Origin: Spinacia oleracea | Lineage: Eukaryota > Streptophyta > Magnoliopsida > Caryophyllales > Amaranthaceae | DNA length: 64,000 nucleotides | Direction: 5' to 3' | NCBI RefSeq assembly: GCF_020520425.1 | Contig: NC_079487.1 | Coordinates: 127,990,385-128,054,384 of the forward strand | Shown: piece after piece, positions 1-64,000 of the stretch | How the letters are laid out: every line of letters begins with the position of its first letter | Position numbering within the stretch: position 1 is the stretch's first letter | Position numbers and translations under genes: made by a program | The notes under the pieces: generated by a model | The model's database searches: none | Told to the model about the DNA's origin: nothing | Seen by the model: the letters and a program-made list of their open reading frames with translations, nothing else

Positions 1-377
1 TTGCAAAGAGGTGATATTTCTAGGAAATGTCATGGAACAGTCTAGTACTCTTGTCTGTTTTTAGAATTCTAATGTTTGAAGGAATCATGAAACCATGCTC
101 TATGGAACTATCTATCATACTTGACTTCCTCATTATGTGATATACCAGGAATTTGGATAGTTCTCTTTTGGACACAAATCCTGAACATCATATAGGTTGA
201 GTATATGTCACATACTCCGTACATGTTTACTGCCCCAGCCTCAATGGGATTCCATTTGAGAATACTCTTTAAATTCTATGTTGAAGTCTGGCTTCCCTTT
301 GAACATTGGTTCATGAGTTTATAATACCATTTAAGGTGTCCTTTTTATGCTTATTGTCCCATTGGCATGATTAACAG
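1..377 (+). other. Intron of anthranilate synthase alpha gene (copy 1)
   Basis: There is no coding sequence that matches the upstream part of anthranilate synthase alpha here. The stretch is AT-rich and ends in a good splice acceptor, 'ttaacag' at 371-377, directly before the last coding exon. It is therefore read as the final intron of a gene that starts to the left of the window. Confidence 0.7.
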
Positions 378-704
378 GTTAAAGCAATGGAGTTGATAGA
401 CCAGCTTGAGGTGAATAGACGAGGGCCATATAGTGGTGGATTTGGTGGAATCTCATTCACTGGAGACATGGACATAGCTCTTGCTTTGAGAACTATGGTA
501 TTTTCAACTGCAACGCGATATGATACAATGTATTCGTACAAGGATGTTGATAAAAGAAGAGAATGGGTGGCCCACCTTCAGGCTGGGGCAGGCATTGTTG
601 CTGACAGTGTCCCTGCAGATGAACAGCGCGAGTGTGAAAATAAGGCTGCTGGCCTTGCTCGTGCAATTGATCTCGCTGAATCGTCTTTCTTGGAGAGGGA
701 ATAG
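378..704 (+). CDS. ASA: Anthranilate synthase alpha subunit, last exon (copy 1, partial)
   Basis: This is the last exon (109 codons with stop) of the plastid anthranilate synthase alpha subunit, which turns chorismate into anthranilate with ammonia from the beta subunit, the first step of tryptophan synthesis. It opens in frame after the acceptor with VKAMELIDQLE and carries the family end motifs: RRGPYSGGFGG, the ALALRT arginine, QAGAGIVADS, and the two acidic residues of ADEQRECE that line the Mg-chorismate site. The end, ARAIDLAESSFLE, is typical of plant enzymes. All conserved catalytic residues of this part are present, so this copy looks functional. The rest of the gene lies upstream of the window. 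A second, strongly altered copy lies at 23735-27581 on the same strand. Confidence 0.93.
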   Translation, partial: VKAMELIDQLEVNRRGPYSGGFGGISFTGDMDIALALRTMVFSTATRYDTMYSYKDVDKRREWVAHLQAGAGIVADSVPADEQRECENKAAGLARAIDLAESSFLERE

Positions 705-1510
705 AAAGTTCAGTCTATTTTAGTATTTTTCCCTTCAATTTTGAAGCTGCAACGAAAAGTGTTGCCTTCAAAGATAGGTTGTTTGTCATTTAAAAATAGA
801 TGTAAACCACAGCAGTAAAGACCTTGTCACATTTAACTGTGCATTTTCAAGTTTGCTCAGCATTAGTGGCTTTGTGCTGTGAACTTAGGGAAGGAGGGAA
901 TTAGGCTTTTTGTGTTGTATGTCGATAGATAGAAGCTGTTGTATCTTGTTGTATGCACAAAAAGTTTGGTGGTAAATGTAAGTTCAAGCTTTTTGTTTTG
1001 TTTAGCTATGTGCACTGCAGTCTGGAGAAAATGGGTATGGTCTTTTCCCGCCCTATTTTCTTTGGTGTGTTGCTTTCAGTATAATCTGGCTCTTGAGCCC
1101 GTCAATTAGTGGTTGTTTAACTCTCTTTAAAAGTTCTAACTTTTTTTGAGGATTTTTAATTTTAGTGAGAATATATGATTTAAATAGAGTTGAAATATGA
1201 ATCATACAAATTAAATTAAATGGTGAATTAATATAAGTGTTAGAGAAATAAATGAAGTGGAAGATGTTGAATGGATATACGAATTAAATGGTGAATTGAT
1301 GTTGCATGAGAAAGATGGAGTGGAAGAAGCTTTAGTTGTAAAATATAGCAAACAACATAAGAAACAATTGGAAAAAAAAAAAAAAAAAAAGATGAAAGGA
1401 AGGGATGACACTTGTCATCTAATCATCTATGGTTTTGTTTTTTAATACGAAAGTACTAGAATAGAGTGTTAATACAAACTATTTTTTTGCCACGGTAGAT
1501 ATTTTTTTTA
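705..1510. other. 3' UTR and intergenic, no gene seen
   Basis: The first 300 bases or so are likely the 3' untranslated region of the anthranilate synthase gene. After that the DNA is AT-rich with a poly-A run near 1374-1390. No coding region is supported. Confidence 0.5.
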
Positions 1511-3363
1511 CGGTTTTTTCATGAAATGCCCCCGAGGTTTGCAAAAACGCACCAAATACCCTCGCGTCTTTTGAATCACATAATATACCCCTATTTTTTC
1601 CCAAGTTTGCACCAAATACCCCTAAACCGACCTTCCGTTAGTCCTCCGTTAAGTCGTGTTTATAATTCACAGAATACCCCTATTTATAAATTTATTGCAC
1701 AATATACACCTATTTTGAAACTAAGTTGCACAAAATACGCAAAATGCTTTTAAACTGCAGAATTTAATTTCCACAAAGCGTTCACCTAATTAATCAAATT
1801 AATCAACCAAAAAGTTAAACCTAAAACATGAAATAGAAGTAATAATCAAAGAAAATTGAAATGCTCAAACAACAAATCCAATAAGAAATTGATTGAATTG
1901 AACTTGATGCAACTGTTCGAGGAACTTGATAGGCAACTGGTTGATTCATTGTGGAACACTTGTTACAACAAGCCTTCTTTGCTTAGGGAGAAATGTCTTC
2001 TTGTACTTGCCAAGATTTACCTCCACCTGATGTTGCCAGCAAACACTTTGAACCTCCTCTTCGAGCTTGGGCTGCGAAACGTGAACTATCAAGCTCAAAG
2101 AATCATCAAAATTAGTCTCAATAATTCGGTAGTTCCATATTGGTTCAATTTTATTGAACTTAACAATATCCACCCACTATTCTTTAAACTTTGCATACAG
2201 ATCAGTTATAAAGTCAGTCCGATCAACATATTTTCTCATACACATGTAATTAACAACCCAACTTTTAGCCTTATCAAACATGTGTTGTGAAGCCAAGTAG
2301 CTAACTCTACTATTTCATCTTCAGGAATATAGCAAAGGTTCAAGAGTACTCATATACATCCATGAACCTATAGCTATTACCTGTTCATTTGGGGGAGAAA
2401 AAGTAGCCTTGGGTGTAGCTAGAGCAGTGTATAATGGAAATTGCACTCCCCAGTCATCTACTGAGCTACAGAATCACAGGTCACCGTAAGAAGTGCAATT
2501 TTTCATGAACAAAACTAATTCAACCCTTGTTCACAGAAATGAGAATACCGAAACTCCAAATTTGGAACCATAGTTGAAAACCCGAAAACAATTCTCTCAC
2601 TCTCCTCAAATAACGTTCCTTAAATACATTAATTCAATGAAAATTGATGAATTTTCAACCAACTAAACAATGAGACGAACTTGAAGCAATTTACTCTAAT
2701 AGTCTATCACTTCCACCGACAACAACAACAACCAGAAAATTGACAGCAACAACAACAATGGCAAGAAAAAACAACAACAATCAACACTGAAATCAATAAA
2801 TAGCAGCAAATGGATTATGTTTTGATTCGAAAAAAACAATAAATTTACTCTAATAGTCCATCAATTCCCAACAACAACAACCAGAAAATTGAAAACAATA
2901 ACAACAAAAACCAACAACAATGACGGCAACAACATTCAACACAAATCAATAAATGCAATTCCAATCTAGTCAAGGAGAGAAGGAGAGAGTGGAACCTCAC
3001 GACGGGCAAATTCGACAGCGGCGAATAAGGACGTCGGAAAGGGGAAGGAGAGGATCGACTTTCGTCGGCGGTCAGAGAGCAGGAGTCGGACGCCGCCGGC
3101 GACCAGAGAGCAGGAGGAAGAACATCGGAGAGGAGAGAGAAAGAGAAAGAAGTTGAGATTTTTTTTTTTTTTTGGAATTTATGTCGAAAAATACGTATTA
3201 AGGGTAAAATAGTAAAACACGACTAACGGCAGACTAACGCCGTTAACTCAAAGGTGCATCTCATGAACAGTACGCAAAAATAGGGGTATATTATGTGATT
3301 CAAAAGACGCGAGGGTATTTGGTGCGTTTTTGCAAACCTCGGGGGCATTTCATGAAAAAACCG
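1511..3363. mobile_element. 1.85-kb TIR DNA transposon, non-autonomous
   Basis: Bases 1511-1598 and 3276-3363 are inverted copies of each other, 88 of 88 bases the same by eye, starting CGGTTTTTTCATGAAATG. Weaker inverted similarity continues inward (the CCGTTAGTC / GACTAACGG segments near 1640-1665 and 3218-3240). The outer ends are flanked by TA on each side (1509-1510 and 3364-3365), but no longer target duplication was found, so the superfamily is open (Mutator-like by long TIRs, Tc1/mariner by TA). The interior has CAACAA-rich DNA at 2700-2940 and a GC-rich purine stretch at 2980-3150. No transposase is visible. The identical TIRs suggest recent movement. Confidence 0.8.
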
Positions 3364-3379
3364 TATATACAAATTACAA

Positions 3380-3890
3380 ATGTAGGATAGAGATAATACT
3401 TTATGAACTAATTTGATAACTGTTAGTGGTCGTAAGTAAAGATGGATGTGGGCCGGCCCGCCCCAAAGCCCGATCCAACATGAAAAGCCCGGTCCTGCCT
3501 GAGCACGAAAAAAGCATGACCCAGCACGGGAATGAAATCGTGGGCCATAGCCGGACCTGGGTCTTATTTTTTTGGAAGAAAGCACGACAGGGCACGACAC
3601 GACTCGACCGGACATAACAAAGCACGCTAAATTTAGTAAAATTAGCCTTAGGCATGACCCTGGGCTTAAACAACAAATATTAAAGAAAAATTTAAAAAAT
3701 TTAAAAAAAAAAGACAAAGGTAAAGAAGAAACAGTTTGTTGCAAGGTCATGAGCATGACCCTATCTTGGTTCACTTTGTTGAGGGCGTCAAAATCGCAGC
3801 CAGGCATGTATTATGAAATACATGTCATGGGCTTGTTTGTAATTTCCCAGCCATTTTGAAATTGTTGAATAGTCAACCCCGTTTGCCAAC
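3380..3890. repeat. GC-rich dispersed-repeat-like segment
   Basis: The segment 3430-3620 holds alternating 'gggccggcccg', 'agcccgg', 'agcacgac' and 'gcacgacacgac' words, a composition unlike the AT-rich surroundings and typical of a dispersed plant repeat. An A-rich stretch follows at 3680-3730. No ends or target duplications were resolved, and the open frames on both strands match no known protein. Confidence 0.35.
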
Positions 3891-3899
3891 TTGGATCCC

Positions 3900-4240
3900 G
3901 TTACTGAGTGTGTTTGCCAACGTGCCATCAATAATCATTAAAATGAATACCATATAGAAAAATTGAGTACCAATTTTGTAATATGAATACCATTTTAAAA
4001 TATTTAGCACCATTTTTGTGATATTAATACCACTTTATAAAATTTAGTACAAAACGAGTACCATTTAAGAAAAATGAATTTCATTTAGAAAAAGTTTAGT
4101 ACCATTTTTGTAATACCAATACCATTTTTCTAATGAATTGCCAACTCAGCAATGCCAAGTCAGCACCCCGTTTTACAAATGTACAATACCGTTTTACATT
4201 TCCCCCAAAAATATTTACCATTTAGATTTACCTTTTTATT
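3900..4240. repeat. Degenerate short tandem repeat (ACCATTTT-type)
   Basis: The words 'gaatacca', 'agtaccattt' and 'ttttgtaat' recur every 20-40 bases through this stretch, giving a loose, decayed tandem repeat. No coding sequence is seen. Confidence 0.4.
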
Positions 4241-4289
4241 TGGAGTTGGCATGTTTTTGCAAATACATGCCTGACATGTATTTGGACTT

Positions 4290-4885
4290 CCTCCACTTTA
4301 TTGATGCAGCACCAATTGAAGCACTTATCAATACATGTGACCGCTGAAACTATTCATATGAACCGCATATCCAACACATTTTCCGCCAAAAGAAGTTCCA
4401 CAAGCCCACTGAAGAGTCGAAGACCCATAAGACAAGCCAAAGCCTCAGTTTGCAAAGCGGAAGCTGCAATTCCTGCACATTCACCACCTAGAACCCTACA
4501 AGAAATAACTTGTTCCTCCACATACCGACTCATACCGGGGGCGGCGTGCCTCATATCTGTAAAAATATATCACCCCACTAAATGAAAAAATAGGGATAAA
4601 ACAAGTATTAAAACAGTTGCCATTTTTCAAAGAACATATGTCATTTTTCAAAAACATATGTCATTTTGGAAAAATGAATGCCATTTTTAAAAAACGGATT
4701 TTATTTTTCAAAAAGAATTGATTTTGTCATTTAGCGTTTGTCTTTAGTCTATTTTGTCGTTTAGTGTGGTGCTATATCTTTATAAAAACATATCTAAGAT
4801 GGATTTATACTTCCTCACTCATACCAGCATTCAGAGTTCTACTAATCCACGAACCATCCACCGAAATCAAAGATAATCCCCCAAG
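4290..4885 (-). mobile_element. LINE RNase H domain fragment, split by a later insertion
   Basis: On the minus strand the pieces 4885-4817 and 4536-4290 read as parts of the RNase H-like domain seen at the 3' end of plant L1-type LINEs and related orphan genes: SVDGSWISRTLNAG, then RYVEEQVISCRVLGGECAGI and QTEALACLMGLRL. The DGSW motif and the AEALA-like helix are the family hallmarks. The two pieces join in register once the 280-base insert at 4537-4816 is set aside. Only a fragment remains and it is not expected to be functional. Confidence 0.5.
4537..4816. mobile_element. 280-bp MITE with 9-bp target duplication
   Basis: ACTCATACC stands on both sides (4528-4536 and 4817-4825), a 9-base direct repeat of the kind left by Mutator-like elements. 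The ends show imperfect inverted similarity, most clearly 'caccccactaaatgaaaaaa' near 4571 against the reverse complement of 4744-4775 ('gcaccacactaaacgacaaa'). The insertion interrupts a LINE RNase H fragment, which reads through when it is skipped. Confidence 0.55.
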
Positions 4886-5965
4886 CGTCTCATTGCTTGC
4901 AATGATAACTCTCTAAAGAAACCCGAATGATACTTCTAGCTGTACCACAATAGATTGTTATTTCACCTAATACTTGCTCGAATTTGAGAAATTAATATTG
5001 ATGTGCACAGGGAACATGTATTTCATATTAGTGATCCTAATATTGCTTCACCGAATAATTAGTGAGTTGGTACCGAGGTGCAACCTTCGATTTATTTTAT
5101 TTTTGATAAGGAAATAAAACCAAGTCCAGCCCCCTTGAGAGGTTAGCCCTAATTTTTCAATTTAGATGATGAGTGGGAAGGAAATTATCAAAAGATGAAA
5201 ATCATAATGACATATTAGGGCACGACCAAAAATAAGTCCGAAATCGATAAATCCCAACTAGCATTATCAACAAACCCACTAATCTCCTACAGGACCTGCC
5301 AAGTCCGATTTACCGAATTTGATCACCAGCAATTTATCCCCTTTGGGAATACAATATAACCAATAGCAATATAAAGCTTTTCTCCAAAATCTTGACCATG
5401 ACTCTATGAGACTAACATTAATGAATATTTGAATACAACATGACCAGCTATTATTCCCCCCAAAAAAAAGTTGTTAATTATTTTCTTGAAAATTACGCAA
5501 GAAAATTGTGCCTTACCATGAAATGCAAACCAAATAATATACCAACTTTTTTTCCTCCGTTAATACTGATTAGATAAAGCCTTAGAATCAAATTAAAGTA
5601 TGTTTGAGGCGTATTTGCAAGCCAAACAGCACCAGCTTTCCACCACCATATTACAGGCCTCGCAGCAAACAATCCAAGATGATACGAGGAAGATCAAACC
5701 AATGCAGTAAACAAATAGATACAGCCTCAGTCATCAGTAGCAATAATGTATGCATACAGAAGACTATTTTAATACAAAATAGCCTTAGTAGTACTGATAC
5801 CATAGTAGACATAACAGGTTCAACACCGGCAACTCTGAGTTGTAATCAGGTACGACATATTATTCATGCATATTGAGTCTTCACGATACCAAGAATCATT
5901 CATCCCATAGAGTTTGAGTAAATTTGTTTGAATGTGTGCACAGGAGGAGGATTTCTAAACTTCAA
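4886..5965. other. Intergenic, nothing recognised
   Basis: This AT-rich stretch holds only short random open frames. No repeat structure or gene could be supported on either strand. Confidence 0.5.
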
Positions 5966-5966
5966 G

Positions 5967-6212
5967 TGGCTTGTGTCCAAATGGACACAAGTGATCCAAA
6001 TACAACCATCTTGAGTACCAACACATAATATGTTGGTACCAAAATACAAAATTGCACATAATATGTCAGTATCAAAATGCAAAATTGCTTAGAAGTACCA
6101 CCAATACAAAGTCATATTGTGTTATTGGTATTCACATAATTTGTATTAGTACTAACATGTTCTATATTGGTGCTCTATATTCTGTATTGGTACCCACTTG
6201 TGTCCACTATGA
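5967..6212. mobile_element. Possible small MITE (GTGTCCA ends)
   Basis: The left end has a hairpin, 'cttgtgtcc-aaa-ggacacaag', and the right end carries 'cacttgtgtccacta' in inverse orientation to 'tggacacaagtg' on the left. In between, 'attggtac' and 'ataatatgt' words recur. Target duplication was not resolved. Confidence 0.35.
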
Positions 6213-7554
6213 CAAAGCCTTCCTCGCACAGGAGTACACTTATACAGTTTCAAAATTAGGCAACTTTTGAGTTTCATATCGTTTACCTCGGTAATTTAAG
6301 TTAATTTCCGTAAAAACAAATAACACACTTACAATGACAGATGCTTAAACTCTACAAAAGAGAGGACAAAGCATCCTTTGGGTACCCCCACATCGAAAGG
6401 GAGCTCCTAAATCCTAATTCTATAGAGTAAAACTGCTCCAATTTGGAACATCTCCACATCTGAATACCAAAACACTAGCACAATTCAATAACCCAACATC
6501 TGAATAACACAACCACTGGCACAATGCAAGAACGCTTCCTGTTTACAGAAATTTCCATCCATCAGAACAATAATCATCTTTACTTCAGATGTTATGCTTG
6601 GAAAATGGAAAGAATTTTACATAACCCCTAATGCTGATATACAACATTTAGCAAAAGGAAAACAAACACATTCAACACCCGAAATTCTACATCATCCCTA
6701 ATGCTTATGTCGACCTCAGCACAACCCATTGCTGAATAGAACTAGGAACATCAACCTTACTTGACACCCTCATGAAAACATATCCATGGCGAATCTACCT
6801 TGTTCTTCGTAGCCACAACATCCCAATCCAGCATTTCAACTCAATTGTTTCCCAGCAGTTGAAAAGTACACAGAAAACTATTCCAATGCCTTTATCCAAT
6901 CTTAAACAATCAAATACTAGAAAGTAGCAAAACTATACTAGAACACCCAATTGTTCAGTCTCAGACTACCATATTTTCCTTTGACGCATAAGCAAACAAT
7001 CCGGAGCAACCAAACCTAGCCATCCTAGATATAAATTGAGCGACAAAACCCTAATCCACTTTCATGTTGAACAAACAAAAATGGCAACCTTCAAACTCCT
7101 CCAAATAAATCAAACTTGTTTTGTGGAAAGAAATTATCAACCCAGATTGATCTAGGAATAATTTATCTACAACAACTAACCCAGCTAAATTCCCATCATC
7201 ATCAATGTTATTCGGCTACGACGATATAATTATATGACTTTCCAATTTCCATAAACCTAGAACCTAACCAAAATATCGCAATAAACCTATCAATCATAGA
7301 TCCAGTTAAAGATGATATTATCGGATAATAAATAATGAAATTAAACATATAATAAAAAGGGCGATAAATGTCGAAAATCATGTAAATTATCCAAGTAAAA
7401 TTACTGATAATATCATGTTTAACAAAACGTACCAATACATAAAACTGAGTACCTAAAACCAGTCAAGTAGCTACAAAAATAGCTAATAGTTGGACGAAAT
7501 AAGATGAAAAACGACGGAAATCTAAACGCGAACGCAGCAGCTGACGACGAGCTC
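6213..7554. other. Intergenic and probable RPL41 3' region
   Basis: The right part likely holds the 3' untranslated region of RPL41, which is transcribed leftward. The remainder is AC-rich DNA without a supported gene. Confidence 0.4.
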
Positions 7555-7748
7555 CTACTTAGATCGCTGTCTCATCTTTCGGCGCTTCCTCTTCAACCTC
7601 CTCATACGCTTCTTCTTCCACTGCACAAACAACAAAAATTAAACAAAATCAGTGAGAATTACGTTGAAATTTATGGAAGAAGATTGAGAATTGATGATTA
7701 AATCCATGAATCGAATGAATAAAGCCGAAGAGATACCTTGGCTCTCAT
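7555..7748 (-). CDS. RPL41: 60S ribosomal protein eL41 (25 aa, two exons)
   Basis: On the minus strand exon 1 (7748-7737) encodes M-R-A-K, followed by an intron (7736-7621) with GTATCT donor and TGTGCAG acceptor. Exon 2 (7620-7555) encodes WKKKRMRRLKRKRRKMRQRSK with one more residue count checked to give 25 aa in all, then TAG. This is the invariant eukaryotic eL41, the smallest ribosomal protein, a single basic helix at the subunit bridge of the 80S ribosome. The split after the fourth codon keeps it below most gene-calling limits. Upstream lie a TATA-like box and two AAACCCTA telo-boxes typical of plant ribosomal protein promoters. A transposon sits about 230 bases upstream of the start codon. 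Confidence 0.95.
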
Positions 7749-7779
7749 GGTGATCGGACGAAGAAAAGATGCAAACTCA

Positions 7780-7879
7780 AAACCCTAATCGATGGAGAAA
7801 TCTGAGGAGAGAGAAAGGGGGAGGTTTCAATAGGAAATTATGGTGGTGAGGTTTTGCTGTGATATATAGTGAAACCCTA
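7780..7879 (-). promoter_or_regulatory. RPL41 core promoter and telo-boxes
   Basis: Reading leftward, AAACCCTA (plus-strand orientation) occurs at 7872-7879 and again at 7780-7788, and a TATATATC box lies at about 7862-7869, some 115 bases before the ATG. Telo-box motifs near a TATA box are known in plant ribosomal protein and translation genes. Confidence 0.6.
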
Positions 7880-8071
7880 GCTTGAAGTGAATCGGTTTGG
7901 GCTTTGTTGGGTCAAGTTGGGCTGTCTGGTTGGAAAAGATCTTTTGGGCTTCATCAATTCAATCATGGTTAAATCGCGCAAATTTTTGGCTATACCCGGG
8001 TACAGCCAAAGCTGGCTGTACCCCCATCCAAAACGATGTCGTTTTGTGTTGTTTAAAATGAACATTAATAT

Positions 8072-10063
8072 ACTGGTACAAAAATGAACATTTACTATTT
8101 CGGAAATGAACATTTATTTATTTATTTGGAATGAACATTGACTATTTTGGAAATGAACATTTATTTATTTATTTGGAAATAAACTACAAAAATGAACATT
8201 TACTATTTCGAAAAAGAACATTTATTTAGTTATTTGGAATGAACATTTACTATTTTGGAAATGAACATTTATTTATTTATTTGGAAATAAACAATATAGG
8301 CGCTTGTAAAAACATAAAAGACCAATGAAGTGAACAATTTCATTATGAACATTAACCATATATTTATTGTGAACAAACAAATAAACAAGAAAGAACAAAT
8401 AATTCAACAAAAAAGAACAAACAATATAAAAAAGAACATAAAATTCCAGAAAAAAGAACAACCAATTCAACAATTATGAACAATTTTATGATGAATTTTA
8501 AAGCCAACATGAAAAAACAAACAATACAACAAGAAAGAACAAATACTGGTACAAAAATGAACATTTACTATTTCGGAAATGAACATTTATTTATTTATTT
8601 GGAATGAACATTTACTATTTTGGAAATGAACATTTATTTATTTATTTGGAAATAAACTACAAAAATGAACATTTACTATTTCGAAAAAGAACATTTATTT
8701 AGTTATTTGGAATGAACATTTACTATTTTGGAAATGAACATTTATTTATTTATTTGGAAATAAACAATATAGGCGCTTGTAAAAACATAAAAGACCAATG
8801 AAGTGAACAATTTCATTATGAACATTAACCATATATTTATTGTGAACAAACAAATAAACAAGAAAGAACAAATAACTCAACAAAAAAGAACAAACAATAT
8901 AAAAAAGAACATAAAATTCCAGAAAAAAGAACAACCAATACAACAATTATGAACAATTTTATGATGAATTTTAAAGCCAACATGAAAAAACAAACAATAC
9001 AACAAGAAAGAACAAATACTGGTACAAAAATGAACATTTACTATTTCGGAAATGAACATTTATTTATTTATTTGGAATGAACATTTACTATTTTGGAAAT
9101 GAACATTTATTTATTTATTTGGAAATAAACTACAAAAATGAACATTTACTATTTTGGAAATGAACATTTATTTATTTATTTGGAAATAAACTACAAAAAT
9201 AAACATTTACTATTTCGAAAAAGAACATTTATTTAGTTATTTGGAATGAACATTTACTATTTTGGAAATGAACATTTATTTATTTATTTGGAAATAAACA
9301 ATATAGGCGCTTGTAAAAACATAAAAGACCAATGAAGTGAACAATTTCATTATGAACATTAACCATATATTTATTGTGAACAAACAAATAAACAAGAAAG
9401 AACAAATAATTCAACAAAAAAGAACAAACAATATAAAAAGAACATAAAATTCCAGAAAAAAGAACAACCAATACAACAATTATGAACAATTTTATGATGA
9501 ATTTTAAAGCCAACATGAAAAAACAAACAATACAACAAGAAAGAACAAATACTGGTACAAAAATGAACATTTACTATTTCGGAAATGAACATTTATTTAT
9601 TTATTTGGAATGAACATTTACTATTTTGGAAATGAACATTTATTTATTTATTTGGAAATAAACTACAAAAATGAACATTTACTATTTCGGAAATGAACAT
9701 TTATTTATTTATTTGGAATGAACATTTACTATTTTGGAAATGAACATTTATTTATTTATTGGGAAATAAACAATATAGGCGCTTGTAAAAACATAAAAGA
9801 CCAATGAAGTGAACAATTTCATTATGAATTTTAAAGCCAACATGAAAGAACAAACAATACAACAAGAAAGAACAAACAATAAAGCAGATAATTATTATGA
9901 ACAAAAAAATAAACAAAAAATAACAAAAAAATCAACAAAAAATAACAAACAATATAAAAAAGAACATAAAATTCCAGAAAAAAGAACAAACAATACAACA
10001 ATTATGAACAGTTTTATGATGAATTTTAAAGCCAACATGAAAGAACAAATAATACAACAATAA
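8072..10063. repeat. Higher-order tandem repeat, about 473-bp unit, four copies
   Basis: Units begin at 'actggtacaaaaatgaac' at 8072, 8544, 9018 and 9551, giving lengths of 472, 474 and 533 bases plus a more diverged last unit. Each unit has a head of about 48-base subrepeats ('atgaacatttactatttcgg' and variants), a landmark 'ataggcgcttgtaaaaac', and a tail of 'aagaacaaacaatacaac' words. The third unit is about 60 bases longer because of one extra subrepeat. The near-identity of the first three units points to recent amplification. Confidence 0.85.
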
Positions 10064-10440
10064 GTTTGATGAATGAATTTAAAAAACAACAAGAAAGAAC
10101 AAACAGTACAACAAGAAAGAACAAACAATACAAAAAGAAATAATAAAATATTAATGAAGAGTTAAATTATGGTCATTAACCATATGATTATTATAAACAA
10201 ACAAATAGACAAGAAAGAACAAACAATATTAAAAAACATAAAGTTCTAGAAGAAAGAACAAAAAATACAACAATTATGAAAATTTGATGATGAATTTAAA
10301 AAACAACATGAAAGAACAAACAGTACAACAAAAATGAACAAACAGTACAACAAGAAAGAACAAACAGTACAATAAGAATGAACAAACAGTACAATAAAAA
10401 AGAACAAACAGTCGACAAGAATGAACAAACAATATGAGCG
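10064..10440. repeat. Degenerate 'gaacaaacagtacaa' tandem repeat
   Basis: The tail of the element has the 14-18-base word 'aagaacaaacagtacaac' repeated about ten times with variation. It continues the composition of the larger units to its left. Confidence 0.6.
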
Positions 10441-10509
10441 CGTCATTTTTGGGGGGTACAGCCAGAGTTGGCTGTACCCGGGTACAGCAGTTAGCAATTG
10501 GTTAAATCG

Positions 10510-12755
10510 AATCACGTAGTTGTGAATTTGTGCGGGGTCATTGGACTTATGTCGATTGAATGTGTGAATTTTTTTCGATCACTTAAATTTTAGTAAGAAA
10601 TCGGTTTGATCGGTTCTTGACAGCCCTATTTGATAAGAATAGGAATAGGATTAGCAGATTAAGGGTTGGGGTTGGGGAATTGTCACATGATGAGGACCCG
10701 AGTCAAACACGAATAGGTTTATGTTGAGGCTTTGTTTTCTTCACTTTATCTTTATTTTTTATTAGATCATACCAAAAAAAACAAAAAAATATTTACAGGA
10801 AGCAATCAAACTAGATTAAACCAAACTCAACCAGGTGAAGAGCACAAGGCTTGGGTCAAGTAATTTTGTTTGTGCAAAAATAATATACGAAGTATGACGC
10901 TCTTATGTGTAATACTTTCTCTTTTAAGAGGAAAGAGATAGGCAAGTTTTTTTTTTTACTACAACTCGGGTTTTTCTTAAGTAACAATAAACTAGAATAT
11001 ATGCAGATGGGAAATTACACAAGCTTCACCCTCTAATTGTAATAAACAATAGATGAAAGAAATATGAAGGGATATTGGTGTACATAGTATTCCATCCGTT
11101 TTGAAATAATGGGGACACTTACACATTTCGGAATAACAAATATAAATGATTAGAAATAAGTATGAGAAAAGTGGAATGTTGTAAGAAAAGAGTACTCCCT
11201 CCGTATTTTTTGTAAGAGTCACGATTTCTACTTTCGACCTTATTTTTGTAGGAGTTGCAATTCTATTTTACACCAGCTGGTACCAACTCTTACCAAGTAA
11301 CTTTTTACACCAACTTCTCAATTGTTTATTATTATTTTTAATTTACTTTTTGAGGTGGAACTCTTAGATGTTAAGAGTTTTTCTAACATGTCCTCGAGCT
11401 ATTGTTGATGCTCGAGTAGGTTCCTCCCATTCAATTTCGGAGAAGAACTTTGTGTGAATATCTCGGTTAGTGGGTCACTTTTACTTATAGTAGCGATGAA
11501 AGGTGACATTTTTTTTGTTGTTCTATGCAGCTTTATGACCCTATTCCAAAAGAAACCAAGAGTTCCTAGAGGATCATGGAGTTATACTAGACAGGGAAGA
11601 GCTCCCACCCTGAGCAACAAAAATAATAAATTATTGTTCTATGAAGATTTTCTCATAAGATGAGATAAGAATGAAACTATTTAAGATTTGTGTATAAGTT
11701 GTTTTTAGTCTATAAGAGCACACACAACCTTAACATGTAGCTTGGGTCAAGTGATAATTGACAGGACAAAATTACCACAATGTTGACGGTATACAAGGGT
11801 CAAAATTTTATTAACTTAGCCCGGGTTGTATATGTGACCCAATGTCAAGTTAATTAAAATGGGATGTGGGGCCACAATTTTGCGCAACTTGCATTGAGCC
11901 TAGGCAATTTTTGCTTCCTGTTTGCATACAGAGTATTATTCTGGGCTAATATTGGCAATTTTTGCTTCCTGTTTACATTTTGTACTTTTTTTGGGGCTCA
12001 TGTGGTGCTACCATGCATGCAATGCATATTATTTTTTGTAGAAAATTTTGCATGATATATAATTTTACTTCATTGTGCTATATACGTATGTTTAAGGTTA
12101 TACGTTACATTTTTACTTATACTCCGTATGTATGTTAATTTAATTTCATATTTATTTGTTTGTTAAAATTAATAATTTTGTTTGAAGGTGAATTTAAAGT
12201 GTAATATATGTAAAAGTAAAAAAGTAGGTAAGAGAAATTAATGACCTTGAGTCAAGATTGTAGAAGAAAATGGAGAGATTTAAGTAAGATATATGTCAAT
12301 TTAGTGGAAGATGAGGTGGAGAAGGAGAAGAATGAGAGAGAAAATATTTTTCACTTGACCAAAGGTCAGGGATGTACATGGTCTAATTAGTTGTCAATGG
12401 GGGTGGTATACTACTATTCACATGAACTTTTACTTTATTTGGCATTGTATGCGTAAAAATAATGTTATTGCTTTTAGGAAAATTGTATTCAGGATTTCAG
12501 CAGGCCACTTCTTTTGAACTTTCAGCATTAAGAGGATGCGCTAACTTAAATTTGCAATGTTCCAGTTGGTGCTCGGATGTTGATTTAAATTTGTAATGCT
12601 CCGGTTGGTTCTCATATGTTGATTAATAGTTATGTCTAACTGTATAATGTGTCTTAAAGACCGGTTGGAAATTAATTTGTCTTGAATAGATGGGATATTG
12701 GCTTGAACTTTAGATTGAAATAATTAAACGCTAAACTGATAAAGTTGATTTATGG
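10510..12755. other. Intergenic with partial MITE ends
   Basis: No gene is supported. 'ttgacagccctattt' at about 10598 looks like one hAT-type terminal inverted repeat without a partner. Around 11090-11210 are two CTCCCTCCGT-type (Stowaway-like) ends without matching partners, so at most MITE fragments. The rest is AT-rich. Confidence 0.45.
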
Positions 12756-12764
12756 TTTAAATTA

Positions 12765-13148
12765 AGAAATTTTGTGAAACACTACCTTTTGGTGGTTTTG
12801 TGAATTGTTACCTTATAAAAATATTTTTAAATTTAACTACCTTATAAGTTTGGTTTGTTTGACTAACACTACCATTTGACGTTTTCCGTTAATGTTTTTC
12901 GCCGTGTGTTTGTTCTATTATTTTAAATATCTCTGTTCATTTGTCATACTAAATAACCGTTGTAGTGAAGTTCAAAGACGGAAAACACCAATAAAAAACA
13001 ACAAATGGTAGTGTTAGTCAAACAAACAAAACTTATAAGGTAGTCAAACAAACAAACAAAACTTATAAGGTAGTAAAATATATTTTTTAAAAAAAGGTAG
13101 CAATTCACAAAACCATCAAACTTAAAGGTAGTGTTTCACCAAATTTCC
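12765..13148. mobile_element. 384-bp MITE with long TIRs and 9-bp target duplication
   Basis: TTTAAATTA stands at 12756-12764 and 13149-13157. Inside, the left end (agaaattttgtgaaacacta) and the right end (gtgtttcaccaaatttcc) are inverted copies, and the inverted similarity runs on for well over 100 bases: 'accttataa' plus 'tttgtttgacta' occur in both arms. A 9-base duplication and long arms fit a Mutator-derived MITE. An extra copy of the 'aaacttataaggtagt' word is present in the right arm. Confidence 0.8.
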
Positions 13149-13394
13149 TTTAAATTACCGTTTCAAATTAAAATGTCTCCATCATTAAAAAAAAAGGAGT
13201 TCTTTACCAAAAATTGGAACTTTTATACAAGACTTTTTTAATTTATTTATTATTACCATATTGGTTGATCAACTATAAACTTTCAATTAATTTATATGGA
13301 CTACGTTACGAGAGTAGATTTTTTTTGCAACAAATAATTTTTTTTCAACTGACGCACGGGCTCTAACCTAATGACTAATGAGGTATAAAAGTTA

Positions 13395-13625
13395 CTCCCT
13401 CCGTCTCTTTTTGTTTTTTACGTTTGTTATTTTTCATGCGTTTTAATGATTAATTAATGTTCGTTAAGATTCCTCTATTTTTTATTTATTTAAACAAGAT
13501 AAATTACATTTATTTATAATGTTTTCACTTTTATCAAAATTCTTATATTTGAGATTTGGTAATATGAAAAAGATTTAATATCCAAATGGAAAAGTGTGAG
13601 AGATTAAATGTAAAGACGAAGGGAG
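13395..13625. mobile_element. Stowaway-type MITE
   Basis: It starts CTCCCTCCGTCTC after TA (13393-13394) and ends with the inverse word 'gacgaagggag' at 13625. The interior is AT-rich. The right flank is TT, so one base of the TA duplication has changed. A related copy lies at 60422-60747 and shares 'tctttttgttttttacg'. Confidence 0.65.
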
Positions 13626-14639
13626 TTCTCTGTAAAAGTACAGAGTAATAATTTTATACAAACTTTTATATAAGGCGGTCTTTCCTGTAAGACCGCCTTG
13701 TTGTCACCAAGCTGCCACGTATGAGCTGAGTCAGCGTTTTATCTCCCAAAAAATATATATACATATTTTGCATTTCTTTTTCATTTTTATTTTCATAACC
13801 CTGATTCTCTCTCCTCCAAATTTCTCTGACCCCCTCTCTCTCCTCCAAACCTCTCTGATCCTCTCTCTCCTCCAAACCTCTCGGCCAACGCCGGTGATAA
13901 CCTGGAGAATCGAGGTCGACGGCGGAGGATACCGGCGACGCGGTTAGGGCGGAGGTGAGAATTGTTCACTCGGCCTCCATCTGTCTCCTTCATTTCTCCT
14001 TCATTCTTGATTTAGTTAGGGTTTTTTATTTTCCTTTTTATTGTTTAGTTTTGTTGATTTTGCAGATTAATTTACCGGAAAGATGAGAATGTGGTGGCCG
14101 ACGAGCAGCGGCGAAGGGAGGAAGGAGATCGTGCGATGTTCAGGAAGAGGAGAGGAGAGACCGAGGAGGTTGCGCGATGAGTCGTCGTGGCTGCTGCTGC
14201 TCCTCGTCGGACAACCTAGTTAGGAAATTGCATGAGGAAGATGAGGTGTTCCTTATGAGGTGATTCTTTATCTTTCACATGTTGATTTGTTGATTTAGAT
14301 TTGATGATTTAGATTTGATTTTGTTTTGTTTCGATTGAATTGATTAGGTTTTTCCAATCTCCTCTTTTGATTTAGGTTTTTTTGATATTTGAATTACTGG
14401 CAGGAGGAGGCGGATTTGCCGCTGGTTGTTGGTGGTGGTGGTTGCCGCTGCCGCAATTAGAGGAAGGAGACGTAGCGCCTGATACTGAAGTTGCTCAGTC
14501 ATGCGGTGGCTGCGAGGCGAACGAAGCGAAGCTGCTAACCTCGCTAGGGTTTCGTAGCTGGAAGGAAGCGTTACTTGTTGGTCGATTATGCTGTTGTTGG
14601 TGTTTTAATTTCGTTTTAGTTAAGAATTGTAATGTTTTA

Positions 14640-15445
14640 GTTATGGTTTTTCTGTATTTAGTTAAGAAATAAATGGTTTAGTTGATTTTCTTAAGTGAAT
14701 AATTGTTTAGTTAAAATTCATATGAGTTTAGTCAACATTTTCGGAGGTTTAGTTAATATATTTTGTGTTCCATTTGTCTGAGTTTTAGTCGTGGTTTAAG
14801 AAGTTTTAGTTAAGAATTATTTTGTTTTAGTTATGAATATTGTCGTTTTAGTTAAGGTTAAATTTATTTTAGTTGAGAATATAATTTTGTTTTAACTAAT
14901 AATCACTTTTTAGGTTTTTTGAGTTTTAGTTAAGATTTCTTTAGTGTTAGTTATGATTTTCTAGGAATTGGTTAAGATTTTTTGAGTTTTATTTACCTCT
15001 TTTGAGTTTTAGACAACGAAGTTCATGATTTTAGTTAAGATGCACACTTTTAAACATGCAATGAAACTAATTAGTTAAGTAATGGAATCAATTAGTTAAA
15101 CATTGAAATCAAGTAGTTAAGCAATATAACCAATTAGTTAAGCTATGAAAACACTAAGTTTACAGATATAAAGAAAGTACTGTTAAGCCTGAAATTCAAT
15201 TAGTTAAGCAATGAAACCAATTAGTTAAGCATTGCAATCAATTAGTTAAACAATGAAATCAATTAGTTAAGCAATGAAACCAATGAGTTAAGCATTGCAA
15301 CCAATTAGTTAAGCAATGAAAACCAATTAGTTAAGCATTGAAACCGATTAGTTAAGCAATGAAACCAATTAGTTAAGCATTGCAACCAATTAGTTAAGCA
15401 ATGAAACCAATTAGTTAAGCATTGAAACCAATTAGTTAAGGTTTG
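14640..15445. repeat. TTAGTT(A)AG minisatellite, left array
   Basis: From 14640 to 15000 the words 'tttagttaag' and 'gttttagtta' recur irregularly every 20-40 bases. From about 15060 to 15445 they settle into a regular unit of about 20 bases, 'aatgaaaccaattagttaagc', with more than 12 copies of varying fidelity. Confidence 0.8.
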
Positions 15446-16079
15446 TCGAACTTTATCTCTCTCCTTCATTCACTTTGGTTTAAGATTTTCAGCTTTTCAA
15501 AGACGTGTTCATCTAATGTTCTTTTCCAGTAATTCACCGAATCCATTTGTTTTCTGATTTGATTTTGGTTTCGGATTTGTTTTCTGATTTGATTTTAGTT
15601 TGTGGCGTCGAATGCGGCGATTTTGGTTTGTGGCGTCGAATGCGGCGTTTTGTCGATAATTTGGACGATCTTAGTTTTTTTGTAGATCGAACCGAGTTTG
15701 TGCTTTGGATGCGATGTTAGAGGATGTTGAGCGGTCGATGGTGGAGATGGTAGTAGGCAGTAGATGTTTGAGGAGAGAGATCTGGAGGAGCTGTTGCAAT
15801 TGCCAGTGACTGCAGTCGCGAAGTAACATGCTTTGGTGGCTGCGATGTTTCTTCAGTGTGGCCTGGTGGTCTTGCAGTGGCTTCGCTATCCCTGCTGGTG
15901 GCTGCGACTCGAAGGAACATCAGCTGGTGCAAGGGTTGCCTGAGCTTGTGGTTTGATTGATGATGTTGGTGTTATGTTTTGTTGTTGGATTGAGATTGCT
16001 ATTCAACAAAAAACAAGAGTTCAAGAATAATTTGTATTTTTTTAAAAGTGTAATTATTAATGGATTTGATGTATTTAGT

Positions 16080-17625
16080 AATGATTAAATTGCTTATAGT
16101 TAATAATATTTTCGTTCTAGTTATATTTCTAATGTATATAGTAATTATTAAATTGCTAATAGTTAATACTTGTAATGTTTTTGTTTTAGTTATATTTCTG
16201 ATATATATTTAGTTATGAAATTTTAGTTTTAGTAACATTTTTTTTGCATTGAAGTCATTTTTTGTTTTAGTTTTTCTTATGTTATATTTAGTTAAAAATA
16301 ACTTTGATTTAGTTAAGATTACAATTGTTTTAGTTAACATTACAATTATTTTTGTTAAGAATAATTTTTAGTTCAAACTTAATTGTTTTAGCTAAGAATA
16401 CATTTTGATGTTTAGTTAAAAAATTTTGAGTTTTAGTTAAGGGTTTTAGAATTTTAGTTATGATTTTTTAAGTTTTAGTTGTGATTCATTTATGACGTTT
16501 GGTTATAATTTATTGAGTTTTAGTTAAGGTTTTTTGAATTTTAGTTATGGTATTTTGAGTTTAAGTTACGTATTTCCGAGTTTCAAACAACAAATTTCAG
16601 AGCTTTAATTAAGATTCAGAAATGGAACCAATTAATTAAGATATGGAACCAATTAGTTAATAAATGGAACCAATTAGTTAAGCAATAAAACTAATTAGTT
16701 AAACACTGAAACTAATAAGTTTACAAGTATAAAGAAAATATTTGTTGAGCGTGGAATTCAATTAGTTATGCATTCGAACTAATTAGTTAAATAATGAAAG
16801 CAATTAGTTAAACATTGGGACCAGTTACTTATGCAATAAAACTAATAAGTTTACAGATATAAAGAAATTTTTGTTAAGCCTGAAATTTAATTACTTAAGT
16901 AATTGAACCAATTAGTTAAGCAATGAAACCAATTAGTTAAGCACTGAAACCAAGTAGATAATCAATATAACCAATTATTAAGCAGTAAAACCATTTAGTT
17001 AACCACTGGAACCAATTAGTTAAACATTAAAACCAACTAGTTAAGCATTGAAACCAATAAGTTTACAGATATAAAGTATTTGTTAAGCCTGACGTTCAAT
17101 TAGTTAAGCAATGGAACAAATTAGTTAAACAATGGAACGATTTAGTTAAAGCAATGGAACCAATTAGTTAAGCAATTGAACCAGTTAGTTAAGTCTGAAA
17201 TTCAATTAGTCAAGCAATGAAACCAATTAGTCAAACAATAGAACCAGTTAGTTAAGCAACGAAACGACTTAGTTAAAGAAATGGAATCAATTAGTTAAGC
17301 CTGAAATTCATTTAGTTAAGCAATAAAACCAATTAGTTAAGCCTGCAATTCAATTAGTTAAACATAAAATTCAATTAGTTGAACAATGAAAACAATTAGT
17401 TAAGACTGAAATCCAATTAGTTAAGAATGAAATTTCATTAGTTAAGCCTGAAATTCAATTAGTTAAGCTATGAAACCAATTAGTTAAACAATGGAACGAA
17501 TTAGTTAAAGCAATAAAACCAATTAGTTAAGTAATGAAATCAATTTATTAAGCATGAAATTCAATTAGTTAAGCATTGAAACTAATTAGTTAAGCACGTG
17601 AACTAATTAGTTAAGCAATACATAT
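16080..17625. repeat. TTAGTT(A)AG minisatellite, right array
   Basis: The same family as the left array: loose 'ttttagttaag' words from 16080 to 16560, then about 1 kb of roughly 20-base 'caattagttaagcaatgaaac' units to 17625. It includes longer variants with 'taagcctgaaattcaattag' and an 'aagtttacagatataaagaaa' insert that also appears in the left array. The shared insert suggests the two arrays arose by duplication of one. Confidence 0.8.
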
Positions 17626-18699
17626 TCTAGAGATTTTTGTATAAATTAATTACGATAAAATATTTATGCTTCTAAAAACCATTTCAAAACTAAAAAATTA
17701 CTTAAATGCAAAAAATGTAACTAAAAATCATTTCATAACTAAATATAAGAAAATTATAACTAATTCCATACAATCTTTTACTAAAACCATGAATAACTCA
17801 ATAGAATTAAAACACCAACAAGTAGTCAATTCCTCCTTCTAAAACCAACCAAGATTATAAAAAAAAAATCTGGAACATGATGTTCCCGTCGGTGAGATGG
17901 TGTTGATCCGAAAAGCTCCGCTTCTCCTTCCTTTCTCGCTGTTTCCCGGCGGATTGTTCCTTGAGGCAAGCTTCCACCACAACGGTCATTTCACTGAAAC
18001 CGCGCACCTCCAACAACTCCCTATCATTTCACGAAACCCAACGTCTTCCTAGCAGCACCAGCCACATCCCCACCACCGTCACCGCCCCCTCTTCAATTCT
18101 CATGAAATCAAACATCTAAAATATCAACCAAATTAATCAAAAACCTAAATTGCAAATTCAACAAAATCAAAGGAAAAAAACCGAAAACCTAAAACCTCAA
18201 ACGAAATCCATGGTCGGCGGAGAACAGAGGCTGAGACAGTCGGAATCCATGGTGGTGCATCTTGCAACGGCGGCGAGAGGACAGATCGGAGAAGGAGAAG
18301 GCCGGAGAAGAGAGAATGAAGGTGGCTATGGTTTTGGAGGGGACGGCGAGAGTGTTGGAGGAGAGAGAGAGCGGGGCTGAGGGGTTAGGTTTGGTGTTGC
18401 AGAAGGTTAGGATTTTGTGTGGTAGAGAGAAGGATGAGAGGAGAGCGTTTGCAGAAAATGAGAGGAGAGAGAAAAAATTTCAACTTATATCGCGCGTGAG
18501 GCCACGCGCGCGTGGTTTCACACCCGGTCTTTCCTACACGCGCCTGTAAGGCGGTCCTACCGAAAAGTTGCTGATAATTTTAAGCTAGGATTACACCAAC
18601 AAAAAAAAAAAAATTTTAAGCTAGGACAAGTTATCAAAAGGGCAAGGGCTCTTCATTTATGTGTTCAAATAAACAAATTGTGTAGAGACAAAAGAGGAA

Positions 18700-18850
18700 C
18701 TACCGTATGCGAAATACTGAAACGCCTTCAACAATTCAGCCTCCGCCGTCCCCGCCACCGTCTCGGCCACCATCACCTTTTCTGTAACTCTAATATCTGT
18801 CATCTATTCCTCTCAGTGGTTAACCATCTTTGAAATTCCATCGTTCGTCA
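18700..18850 (+). other. Probable 5' UTR exon of TFIIE beta gene
   Basis: This stretch is CT/CC-rich like a plant leader, with 'cctccgccgtccccgccacc'. It is followed by a GTTTGT donor-like site at about 18853. A splice acceptor 'gatag' lies directly before the TFIIE beta start codon at 19443, so the leader is likely spliced. Confidence 0.45.
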
Positions 18851-19442
18851 AGGTTTGTTTCTCTTCAATCCTCTTTTTCATTCCGATTCGTGCTTTTCTA
18901 GGTTATCCATAGAATTAATCAATTCGTTGTTTAGGTTTAATATGTGTGGGATTCTGGGGTTGTAGTTGGATGGATCAATTAATCAACCAATCAAGTTATT
19001 TTGAAGGAGATGTTCTCGGATAATTTGCCCCAATTGACATACTTGAGCCCTAAATTTACAACTAGCTGCAATCGGAAATTATTAGGTTTTGTTATATGAT
19101 TGCTTATAGCTGTACCCTAGAACAAGGCGAAGGAGGAGGTGTGATGGAATGGTCGAAAACTTTCCGGGCTTCCGTTGCCCTCCCGTTGATCGCCTATCTG
19201 TTGTTGAGTAAAAAATGTGAAGAATTTGTAGCTAGATTTACATGCTTGTAAACATACCTATTCAAGTTAATGTACTTATTTTAACTATATGCTAATGCAA
19301 ATATATACAGTGTTAATCAAAGCACATTTTTTTTTTGTTTTGATAGATTTTATCATTAGTGTTCTTGACAGTATGCCATGCTTCTAAATCTTTTTCGTTG
19401 ATATTGTGTTGTTTTATTTACTCAATGCTTTTGTTGTGATAG

Positions 19443-22400
19443 ATGTCACTTCAAGAAAATTTAGCAAGGTTTCGGAAACAGCAAGAGAAATGTCAGTCAA
19501 CGCTTTCGAGCATTGCTTCTGAAAAAAAAGCTTCAACCAAGACCTCCACTCCACCAAAGAATACCTCTAATGTACTTAAATCAACTCCGACAAGTACATC
19601 GTCATCTATGAATCCAAAGCCTCCTCCTGTCAAATTCTCAAATGATACAGAGAGACTTCAGATCATTAACAGCATAAGGAAGGCACCTGCTGGAGCTCAA
19701 ATAAAGCGTGTTATTGATCTGCTATTAGAGGTTGGTTGCTTTAGTGTGATTGCCTGCTTGGTTAACTTTTTGCAATTTTCACTTTGGGTGTTTCTGTAAT
19801 GTATAATATTGTAGGATTTGTAGCTCTAGAGGAAATTAAGTATTGGTTACGTCTTGCTTGATTGATGGATTTAAAGTAACTAGATCAATGGTGGATAGGC
19901 TCATAACAAAATATGTTGTGTTGTATTTTTAGTTGTACCTGTAAAGTTGAACTAAGTTATGGTGAATTGCCAAGAGAAATATGTTATTAATAAGAAATGA
20001 TAGTATTTTGCAGACCTGGTATGCTGTCATAAAAAACAGCAACATTAGTGGTCATGAAACTATGGTGATACTTTGTAATCAGTAGAGCTCACATTGTCAT
20101 ACTGTTACATGTTGGTTGGATATTATGTGTAATGTCTTTCGTTTGTTGCAGAGGAGGGCACCGTTAACTCCTGAGCAAATCAATGAAGTTTGCCACGTCG
20201 ATGTGTATGCAAACAAGACTGTTTTTGAAAGTTTGAAGAACAACCCAAAAGTGAGCTATGACGGGGATTGTTTCTCTTACAAGGTAGGCTGATTGATTTT
20301 ATTTATTAGCTCCCCAGGTTAAACCGATACCATTTAGTCTTTCAACAATTTGATTTTCTTGTTCTTTACAGTCAAAGCATGAAGTTAAGAACAAGGACCA
20401 ACTGCTTGTCTTAGTACGGAGATATCCAGAAGGCATGCCGATCATCGACTTGAAGGATTCTTATATAAATGTGATGGAGGACTTGCAGGTAATTCAATTT
20501 GCTTCTTAGTCCTTCCTCCCGTTCTAATCTTAAGTATCATTAGAGTAGTAATTTACAGGGTACAAAGCGAGCTGTTACATTGACTATACCATGCTAGTGG
20601 AAGTTTGTTTCCCACTAGTTATTAGTCATACATATTAAAAACCCACTACACAATGTAGCTGCATTTTTATCAATGCTTCTGGAAATCCAGACTTTAGAAG
20701 TTGAGATCATTCTCAAGCTGATGATGGAAAAGGCACATTGAATTGTTACAGATCACTTCTTCTCCCTAGATATAGTATGAGGGAATCTGTCTGTAATCAA
20801 CATATAGAGTGAATGTTTATATTCTCCATGTCACCATGTGATTCAAATTATCTATATGGCGAAGAGTGGAGTTGCTTCTATGATTACCCCCCATAAGTTG
20901 GTTCATAGGAGATAAACTATAAACCTTCTATTCACGTTGGATTAAGGATGGTAATCGGGGTGGTGGTTACAACTCGGGAACGAGGGAGGTTTTGGACAAA
21001 GGAGTTCAAATATGAGAAAAGGTAGCTTTTGCCTTTACCCTTTAAGCCTGCTGGGACAAAAACTTTTCTTAGAGGCAGTGGGCAATATTGTAGTGGCTTT
21101 TGCCTCTACCCTTTAGCCTAAGCTGCAGGACCCCTGTTTCCTTTGATCAGTTCATGCCTTTTGAAATACTGAATTAATGATTGGCAGAAAGTTGTGTTAG
21201 GACCAATTTGCCATTGTGAATAACTTGAGGTAGTGTTTGGAAACCATGATTTCATTTCAAATTATGGATTTCAATTCCAGAAATTAAAATTCAACCATTC
21301 AATTTCAATTGTGATGTTTGGCAAATTTTAGGAATTTCAATTATGGAATTTTAATCCTGTGATTCCTTATCTAATCTCTCACCTCCGCCCAACCACACCA
21401 CTACTGCCCAGTGCCCACCATTTCCGCCCGCCGTCCTTTCGGCGTTCACTGTATCTGTCTCCTCCTCCCACCACCTCTGCCGATCACCTCCGCCCACCGC
21501 CTCTGCCCAATACCTCCGCCCACCACCTCCGCCTACCACTTCCACCTAGAATTTCCAAATTCGAGCTACTTTCTTTTAACTTTGGTTAAATTTTTAGATT
21601 AAAGTGACATGATATCCATCAAGTTCAATTTAGTTGCAACAATTATAGATTGAAGGTTAAACCTTTAAAAAGGACCCATAGCCAATGAATCATGAACAAG
21701 GGAAAATCGGAAAGACAATATGAAAGCATGAAACTGAAAAGAGAGAAGAGATTCAAGAAGATTGCAGGAGAGAGATTCAAGATATAATTGAGCTTGAAAT
21801 TGAGATGCAATCGATCAAGATATAAGCATTATGGTCTGTGATTTGGAATGGAGAGAGAGAGAGGGGGAGAGAGGAGGAGACAATGTCGGGTAAGAGAAAA
21901 AATGACGCGTCTTTTGGAATTTGAAATGCCAGACATTGAGATGGAATTTGAAATCCTTATTTCCAGGCCAGTTTGTTATTGTCTAGGATTTGGTCCAACT
22001 ACAAACAAAGGATTTGGGCCAAATCCAGACTTTGAAATGAATTCTATCTATCCAAACAGGCCATGAGGGTATTGACGGACTTTAGAAGTCAAGGAGTTAA
22101 TTTCGCATTTGAATTAACTTAAGGTGCCATATCGCCAATATGCCAGGTTAAGGAGTTTAATTTCATAATTAAACTAACCTAAGGGTGGGATGTGCCACTT
22201 TCCTGTTATTTTTACTGGTCATCTCTCATGTCAACGATCAACCAACATTAGCATTTTGGTACTTTTGCTTTGTACTGTTTTACCTTTTAAGTCTAACAGC
22301 ATCATCCTTAGCTCCGGATTTTATTATCGTTGGAGCTTTTATGGTGGATTACAGTCAATAGTAACTTTTGGCTTATTACTCTCTTTTTGTGCATTAGGGG

Positions 22401-23184
22401 TGGTGTTTTTTCTTTCCTTTCCCTTTTACTCGGAAGGCGAAGTGGGGTGGGGGGGATTTATCGCTTGCTTATTAATTGCTGCTGATGGATCATATTTATC
22501 ATATTTGTTGGATTCAAGGTTTGAATCATATTTGTTAGAATAATTCAGTTGCTTTTACACCCTCTATTTGTGACTTTAGGATGACATGTTTTTTCTTTCC
22601 CTTTTATTTGGAAGGCGAAGTGGGGTGTGGGGGTTTATAGTTTGGGTATGAATTACTGAGGATGGATCATAATTATCATATTTTGTTGGATTTAAATTCA
22701 GTTGCTTTTACACCTTCCCCAGAGGCTGATCTGGATACTGCTGTCAACCTGTCATTGAATTCAAATATTCAGTCACATGCATTATTCTATTGTTGTCAGT
22801 GACCTGTTTAAAACCTTGCTGATTGTATGTTTTTCTCCATAGACTTTGAAGGTTGATCGGAAAGTTTGGTTGCTCTCGAACTTCGATTCCCAAGAGGATA
22901 TAGTTTACCCAAATGATCCCCGGGTTCCCATCAAGGTGGATGATGATCTTAAACAACTCTTCCGGAGCATCGAGTTGCCACGTGATTTTCTTGATGTAGA
23001 GAAAGAACTTCAGAAGAGCGGTGTCAAACCTCTTACGAACACTGCTCAGAGAAGGGCTGCGGCACAGATTCAAGGCGCTTCTTCCAAATCTAAACCTAAG
23101 AAGAAGAAACATGAAATTAGCAAGAGGACTAAGCTCACTAATGCTCATCTCCCGGAGTTGTTTCAAAACCTCTCATCACAGTGA
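19443..23184 (+). CDS. Transcription initiation factor TFIIE subunit beta
   Basis: Four coding exons: 19443-19730, 20152-20283, 20372-20488 and 22843-23184, giving 292 aa with all joints in phase. TFIIE beta is a nuclear general transcription factor that pairs with TFIIE alpha, binds promoter DNA at the RNA polymerase II preinitiation complex and helps load TFIIH. The low-complexity Ser/Thr/Lys-rich N-terminus is followed by the winged-helix core (about residues 75-200: RKAPAGAQIKRVIDLLLE, RRAPLTPEQINEVCHVDVYA), the WLLSNFDSQEDIVYPNDPR block and a basic C-terminal tail with KPKKKK, as in other plant TFIIE beta proteins (about 275-290 aa). The third intron is 2.35 kb and carries a transposon-like insert. 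The gene separates two anthranilate synthase alpha copies. Confidence 0.93.
21233..22064. mobile_element. MITE-like element in TFIIE beta intron 3
   Basis: Left end 'tagtgtttggaaaccatg' with 'atttcatttcaaattatgga' matches the reverse complement of the right end, where 'ggcctgtttggatag' and 'attcatttcaaagtctgga' are seen. Thus about 45 bases of imperfect TIR bound some 830 bases. The interior has a GC-rich 'cacctccgcccac' minisatellite (21380-21545) and a GAGA-rich stretch near 21850. The target duplication was not resolved. Confidence 0.5.
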
Positions 23185-23734
23185 CTTTATCTGTTAGTTG
23201 CTGATACTTTCACCAGTTGGATGATCAAGTTTGTAGCATAGTTACTCCTTTCTTATGGAAGATACTTGCATTTACATGGGATGCTGCACTTAAATGTGGA
23301 TAAAATGTAATTATCGAATTCTGTGTTTTCGAGACTATTTAGAGTATTGACCCAGTTTCCATACTTAATTCTTTCTTGGGTCTATTGATTGCTTTGTTGT
23401 TGTACTGTAAATGGGTATTCACTCTACTTGGCAAATAATGCCTGCTTTATAATCAGTGATTTATTTTGGTAAATTTATGGCAGTCAAAAGGAAAAATTAC
23501 TTAATTTTCTAAGATAACATTTTGTTTTTATTTTAAACAAGGGTGTTTAATGCCAACAAATAACCATGTGAAATTTAAGGCCTCGAACTACGACTACCCA
23601 ATGAAGCAAGACCATGCTTCAGCTTCAGCATTTAAAGCTCCTGAATCCTGGCAATCAGACTCAATTTTGGGAGGTGAAGTTGTGAAATGCAAGCAAGCTG
23701 ACTTGTAAATCTTCCTGCTAATTATTTTCGAAAA

Positions 23735-26700
23735 ATGGTAGCTGTAGCAGTTGTTACCCTGCCTCTGGTGCCATCAACTCACCGTCAAACTCTGCCGCGG
23801 TCTTTTCAGTCTTGTTGCAAGATGCTGTCATCAACCCCTCTGTTTTATCGGCCCGCGGTTCGCCCTGCACAGTTTGCAGTGTTTTCTGTTCTGTCCTCTC
23901 CATCACAAGGTAACACTCTGTTGTTTAGTGACATGCAAGTTAAATTTTCCAAACTCGTTGAATTTATCACTTGGACTTATACAGTAAGAATTAAGAAAAG
24001 AGGGTACATGTCAAAGTGTCAGCCTCTACCGTTTTATAAAACATATCCATACATTTGGTTTGAATGAAGTGTCAACTGTCCATAACCATGTCGGACTTTA
24101 GTATTGAAGATTTGAAGTGCCATACTGACTCTGTATTCCCCTGTTTATAAGCATGTTACAGTATGTTAATGTCTGAGTGTTTTTTTTTTATATTCAGTGG
24201 ACCAGTCTGCTAAGTTTGTGGAAAAGTCAAAAAGAGGAAACTTAGTCCCATTATCCCAGTGCATATTCTCTGATCAGTTGACACCCGTGCTTGCTTATCG
24301 TTGTTTAGTAAACAAAAATGATCATGAAGCACCCAGCTTCTTGATCGAGTCCGTGGTGCCAGGGTTACACACTTTGACTGTTGTAAGTATCAACGATCAT
24401 CACTTTTTGGTTGCATTCAACTTTTCTTGGAGAAATGCAAGAAATCCTTATTACAGTCTTGATATAAATCACTTGCAGGGTAGGTATAGTATTGTTGGGG
24501 CTAATCCAGCAATGGAAATCATAGCAAAGGATAATTTAGTTACAGTGATTAATAATCGCGAAGGGTGGATTAAGGAGGAGATTTCGGAAGACCCATTGAC
24601 AATCCCTCGGAGAATCACAGAGAAATGGACCCCTCAGTGCATTGATGAGCTTCCTCAAGTGTTTTGTGGTATGATATTTGGACACTCAATATGTTTTTTT
24701 TTTTCCCTACCAAGCTTTTGTTTCAGTACAACATACGAATAACTCCGACTGTACGAGAGTATGGGCCTAGAAGGCAATAAAGCATGTGACCACCCTCTAC
24801 TTTACTGGCCATGGGGCCATTGTGTTTCCAGTTTCATGTCTGGTATTCAAATGTTAAGTGCTTGTTTCGTTGACATAAATATATCTGTAGACTGTAGTAC
24901 AAGTTTCTGGGAATTGAAGGGAAAAATTGTAGAACTGTTTGATAACAAAGACTTTGGAAATAGGGAACTCCCCGTTCGAATTTCTATTTTGTTGACCAAA
25001 TAGTTTTGTTTACACTTTCCAGGAAAAGGAACTTCATTGAAATTGCAGTTTCACCAAACATTTAATTCATTGTTTTTTTTGAACCCCTTGGTTAAAATAT
25101 AGAATGAGAAATGTATGAAAAGGTGGTGATCTGATAACTGATAATGGTTTTTTGGAACACCAGGTGGATGGGTTGGATATTTTTCTTATGATACGGTGCG
25201 CTACACAGAGAAGAGCCTTGCCTTTTCAAGTGCCCCTGCAGATGACAGGAATCTCCCAGATGTACACCTAGGTCTGTATGATGACGTGCTTGTGTTTGAT
25301 CATGTCGAAAAGGTATATAGTTTCCACACTTGCTACCTACTTCTCGAATATGTAATAAGAGTTTGGCCTTTTAGCTTCGTAAAACAAAAGAAATTGAGGT
25401 ATTTATATGAAAACAGGAATTCCCTTTAAAGTGTTATCTTAATGCATATTGCAGCTGTGTATTATCTGTTTAAACTTTAATGCATGAAATTTGATGAATC
25501 TTCTGTATTTCCATTTGTCATAATATTTGCTGATTCTGTGAATTCAGAAAATTCATGTAATTCATTGGGTTCAATTGGATCAATTTGCATCAGTAGAAGA
25601 GGCATTGGACAATGGTATGAAACGCTTGGATTCCTTGTTGTCTAAGGTTCACGATATAACCAAGTGAGCTGCCTCTCCTTCAGTCCTTCCTTTTGTGGAT
25701 TAATCTTAATAATGTTACCTAACTTATCATGTCTTTGCTTTCTTCTTTAATCAGTCCAAGACTATCTTCTGGCTCGTTAGAATTAAATACTCAGAGACTC
25801 CATCAGAAGTTAGAGGCTTTGTGTCTAACAAGTGAAGCATACAAGATGGCCATATTAAAGGCGAAGGAGCATATTTTAGGTGGTGACATACTCCAAGTTT
25901 TTCTAAGTCAACGGTTTATAAGGAGAACTTTCTCGGATCCTTTTGATGTATATAGGGCATTGAGTATTGTGGATCCAAGTCCTTTCATGGCTTATATACA
26001 GGTAAGCTTACTCCTTGGCACCGTTCTCTTCAACTTAACTAAGGCTCCGTTTGGTTTGGTTTAAAACGTTTTCAAGGCAAAATGGTTTTCAACGTTAAAT
26101 ATTTTCCAAGGGAAAACGCAATTCCAAACTAGTTTTCCTTTGGTTCCTTAAAAGAAAATGAGAGAAGATGATGAAGAATGAGGGGAAGAAGGGAGAGGGA
26201 GGTAAGGAGGAAATGTGGTTTCCCTCCCTTTGAAATGGAAAATCTTTTTCCACCTTTGAGGAAGTAATGGAAAATTGTTTTCTATCCCTTGCCAAACCAA
26301 ACAACGTAAAAGGAAAAAATCGTTTTCCATGAAAATATTTTACACCCTACCAAACGGAGCCTAAATCAACAAGAATCGGTTTTATTTTATAAAAATCAGT
26401 TTGCTTTGTAAAAATCAATTAAAACATGTGAGAAATACACAAGAATCGGTTTTAATCAGTACAAAAGTTGTTTCTCTGTGAAATATACATTTCATGTAGC
26501 TCCCGTCTTCATGATCTAGCAGGTTCGAGGTTGCACCCTTGTTGCTTCAAGCCCTCAAATTCTATCCTATGTTGATGAAAAGGTAACACTGTCATTACAG
26601 TGTAAAATGTGTCTTGATTCTGGAATTAACCGTTATTTTTCTCATAATACAGTACATGATATTGACACCCTTCTGCAGGGAAAGTTCACTAACCCAACTC

Positions 26701-27581
26701 TTTATAAGATTGAAAGTAAACATGACAAATTTAAGGAGGATGCATTTTTAGGAAAGCAGCTTATTAATGGCAATAGAAATCATGCAGAGGATAGCAGGCT
26801 AGCTGACTGGGCAAACAGCAATGTCAAACAGGTTCACATTCTGCCTATATTAATTCCTATGACTTGCTCTACTGCATAAGAAATAAGAGGTCTTCCGAGT
26901 TAGTCTCAGTGATTGATAAATTTTCCCAATCAAATAACATTTTCGTAAATAACTGATGATTTTATTACAAAAATGCCATTAAATTGTAGTAAACAGCATG
27001 ATTTGCACCATGATTCAGAGACTAGAGAGTATAAAAGTCTATTCAACATATATTTCTAAAGTTCCATTATATGACAATCTTTTGGTTTCCCCTTGTGTAG
27101 GCTACTGATGTGTATTCGACTTGCTGGGATGCTCTTCGGGGTGCATTGCCTTCAGAAGCTTTTATTGGAGCACCAAAGGTTAATTCCTTATTTGTGTAAT
27201 ATTCTGTACCAAATCTGCATTCATTAGACGTGTAAGTGGCGTAACCAAGTTTGGTAAATACAGATTGAAGCAATGAAACTGATAGATAAGCTCGAATTTA
27301 AAAGGCGAGGCCCATATGGTGGAAGTTTTGGATGCATTTCATTTTCCAAGGACATGGACATCGCTGTTGCTTCAAAAACCATAGTGTTTCCAACAGGGAA
27401 AGCCTATGACACATTGTATTCTTCCAAAAATATGAACGTACGACAAGAATGGGTTGCTCATCTCCAAGCCGGAGTTTTCATCACGGGAGACAGTGATCCT
27501 GGAGACAAGCAGAGGCAATGTGAGCGAGAAGCTGCAGCACTCGCCCGAGCCATTGATCTTGCAGAGTCTTCGTTTCTTTAG
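23735..27581 (+). CDS. Anthranilate synthase alpha-like protein lacking catalytic residues (copy 2)
   Basis: Ten exons join in phase with GT-AG borders: 23735-23909, 24198-24382, 24479-24668, 25164-25312, 25548-25663, 25755-26001, 26523-26582, 26679-26831, 27101-27178, 27264-27581 (556 aa). The N-terminus looks like a plastid leader. The N-terminal half is close to plant anthranilate synthase alpha, including PSFLIESV, GRYSIVGA, GGWVGYFSYDTVRY and FLSQRF. The catalytic half is not: the NRPLAGTSRRG block reads NPTLYKIESKH, AEHIMLVDLGRND reads AEDSRLADWANSN, the ALALRT arginine is lysine, QAGAGIV is QAGVFIT, and the two metal-site glutamates (E-QRE in copy 1) are K and Q. The segment normally encoding KYGSV...HVMHISS has no exon here. 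With no stop or frame break in 556 codons it is more likely a maintained pseudoenzyme than a random relic, but a young pseudogene cannot be excluded. Confidence 0.85.
26043..26361. mobile_element. Tourist-type MITE in intron 6 of copy 2
   Basis: It begins GGCTCCGTTTGGTTTGG and ends with the inverse CCAAACGGAGCC, with TAA on both sides (26040-26042 and 26362-26364). The arms extend through 'gttttaaaacgttttc' / 'gaaaatattttacaccc'. A TAA duplication and this TIR fit PIF/Harbinger-derived Tourist elements. A truncated sister lies at 45951. Confidence 0.82.
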
Positions 27582-28099
27582 AAAGACCAGAAGTTGTACA
27601 CAGCTTGTTGCCTTCTTCTAACTTAAACTAGGATATTATCCGAAATAAAAGTTATCTGATAATGTTATGAAATTAAATTCAAATTGTGCCCTTGTAAATT
27701 TCGCAACCAAATAAAAAAAAAACTATTGTGATGTACCAAAATAAATTTATTGTCTAGTCCTTCAGCACCTCATAAACTGCCAATAAGGTTTCGACATATT
27801 GGTTAAAACTGAAGACATATATTATGTATACGACAAGTCATAGGTTTGGATCATCTCTCCCTAATCTGTATTTTTTATTGCCTTTGTTGTAATCAAATCT
27901 CAATCAAATAAAAGTTCCGAAAAATGCATGGAATATAATTGTAAATAGAGGTCTTAATCGGCTAATTGCATCATAAGACCGGAAACTTGTACACACCAAC
28001 GTGTTACAAATTTAAATCCTTACTCGTATCCATAAAAAGAATAATATAGTTATTCGACGTCCGTAATAACGCACACGGTTTTAGTGCAGGAAAATACTA
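27582..28099. other. 3' UTR and intergenic
   Basis: The start is the likely 3' untranslated region of the upstream gene, with AATAAA-like words near 27644 and 27709. No gene is seen in the rest. Confidence 0.5.
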
Positions 28100-28427
28100 C
28101 TCCCTCCGTCCCGTAATACTTGACCTGTTTTCCTTATCGGACCGTCCCTTAATACTTGACCTGTTTCTAAAAATGGAAATATTCTAACAATATTATATTA
28201 TTTCTCACTCCACCCCTATTAACCCACCTATCCCCTACTCCATACAAAAAATAATTAAAAATTCAACCCCTACTCTCCCCCAACCCCACCCCTTCACACA
28301 TTTTCCACTAACTACATTAAAATAATACCCCACTATCAACTACTACCTATTAAATTAAATAAGTCAATTCAAGTTCCTTAAACTCTGTGCCGGTCAAACC
28401 GGGTCGAGTATTCCGGGACGGAGGGAG
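28100..28427. mobile_element. Stowaway-type MITE (328 bp)
   Basis: CTCCCTCCGTCCCGTAATAC at the left is mirrored by 'gtattccgggacggagggag' at the right, with TA on both sides (28098-28099 and 28428-28429). The inverted match goes on through 'cttgacc' / 'ggtcgag'. It lies about 155 bases before the start codon of the quinone reductase gene, so within its promoter or leader. Confidence 0.88.
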
Positions 28428-28581
28428 TACTTTGGAAAAAAAATTGCACCAGGGATGTACACACAAAAAATACGAAGTAGCACACACCCGCACTCAAGTA
28501 CTCAACGTGACCTGGGTAAAATCCAAATCAAAACCCAAAATTCCAAAGCAGTTTCTTCTCCATTATTGCAGAGTTGCAGCA

Positions 28582-31500
28582 ATGTCTACCACCAAAGTCT
28601 ACATTGTGTTAGTTTCTCTCTCCTCCTTAATCTTTGATAATTGTTGATTATTGAAAAAATTGACATTCAGTTCTTATAATTCTGCAGGTTTTACTCTTTA
28701 TTTGGTCATGCTGAGACTATGGCTAGAGAAGTACACAGAGGAGCTGCTTCTGTTCAAGATGTTGAAGCTTCATTATGGCTCGTAATTTCTTTCTCTTTTC
28801 CTTCTTTTTCCCCGAAAATTCTGTGCTCATTTCAATAATTATGTGTTATCTGTAAATTTTATCTTTGATTTTGTGTTAATTGAAAATTTTGCATTTAATT
28901 TGGGAACCCTAGACCTAACCATATTTCCCACCTTTTTTTGGGTGTTGGTTACTGTATTAAGTATGAATTAATTCTGAATTTCTTTTCTGGTTGTATAGTG
29001 GGCTCAATTTCATTCATTCCACTTCATTCTTGTCTAGTTAGCTCAATTCTGTCCGGATGATAGTTACTATGAACTTATGATCATCGTGTTCGTAACACTT
29101 GCTTTTGGCAAATAACTAAATAAATTTGCCCCACTCCGGTTTCCTGTTTATATACATAGAACTATAGAAGTCAGCCATTGCATATTTTCATTGTACAGAG
29201 TAAATGATTTCCCAGTTTGAATTGTTTAGGACTTGTTTAGTTGAGAAGAACAATTTTACAAACCCTACCTATTCACTGTTTTTCCAAAACCGCCTACCTA
29301 ATAGTCTACTACTTATGACATGTATCTAAATAAAATTCCGTTTTTTTTTGGTAAATGGGACTTTTCTTTAGAAATCACGAAATCACTTACTCTCGACCAA
29401 CAAAAGTTAATTATAACATAGTTGATTAGTATTCCCTTCTATTCCAAACTAAGTGTCTTTTACGCACATTTAAAGTGTTGTTGCTTGTTTAGTTGCATTC
29501 TATGCTGGTTGTTTAGTTGCATTCTAAACTGACAAGTACTGTTGTATTGATGGTTTTAACTGTTGAAAGAAAAATGCATTAGTATGTTAAGTTGCAGATA
29601 TCATGGTTAAGAACTAAGAAATGTTAGCAATGCGGAATGGAGGCTTAAGGAGGAGTAACACCCATCCATTTCAGAGGGAGTCGATGATATACCTGTCTTT
29701 GATATTTGCAATACAATAGACCTACTTTAGATGGGACATTAACGGCTTTCATCGACATCTCGATGGATATTTTAAGTTGTGTTTTGCAGTTGATGTATAA
29801 GTTTGTCTACCTAGTTGTTTTGCCCTTTGGCTCAAGTAGGGTTTTTGGTATGTTCTTTTAGGTTTCGAATCTACAAAAAATGTTACTCCTTGATTCTTGA
29901 GGTATATTGTGTTTACCCTCGATCTACCTTTATACAAATAAAGGATGCTGATTTTCTATATATGAAGTAATAATCTAACTATTCTTTGACTTTCGGATTA
30001 TAATGGACTGAATTAAAATGACTCTTTGTGCAGTTTTACTATTATGTTTGATATTTTATTACTTCGACACAGCAGAGTATCACTGTGAATTACATATTAA
30101 ATTTATATTTTGTCTCTACTATTACAAGGATATGTATATGAGAAAACATATTTAATTCCTTATGCTATTCTGTCGTGGAACTTTATGGAGGCATTAAGGT
30201 TTTGTTAATTTTGATCTTGTATCGACGAGTAATTAGTAGCTGCTTGAATAGGTACCTGAGACACTGTCCCAAAGGGTATTGGAAAAAATGAAGGCTCCTC
30301 CAAAACCAAGTGATGTTGGAGAAATAAAGCCAGAACAGCTAGTGGATGCAGATGGGTTTCTTTTCGGGTTTCCCTCTCGATTTGGGATGATGCCTGCTCA
30401 ATTTCTGGCCTTTTTTGAGAACACGCATGAGTTATGGGCATCTCAATCGCTTGCCGGTAAACCTGCCGGCGTCTTTTGGAGTACTGGGTTCTATGGTGGA
30501 GGCCAGGAGAACGCTGCGTAAGTTTTCTAAAAACACTAATGTAGCTTGAGAACATGAGAAGCATAGTTTTGTGTGCTATTTTTCACTTGATGTAGCATCT
30601 CTGATAAAGTTGCTCTATTATTGGCTAAGGTTACATTATGAATTTCTCAGTTTCTCTAGTATGTGAAATTGAAGAGCTAATGAGGCTGCTGACTTGCCTT
30701 GTTGGAGTTGAGACTTTGGTGGATTATGTAGCATTTTGTATAGTAGCTTTGTCGTACTCGTACATATAAAACTTTTGAAATTCTTGGATTTTAATGCTAG
30801 GTGGATAATTTAATATAAGGCATGAAAATTGAACTCACTGTTGGCTTGGTATATAAGTATTTAGTATTTACTTAAGTTATTTACAAGGTTTCTTTGGATT
30901 ATATGTTGGGTATTTTAAATGTATAGTGTCCCGCAGACTGGCAGAGTAATGCACATTAAGGCCTTATGGGTCTGGTTTAGTTATTCTTCTTCTCTTGTTT
31001 CAATTAAAAAAGAGTAGATCTGTTTGGATTATTCTTCTCACAAGCTGCTTTTATTTTGGCACTATGATAAGGAGACTTGTGTTTCCCTTGGCTAGTGGAT
31101 GTTTCTCCTAAAAGCGTAATGATGTCTTGTCACCTTTTGTAGAGCTTTAAAATCAAAGCTCCAATAACAAAATTAGAATTCTTTTCGTTCCACCTTTATT
31201 TGTACCTACGTTTGAATCATATGAAAGACTGAAGTTCTATCATCCGAGGCTTTGAGGACATTATACATCTTCTACGGGCTACTTGGTTTTCTTGGTCTCC
31301 ACTTATCTGTCGGATGCTCTGATGTGCTTGATATGACCCCTGAATATACACTTCATTTTGGACCAGAAACAGATTAAACACCTAAATAACCGATCTAAGC
31401 CTCATAGAGTCATACCTGCACCCATACTTTTCTTGATTCTTTTCTCCAAACCTCAGCAACATGTCTAATTGTACGCCCTCAATCTGAAAATAAATAGCCG

Positions 31501-32276
31501 TGCATACTATTTTAAGATGTCCAGAAAAATATTGTCACTTTTTCTAGAATAGTAATGGTTTGTGATTGAATTTCCCAAAACATCTCTATCAATGATGAAA
31601 TATGAAGGGATTCTAAGAAAGGCCTATCTATTAAAAAAGGTCTTTTAGTAAAATTGTGACATATAATTATGTGGGGTTGAAACAATGTAACAATTAGTTC
31701 CAGATGAAGGGAGTATAGACAAGACAATGTATTTATTGCTGCAGTTTTAGTTTGAAGCATGATAGCTAGCTCTTGTTTTACCATTCATTGGTTACCTAGA
31801 ATATTTAGCAACAGTGATCCTTGGAAGGGATTCTCTATAATGGAAGCATTCCTTTTGACTTCTTACACTCTTGTCTCTAAAAGCTGGCTAATCTTCCAAA
31901 TCTAAATCGTATGAGAGCACAAGTGATTGTTAACTTGAATGGAGGCAGTAATTTATGGTTTCTACACTTTTCACCGTCAATTGTAGCTTAACAAGAAGTT
32001 CCTGTTAAGAGTTAACTCAATTTTTGTGATTTTGTTGCTTGATTTTACAGTTTAACAGCCATAACTCAGTTGTCACATCATGGCATGTTATATGTTCCTC
32101 TGGGATACACCTTTGGAGATGGCATGTTTGAAATGGGCGAGGTGAAGGGTGGCTCTTCATATGGTGCAGGAACATTTGCAGGAGATGGATCTCGTCAGCC
32201 ATCCGAGCTGGAACTTGAGCAAGCATTTTATCAAGGTAAGTATCTAGCTCAAGTTGCAAAGAAGCTCAAAAGTTAA
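28582..32276 (+). CDS. FQR1: NAD(P)H:quinone oxidoreductase, FQR1/WrbA type
   Basis: Four exons, 28582-28607, 28688-28781, 30252-30517 and 32051-32276, give 203 aa, the usual length of plant FQR1 (about 204). The product is a flavodoxin-like FMN enzyme that reduces quinones by two electrons with NAD(P)H and so avoids semiquinone radicals; the Arabidopsis enzyme is auxin-induced and found at membranes. The FMN phosphate loop lies at residues 8-18 ([11 protein letters not shown]). [29 protein letters not shown] and [14 protein letters not shown] follow in family order, then the [11 protein letters not shown] block near the end. The family's [12 protein letters not shown] is [12 protein letters not shown] here and the N-terminal half is somewhat more diverged than in FQR1, so a paralogue (FQR1-like) is possible. 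The first exon is only 26 coding bases. Confidence 0.93.
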
Positions 32277-33250
32277 CCCCTGTAGTGTTGGTTCGAATAC
32301 TCATCGACCATTGTACATATTCAACATCAGTCATACCATAGTACCATGTGTATATATATTTGGAAAAACCTAACTGTCTCGTATATGTACTATGTTCAAC
32401 CATACGTCCATACCCCTTGATAAAGATCAACGTGTCCATGCCGATGCAACATCTAAAATGTACCATCTATCCTTCTTTTACAAGGGCAATGTTGCATATA
32501 TCAGACTTCAGACTGTCTAATAAACTACTTTGTTTATCTAGAAAGTGATTTACTCTTGATGCATATGATGTTGATGTTATTTTTGATTCATATGATATTG
32601 ATATTATTTTTGATGAATATGATGTTTGATGACTTGATGTAGGGTGCGTTAGCGTTCTATTCAAGTGATATTCACTTATCAAAACTTATTTTATTTGTAA
32701 ATTAAACTTTTAGTATCCCAAATCTTTCCTAAACAAAACTTATGAACTTAATTTTTATGCTTTGTTGCTTTGTTTGTTTCTCAACATGAATCTGTCACAG
32801 CTCACAACTAAGTACTCTATATGACGGAGTATATATCTTTGACATGACAAATACTTCGTATATTATGGCATTGGGTCCATACTGGACTGGCCCACTTGCT
32901 GTCTAAAGCTAACTTTGGCCCAGTCCTTGCGGCCCATGTGTCTAGTGTCCCAGACTCATGCCTGTTCATGGGCTCAAAAGGTCAAAACCAAAATATATTT
33001 CCATTTTTGGGATAAAAAACGGATATGCCGTTGTTGTTCTCTTACCTTTCTTTTAGGAACTTTTTCTTGCCATACTATGGCATTTATCGTTAATGTAATA
33101 CGGAGTAATGTTATACAAACTTTGCTGTTAAATTCATGGATCGTACTCTTACCCCTCATGGGTAGATTACAGGTCCCAACTTCCCATTAGATATGTCAAG
33201 CTATCTATCATTAGCTCTCTAGCTTTTGCCCATGCGCGTGGAGTTTACAC
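32277..33250. other. Intergenic, nothing recognised
   Basis: After the likely 3' UTR there is a short imperfect tandem repeat of 'tgatgcatatgatgttgatgtt'-type words at 32556-32640. No gene was supported. Confidence 0.45.
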
Positions 33251-33675
33251 TAGAGCTGTCAAACATGTCGGATTCGTGTAGTGTATAATATAAATGGTCT
33301 GGAAAACCTCAGCACTAACCTGACCCGTTTAATAAACGTGTCGTATCGTCTCGTGTTGATCCAATTAACTAATCATGCGGAAGCGTTTGACACTAACCCG
33401 TTTTTTGTGTTCGGATCATGTCGTGTTGTCATGTTTGTTCAATAAAGTTGGATCCAATTATAAAGGTTTATCACCCTACATTGAATCACTAGTTGCTTTT
33501 TCTTAGACGGTTTAAACCGTGTCAATTTCGTGTTGAGAATCTCAACACTAACCCGACCTATTTAATTAAACATGATGTGTCGTTTTGACCCGTTTAATTT
33601 TAAGGGTCGTAAATCCTTGACACTATGCTGCTATTTTGTGTCTGCTTTGTATCTTGTCAAATTTTAACAGCTCTA
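33251..33675. mobile_element. hAT-type MITE (425 bp)
   Basis: TAGAGCTGTCAAA at the left end is mirrored by 'ttttaacagctcta' at the right. The flanks GTTTACAC (33243-33250) and GTTTACTT (33676-33683) agree at 6 of 8 bases, fitting the 8-base duplication of hAT elements. The interior has 'aacctgacccgtttaa', 'gtgttgagaatctcaacac' and 'acccgacc' words also found, in reverse, at 40380-40750. Confidence 0.65.
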
Positions 33676-34177
33676 GTTTACTTTATACTGGATACCCCTT
33701 TAGGACTTTCATTTGGGAAAGACTGTTTTTTTTTTAGCCAGCCTAAACTTGAGCCACTTCCAACCATTCGGCTGATAGGGTTCGACCAGGGAAACACTAG
33801 GTATTATGAAGCATCTCAAACTGATTTACGTATCATGATCAATTGATCATTAAAAATCAAACTCTATCTTTCTCAGCTATAAGTTCTACAACACGTATTT
33901 TATCAAACATAATACGGAATTACGGAGTATCCCAATTCCCAAACACCTAATTGTTGTTGAGGAAGGAGTGCCCAGGAAAAAAAAAAAAAAAAAAAATCCA
34001 CCAACGAAGTTGTATAAATATAAGTCCATGCTCCAGCAAAGCCAAGCACGTGACCAACAGGGAACAGCACAACAAAACCAAACATCCCCCTTCTCTTCCC
34101 CAATCTCTTAATTCTCTCTCATCGAATCTCCAACCCAAAACCCTCTCTCTTTCTCTCTCCTCATCTCGATCACATCA
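33676..34177 (+). promoter_or_regulatory. Upstream region of PH-domain gene
   Basis: A TATAAATA box lies at 34013-34020, about 160 bases before the start codon. A CT-rich leader follows (34085-34165). A poly-A run is at 33978-33996. Confidence 0.55.
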
Positions 34178-34609
34178 ATGGATGCCATACTTAGAGCACT
34201 CGGGTCAGGCGCAGACCCGGAAGACTACGCCGGGCTTGAATTTTGGTCCGACCCAGAACGCGTGGGTTGGCTCACCAAACAAGGCGAGTACATCAAAACC
34301 TGGAGACGCCGTTGGTTCGTCCTCAAACAAGGGAAGCTCTTATGGTTCAAAGAATCCACCGTCAGCCGCACCTCCATCCCACGTGGCGTCATCCAAGTGG
34401 GCCGTTGTCTCACCGTGAAAGGTGCCGAGGATACCCTAAACAAACCCTTCTCCTTTGAGATCTCCACCTCCGACGGTTGCACGATGTACTTCATCGCCGA
34501 CTCAGATAAAGAGAAAGAAGAGTGGATTAATTCAATTGGTCGATGTATTGTTCAGCACTCTAGATCTGTCACTGATTCCGAGGTCGTTGACTATGATTCC
34601 CGTCCTTGA
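34178..34609 (+). CDS. PH1: Pleckstrin homology domain protein (PH1 type)
   Basis: An intronless gene of 143 aa, close in size to Arabidopsis PH1 (about 145 aa). Almost the whole protein is one PH domain (about residues 27-125): VGWLTKQGEYIKTWRRRWF with the basic K-x-R-R-R loop that contacts phosphoinositides, then LLWFKES, the KPFSFEIST strand and the C-terminal helix with the fixed tryptophan (KEEWINSIGRCI). In Arabidopsis, PH1 binds PI3P and acts at late endosomes in metal transporter sorting; the same role is inferred here. The N-terminus (DAILRALGSGADPEDYAGLE FW, short of a signal peptide) is typical of the family. Confidence 0.92.
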   Translation: MDAILRALGSGADPEDYAGLEFWSDPERVGWLTKQGEYIKTWRRRWFVLKQGKLLWFKESTVSRTSIPRGVIQVGRCLTVKGAEDTLNKPFSFEISTSDGCTMYFIADSDKEKEEWINSIGRCIVQHSRSVTDSEVVDYDSRP

Positions 34610-35555
34610 GATTTTCTCTCTCTTCTTCTCTTCTTTTGGTTTTGTGTGATTATGTTTATGAATATTATTTTAATTTTGGATGGAGGATGATGATTAATTG
34701 TAAAGTTAATTACCACTTTTTATAATATGTTTCTGGATTTCGGATTAATTGTGCGTTAATTTTACTTTTGTTCTTCTGATCACTTACTGCTTTTTTGTCG
34801 TGATAAATTTATCATGTTTGTGTGCAGTTTATACGTTTTCAATCCTTAATTGATTATTAAGTTGATAATGTAATTTAAAGTAGTAGTGTGACAATTGACT
34901 TGAGTAAAGTCGCACAAAAATACTAGCACACCATTGAGTCACTGACCATTGTAATTCACGAGCAATTGATTGGAGTGTTTCCTAATCAATGGATAGGTTC
35001 CAGTTCCCTCCCAATTGTTATTGCGTGGGATCGAACATGAGTATGGCTGGCCTTATACACAAGGCACTTAATTAGATCATATGCGATTAAAAATATAACT
35101 ATTCTCCCATCCCTCATTGTTTGCGAATATAATTATTTGATCATATTGAGTAGCTATTTGATTAAAAGTATAACTACTCTACCGTCTCTTATTATTTGTT
35201 CCATTAAAAGTTTGACCCCAAAAAATTCAATGGAGCAAACAATAAGGGGAGGAGGTAGTATTTGTTAAGAATTTGGACCTATAAATAAGATTGTTATACT
35301 TGATATAAGTTTTTGTAATCCATCAAATGCAGTATTTCTTAGTATTTTTGATAAATTCAATCTCTAACAACATATTTACACCAGTGACCAGCAAAACAAT
35401 TAGAAAGAGAATCAATACATTCATAAAATCTTCAATAGATCTCTAGACTCTCACTCACACCATGTATCCGCCCTTACATTTCAAACCTTGGAAAGATGAG
35501 CCTTGTTTGTGTCAAGTATTGGATGAGACCGTATCACACTAAGACAGAGTTACAG
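34610..35555. other. Intergenic between convergent genes, with MITE-like piece
   Basis: This holds the two 3' UTRs of convergent genes. At about 35102-35258, 'attctcccatccctcattgt' faces 'aacaataaggggaggaggta', which looks like a small degenerate Stowaway-like element. No gene is seen. Confidence 0.45.
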
Positions 35556-37691
35556 TTATTCCGTTTCTGCAGAACCTTGCCTTTTATAGTACTTGTATGA
35601 ATTTGCAAAATAGATAAAAATAACCAAATCAACGGTAGTTATACCAGCAAGCAACCAATAGAAATAATCAAGGTGTGACCTATTTATGTTATCAGAAATC
35701 CAACTCTCCCTCCCACCTATTGTGCTTGCTTTGGTAACGAACGATACCAGAAAACTACATAAGAAGAACCCTAACCCCTGTATAGTCGAAGTAACCGCCA
35801 ATCCGACGCTATGCAATTCGCCGGGAACCTGGTCGTAAAAAAATTCCTGAAGTCCAACAAGGGCAAACAAAACTGTGAATCCAAACAACACAAACTGAGG
35901 AAGCAACCACCAAATACTCATTGGCACGGTTGCATCTGGCAAATCAATGAGACCATGTCGCACAGCAATCTGTAGCCGTTTCGCCTCTACTATAGCACTA
36001 ACCGCCATTGTCATAATCGTTATGAACAACCCAACTCCGATTCTCTGAAGTGTTGTTATTCCGTTAGGCTTTCCTGTTAATCTTCTGATTGCAGGTACAC
36101 ATAGTTTATCATAAATAGGTACAATGATAAGCATAGTTACTGCCATTACACCCTGCAAAGCTGCTGCTGGTACTTTCAGCTTTCCAATCGACCTATCCAT
36201 TGTGTTGCCTTGTTTTATATATAAAGTCCCACTCTGTGCAAACACAATTGCTAACACGAAACTCATTGCCCATATTGGTAATAGTCTAAGTACTGCCTTT
36301 GCTTCTTCTACTTCACCCTCGTTGCAAGCTGCAACGTCACCATCACGTACAAGTAAGGCTTTATCGAGGAATCTCAGCTGTCGGAGCTGCTGTCTACCTT
36401 GCTGTGCAGGATAAGGAAGATCGAGGTTCCGGTTTTTTGCTGCTCTACCAAACACTCTCCCAATCCTTCTGAATGGGCTTTCGGTTTCAACTTTGATAGG
36501 GAAACGGTAAGTTATAGTTCCTAGCAAGAATAAGAGGGATCCAAACACCATGATAATGAAAGGGATTCCAAATCCCAGACCCCAACTGAGGTTATCCTCA
36601 ATATAGCTTAAAACAACGAGACCTAACAAAGCACCTACAGAAGTACCGAAATTCCACCAGTTGAAGAAAGAGCTTTTCGCCTTTTTCTCTCTGGCGTGGT
36701 CTCCGTCAAACTGATCAGCCCCGAAAGCCTGTACACAAGGTCCGCGGCCGCCTCTGCCAATAGCCACCAGATAAAGGGCGGAAAAGAAGACTGCTTTCTG
36801 TAATGTAAGTTCATGACTTCCTCCTTTGCTGAGAGAAGGTATTGCTGTTGAAAAGGTAAGCAAGGCTAGTCCCTGGTATAATTAAGCCATGATCAGCTCA
36901 AAGACGACACAGTTATATATAAACTTAGGAAACGATAAAGTAAAGAGACTAACCAAGATATAAATGATGCAAGAAACAACAATGGTGTAATACTTTCCAA
37001 CCCAAGCATCAGCAATAGTAGCACCAAATATGGGAAGGATAAAACCAACTCCTTTCCAAGCATTGATATTAGTAGCTGCTGATGATGTCGACTCCCCTAA
37101 TTTGTCTGTTAAGTATATCATTAAGTTTCCTGATATCCCATTAAACGCAATGCTCTCTGCTATCTCCACCCCTGTTTTTATTCATCATCAAACAATTAAA
37201 TAACCGCGCTTAATTAATACTCCGTAATACCGATAGATTATAAAACTAATCTTGGGGCTTCAACCATCAGCTTAAGCTTTTGGTTGAGTTGGTCCTTTGA
37301 CATGGTATCAGAGCCAGCGTGACACAAAGGTTATGGTTTCAAATCTCATCCACCCCTCCTTTCAAAGTGGAATATTTTGCAGTAGGTATGAGGAGGCCTA
37401 TGTTGCATCCACACTTCAAGCCCAAAAGGTTTTCATGTGAGGGGGCGTGATAGAGTATAAAACTAATCTTGAGGCTTAACAATCAGCTTAAGCTTTTGGT
37501 TGAGTTGGTCTTTGACAAATACATATCCGAAAACAAAAAAGGAAAAAAAGACTGATCATGTAAGAAATGAGAAACTTACAAATGAGGAACCAAGCAGATA
37601 CCCAGCGTCCATGTTTGGATCGAATAGCAGGACGGCGTCTGTAATCGACAGTACCAGCAACGGTTTCGCGTTGCTGTTGTTCTTCGTCCAT
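35556..37691 (-). CDS. NRT1/PTR family (NPF) transporter
   Basis: Three exons on the minus strand, 37691-37580, 37171-36954 and 36872-35556, join in phase to 548 aa. NPF proteins are proton-coupled membrane transporters with 12 helices that move nitrate, peptides or hormones; the substrate cannot be told from sequence. Family marks are the DAWVGKYYTIV segment, GGRGPCVQAFGADQFD, SSFFNWWNFGTSVGALLG, the long loop between helices 6 and 7 (about residues 215-290), FAQSGTLYIKQGNTM, and FYDQVPGELHSVGLA near the end. It reads closest to the NPF5 group. The helix-1 ExxER proton-coupling motif is ExxES here (VEIAESIAFNGIS). Intron 1 is 408 bases and contains a complete TRIM element. The first joint creates a Trp codon just before VEIAES; a slightly different joint cannot be excluded. 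Confidence 0.9.
37231..37517 (+). mobile_element. TRIM element (short LTR retrotransposon derivative), complete
   Basis: Two direct repeats of about 70 bases, 37231-37302 and 37447-37517, share 'tataaaactaatctt' and 'cagcttaagcttttggttga'. Directly after the first comes 'tggtatcagagcc', the primer-binding site complementary to initiator methionine tRNA. A purine tract, 'gtgaggggg', precedes the second. AATAC flanks the whole (37226-37230 and 37518-37522), a 5-base target duplication. It is 287 bases long, has no coding capacity, and looks structurally whole. It lies in intron 1 of the NPF gene. Confidence 0.9.
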
Positions 37692-38697
37692 GAGAAATTA
37701 TAGCTAGTGTGTGTCTGTGTGTCTGGGTGTGTGTGAGAATGTAGGATGGAGACAATTAAGTTACTGAACTGGTTGAGTATATGTAGGGTAGTGTGACTAT
37801 TTCTTGTACACAAACTTACTTATGAAAAACCGCAAGTTTTGGAGCCATAAGACATGCACAAACTAACTGAGATTTATGAAGTTGTCAACTTAACTAACTC
37901 AACTAATTCCACTTCCTGTCTAATAGCAGATATACAAGGAAATTATTACAAGGGCTTTTTGCATAAATATAACCCCTGTAAATTTAGGTATTATTCTCTT
38001 AATTTTCGTGAAATGTACTCTTTAAGTCTTTATTGCGTGGTCTCAAATACTTCACTTTGACCGTTAATAATTTCTTTTTGGAATTGACCATTGATACGTT
38101 TAAAATTTTAAATCCACATAAAGGTTTTTTTTTTACATAAATCAAACCCATATTGAGGTATTATTCTCATGGTCATCCATATATTTTCACAAAAAAAAGA
38201 AGAGGCGTCATACATTTTTGTTAAATGATGTAGGAGCTTTTCTTTTTGCAAATAACAATCATCCTTGAATAATGGAGACAACGAGACATTCTTTCATAGA
38301 CCGTTGTCTTTTATATACCTAGCTACTGTAGAGGAAGTATTTTCGGATATAACACATATATCAGAGTAAAAGACAAAATGGGAAAAAATAGAAGTACCAT
38401 TCATGTTAAAAAAAAGTACCATTCTGACAAAAAAAAAAAAAAAAAACCATTTTTGTTTAAAAAAGTACCGTTTAATTTCTTTTTTGTCATTTTTCCTATT
38501 TTGTTTTTTGCTATGATATGCATTTGCAAGCACATATCAGATATCCGAAAATACTTCCTCAGCTACTGTATGCCCCGTACATATCTCTTTTTTTTTGACG
38601 GTATGCCCCTTACATATTTTTTTTTACGGTATGCCCCTTACAAGGGGTGTTCATCGGTCCAAACCCGGATCGGACCAGAGACCGGACCGGTTGTGAA

Positions 38698-38700
<3 letters not shown>
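37692..38700. other. Intergenic, NPF promoter side
   Basis: Contains a GT-rich stretch at 37708-37735 just upstream of the NPF start codon, poly-A and poly-T runs around 38408-38445, and otherwise AT-rich DNA. No gene is supported. Confidence 0.4.

Positions 38701-38759
<59 letters not shown>
38700..38759. repeat. (TA)n microsatellite
   Basis: About 29 uninterrupted TA units, bordered on the right by a short Stowaway-like palindrome. Confidence 0.95.
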
Positions 38760-38760
<1 letters not shown>

Positions 38761-38800
38761 TTCCTTCGTTCCGGAAATAGTTCCGAAACGGAGGAAGTAT
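38758..38800. repeat. Stowaway-end palindrome
   Basis: 'tacttccttcgttccggaaa' faces 'ttccgaaacggaggaagta', an almost interior-free fold-back built of two MITE ends. A further related end, 'tacttcctctgttccggaaa', follows at about 38839. Confidence 0.6.
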
Positions 38801-38829
38801 ATATTTTTTCCTTTTTACCATAACTTTTT

Positions 38830-39870
38830 AAGAATATACTTCCTCTGTTCCGGAAATATCGCAACATGATTGACTTTTAATTAAGGCCTTTTTTACAAGC
38901 TAAAATAAAAAACAAATGAGAGAACCAATTGTTTAAGGCCTTTTTTACAAGCTAAAATAAAATATATCACAATATAGAAATATTTACAACATATTAAAGG
39001 AGAGAATTAGATATTTATATAGTTTATATTATACTTCGTATTTTATTAAGAAAAAGTCGGTCCAGATCAAAGACCGAAAAATGATATTTCTCAACTCCGA
39101 GATCGGACCGATTGCCTCCGGTTCGGGTTGGGTCGGTCCGGTCTTGTCCATTTTTCGGTTTAAACCAATTTTTGCACGCCCCTACCTTACATATCTTTAA
39201 CTAAGAGACGGAGTAAAGGGGAAAAAAAAGCTTTAATTCTCCCTCCGTTCTTAAATATTAGTTTTTTTTTTTGAAATTTAAGACAATCTAATATAAATAT
39301 ACTTGTCATATGAATCTCAATAGAATCTAATCCATGTGGTTAGGAGAGAGAAATAATTAAGAGGTTTAATTGGATAAAATTTACTTGGAATAAAAGTTTA
39401 TTTTTTGGTCACAGTTTGCCTTTTAATCAATAAAGTATTGGTGTCTTTAGGGTTGAACAACTTGTAGCTAGGGATGTCAAAAATTGACTCGAGCCCTAAC
39501 CCATCACAAAGTAAATAAAGTGATATAATCTTGAACTTACTCAATTTTTGGCATCAAAATAAGTCTGTAATTCATTCAATTTTTGGCATTAATATAGGTC
39601 TGTAGTTCTTTTACCCAAACTGTCAATCATTGAGTCACTATTTGCAGAGTGCAGCCATATCTTTCATTTGAATTGGCTTTAAGAAGTTATCAATGTTGGA
39701 GATAAGATAAGTATATTGACATTAGGGTGACAACCCTTAATGTTACTAGTAGTATTTTATGCTTTAATCCTAAAACAAAGAAATTCTACCACACAACAAT
39801 TGGAAAATGGGAAAGTGTTGGTGCCTTGAGGAGTTGAGAGTTATACGTAAAGCTGTGACACAACACGAAT
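38830..39870. other. Intergenic with MITE fragments
   Basis: A direct repeat 'aaggccttttttacaagcta' occurs at about 38883 and 38935. A 'ggtccggtc' segment at 39055-39180 repeats words seen at 38655-38695 in the same theme (ggaccggaccgg), and a lone 'ctccctccgttctt' end lies at 39240. No gene is seen. Confidence 0.4.
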
Positions 39871-40352
39871 CAGTGGCGGATCCAAAAATTATATTAAGTG
39901 GGGGTAATTATTAAAAAAAACAATAAAATTGAACTAAATTAAGTATTTTTAAACAAAAGGTCTTGCGCGCACAAGGTGTACAATAAATTTATTGTACACC
40001 AAGATAACTTTTATGCAGTTTTTTATAACTTTAACCTATTTTTCTGTAACTTTTATATTATAAAAATACAAAGTTAATAGATAAACATTTTAAATGGTTA
40101 AATGATTAATTTATACATTATTAGGGATTTTGAAGAAATAATTTTGATTCAAATGAAAAAATTTATCATTAAAAAATAAATAACTTTTACATATATAAAT
40201 GTAACTTTTAATCGTTTTGAGTTAACTTTTACTCCGGTGTACAATATTTATTGTACACCCATTATAAATAAGAATTTGTGATTTTTAAATACAAATTAAT
40301 GAAAAATTAACTAAAATTACGTAATTTTATGGCCAAGATTGGCTCCGCCACA
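39871..40352. mobile_element. hAT-like MITE carrying a nested MITE
   Basis: CAGTGGCGGATCCAAAAAT at the left end is mirrored by 'attggctccgccac' at the right. No clear 8-base duplication was found. Most of the interior is a second repeat family (about 39958-40275). Confidence 0.55.
39956..40275. mobile_element. Nested MITE (GTGTACAATAAA ends), copy A
   Basis: 'aaaaggtcttgcgcgcacaa' with 'ggtgtacaataaat' faces 'gtgtacaatatttattgtac' at the other end. The same family recurs at 58219-58549 with the same order of internal words ('aacttttatat', 'agttaatagataaacatttt', 'acttttacatat'). Confidence 0.7.
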
Positions 40353-40374
40353 GAGCACAGACAAGAACAAGACA

Positions 40375-40765
40375 CGAAAATGGCGGGTAATTAGCCAGGA
40401 TTACGACCTACCCGTTTAATCAAACGGGTCAACACGTTTAATTAAATAAGTCGGGATAGTGTTGAGATTCTCAACACGAAACTGACACGACTTAAGAAAA
40501 AACAACCAAAATTTTATATATTTGGTTATAAATCTTTATAATGAAGCTAATTTTATTGAACAAACACAACAAGAACCGTACACGGAAAAATAGTTTAGTG
40601 TCAAGAGTTTCGAACACGATTAGTTTGGATTTAACATAACACGATCGTTTATAAAACGGGTCGAGTTGGTGTTGAAATTTTCCAACTCGTTTTATATTCG
40701 ACACAAACATGATCCAAGTCATCCAACACAACATATTGGCCCGCTTTAACCATAGGACTTGTGAG
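40375..40765. repeat. Dispersed repeat related to the hAT MITE at 33.3 kb
   Basis: The words 'acccgtttaatcaaacgggt', 'tgttgagattctcaacac', 'aaactgacacgac' and 'aacacgatcg' match, mostly in reverse orientation, those of the element at 33251-33675. Its ends were not resolved. Confidence 0.5.
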
Positions 40766-41092
40766 TTGTAAGTTGTAACGTGAGGTGTAAAAAATTAACT
40801 TTAGACCGTCTAGTTCATTCAATTTTTGGCATCAAAATAGGTACTCTATATATACTGTACGGAGTAACTCTTTACCCAAACTGTCACTCATTTGAATTCC
40901 AGACACGCTTCTTCCATTTCCGGCTGCACTAGTACTACACTACGGAGTACTTCATTAATTCACTCTCTGCAAATTGATATTCAATATCTTCATCATTTCA
41001 GCTGTTGAGGTTTTTGGGTGCTCAAAATATAAACACAATTTCCTCCTTTTTAGTTTCTCCATTTTTCATCTACTGTAAAAACAGAACCAACA

Positions 41093-44000
41093 ATGGTGCT
41101 TACACGCAGTGGAGGAACCCCCCAAAAAAGAAAGGAATATGCGGAGAAGCGTAAATACATTAAAAGGAAAAGCTTGTTTGGATCTCCCCAACTTGACGAC
41201 CAAGATCATCCCTCCCCTGTTTCTGCTCCTCCTCCGGTAATTTCTTTTTTTTTTTAAAGTTTTTTTTTTTGTTGTGGTTTAATTTTCTATTATTTTTACA
41301 TGATTTTACAAATGTAGAAAATCTAGATAATTGAATTCCATAAAAAAGGAGGAGGAAAATCTGGGCAATTGGTGAAAAGTTTAGGCTTTTTGTTGTTGTA
41401 CTTGTAGTAGTAATATACTAATGTGTTGGTCATTGTCCTATTTCATCAACTTCTTGAATTTCGAATCATAATGGACCAAATGGTTGAAATCAAGTGTCTC
41501 AATTATTTATTTATTTTTGCTAAATTGATGTGATTTTGTAGGGAAAATAATGTTTTCGGGAATTAGGGTTTAGGGTTCACTAGAAACATGCTCCTTTCCA
41601 TAGTATTAATGTTTTGGGGTATTAGGGTTCACTTGTTTGGCAGTGAACGGTCAACTTTGTTCTAATCAATATTTTGTTTGGTATGGTTTTAAGAATAGGT
41701 AATGACTTTAAAGAGCATACAAGTGTTTTTTGTACATCGGGGGTGCTCACATGTGCAAAGCTTGTGAGGGAAAATATACGGGGTGCACTTAGAGCTAGGT
41801 GCGCCTTAGAGGTTCCCTATGGACTGTATACTATTTTTTTTTTTTTGTCATTCATTCATTCATTCATAGTGAAAGATTGGTTTGTGTATAATGTTGGAAA
41901 CAATGCAAAAGTTGGGAGGAAAAGTCATGTTTTAAGTACTACTCCGTACTATTAGGCGAGAATAAGTTTGTAATAGAAAAAGGAACTTTAAATATGGACA
42001 TGTGATGTATACATGTTGAAGTACTTCTCCAGTGGTTTGCACGCCGTCTGGCCGGGTCGGGTTGGGTAGATGACATGTGCACGGTATCGTGGGGCCAACT
42101 CTACACACAAATCAAGCACTCGTAGGATTTGCATTGTGCTTGTAGATAATGACATATGAGCTTATTTTGTTGAGTTTTGCTTTTTTATTGTGCACCTCTC
42201 TCATTAACGTTGGGTTCCTTATAGTCCTGCTTGGAGATAGGGTTTGTGCCAACATTGACGAATATTGTTACAGAAAAGTGCTAGGTTTATTTGAAAGTCA
42301 TGTTGATCATATCTGTGAGTATTAAATAATTACTTGTATGATCACCAGCATAATTAGTTCATCATTCAGCTTGAAAGTTGTCTTGCTTGCTAACTAGAGT
42401 AGTTCCTACACAAACTAGAGTGCTAGACCGTTGTTCTGGTTCATCAGAGCCGAGACCACTAAGCAGAATCAGGATTCAGGACAGACAGGACCTATTAGTT
42501 ACTTACTGACATTGCAACATATTCATAGTAAATGGTGCAATTATTTTCTATAATTCTTAATTCCTGATTGATCACACTTTTTCACTGCCATGAACCTGAT
42601 GATTCAGAAACATGTTCACGATTCATGGGGCTTATATGTACTTGCATGTTGTATTCTTTATAGATTATACTACGCAGATAATTTTAATGCTTCTATTGCA
42701 TGATGCATTGATGCCTAAGGCTTTATGGCTGTATGTGATGTCCTCATCCATCTTATTTGAGAAATGAACTTCTAAACGATCAATCAAAACTTCAAACTTG
42801 TTTGAGAGCTTCTGTAGATGAATGGTATATAATTATCAAGTTTAATGTTCCGACTCTTCTGAGTATCTTAACATGCTTTTGAATTCCTTGAGCTAGGGTA
42901 AATATTAATCATCTGTCATTTAATTGTATGAGCAGAGAATGGTTTGTTTTTAATTTTATGTATATCCATATGCCCTGTACCAGTTTCACTTTCAATTAGG
43001 AGATGAGATGTTCCAATCTCTTCGTCTGCAGAATTTTGAAATGGTTTTACTCACCTTTGTGCATCCATTGAATAGGTAACTGTTATACCACAATCGACAC
43101 ATTCAGGAGCTAGGCTCCTCTTTTCTGATGTATTAAAGCATCATTGTCAGAACACGGTTACACACTCTCCTAAAAGACGGAGAACAAGGATGCCAAAGAA
43201 GGATTTAGAAACCAAAAATTTCGAGAAGCTGATAGTGGAAGTGACTGAAGGGTTAAGTCCAAACATTGGAGAAAACACAAGCTTCATTCAGAACAACTTA
43301 CAAGGCAAATATCTTTCTGGTTCAGATGCCGCTCAACCTGATATCCCGTTGTCTGCTGTACAGGTATGATTCAGGTGTTTAAGAAGATTTCCTACACTAG
43401 CAGAATAATGTTGAATTCCCTCGCCTTATTTGCTGCATTTTTCTAGGTTTGCAGCAAGTTACATTTTAATTGCCGCATTTAAGCAGTAATGTCTATGTCT
43501 ATGTTGCTGTTACTTTACCCTGAATATGAAATATGGAGAATACATTAAATAATTTCCTGTATGAACTTTTGTTGCTAATATGGAACTTGTATCCCTTATA
43601 TTTCAGCATTCAGAAGCAGTGAAGCTGAAAATGCAGTCTGCTGTAGAAAGAGAAGGAACTCCTGGTGATGCTGTCAATTTGCAAACTGTCGAGAATATAT
43701 CACAGGGAGATGCTGATATAGATATGGAAATAGATGATACCAACAGCATAGAAGATACAATCTTTGCAATGAACAATCATAAAGACCAATCATCCACAAA
43801 GACCACAAGCTTAACTCTGACGGAGCTGGCTCAACAGATGGCTGTTGATGATGACATTGTGAACTCTGTATGTGATAGCAGTCATGTCTTCGTTGGGGGT
43901 TATAAGGTAAAATCTGAAGACTCGGGCCTCCTCGGCTCTATTCTTTCCAAGCATGGGGATATTGCTGATAACTGCAATTTCAAAACACCATCAGTTCGTT

Positions 44001-44455
44001 CTCTGTTCATACAACATGTATGTGACATTGTTCAAACTTTGAAGAAGACTAGTATTGCATTCATCACTACGAGTGAGCTTGAAAAGATGGTAGCTGGCCT
44101 TAGTGATATTGAAGGAGCATGTATAGAAGTTGGATGGCTCAAAGAGAGGCTCGTTGAGATTTACGAAGCAAAGAAAGCTATCCCTATGCTTGGGCCATCA
44201 TCCGAATTGAGAAAGACTCAAACTGAACGGAAATTCAAGATTCAGTGTACAAAAGCACTTGTGGAAGAGTACAAGAGAGAGATTGTTATTAGAGAGGAAG
44301 AACTTCGCAATTTAGAGGAAAAGTTGCGCATGGCTGAGAGTGTACTTTCTGTTGACGAAGAGGAGGCTACGACAGCAGAAATGGTGATTGGTGAGTACAA
44401 GGACAAGTTGAGGCGCATTGTGGAGTTAGGCTCCTTGCATTGTGGTCTAGTATGA
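41093..44455 (+). CDS. PEARLI4-type 'phospholipase-like' protein
   Basis: Three exons, 41093-41236, 43076-43363 and 43607-44455, give 426 aa. The first two exons encode a basic, low-complexity region with a likely nuclear signal (SPKRRRTRMPKKDLE, residues about 80-95). The last exon carries the plant-specific C-terminal domain named phospholipase-like or PEARLI4: SILSKHGDIADNC, VRSLFIQHVCDIVQTLKKT, then a long coiled-coil-like helix (about residues 340-420) with ELRKTQTERKFKIQ and EEELRNLEEKLRMAESVL. Despite the family name no lipase motif (GxSxG or HKD) is present; function is unknown. A 3' UTR intron may run from about 44487 (ggtgagtg) to 44898 (tttgcag). Intron 1 is 1.84 kb. Confidence 0.87.
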
Positions 44456-45208
44456 TTGTTACTTTCGACAAACAGTCACATTCGGGGTGAGTGACTTCGC
44501 TTAAAGTTTTATTTTTCTATTTTCCTTCTTCCTCTCTGAAATTTGGGTGGTTGCTCCTATTTGAACGTGTCATTGGTGATTTATTTGTATTATCTGGTGC
44601 TTGGAAACGTACGGTTATGTTTGTGTTTCTATTGTTGCCATTCAGAATCTTGGTTGCATTAAATTCTGTTCCTGTTTGTTAATGGCTTCAATAGGAACTA
44701 TCTGCCATATGTTTGTGATAAAAAGATTATTACCGGATCAAAATGTCCATATGTTTGTTCTGTTTCCAGTGGATTTGAAGTGTCAGTGGATTTTATCTAT
44801 GATATTGTTGATTTCTTTCTAAATTTTAAATTTATAAGCTGTCAAAGATGCTTAGATGTGTGCAATAGTTGACTGGTGGGTGTACTCTGATTTTGCAGCC
44901 TGATCATGTCATGGAGTTGTGTAACAACAATGATCTTCAGTTGATTGTGCGTGCACATGAATGAATGTGTCATGGATGGTCAACAGAAGCACGACTTTTG
45001 TGACTAAGCACTATGTGTTTGTAGATGGCATGTAATGACTTGGTTAATGTTGTTAAAGAATTAATGTTGTATGTTCTAACTTCAAATTTACTAGTAAGTA
45101 GTTTTTGATGACACTATCCTATTAGCATCCAAGTAATTAAACTTGTAATTGATGATTTGATGCTATTTATATTTAAAAAGACGTTTCTGTCAAAGTATCC
45201 TACATCAG
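44456..45208. other. 3' UTR and intergenic
   Basis: The 3' untranslated region of the PEARLI4-type gene probably reaches about 45080. The short open frames in this stretch have no recognisable product. Confidence 0.5.
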
Positions 45209-45213
45209 CATAT

Positions 45214-45819
45214 TGTTGGAAGTATAGGTAGTGATGCTTCAAAAGAATGAAAATTGTGCTTGTCCCACATTGACAAAAAATAAGAGTTTTACCCACTTTA
45301 TATATCCTCACTCCACTAATAGGTTTGTTAGAAGACTTGAGAGGAGGCTCTAGGCCACCGCACACGCGGGCCGGGCTCGGGCGAGTGGGGCCCTTTTTGC
45401 CACCAATCAATCCCGTGTAACGGCTAGTTGTTGTATTTTGGTAACCGAATATTTTCCATAACGGTTACAGATTTTATTCCGGAAATTGAGTCGTTGATTG
45501 ATTCTAATTGATTACCGAATTTATTTCCTTCCCGAAATAATTCTTCAGCCTTCCGTTATTTATTTTGGCTTCCTCCTTCACAAAGAAAACACCTCTCAAA
45601 CACATACTCTCTGATTCATTTTGGGCAACGTTCAATTTCGTTTTCAATCTATCTTTTTGTACTACACCAACGAGATAGATGTCGTGTAACCCTGGAGGTT
45701 GATTATCAAGAGGCCGTGTGTACGTAACGGGGCAAATTCAACTTTAGGGCAGTGTTCTTACACGCCACGACTTGGTTAAAGATAAGTTTATTCGTTCATT
45801 ACTAGTCATTGTTCCTACA
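45214..45819. mobile_element. Solo LTR (606 bp)
   Basis: It begins TGTTGGAAGTATAGG and ends TTGTTCCTACA, with the exact 5-base duplication CATAT on both sides (45209-45213 and 45820-45824). A TATATATCC box lies about 90 bases in, and a GC-rich block at 45356-45390. No internal retroelement sequence is next to it, so it is a solo LTR left by recombination between two LTRs. The family is not certain; Copia is possible. The exact duplication suggests moderate or young age. Confidence 0.85.
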
Positions 45820-45950
45820 CATATAACCAACCCTACAGTGACACGGTATAATCAGCTGCATGTCTAACTTAAGTTTCTTGAAAATCAGCCTTTATATTCA
45901 CTATCATTGACCATGTTTGATAAGCCTGGTTAATGTTGTTAATTCATTTC

Positions 45951-46278
45951 GGCTCCGTTTGGTTTGGTGTAAACGCTTTCAGTGTAAAATGATTTTCCAA
46001 GGAAAAACACAATTCCAAATTATTTTTACTTTGTTTGGTTCCTTAAAAGAAAATTGGAGAAGATGGTGAAGATTGAGGGGAAGAAGGGGGAGGGAGGTAA
46101 GGAGGAAAGGTGGAAAAGTGGAAAAGTGGAAAAGCGGTTTGCTTTCCTTTCAAATGGAAAAAGTTTTTTCACTTTTGAGGGAGTTACTTATCAAATTATT
46201 TTCCATCCCTTGTCAAAGCAAATAACGTAAAATGATTGAAAGGGAAAAATCATTTTCCATGAAAAGTTTTACACCCTA
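45951..46278. mobile_element. Tourist-type MITE, right end missing
   Basis: It starts GGCTCCGTTTGGTTTGGTGT like the element at 26043 and follows it closely to 'ttttacaccctat' at 46278. There the expected CCAAACGGAGCC end is absent and a LINE fragment begins. Confidence 0.75.
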
Positions 46279-46545
46279 TGAAAATCATTTTCTTTTCCGA
46301 TCTTGATTCAGTTTTGGAAGATATTATGTCTTTTAGCACTTATTATACCTCTATTATTTGGTCGCATGTTCGAAGGGATGGCAATTTTGTCGCTCATCAC
46401 CTTGCGAGGCTAGTTCCTTTTGGTATTGAACATATTTGGGAGAATCATTGTCCTCCTGAAATTTCTCCGTATGTACTCATGGACACTTTGTCCCTTGATT
46501 AATGAACTAGCTCGTCTTTTCCATATATAAAAAAAAAAAAAAAAT
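46270..46545 (+). mobile_element. 5'-truncated LINE (L1-type) 3' end with poly-A
   Basis: The frame 46278-46502 encodes the last part of a LINE-associated RNase H domain: SHVRRDGNFVAHHLARLVPF, then ENHCPPEISPYVLMDTLSL and a stop. About 27 bases of 3' UTR lead to a poly-A run at 46529-46543. Only this tail is present, as is usual for target-primed insertion. No clear target duplication was found, and its 5' edge abuts the cut end of a Tourist MITE. Confidence 0.75.
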
Positions 46546-46920
46546 GACCCTTAGTCACTTACCCAGAAAACTTCTGCTTACAGACTTTTTACAAAACGGG
46601 TTATTGAGTTATTCTCCCTTATCCACATTTTGAGACACAATATTATATTAATAGAAAACTATCATAATGTTTGTGGGATAAAAAAATTCAACAAGTGAAA
46701 GGAGTAAAATCCAGGGCACTTTCAACTACCAACTAACTATATTTTCAGTACGTTCCCGCCATTTTTCTCCAATCCCATTTGTAATTGTATAAAATGACCG
46801 TTGTTTTGCAGACCATCCTTTTTTTTTAACCAATGCACGAATTCATCCCAACACAAGTTCATAAAGCAAGCACTTTTCTGCACTTGCAGTTTCCCCTCTG
46901 AGTGATCTTAAATTCTTAAT
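46546..46920. other. Intergenic
   Basis: AT-rich DNA without a supported gene or repeat. Confidence 0.45.
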
Positions 46921-47430
46921 ATGCCCAGAACCCAGAAGGTGTTTGATGAAATTCCCCAACCAAAATTATGCTTCAAGTGATGATGACCCAGTCACCCAGT
47001 TCTGGGATGTTCGATTTTCCCCCCATAATTCCCCTGAATTATCCAACAATTTACCTCCCCTTTTGTTATTAAAACCGCGTTGGCGGTTGTTGATGATGCT
47101 AAGTTGGGAAGGGAAATTAATGGTACGGCAGTGAAGCTTGAGAGTTGAGATTGCTAACGACTTGTTTATTATTATTATTATTATTATACGTTTTTATGGT
47201 GCTTGTGGCATACAAGGTGTTTCTGAGAATTCATGATAAGGAGGTTGTGTTGTGGAACTACCATTTGAGAGATGGATTCCGTTTCTTTATTTCAAAGACG
47301 GTGTTGAATTGTCTTCTTGACTTCTTGTATGGAGTATTGCTGAAGCATGAAGCATGCCTTTGGAAGTTGATCAATCATTCTTCAAGTAGCAGGATCTTAC
47401 TACTTGTTTTCATGGTAAGCATACAACTCT
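46921..47430 (+). pseudogene. Decayed PPR-like gene fragment
   Basis: Parts in more than one frame resemble plant pentatricopeptide repeat proteins: TQKVFDEIPQPKLC at 46930-46975, DDAKLGREINGTAVKLE at about 47090-47140, and AYKVFLRIHDKEVVLWNYHL at about 47200-47265 (PPR consensus: KLGREIHGxAVKLG, AxKVFxRIPDKDVVSWN). The pieces follow the normal order and spacing but frame shifts and stops break them, so this is a relic of an organelle RNA-editing-type PPR gene. The PPR identity is inferred from short motifs only. Confidence 0.5.
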
Positions 47431-47713
47431 TAATTAATAACTATTTATACATGTATTGCTGTATTAGTAGGAGTAGGACATTGAAGCCATAGACTTATAG
47501 AAGTGCTTGCAGCTTGGAGGTAAACAATCATGTCGGGGTCTTGTTTTTCAACTAAAGCCTATTTTCAACTTCTGGTGGTGATCTCTACCCTTAAATACAC
47601 AATTCAACAAGTAGCAATGTCGCTTCAAGTATGATAGCAACCTGTTTATCTGGAGAAAATCCATAGAGGTTGCTATCCATGATTATTATTTGAAGAATGC
47701 TTTAGACTCATAC

Positions 47714-50700
47714 TTATACCTTGCTGTCAACCACTGACTGAGTAATCCTGTCACGGAATTCATCAGTTGATTCAGTTCTGAAACTCTTGTGCAGTTTAAC
47801 TCCGAGCCATTTATCTCTTATTGGAATAAGCTTTGTTATCACTTCTTCCATCTTCATCCTGTCTCTTGGATTTTCTTCTGAACACATTAGTCCTACCTGT
47901 AATACACCAATTAAGGACTCTACCTGTTCTTGTCTACTGTTGCTACAGTTTTCAGGGGAAGCTTCTATTTCCTCTTCCTCAGATAGTAGTGATTGATCCA
48001 CAATTTCTAGCACCTGGTTAGGCAAAGCCATTGCTACAAACTCGCGCAGGTTGAAGTTACCTTCATATCTCTCATCAGTTGGTCTTCTTCGAGTGAACAT
48101 TTCTAGCAACAAGATGCCGTAGCTGTAAACATCACCATGTGTCGACATTTTGCTGGCCGTCCCATACTCTGCAAATTTTACAAGAGAACTAATCATCTTT
48201 CTGTACAAAGTCTTAAATTATGCATGAAAAGGCTTGGTGCACATGCTGTTTATAGAATCCAGTAAAATTTAACTGCATAAGACTGGGATTGTAATCTTGT
48301 ATTTATACCTGGGGCTGCATATCCTATTGTTCCTTGAAATCCAACTGAACTGAGTTGGCTTACTGACATTTCTGTGGAATAATCACCAGATTCTAAAAGG
48401 AGCCTTGCCAAACCAAAATCACTGACATGAGCAGTTAACTCCTCATCCAAGAGAACATTGCTTGGCTTCAGGTCACAGTGGATAACAGGTCTGTTACACT
48501 CTTCATGTAGATAGTACAATGCATAAGCTACATCTATAGCAATGCTGATTCTTTGCAGAAGGTTCAAATGTTTACTTAGTTGTCCGTCTTCTGTATGCAG
48601 CCAAGTCTCCAAGCTTCCATTTGGCATGTACTGGTACACTATAGCTTTGAAATCATTTCCCTGCAAATCTGCACTTGAACATGCTGTCAACACCTTTACA
48701 AGGTTCCTATGCCGTATGCTCCTCAGAGCATTGCATTCAGCTATGAAACTCTTCAAAGCTCCCGGTTGTTGAAGTTTGAGTACCTTCACTGCTACAGTTG
48801 TTCCTTCTTCTCGAAGGATACCCTTATATACATCACCAAAAGCGCCTGAACCAATAAAATTAGCTTCAGAGAATCCATCTGTAGCATTGAAGAGTTCTTG
48901 AAAGGAGATCTTGGGGAAAAAGTGTTTGGAAGGAGTTGATGGCAGGGATTTTTGCTCCCTTTTATTTCTTGTGCAGTAGAGAACAGATAAAAGCAATATG
49001 AAACCAAAAAGTAAAATCAACAGCAAAGAGGGTAAGATATATTTGAGGCCAAAGTGTTTTTTTGTTTTCCCTTTCTTTGTTGCAGGACATGGGTTTAGAT
49101 GGAATTCTGGGATCCCTCCACAAAGCCTAATATTGCCACGAATGTCAAACGCGCTTGCATTAAGGAAAATCCCCTCTGTAGGTACTTCTCCATATAGTTT
49201 GTTGAAAGACACATTTAATTTCTGTAATGCAGACATGTTTACCATGAATGAGGGTATTTGGCCTGATAAGTTGTTGTGAGAAAGGTCAATACTTTGGATA
49301 CCTTCTAATTCTCCTAGATAAGGAATACTTCCTTGGAACATATTTTTTTGCATATACAACTCTTGCAAGCTCAAGCAATTCCTTAGTGTGGTTGGTATAG
49401 TACCAGAGAGATTGTTGTTTGAGACATCTAAGGAAGTGATTCCTGTCCATTTTCCAATTTCAGGCGGCAAGGGACCTCTGAAATGGTTATTGGACATATT
49501 CATAAAGTTGATTGCAGACAGGTCAAACAGTTCCCTTGGTATGGAACCATTGAATTCATTATTTGACAGGTCAAGAATCTCCAAATTTTTGCAATTCTTG
49601 ATGCTTGATGGTACACTTCCTTTCAGATGATTATCATTAAGAATGAGTTGTGAAAGTCCAGAAATGTTACCCAATGATGATGGGATTGATCCTGTCAAAT
49701 TGTTACCCGCCAAAGACAAAACTTGCAGGTTGTAAAGCTGTCCAAGGCTTGCTGATATACTGCCCGTCAAGAAATTCCCTTCCGCGCTGAAAACATACAA
49801 GCTGGAAAGCTTTGGCATATCTTCTGGGATGCTTCCCTGGATATAGTTTAGTCCAAAGCCTAACCATGTCAGTTGAGCTGATAGGTTGGTTACCAACTTG
49901 GGCAGAATACTCTGAAAATTGTTGACATCAAAAGATAGCAAATCTAGATAACTGCAGTTGTTTAAAGAGTTGATAAATTTGAGATCTTTATCATTTCCAC
50001 CTAGTTGATTTTCCTCGAGATTGATGGATATTAAATCTTGCAGGCTTCCGAAGTTCAAGGGAACATCACCAATGAAGTTGTTTGTACTGAGATCAATGTC
50101 AGTCATTCTTGAAGCATTGGCCAGAGACATGGGAATATACCCTGTAAAGTTGTTCGTTGATAAAAGCAGTATCTGTAGTTCTGGTAGTCTCAGACCTATA
50201 TCAGGTCTGAGACTACCAAAAAAACTATTATAAGCCAAAGATATCACTTGAAGAGAGGACAAGTTATAAATTGAAGATGGAAACTTTCCATAGAATTTGT
50301 TGGCTGAAAGTCCTAGTTGATTCAGGTTGCTAAGCTGGGAAATTGAACTCGGGAGTTCTCCCTCAAGTTTGTTGCTGAACAGAAGAAGCTGCTGAAGGGA
50401 TGATAGATTACCGATTGAAGCTGGAACTATTCCGGTGAGATTGTTGTCGTGAAATGAGAGAGTTATAAGCTCAGAAAGTGATCCGAGTTCAGAAGGAATA
50501 TTCCCATGAAGGTGATTGTGCTCTAATGAAAGATCTGCAAGATTGGAACAGTTGGACAAACTGTAAGGGATATAACCTTGGAAGGAGTTATAGCTCAAGT
50601 TCAGAGTCTGAAGCCTGAACAAATGTCCAACTTCTGGTGGAATGTTCCCTCTGAAGGCATTGTTTCCCAAATTCAAGACTCTGAGGAAAGAGAGATTTCC

Positions 50701-50991
50701 TATTCCGGGAGAGAGAAAACCTGCCAACTTCTGTCCTTGAAGGTCCAAACTAATGACTCTTTTGCGGTGTTTTTGGCCGCAGATGACACCTGTCCATTGG
50801 CATAAATCCCGGGAATCATTCCAAGAAGCTAGGACTCCTAGAGATTCTTGATCAATTCGAGATTTGAACTCGAGCAATGCTTCTTCATCAGTTCTGTGCC
50901 TAAGTATTCCTGAGGAACAATGACATAATATTGGCAAGTTGAAAAACAATATCAACAACAGAAGTTGGAAATTTGAGGTTAAAGTTTTCAT
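47714..50991 (-). CDS. LRR receptor-like kinase, subfamily XII (EFR/XA21 type)
   Basis: Two exons on the minus strand, 50991-48309 and 48168-47714, join in phase to 1045 aa; the intron sits in the kinase domain after GTIGYAAP, the usual place in subfamily XII. Order: signal peptide (about 1-26), LRR cap with the WxxxxDLCQW motif, more than 20 leucine-rich repeats (about 75-620) with many N-glycosylation sites, membrane helix (about 651-674, ILPSLLLILLFGFILLLSVL), then a Ser/Thr kinase with GSGAFGDVYKG, the VAVKVL lysine, HCDLKPSNVLLD and DFGLARLL. The Cys in place of Arg before the catalytic Asp marks a non-RD kinase, as in the pattern receptors FLS2, EFR and XA21. Role as a surface immune receptor is inferred; the ligand is unknown. 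It looks intact. Confidence 0.93.
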
Positions 50992-51781
50992 GGAGTTTAG
51001 AGAATTTTAAAAGGTGAATCTTTTACAGAAAATAGGAGGTAAGTTTTGAAGAACAAGCCTAGAGATTAGAGAAGCTGTGGGTAGTACTTTGGAGATCAAA
51101 TTTCTAATTAAAGTATTAATCATAACTTTATTATAATAATGGGTTGGTGATTATTCAGAAGTTGACTAGTTGCAACTGAAAAGTGGTATTTCAGTTGAAG
51201 TTGCTTAAAATGATTTCCTTAAAGACTCTGTTCAAATTTCCACACTCTTGGATAGTTGGATGATGATGTTAGTCAACCTTTACCATGGTCTTTGTGGAAT
51301 ACTCAATACTTCAAAGCGTGCAAATAATTTTTAGTGCTCTGTCCATTATGCATTGCACTATAAATCAAAGTTATGTGGTTATAGTAATTCATAAATGAAG
51401 CTAATCGTTCTGCAGATTGGATAATTGGAGATGGAATCGGGTTGTAATAAAAACAAAAACTCGTGCTCTTTGAGACGGCCGTAAAAAGCTTTCGTGCTGG
51501 TTTTATTGGTGGATCTTACTATCTTAGTGCGGTGGCGGCTTAACTTTTTGTTTCTCTTACTGTTCTAGTTTTTGCTAAGCTTTGTTCTATACTTCTATGT
51601 TCTTCACTGTTTGGCTTGCTTTTTGGGCTCTACCCATCTCTCATCATAAAAAAGATAGAAATGAAGGCCCATTCTTATATTACACTCTAAATTGTTTCAA
51701 TGTGCACCAATCTATTTCATTGTGGTATTTGTACGTTATTTTATTTTGGAGTATTTGGACTCATCCAAATACTATTCAATA
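50992..51781. other. LRR kinase promoter side and intergenic
   Basis: This is the upstream region of the receptor kinase, with 'ttgactagttgcaactg' and 'agtcaacc' (W-box-like TTGAC cores at about 51163 and 51271). No gene is seen. Confidence 0.35.
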
Positions 51782-51981
51782 CTCCCTCCGTCTCTTATCT
51801 AATTGGCTCGTATGTTATTTTGGGGTGTTTTGAGTTTGCTCTATATCTCTTTTCTCCACTTACCCAGTTACCTCTCTCTATTTCTCTCGTGTTTTCCACT
51901 TACCCATTTGCAAAATTTTGCAATCCAAGCCTTAATAAAGTCAAAATTAAGTAAGAGACAATCTTCAACAGACGGATGGAG
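51782..51981. mobile_element. Stowaway-type MITE (200 bp)
   Basis: CTCCCTCCGTCTCTTATCTA at the left and 'agacggatggag' at the right, with TA on each side (51780-51781 and 51982-51983). The stretch 'aagtaagagacaatcttcaa' mirrors the left arm loosely. Confidence 0.75.
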
Positions 51982-52262
51982 TACAAACACTATAAAACGT
52001 GTAGATAATTTTAAAATGGCATGTTTCCCGAGATAGTCAGGTTCCTGCATCACTAGTTTATGGGAGTCCCAGATTCATAATTGAAGCTCTCCCCTTTTTT
52101 TCGGTTTCAAGTAACGTTAAATTACAAACTCCCAGATTTTTTTTTTTTTTTTTTTTTTTTGACAAGCTCCCAGAAATTCACGGCCAGAAAAAGTGAGCCA
52201 TTATTAAGCTAATATCAAGCAATATCTTACCTCCCTTCCCTTTCTCCTCAGCAGCTTGCAAA

Positions 52263-53864
52263 ATGAAAGTGATGGTGTCCCAAACTGCTTCTTTTGCCAA
52301 CATTATTAACCAAAAAACATACCAATTCTTGCCAAAATCTGATAAATTTACCACAAAATTAGCATCATATGTTAGTGTCAGCAAGATGCAGCATTATGTT
52401 AATCTTCCTCAACTAAGCTTATCCCGAACCGCGAAAGTGATCCACTGCCTCCCATTTTCACAATCTGAGGTAAGCTTTTGTCTCTATTTCACTATTTATT
52501 GCTCTTCCAACTTCCTAATTATCTATTCATTCTCTGTAACTTATTCCACTTGCAATTATGAGCAATTGGCAATTTCATGAGCTCGATCAAATGTGCGCCT
52601 TTTCGTTCTTTAATACCATGTTAATCAGTATGCTTCCCAAAATCTGAAACAGTTACAGAAATGTTGGGCATCGGCTTGACGGTTTTATCAGTTATAAAAA
52701 AGAGAGGTAAGACTAGGTATAAATGAACAGAATGTAGAAGAAAGCCTTACTTAATATAGCTATACCATTGAACAATTCTGTTTGTATACACTTTACAAAC
52801 AGAGCAATATTACCTACCTACCTACCTGTTAGTAATAAGGGTAATTCATATATTCCATTGCGAAATCAGAGTTGTTATATGCTAAATGGTGTATAATGAA
52901 CCAATGTGATCTTGGCTTAAGGGAAATTATAGGGATACCCAATATGCGGGTAGATTACCATTGAATAAATGCAGCGTTATCTATCCGAAGTACATCAGGT
53001 CCTAGACTAATGTGCAAATATGCATATTTTCTGGTCTTGTGAAAGAAAAGCAACCGATTTTTCAGAAATGAGCTTAATCAAAAACTTGTAAAAAATCAAT
53101 TGTGTAGGTTGGGATGGAAACTGAAACACGCAGCAAGTTGGTTCGTGTGAAATTTCAGCTGGAGAAAGAGTGTCAATTTGGTGATCGTATTCTGATAGTG
53201 GGAGATGACCCAATTCTGGGAACATGGAACCTATCAGATGCCATACCCTTCATCTGGTCAGAAGGCCATATTTGGAGTCTTTCGTTGGTAAGCCATTAGG
53301 AAATGGAATTGGGTATGCTAGTTCTGGCAAATTTGCAATCAAAACTTTTATGATTGATGTTGTTTTACTCCTCCCTGCATTTGTTAGGAATTGCCTGTGG
53401 GGAAGTCTATCCAGTACAAAGCGTTGCTTAAGAACAGCATAGGTGAAATACTGTGGCAACCTGGTCCAGACAGGAGTTTCCGAGCATGGGAGACGGATAA
53501 TGTTATATCTGTGATCGAAGAATGGGAAAATGCAGAAGCACAAAAGATGAGTGAAGAACAGGAAGTTGTCAAAACTAATGAGGAACAAGTGCCTAACACA
53601 GTGTTGAACAGCTATGCAGGAGATCTGGGTTCTGACAAGAATGCTAGTACTGAAAATAGAAATAGGACTCACTTAAAAAAGGAGAATCCATCTTCAAGTG
53701 GAGTCAAGGACAGAAAAGCACAGAAAAAAGAGGTAGCAATGAGAAAAGGTACCGAGAGACGGGCTAAGTCAGATGCCGAACTAGAATATGATGGAATATT
53801 GGTTACCGTTGATGAAGGTCCGGTCCTTGTGCCAGGCTTGACTCTGCTAGTATCATCTTCTTAA
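52263..53864 (+). CDS. Plastid-type CBM20 (starch-binding domain) protein
   Basis: Three exons, 52263-52469, 53108-53287 and 53388-53864, give 287 aa. The first 69 residues are Ser/Thr/Lys-rich with few acids, like a chloroplast leader. A single CBM20 domain follows (about residues 73-170): VRVKFQLEKECQFGDRILIVGDDPILGTWN, WSEGHIWSLSLELPVGKSIQYKAL and LWQPGPDRSF, with the aromatic residues that stack on glucan chains (the W in GTWN, the W of EILWQPG). The rest is polar, Lys/Glu-rich and probably unordered, ending in VDEGPVLVPGLTLLV. No catalytic domain is attached, so it is likely a starch-granule scaffold or regulator; the partner is unknown. A 21-base poly-T run lies upstream (52138-52160). 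Confidence 0.88.
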
Positions 53865-54392
53865 TAAATACTCTGCTATAGAAAATTAGAAGTTGATTTG
53901 ATGCACCTGGAAACAAGAATATAAAAGATTACAGATGTACCATTTTGATTTAAAAACTTGTAGCAACCAAGTTTTCCTTTGTTATAATGGAAAACAAGTC
54001 ATGATTTACAACTTTTGCCATGTTACAATGCACTTCTCCAAGGATGTGTTAGATTAGTCCTACCTGCAAAATATATCCAAATACCAACAACTTTTGATTT
54101 CTCCAAAATGATTTTAGCATTCCTTTCTCTTCGTTACAATGGCACTCCTACTTGCTTTAAATAGAAACTATTGAGTGCTAATACAAAGACCAGAATTATG
54201 GAACAGATGTTAAACCAATGGTCAGTTTTCAGATTGTAGCAAACAGCCATTGGCAGAAACTACAAAGAAAGCAACAGTGCAATACTACAATGTATAATCA
54301 AAGTAACTGACAAGACATGGTTTATCCTTGTTAGATGAAAAAGAGAGGAAAATCATGCTGGTCCCAGGAAGCTGACACAGTTCAACACTTCT

Positions 54393-57300
54393 TTACCTCC
54401 TAGATCTATGGTAATCTTCATCACGCCTGGCTCGATGGTGATCACCATCATCCCTGTCTCTATGACGTTGAGGGGAAGAATCCCTATTATTGGATGAACG
54501 CTTCTCCCTATCCCTGTCCCTGTCTTTTTCATCTCGAGTGTCCCTCACATTAGTTTGTGAATCATGCCTCCTTGGCCGTTTTTCTTCCCTCCTGTCATAA
54601 TCATCTCTAGATTTTGATTCAGATTCATACCTTGATGATCTTTCAACTGTTCTCTTGTCTCGGTCTTCTTTGTATTCTGATCGCTTGCCCCTGTCTCTAG
54701 TATCCTGAACATCACTAAAACCATCATCATTTTTCTTATGAGCAATTTTGATGTTATCTTTCCCCCTTGAACTCCTTCCATCATAAGCATCTAGTCGTTT
54801 CCGCTCTGGGCCATGACTAGGTGGAACATCCCGTGATCTTTTATTATCCTTTGAACGATCATCAAATTTATCATTTGCCCACTTTGACCTTCTATCCTCC
54901 TCATGACCCCCTCCAGTATCTGCAGCTCTCTATGGAAAATGTTGCAATTAAAAAACTAGAATAATCGCCTGTAAAGCTAGGAAGATAATAATGCAGTAAA
55001 TAAATTGACTGTCGATAATTGGATATGGACACAAAAAAAAAACAAAGGGCAAAGAAAACCTACACCACAGGTCCAAAGTCTGCCCTATAACTCCAAAGTC
55101 TTCAAGCCTCTAGTTTGGAGTCCATTTTCTAGGCAGCCCTTTTCTAAATTCAAAATGATACATTGGTAAACTGATAGGTGATCTATACATTGATGAAACC
55201 CCATTCCTCACACTTCAATCTCCTATTCCACCCCCTAAAAGCTTTAGCTGTTAACTACTGTATACTACCACTAGAAGGCCTCTAGATTCTCTTCAATAGA
55301 CTCCCCACCCCCCGTTACTCTAATTTCACCAAGAGACTGTATTGCATTAACATAACTGGACCAGAAAATGTAAGGAAGAAGAATGAGATTTGATTGATGA
55401 TAATAGAACTACAGAAAATAGACGATAATTATCAAGCTTTCGAGTGGCCTGATTCACTCCCAAGAAATGAAACAAAGCTAAACTGACACATCAATATTCT
55501 GGATAACATTCTCTTTGCCTACTCCTTTATTTATCGCATTTTCTGATTCTCATTTCCCTCTACAAACCAATTATCTTACTCCTCAAGCTACCCTTAACCA
55601 ACTATTTACGCAATAACCAAATTATCCCTTCTAATTAGGCTAGTTCTTGTTCATTACAGACTACAGAGACCCATCAGCATTGATTAACCTTCCAATTTCC
55701 TAATACAGGTGATCTGGTGGCAAAAAGGATTATTGAGCTCAAGGGATACAGATACAATCCGGAAAGGGTTTCAATTTACCAAAATCTATCTACTTTTACT
55801 AGTATAATATTTAAACCGGCAAATCCCACAAAGAAATCCCCAAATAAACAGCAGGCTAACAGTAGGATAAATCAGTCCACCTTCTAATATGTTCGAGGAA
55901 GCTTTCTTCAAGATAAAAATAAATCAATTGCTGCTACGAAATTAATATTGGCAAGACTATCTTCCACTCAGATACTAAATATGTTACAATTTTATGAAGG
56001 CTAAACAAAGAGAGTGAACACATGAGGCAGACATTCTAAGAATGCATGATATCACAAAGAGATTTAACAATGAGCTTGTTAATTGTAGCATGTCTTCAAT
56101 GGTGGATAAGTTTTCCTGTTATAAAGCCAACAAGTAACATTATGCAATATTTCAAAGACAAATACAAATGGACAGATGGAAGATTAAGCAACATTCTGTT
56201 TACAGCAGAAAATAACTTATGGATTTCAGAGGACAATCATACTTGTTCATCGTGAGAGAATTTGCATGCCTCGCCATATTTACAATCGCCCCTCTGAAAT
56301 CCACGGCAAACACCTCGTTCTACCCTAGGGTAGGATGATTTATCATTTGCCCACTTTGACTTTTTATCCTCCTCGTGACCCCATCCAGTGTCTGCAGCTC
56401 TCTGTGGAAAAATGTGCATTTAAAAAAACACAAATAACAACTGCCTGTAGGAAGATAAGTAATGCAACAAATGAATCGATAGCTGATAGTTGAATATGGA
56501 CACACAGGAAATCAGGAACCAAAAGACCACGTACTCCATAGTCTTAAATAATTGAGCTTTATCCTACTCATTCACCTTAAAGCATCTCTGTTTTTTTAAA
56601 CCTTCAACTAAGTAGACATTTTTTTTCTAAATTTACAAATGATGCCTTGGTAAATTGATATGAACTCTGTCTATGCTTTGACCTTTTCTGAGACTCTAAA
56701 TTTCATTTGATGAATCCTAACACTTCATTCTTCTGTCTACCCCTTATCTTCAACTCGGATAATAGGTAAGGAAGGGGTTCACTTGACTAATTTTACCAGT
56801 ACAAAGCATAGAGAAGCACAGACCCACCAGTTAAAAGAAAGGTCAAATAAACAGCAGTCTATACAGCAGGATTAATCAGTGCACTTTCAAAGGTATTCAA
56901 GAAAGTTTTCTCTAAGATATAATTAATAAACTGCTTCTGCACCATTAGAGACGCAGTACTGTCATCCAATTCAGAAAACTTATTAAGGTAAGAAATATTA
57001 ACTCCTCCCTTGATCTAGGCTAACCAGCAGAGTAAACACGTATGTTAGGTATCCAGTGAGGTACAAATGCATGTTATAACAATGAAATTTAAAGAAAGAG
57101 CTTGTTGTGGTAAGTCACAAAAAGTGCCAATTGTGGATGGAGTTTCAGTCTACAAACTTATGCAAAATTTTCAGACATAAATAAATAGCGAGAAGGAAGA
57201 TCAATAAGTTTACATTTAGAACCAGCAGACACTAGATTATAAATTTAGGAGGAAAATCATACTTGCTCATCGTGAGAGAATTTGCACGAATCACCATATT

Positions 57301-57969
57301 TACACTCGCCCTTCTGAAAAGCACGGCAAACACCGCGTTCTTCCCTCTTCTGCCTCTCCTCCTCCTCGTCCTCCTCTTGTTTCTTTTTATAATTAGCAAC
57401 ATGATCAACCCTAATAGTTCTACCACTAATTTGAGCACCGTTCAAATTATCTGCAGACAACAAAAACTACCTACATCAGCTCATTCAAACCACTATTCAG
57501 CTACTTAAAAAAATCCGCAAGAGAGAGGATGCAAATAATGGAAAATAGAATCTCACCTACAGCTAGAGTAGTGCTTCTTTGATCCTCATATGCAACAAAT
57601 GCAAAACCTTTCGATTTTCCCGTGGACTTATCTCGTACAAGATTAACATCCACAATTTCGCCATATCTTCACAAAAATCAATTGAAGAAGAAAACACCAA
57701 AAAAAATTGATTCAATTGATAGCAACAAAAAAAGATTAAACAAACGGAAGCTAACAAAACTGCAAATAAAGAAAAGAAGAGGAGAGAAATTCGTACTGTG
57801 CGAAGACGGCAAGAAGATCGCCTTCAGTGAGATCGTAAGGAATGCCGCCGACGAAAACGTAAGCAGAGTCTTTGTACTTGGCGTGCCAAGAAGCTTCATC
57901 CGAAATCCCTAAATCTGCTTCTTTTGCATTGATGCTCTGAATTCTCTTCACTAGGGTTAACGGATTCAT
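54393..57969 (-). CDS. RRM + CCCH zinc-finger protein, RBMX2/Snu17 type, with two zinc fingers
   Basis: Five exons on the minus strand, 57969-57797, 57666-57557, 57450-57263, 56401-56243 and 54929-54393, give 388 aa. The start MNPLTLVKRIQ and the RRM (about 36-115, YVFVGGIPYDLTEGD, GKSKGFAFVAYEDQRSTTLAVDNLNG) are shared with RBMX2/Snu17 of the spliceosomal RES complex and with Arabidopsis C3H25. Two CX7CX5CX3H fingers follow (CRAFQKGECKYGDSCKFSH in exon 3, CRGFQRGDCKYGEACKFSH in exon 4), then an Arg/Asp/Ser-rich tail typical of splicing factors. To my knowledge plant C3H25 proteins have one finger. Exon 4 starts like exon 5 (RAADTG-GHEED--SKWANDK) and ends like exon 3, and the flanking introns also match, so the second finger came from an internal tandem duplication. 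All joints are in phase. Confidence 0.92.
54930..57262 (-). repeat. Intragenic tandem duplication inside the RRM-CCCH gene
   Basis: Segment 54900-56250 and segment 56370-57300 are diverged direct copies. Both carry the acceptor-side exon head (tctgcagctctct), then 'gcctgta-aggaagataa', 'gataattggatatggacaca' / 'gatagttgaatatggacaca', 'ataaacagca' with 'aatcagt', and at the far end the CCCH exon tail with 'tcgtgagagaatttgca'. The copies differ in length (the left is some 450 bases longer), so indels have built up since duplication. Confidence 0.75.
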
Positions 57970-58218
57970 CTAGATTTTCTACGATTGATTTTCAGAGCTC
58001 GGAATAACTTGAGGAGGGAAGAGTAATCGGGAGTTCAGAAATCTTTAGGGTTTTCAATTTGGGGGAGATTTAAAACCCCAAATCCCGCGATGAACAGAGG
58101 TGAATCCGGTGACCCGGTGAGTGCAAAATAGTTACTCAGTAGTCAGTACAGACTACAGACTGTACTCCGTAATTTTGGAACCGCGGAAAAGATTCGGGTT
58201 TGGTTTAGCTCAGATTAT
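57970..58218 (-). promoter_or_regulatory. Leader and promoter of the RRM-CCCH gene
   Basis: Plus-strand AAACCCCAAATCCC and 'ctttagggttttc' (58043-58056, AGGGTTT telo-box-like) lie upstream of the start codon, as is common in plant RNA-processing genes. Confidence 0.4.
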
Positions 58219-58549
58219 TCAAAAGGTCTTGCGTGCACAAGTTGTACAATAAATTTTTTGTGCACCAACATAACTTTAATCCAGTTTTCTCTAACTTTTA
58301 CTCAGTTTTCTCTAACTTTTATACTATTAAAAAAAAGTTAATAGATAAACATTTTAAAGTGTTAAATGATTAATTTTATACATTATTAGTGATTTTGAAT
58401 AAATTTTTTTTATTAAAATGAAATTTTTTATTACTAAAAAGTAGATAACTTTTACATATATGATGGTGACTTTTAAGCATTTTACGTCAACTTTAACTTT
58501 GGTGTACAATATTTATCGTACACCTCATGTAAATAAGAATTTGTGCAGA
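58219..58549. mobile_element. MITE (GTGTACAATAAA ends), copy B
   Basis: The sequence starts 'aaaaggtcttgcgtgcacaa' and ends 'aaataagaatttgtgca'. It follows the copy nested at 39956-40275 nearly word for word, including 'agttaatagataaacatttt'. A duplicated 'cagttttctctaacttttac' block (58283-58320) makes it slightly longer. Confidence 0.7.
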
Positions 58550-58711
58550 TTATTTTTGCGTGGACGTTGTCACACTTATGGAGTAGAACTTATTGTGGAT
58601 CTAAAGATAATAGTTTACTATAGCACCTCTCTTGTATACATAATGGTCTTAGTGATTATATAAATTAAACACGAATTTTCTTACATATTATAAACTTTTT
58701 TGAATCAAAGT

Positions 58712-59478
58712 TGTTGTGGGTTCAGCCCACTGGTTGGACAATATAATTAAGTCATTTATCTTGTGTTTGTAAGTCCAAAATGTTGGGTTATATTTTTAGT
58801 CTACTTGGGGTTAAAGGGGTTAGCTTATCTTAGAAGCCTTAAGTGTTTTTTGAAGGATAATTATGACCTAAGGGGAGTTAGGTCAGCTGTAAGAAATCAT
58901 AAAACACACACAAAAGGAGAGGAGAGAAAGAGAGAAGTAGCTTTCAGGAGTCATCATAAAACTGTCGTTTTCCGGAGTTTCAACGGTCGGATCGTGTTGA
59001 TTTTTGGTCAGCTTGTTGAGGATACATAGGGCCTCATTTTGAACGGTTGGATCATTGTTTTGAACTCGGGTTTGTCTGTGGTCGCTGCTGGACAGAACCT
59101 ACGTTTTTGGGTGATGTTCTTCATCTCTTATCTCTTAATTGTTCATCTCATATGTATAGATGGAAGTGTTGGTGGGTTGTGAACATTTGTATGTCTGGTT
59201 CGGGTTCTATTTTGCCCTCAAATTTATCATAATAAGAGAAGGTGATAAGGGTGGACTCCTCACAAGTCCCATGGTTCTTACTCTTCACATTGAAGGGGTT
59301 TTCCACGTATAATTCGTGTGTGTTTATTCATTTTTATTCTTCCGCATTTGATTATTTGTTTATGTCCATTATTGGTTGATTGCTAGGTTATTTTTCTGGT
59401 GGATCATTTGTGGCGTATTGGAGTTGTATTGTTTGGTTGATTGTCTTTGGTAATTGATATATTATTAGGGTCCTATCA
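58712..59478. mobile_element. Solo LTR (767 bp), Copia-like
   Basis: It begins TGTTGTGGGTTCAGCCC and ends GGGTCCTATCA with the exact 5-base duplication AAAGT on both sides (58707-58711 and 59479-59483). The 'aaggggttttccacgtataa' segment and the following 'ttccgcatttgatt' are typical of Copia LTR 3' parts. No internal sequence is adjacent. It is a fossil trace; the exact duplication points to modest age. Confidence 0.85.
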
Positions 59479-59652
59479 AAAGTAACCATATATTTTAAAA
59501 GAGAATCATGACTTAAAATCATATTATTCAAACACAACATGTATTAACGACTAAATTTTGATACTTTTTCATAATAATTCTAATAAACACGTCAAAATAA
59601 ATTAGTATCAATTTGTTAACTTTTCTTTTACACATGGTCCACAATAAATTTA

Positions 59653-59963
59653 TGGGTTGTTTGATTGACATCAAAATGGAGGAAGTAAAAATTTATCGGA
59701 ATTTAAAGATTGGGTAATTGTGTGGTTGACATAAAAAAAATGGAGGAAGTTAGAATTCATGGAAAGTTTGAGTTCCTACAAAACATGGGAAGTAAATTAC
59801 CTAGTCCCCCCTTAGTCAATCAAAGTTCATGGAAATAATTTTAATTCCCATGTTGTCAACCAAACAATTTTAAGAAATTCCCATGAACTAAACAATTGAA
59901 CTAAATTCCCTTAAATTACAACTTTCTATGCGAATTAAATTCTCATGTCAACCAAATAAGCCT
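59653..59963. mobile_element. Tourist-like MITE (311 bp)
   Basis: TGGGTTGTTTGATTGACAT faces 'atgtcaaccaaataagcct', with TTA on both sides (59650-59652, 59964-59966). Interior words 'catgggaagtaaa' and 'aattcccatg' are shared with the next element. Confidence 0.65.
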
Positions 59964-60114
59964 TTAGTGTGGACCAAGTCCATTTAAAAATTATGCTATG
60001 GAACTTTTGGATCTAGTAATTAATCCATAACTTTACATAAACGGTACCCCCTCGTACGTTTTTACACTTTTCGTTTCTAGTTTATCATTTTAACATTTAG
60101 AATCTTTCCTTTTA

Positions 60115-60411
60115 GGGGTCGTTTGGTTGATCGTGGGAAGTAAAACTTCCAAGGAAGAAGTTTTTCCCATGTATAAGCATTTCCTAGGAAGTGCATGATA
60201 TTGTTTCGTTAAACATGGGAAGTAAAATTTGATGGGAAGTTCTACTTAGCTAAGGTAGGTAAACAACTTCCTCCATTTTGAAGGAAATAAAATTTCCTAG
60301 GAAGTGTGACTTCCCAAGTTCCCATGTTTTTATCAACCAAACAATTCCACAATCTTCCACTTCCTAGAAAGTCATATTTCTCATGGTTTTTCATGTCAAC
60401 CAAGCATCACC
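60115..60411. mobile_element. Tourist-like MITE (297 bp)
   Basis: GGGGTCGTTTGGTTGATC faces 'catgtcaaccaagcatcacc', with TTA on both sides (60112-60114 and 60412-60414). 'cttccaaggaag' and 'catgggaag' words repeat inside. Confidence 0.75.
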
Positions 60412-60421
60412 TTATATTATA

Positions 60422-60747
60422 CTCCCTCCGTCTCTTTTTGTTTTTTACGTATTTTATTTCGGGTGTCTCATTTTGTTCTTTACATTTCTTTTTATATTAT
60501 CACATAATGTATTAATATTTTATCAAAATTTGTGCCCAAATATTATTTTAACCAATTAAATCCATTGGACATTAAATATTTCTCATTTTACAATGTCAGA
60601 TTTTTGATAAAAGTGAAAACATTATGAATAAACGTAACTTTTCTTGTTTAAATAAAAAAAAAAGTAGAGTACTCTCAATGCACATTTAATAGTCGTTAAA
60701 TCGCGTGAATAACATCAAACGTAAAGAACAAAAAGAGACGGAGAGAG
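60422..60747. mobile_element. Stowaway-type MITE (326 bp)
   Basis: CTCCCTCCGTCTCTTTTTG at the left is mirrored by 'caaaaagagacggagagag' at the right, with TA on both sides (60420-60421, 60748-60749). The inverted match goes on through 'ttttttacgt' / 'acgtaaagaa'. Confidence 0.85.
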
Positions 60748-60749
60748 TA

Positions 60750-60976
60750 TCATAAATATCCTATTAAAATTCGTGCAAGTGATTATTTTAATTAATTAAA
60801 ATCATTGAGACACTAAACTTTTCACTCTTTCCCATCAAAACAATAAATCTCTTACACATTCCTAGTATCATATTTTGGATAAAAGTAAAAAAATTATCAA
60901 AAAAAAAAAAGGATTCTTTAGCTACATTAATTAGTTGTTAAATCGCGTACCTGATACCAAACGTAAAGAACAAAAA
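60750..60976. mobile_element. Partial second Stowaway copy in tandem
   Basis: This stretch repeats the right two-thirds of the preceding MITE ('attaaaatcattgagacact', 'taaatcgcgt', 'caaacgtaaagaacaaaaa') without a left end, so it is a head-truncated or recombined copy. Confidence 0.6.
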
Positions 60977-61427
60977 TGGACAAATGTCTAAGAAGAAACA
61001 TTTTCAACTTTGTATAGCTAAACTAGAAGAAAAAAGAGTAATGATTTTGAGACAAATGTCTTGATCTACTCCAATATTGGTGAACCAATCAGCCGTTGGA
61101 TTGCCTTGACGATACACGTCAGTCCACATACTAATAACATGGTGTTTGTAATTTGTGAACTTAGTATGCTGTAACTTATTAATGGACATGTTGCTGAAGA
61201 ATCAAGGATCAGTCAAGTAACATATTTAAGCACCACACATTTACACTAAACATCTCCATTTATATCAACAAGGAAGCTATAGACACTATACATAATTTCA
61301 ACTTGCAGGCGAACTGCAGTACAGGAAAATGTAAGATGGAATGGAATAATTGGCCTGCTTTGATGCAAGGTAAAATCAATAAGCTTTTGAAATACAAGTT
61401 CATGTCGAATTGAATCGGAGTTCGTGA

Positions 61428-62816
61428 CTAATTATGCATCTGCAAATAATCTTTATAACGACGTGGACGTTCATCTTCATCTTGGTTATGGTAGGCATAT
61501 CCTCCATGGCTTGATATGTCAAGACCAGCAACTTCATCATCAATTGATATTCTTAGCAGTTTCAATTTATGCAAGACGTAAAACAACGGGCCCATGGTCA
61601 CGCTAACCCAACCCACGATCACTATGAGTTCGAGTACTTGTGACCCGAACAACCCCCAACCCCCACCCAGCAGGAGACCATGAGAACGAGAAGCGTCACC
61701 TTTGCCTGAGTCATAAGCCTGGATTATGAACTCTTCTTTGGCAAACAACCCTGTAAATATCAAACCCCAGGCTCCACACCCGCCGTGCAGTTGTGCTGCC
61801 TCTAACGGGTCGTCAAAATGCAGTTTCAGGGCCAACATGTTGAGCCCAATCAAGACCCAGGCTGCAACAAACCCACATATAATAGCGGCCCATGGTTCGA
61901 CCACTGAACACCCGGATGTTATAGCAACAAACCCACCAAGGACCCCGTTGCAAACATCCATTGCATCCCAGTGGCCTATCAAAAGGCGTCTTCCAAACAG
62001 GGTAACTAACCCGGACATTGAACCAGCCAATGTGGTGGTCACAGCAGTCCGCCCTATGGCAGTCCAATTACCTTGGTCAGTTGTAGTCGGGTATGGTACT
62101 AGGATCTCACCAAATGACCCGGGGTTAAACCCGAACCAACCAAACCAAAGCAAAAACGTACCTAGAACCACTAGAGTTGCATTATGACCTTTTATGGGAA
62201 CAGGCTTCCCAAATGCATCAAACCGACCAACCCGTGGGCCTTCAATAATGGAGCCCCAAAGTCCAGCAATACCACCAACCAAGTGAACCACACCACTCCC
62301 AGCAAAATCTATGGCCCCTGAACCCAGAAACAGAGTAGCAGAACCCGCGCTAAGCCAACCATGGGAGGACCAAACCCAATGAGCTACAACAGGATACACA
62401 AACCCAGATAGAAAGAAAGAGAAAATGAGGTAAGCACTAAACTGTGTTCTCTCAGCTATTGAGCCACTGGTAATCCCAGCAACTGCAATGGCAAATGACC
62501 ATTGATAGAGGAAGAAACTATAGTCGTATTTACCATCAGGCACATCTTTGAGGGCGAAGAATTGCGTACCAATGAAAGGGTTGGGTTCAGAGCCAGTTCC
62601 AAAGGCGAAAGCAAAACCAAAGAGGTAGTATGAGAGGCTGCCTACAACAGCATCAACAACATTGGTCAGCATTATGTTCAGTGCGTTCTTAGCACGGACT
62701 GAACCTGCACATAGCATAGCAAATCCAAGCTGCATTACAAAGACTAGGTAAGCTGAGAAGAGGAGATATATGGTGTTTATTGAACTCGCAACACTCTCTT
62801 CCCATGAAGGTGCCAT
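61428..62816 (-). CDS. Ammonium transporter, AMT1 family
   Basis: An intronless gene of 462 aa if started at [20 protein letters not shown]; an upstream in-frame Met at 62864 would add 16 residues. AMT1 proteins are high-affinity ammonium uptake trimers in the plasma membrane, mainly of roots. About 11 helices are evident. The signature [13 protein letters not shown] lies at residues 170-182, and the two pore histidines at H178 and in HGGCGAWG (344-351). The C-terminal cytosolic tail that couples the subunits is present but short; at the site of the regulatory threonine (T460 in Arabidopsis AMT1;1, DMTRHGG) this protein has serine, S435 (DISSHGG). The long N-terminal extension with Cys residues seen in most AMT1 proteins is missing, so it fits the shorter AMT1 branch. 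The start choice is based on the usual proximity of Met to the first helix. Confidence 0.93.
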
Positions 62817-62864
62817 CGCAAGATAGAGTAAAAATACAAGTGATTGGTAGTTGAAGAAGCACAA

Positions 62865-64000
62865 ATTATGGAACTAGAAGTGGAATTTGGTAGCAGAGGA
62901 AGCAGAAGTGGTGGGATTATTATAGGGGATTATGTTTGGGGGTTATTATTGTTATGGCAATCAACAAGTTGAATTGGGGGCTGTATGATGTAAATAAGGT
63001 TGATAGTGAGACTGAGAATGACAGTTGAATTTAGCCAACTTGCCAACTAGCATTTCAGTGAGTTGTTAAAGGGAGTAAATCCAAGACTAAAACAGGGGCC
63101 GCCACTTCCAAAATCATTGGAGCCCCAAATGTGAGTTTCTTATCCTTTGTAAACCTGGACTACCTGGTACACTGGCATAGTGGCATTACATGGATTTGGA
63201 ACTACACCTGCCGCACCCACCCCACGTCCCCACCCCGCCCGCCCCGCCCAATCCTACCCCAACCCCCTCTTCAAAGCAGGGAGGGGGTAAAAAAGGTTTT
63301 GTCTCCAAATATCTCTAACATCCTCAAACTTGAAACCACTTGTAGACTAGAACACGAAAAACTAAATGACGAAACTCAACCTAGCCTTATGCTCTGCTAT
63401 TTCATAACAATTATCAGGACGATAGGTAGATCTCCAAGAGTGGATTTTTAGTCCTCTCAATAAGTAACACCGACATAGAGCGGGTTTTGCTGAAATGATA
63501 AGGGGGACAGTTGGGGGGAGAAAAGAAAAAGGAAGAGAATAGACTCTTAAATCCACTCTTCCTTTTCTTATCAACTACTCCGTATAAGTTTAAGCTGAAA
63601 TAGTAAAATAAGCATCCACCTTCAACAATCTCAAATTTCAATCTCAGCTTCCTCAATATTGATGAAAAAGATTTAAGAGAAAGTATGGGAACATTAAATA
63701 AAAGAAGATTCAGCAAGGCACCAGTCGCAGAAATTAAAGAGAAAATTACTAAGATGATGGAAAGAGAAACATACCTTATAAAGCTTGAAATCTCAATCTC
63801 ATATACTATAGACAAATCACAACAGATTTACTGCCTCTGAACTCTGGAGCATGTGTGTTCCACTCTCTCAGAGACAGGAAGATTGTTTCAATATGATGTA
63901 ATATGTACAGGGTAATAATCTTCAATGCTCTTTTCCTACTGAACACGATTTTTCAGCTTCGTAGCAAAGGCAACTGAATAAGAACAATTAATTGACGGTT
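62865..64000. other. AMT1 promoter side and intergenic
   Basis: A C-rich stretch (63212-63262, 'cccaccccacg', 'cccgccccgccc') stands out. The remaining DNA holds no recognised gene or complete repeat; the longest frame (63414-63815, minus) has no family features. Confidence 0.45.

Follow-up and report, generated by a model that had tools for sequence, protein, structure and literature searches.

Plants control tryptophan (Trp) synthesis, and hence indole defence compounds, at anthranilate synthase. In spinach, the gene for the alpha subunit of this enzyme (ASA) is accompanied by a strongly altered paralogue, here given the working label FIN, at positions 23735-27581 of the window (the whole stretch of 64,000 nucleotides that was analysed, C1:127990385-128054384). 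This raises the question of whether FIN is a decaying gene or a protein that has kept a purpose without its chemistry. The comparisons described below suggest that FIN is probably an enzyme turned regulator, not a dead gene.

The initial annotation described ten exons that join without a stop, and the gene model agrees. All nine introns are GT-AG, and the coding sequence of 1671 nt, stop included, encodes 556 amino acids in as many stop-free codons, with none of the stops, frameshifts, or broken splice sites expected of a pseudogene. The exons lie on the forward strand. Exon 1 (23735..23909) carries the ATG and a putative plastid transit peptide; residues 1-58 contain no D or E. In the ATG context, position -3 is A and position +4 is G, which is weak evidence, as is an AATAAA located 3′ of the stop at about 27644. 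The Trp-sensing part begins in exon 2 (24198..24382), which includes LIES, an LLES-type motif with Ser110, and continues in exon 3 (24479..24668) with GRYS (Ser124) of the LLESX10S motif and onward. Exon 4 (25164..25312) holds DHVEK, the equivalent of the HHEGT subunit-contact motif, and exon 5 (25548..25663) leads to exon 6 (25755..26001), where DPSPFM (NPSPYM in ASA) forms part of the Trp site. SSPQ replaces SSPE (E to Q) in exon 7 (26523..26582), exon 8 (26679..26831) encodes a remade chorismate-binding block, and intron 8 (26832..27100) has no detectable trace of a counterpart of ASA exon 9. Exon 9 (27101..27178), the counterpart of ASA exon 10, reads SEAFIGAPK in place of VGTVSGAPK. Exon 10 (27264..27581), the counterpart of ASA exon 11, includes the stop, bears R to K, G to F, E to K, E to Q, and K to E changes at catalytic sites, and retains the C-terminal ARAIDLAESSFL.

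The genome scanned comprises 894.2 Mb in 242 contigs. A PF00425 profile search of the whole genome (13 candidates scored) gives matches at four places: FIN, canonical ASA (C1:127984888-127991088, forward strand), and two loci named from their translations, one on C6 that resembles an aminodeoxychorismate synthase gene and one on C2, a piece that resembles isochorismate synthase. Only the last exon of ASA lies inside the window (378..704, forward strand), its remaining exons being upstream. FIN follows ASA in tandem on the same strand, its start lying 23 kb beyond the ASA stop. Genome-wide searches that used the FIN and ASA proteins as queries, and scored 17 candidates each, detected no further complete ASA; one ordinary ASA gene was found, and FIN is the only second gene found. 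The search with FIN also picked up a copy of FIN exon 1 on C6. A search of the genome for beta-subunit genes gave five matches, all below cut-off. Outside the plant, a bacterial and archaeal genome scan with ASA as the single query returned no relatives; when it was repeated with a three-sequence alignment, 80 TrpE loci were obtained as the best 80 of 597. A scan of viral contigs with FIN as query found no match.

Canonical ASA consists of eleven exons encoding 590 amino acids, separated by one GC-AG and nine GT-AG introns. The exons of FIN and ASA match one to one, save ASA exon 9 (81 nt), which is without a FIN counterpart. Wherever exon lengths differ (exons 1, 4, 7, 10, and 11, and the exon that FIN lacks), they do so by a multiple of three, and intron lengths vary freely. 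FIN exceeds the cut-offs of both Pfam families, scoring 97.7 bits for PF04715 and 96.4 bits for PF00425, compared with 106.2 and 265.8 bits for ASA. Against the TIGR00564 equivalog cut-off of 517.7, FIN falls below at 318.6 bits and ASA lies above at 588.9 bits. On these comparisons, FIN is clearly an ASA relative, homologous in both the N-terminal and the chorismate-binding domains.

Residue numbers of Serratia TrpE and MbtI were placed on FIN and ASA with motif anchors of the family. Fourteen active-site positions, drawn from excerpts of studies of Serratia TrpE (PMC10464499) and MbtI (PMC8008425), were mapped by these anchors and not by chain alignment; MbtI Gly270, Thr271, and His334 were equated with Serratia Gly328, Thr329, and His398, and MbtI Lys205 was left unmapped. 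FIN retains three of the fourteen (E411, Y469, and G521), whereas ASA retains thirteen, the position of MbtI E294 being Q409 already in ASA and N408 in FIN. Both residues of the GT loop are changed in FIN, as are E368 (to Q), T476 (to A), and K571 (to E), while GAPK is retained. The catalytic His is absent from FIN along with the counterpart of ASA exon 9. Both histidines of SHVMH sit in that ASA exon, and which of them is catalytic is immaterial. The loss of catalytic residues expected of a pseudoenzyme is found in FIN.

Most of the losses listed in the initial annotation hold against the upstream ASA gene, among them the chorismate-binding block in exon 8 and the ALALRT arginine (R520 to K), but some had been overstated. 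The glycines of QAGAGIV were both reported as replaced, which is true of the second (G554 to F523) and not of the first, which is retained as G521. Likewise, of the metal-site glutamates said to be replaced, the two C-terminal ones are gone (E564 to K533 and E567 to Q536), but the AEH glutamate remains as E411. The gapless alignment of exon 8 to the normal enzyme was reproduced (51 to 51 codons, 31% identity), and the DNA of this exon scores 70.5 against a shuffled mean of 30.4 (SD 4.7), a score far above chance that none of 300 shuffles equals. The reading of these changes as substitutions and not a wrong exon is thus correct for exon 8 and overlooked the absence of exon 9, of which no remnant was detected in FIN intron 8 (score 22.5 against a shuffled mean of 25.1, equalled by 393 of 500 shuffles). 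The accompanying claim that the fold is kept suits the conserved N-terminal part and the last exon, much of which is also conserved, but not the middle of the catalytic domain, where about 30 residues are lacking, the whole of exon 9 among them. These missing central residues and the remade exon 8 leave it uncertain how the catalytic part folds. The loss of exon 9 may destabilise this domain, which may be rebuilt or partly unfolded.

Whether FIN has been under selection can be judged from its rates of change. Pairwise codon maximum likelihood of FIN against ASA gives dN of 0.31, dS of 3.8, and omega of 0.08 over 554 codons; in six of these, FIN residues are paired with ASA exon 9, probably through misalignment. 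The proportion of synonymous differences (pS) is 0.78; synonymous sites are saturated, and so only a lower bound can be placed on the age of the duplication. Divergence this deep leads one to expect FIN orthologues far outside spinach. With those six codons set aside, dN is lowest in exon 4, the most conserved exon of FIN (0.08, with 88% identity to ASA), and highest in the transit-like exon 1 (0.73) and in exon 8 (0.64). Since the pairwise omega is an average over the FIN and ASA lineages, bacterial TrpE (the best 80 of 597) was used as an outgroup, and the proteins were divided by ASA residues into an N-part (60-299) and a C-part (300-590). Of the 124 sites with 90% or higher conservation among the best 80 of 597 TrpE, ASA keeps the residue at 112 and FIN at 67. 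On the same outgroup, the best 80 of 597, each protein keeps 21 of 23 such residues in the N-part, whereas in the C-part FIN keeps 46/101 and ASA 91/101; FIN retention differs between the two parts (Fisher p 4.6e-5). The conserved residues kept, again among the best 80 of 597, are 6/26 in FIN and 23/26 in ASA for exon 8, and 0/11 and 11/11, respectively, for exon 9.

Branch lengths follow the same division. With the tree fixed and the outgroup reduced to the 30 bacteria nearest ASA out of the best 80 of 597, the tips measure 0.210 for ASA and 0.298 for FIN over residues 60-290, 0.103 and 0.710 over exons 6-7, where FIN is about 7 times faster, and 0.134 and 0.569 over exon 11. In exon 8, the ASA tip is 0.636 and the FIN tip reaches the program ceiling of 10. 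In relative-rate counts (consensus of at least 0.6, gap sites dropped), the N-part has 7 changes in FIN only and 2 in ASA only, and equal rates are not rejected (p 0.18). For the C-part, the counts are 49 and 2, and equal rates are rejected (p 1.2e-12). The contrast between the parts in these counts is modest, with Fisher p of 0.02 to 0.10 depending on the threshold. The uniform loss of constraint expected of a pseudogene is not seen, as the FIN N-part stays near the pace of ASA and the C-part runs far faster; instead, pairwise and relative-rate evidence indicates that the frame and part of the protein are under purifying selection.

Neutral decay of the FIN frame was simulated in 1000 runs at each level, with substitutions only and no indels. 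The probability of a frame free of stops is 0.27 at 0.02 substitutions per site, 0.15 at 0.03, 0.04 at 0.05, and 0.005 at 0.1. Exon 8 by itself would be stop-free by chance with a probability of 0.16 at its observed divergence, and for this reason the argument against decay is drawn from the frame as a whole. Had FIN decayed neutrally for long, stops would have accumulated in it. Selection on FIN is well supported, and the proposal that it is a pseudoenzyme and not a plain pseudogene is upheld by saturated dS with low dN, by domain-specific constraint, and by this simulation.

The better-kept part of FIN is the Trp-sensing one. In M. tuberculosis TrpE, excerpts of PMC6437058 describe the LLESX10S motif of allosteric control with its contacts, as well as the subunit-contact motif HHEGT. 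Fourteen Trp-site positions were taken from these excerpts, and every expected letter was confirmed in the M. tuberculosis chain. Compared with the best 80 of 597 bacterial TrpE, FIN and ASA each have the commonest bacterial residue at 10 of the 14 positions, the exceptions being I108, I125, F349, and C475 in FIN and F109, A111, I126, and G506 in ASA; a residue that occurs at least once in these bacteria is found at 13 positions in FIN and 12 in ASA. I108 of FIN is absent from the best 80 of 597 bacterial TrpE, and Cys occurs at the C475 position in one of them. Near the Trp site, R344 and N347, each invariant in 80/80 bacteria (best 80 of 597), have become S342 and D345 in FIN. The serine of LLES, present in all of the best 80 of 597, is Ser110 in FIN and Ala111 in ASA. 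By F-x-S spacing, the rice substitutions S126F and F124V presumably fall within this LLES motif, S126F at the position of its serine. In excerpts of the rice studies, S126F in OASA2 causes Trp insensitivity (PMC3901229) and F124V in OsASA goes with 5-methyltryptophan resistance (PMC6750609). Trp-binding residues of Serratia TrpE include P291, M293, V453, and Y455, as given in excerpts of PMC10464499. Equivalents of P291 and M293 are retained in both FIN and ASA; by motif spacing, V453 corresponds to F504 in ASA and F473 in FIN, and Y455 to G506 and C475, respectively. The histidine of the subunit-contact motif is also retained in FIN, as DHVEK. Residue by residue, the Trp site of FIN thus appears mostly present, and the alignments demonstrate, at the level of sequence, constraint on the N-terminal part and on most Trp-site residues near that of the active enzyme. 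Because S342, D345, I108, and C475 are changed, Trp binding in FIN may be altered.

Several other explanations could be given for this locus. That a wrong gene model or an assembly error hides an active enzyme is scarcely credible: the model was built by homology only, but each of its ten exons corresponds to an exon of ASA and the splice sites are intact, the losses are substitutions scattered across several exons, no exon 9 remnant was detected in intron 8, and among 17 candidates the exon 8-9 region of ASA has a match nowhere but at the canonical locus and in the aminodeoxychorismate synthase-like gene of C6. FIN might also be a changed enzyme that performs a new reaction on chorismate or a relative, as E411, Y469, G521, and GAPK remain. 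However, FIN has lost the GT loop, the Arg, the Lys, the catalytic His together with its exon, and all but one of the three metal-site glutamates present in ASA, and such a reaction is very improbable.

A pseudogene that was long functional, lost its purpose recently, and is intact by chance deserves more attention, since the promoter may have been lost recently and the simulation can still yield a stop-free frame after about 0.03 to 0.05 neutral substitutions per site (P of 0.15 and 0.04). Exon 1 lends itself to this reading as well. Compared with the C6 copy, 5 of its codons carry nonsynonymous and 7 carry synonymous changes, which departs from the neutral expectation towards constraint by a borderline margin only (p 0.052) in a test that does not distinguish which copy is constrained; between these copies 14/172 exon sites differ against 39/338 in the flanks, and exon 1 is not significantly more conserved than its surroundings (p 0.28). 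Yet free drift would have been possible only briefly, and a brief time cannot explain 69% amino-acid change in exon 8 and an absent exon 9 alongside an N-part whose rate has remained close to that of the active enzyme; we regard recent death of the gene as unlikely. It is rather unlikely, too, that FIN is functional yet detached from anthranilate synthase, with an N-terminal pocket that serves another ligand or a structural role. The changes in or adjacent to the pocket (I108, S342, D345, and C475) and the fast exons 6-7 (0.71 in FIN and 0.10 in ASA) would suit such a role, but 10/14 Trp-site positions hold the commonest residue of the best 80 of 597 bacterial TrpE, as in ASA, and DHVEK is retained within the most conserved exon.

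It is very probable that FIN has been maintained by selection through most of its history and has ceased to convert chorismate. A dead catalytic part, a conserved regulatory part, a tandem ASA gene, and an ancient origin together form the pattern of a regulatory pseudoenzyme. The explanation favoured here, with reasonable though not strong confidence, is that an ancient tandem duplicate of ASA turned into a selected pseudoenzyme that acts as a Trp-responsive regulatory partner; the mechanism of that partnership, considered by itself, is put forward tentatively. The FIN protein would be made and imported into plastids, fold at least through its N-terminal part, and bind Trp there. It would then pair with catalytic ASA, with the glutaminase (beta) subunit, or with both, and as a non-catalytic subunit could shift the activity, feedback sensitivity, or ammonia supply of anthranilate synthase. 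A stricter division of labour is conceivable but unlikely: ASA, which alone catalyses and has Ala111 in place of the LLES serine, might sense Trp poorly, and FIN, which keeps that serine, would supply Trp sensing in trans within a mixed ASA-FIN complex; if true, feedback on the first step of Trp synthesis would reside in a separate dead-enzyme subunit. If FIN is functional, it would be another pseudoenzyme of the Trp pathway after TSB-like and would show sensing naturally separated from catalysis; it could, speculatively, bear on the sharing of chorismate between Trp and Tyr in betalain-making plants.

Among the matches listed, the excerpts of open literature on anthranilate synthase in Caryophyllales, Chenopodiaceae, or spinach, or on plant pseudoenzymes, report no dead ASA paralogue, and FIN is best placed by comparison with related systems. 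With plant ASA (canonical ASA of spinach and OASA1 and OASA2 of rice), it shares family, exon order, a transit-like first exon, and a conserved Trp-sensing part; it differs in keeping 3/14 active-site positions and in having one exon fewer, as spinach ASA has 11 exons, the number given for rice OsASA1 in excerpts of PMC6750609, and FIN has 10. Tobacco and Ruta possess feedback-insensitive isoforms of the anthranilate synthase alpha subunit, according to excerpts of PMC11439500. These also belong to the ASA family and have altered regulation but, unlike FIN, are active enzymes. PDX1.2 is described in excerpts of PMC6829848 as a plant paralogue without catalytic activity that is expressed and regulates the synthesis of vitamin B6; it belongs to another protein family and pathway, and the regulatory role that has been studied for PDX1.2 is proposed for FIN. 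Another parallel lies within the Trp pathway. TSB-like of core eudicots is a pseudoenzyme derived from tryptophan synthase beta by the change of two key residues, with a demonstrated function (PMC12727527, in excerpt). Both TSB-like and FIN are catalytically dead paralogues of the Trp pathway, and TSB-like acts via a partner subunit, as is proposed for FIN. FIN derives from the first step of the pathway and has suffered a far larger loss, and its function is a proposed one. The TSB-like precedent, as excerpted, indicates that a pseudoenzyme in the Trp pathway can work via a partner subunit.

The only catalytic gene for the anthranilate synthase alpha subunit (ASA) found in the spinach genome, the canonical ASA gene (locus L009), differs from its probably catalytically dead ten-exon paralogue at a tryptophan-site residue and at a splice donor. 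Within the LLES motif of the tryptophan site, encoded in exon 2 (L009:2160-2344), canonical ASA carries Ala111, whereas serine occupies this position in the paralogue (Ser110) and in all of the 80 bacterial TrpE proteins compared (the best 80 of 597 loci). Judged from this substitution, canonical ASA may be less sensitive to tryptophan. In addition, the donor of intron 6 is GC in canonical ASA (L009:5539-5540) and GT in the paralogue.

Intron 6 of the paralogue also contains a repeat of approximately 300 bp (window 26043-26349), with a second copy, 73% identical, at window 45951-46278; this may be a small mobile element. Further pieces of the region occur in a mosaic on contig C6 (L016:4097-5492; C6:60254096-60255491), which matches window 20703-21230, 22069-22234, and 23494-24016 and combines pieces from upstream of the paralogue with its promoter region and exon 1. 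The promoter region and exon 1 match the mosaic at 84% over 544 nt, the exon 1 copy retains an open reading frame, and a creatinase/prolidase-like fragment (PF16189) adjoins these pieces. This arrangement suggests that a mobile element may have captured gene fragments. The gene upstream of the paralogue presumably resembles TFIIE-beta, but a Pfam scan of two of its open stretches returned no match; between two open stretches of this gene lies a short direct repeat, 79% identical (window 22378-22517 and 22559-22695).

Among the 80 bacterial matches listed, the top three for plant ASA are TrpE proteins of Phycisphaerales (Planctomycetes; L017, L018, and L019), which are 51-54% identical to it over the best segment, whereas the other 77 reach at most 49%. 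This closeness, among the matches listed, could be relevant to how plant ASA originated.
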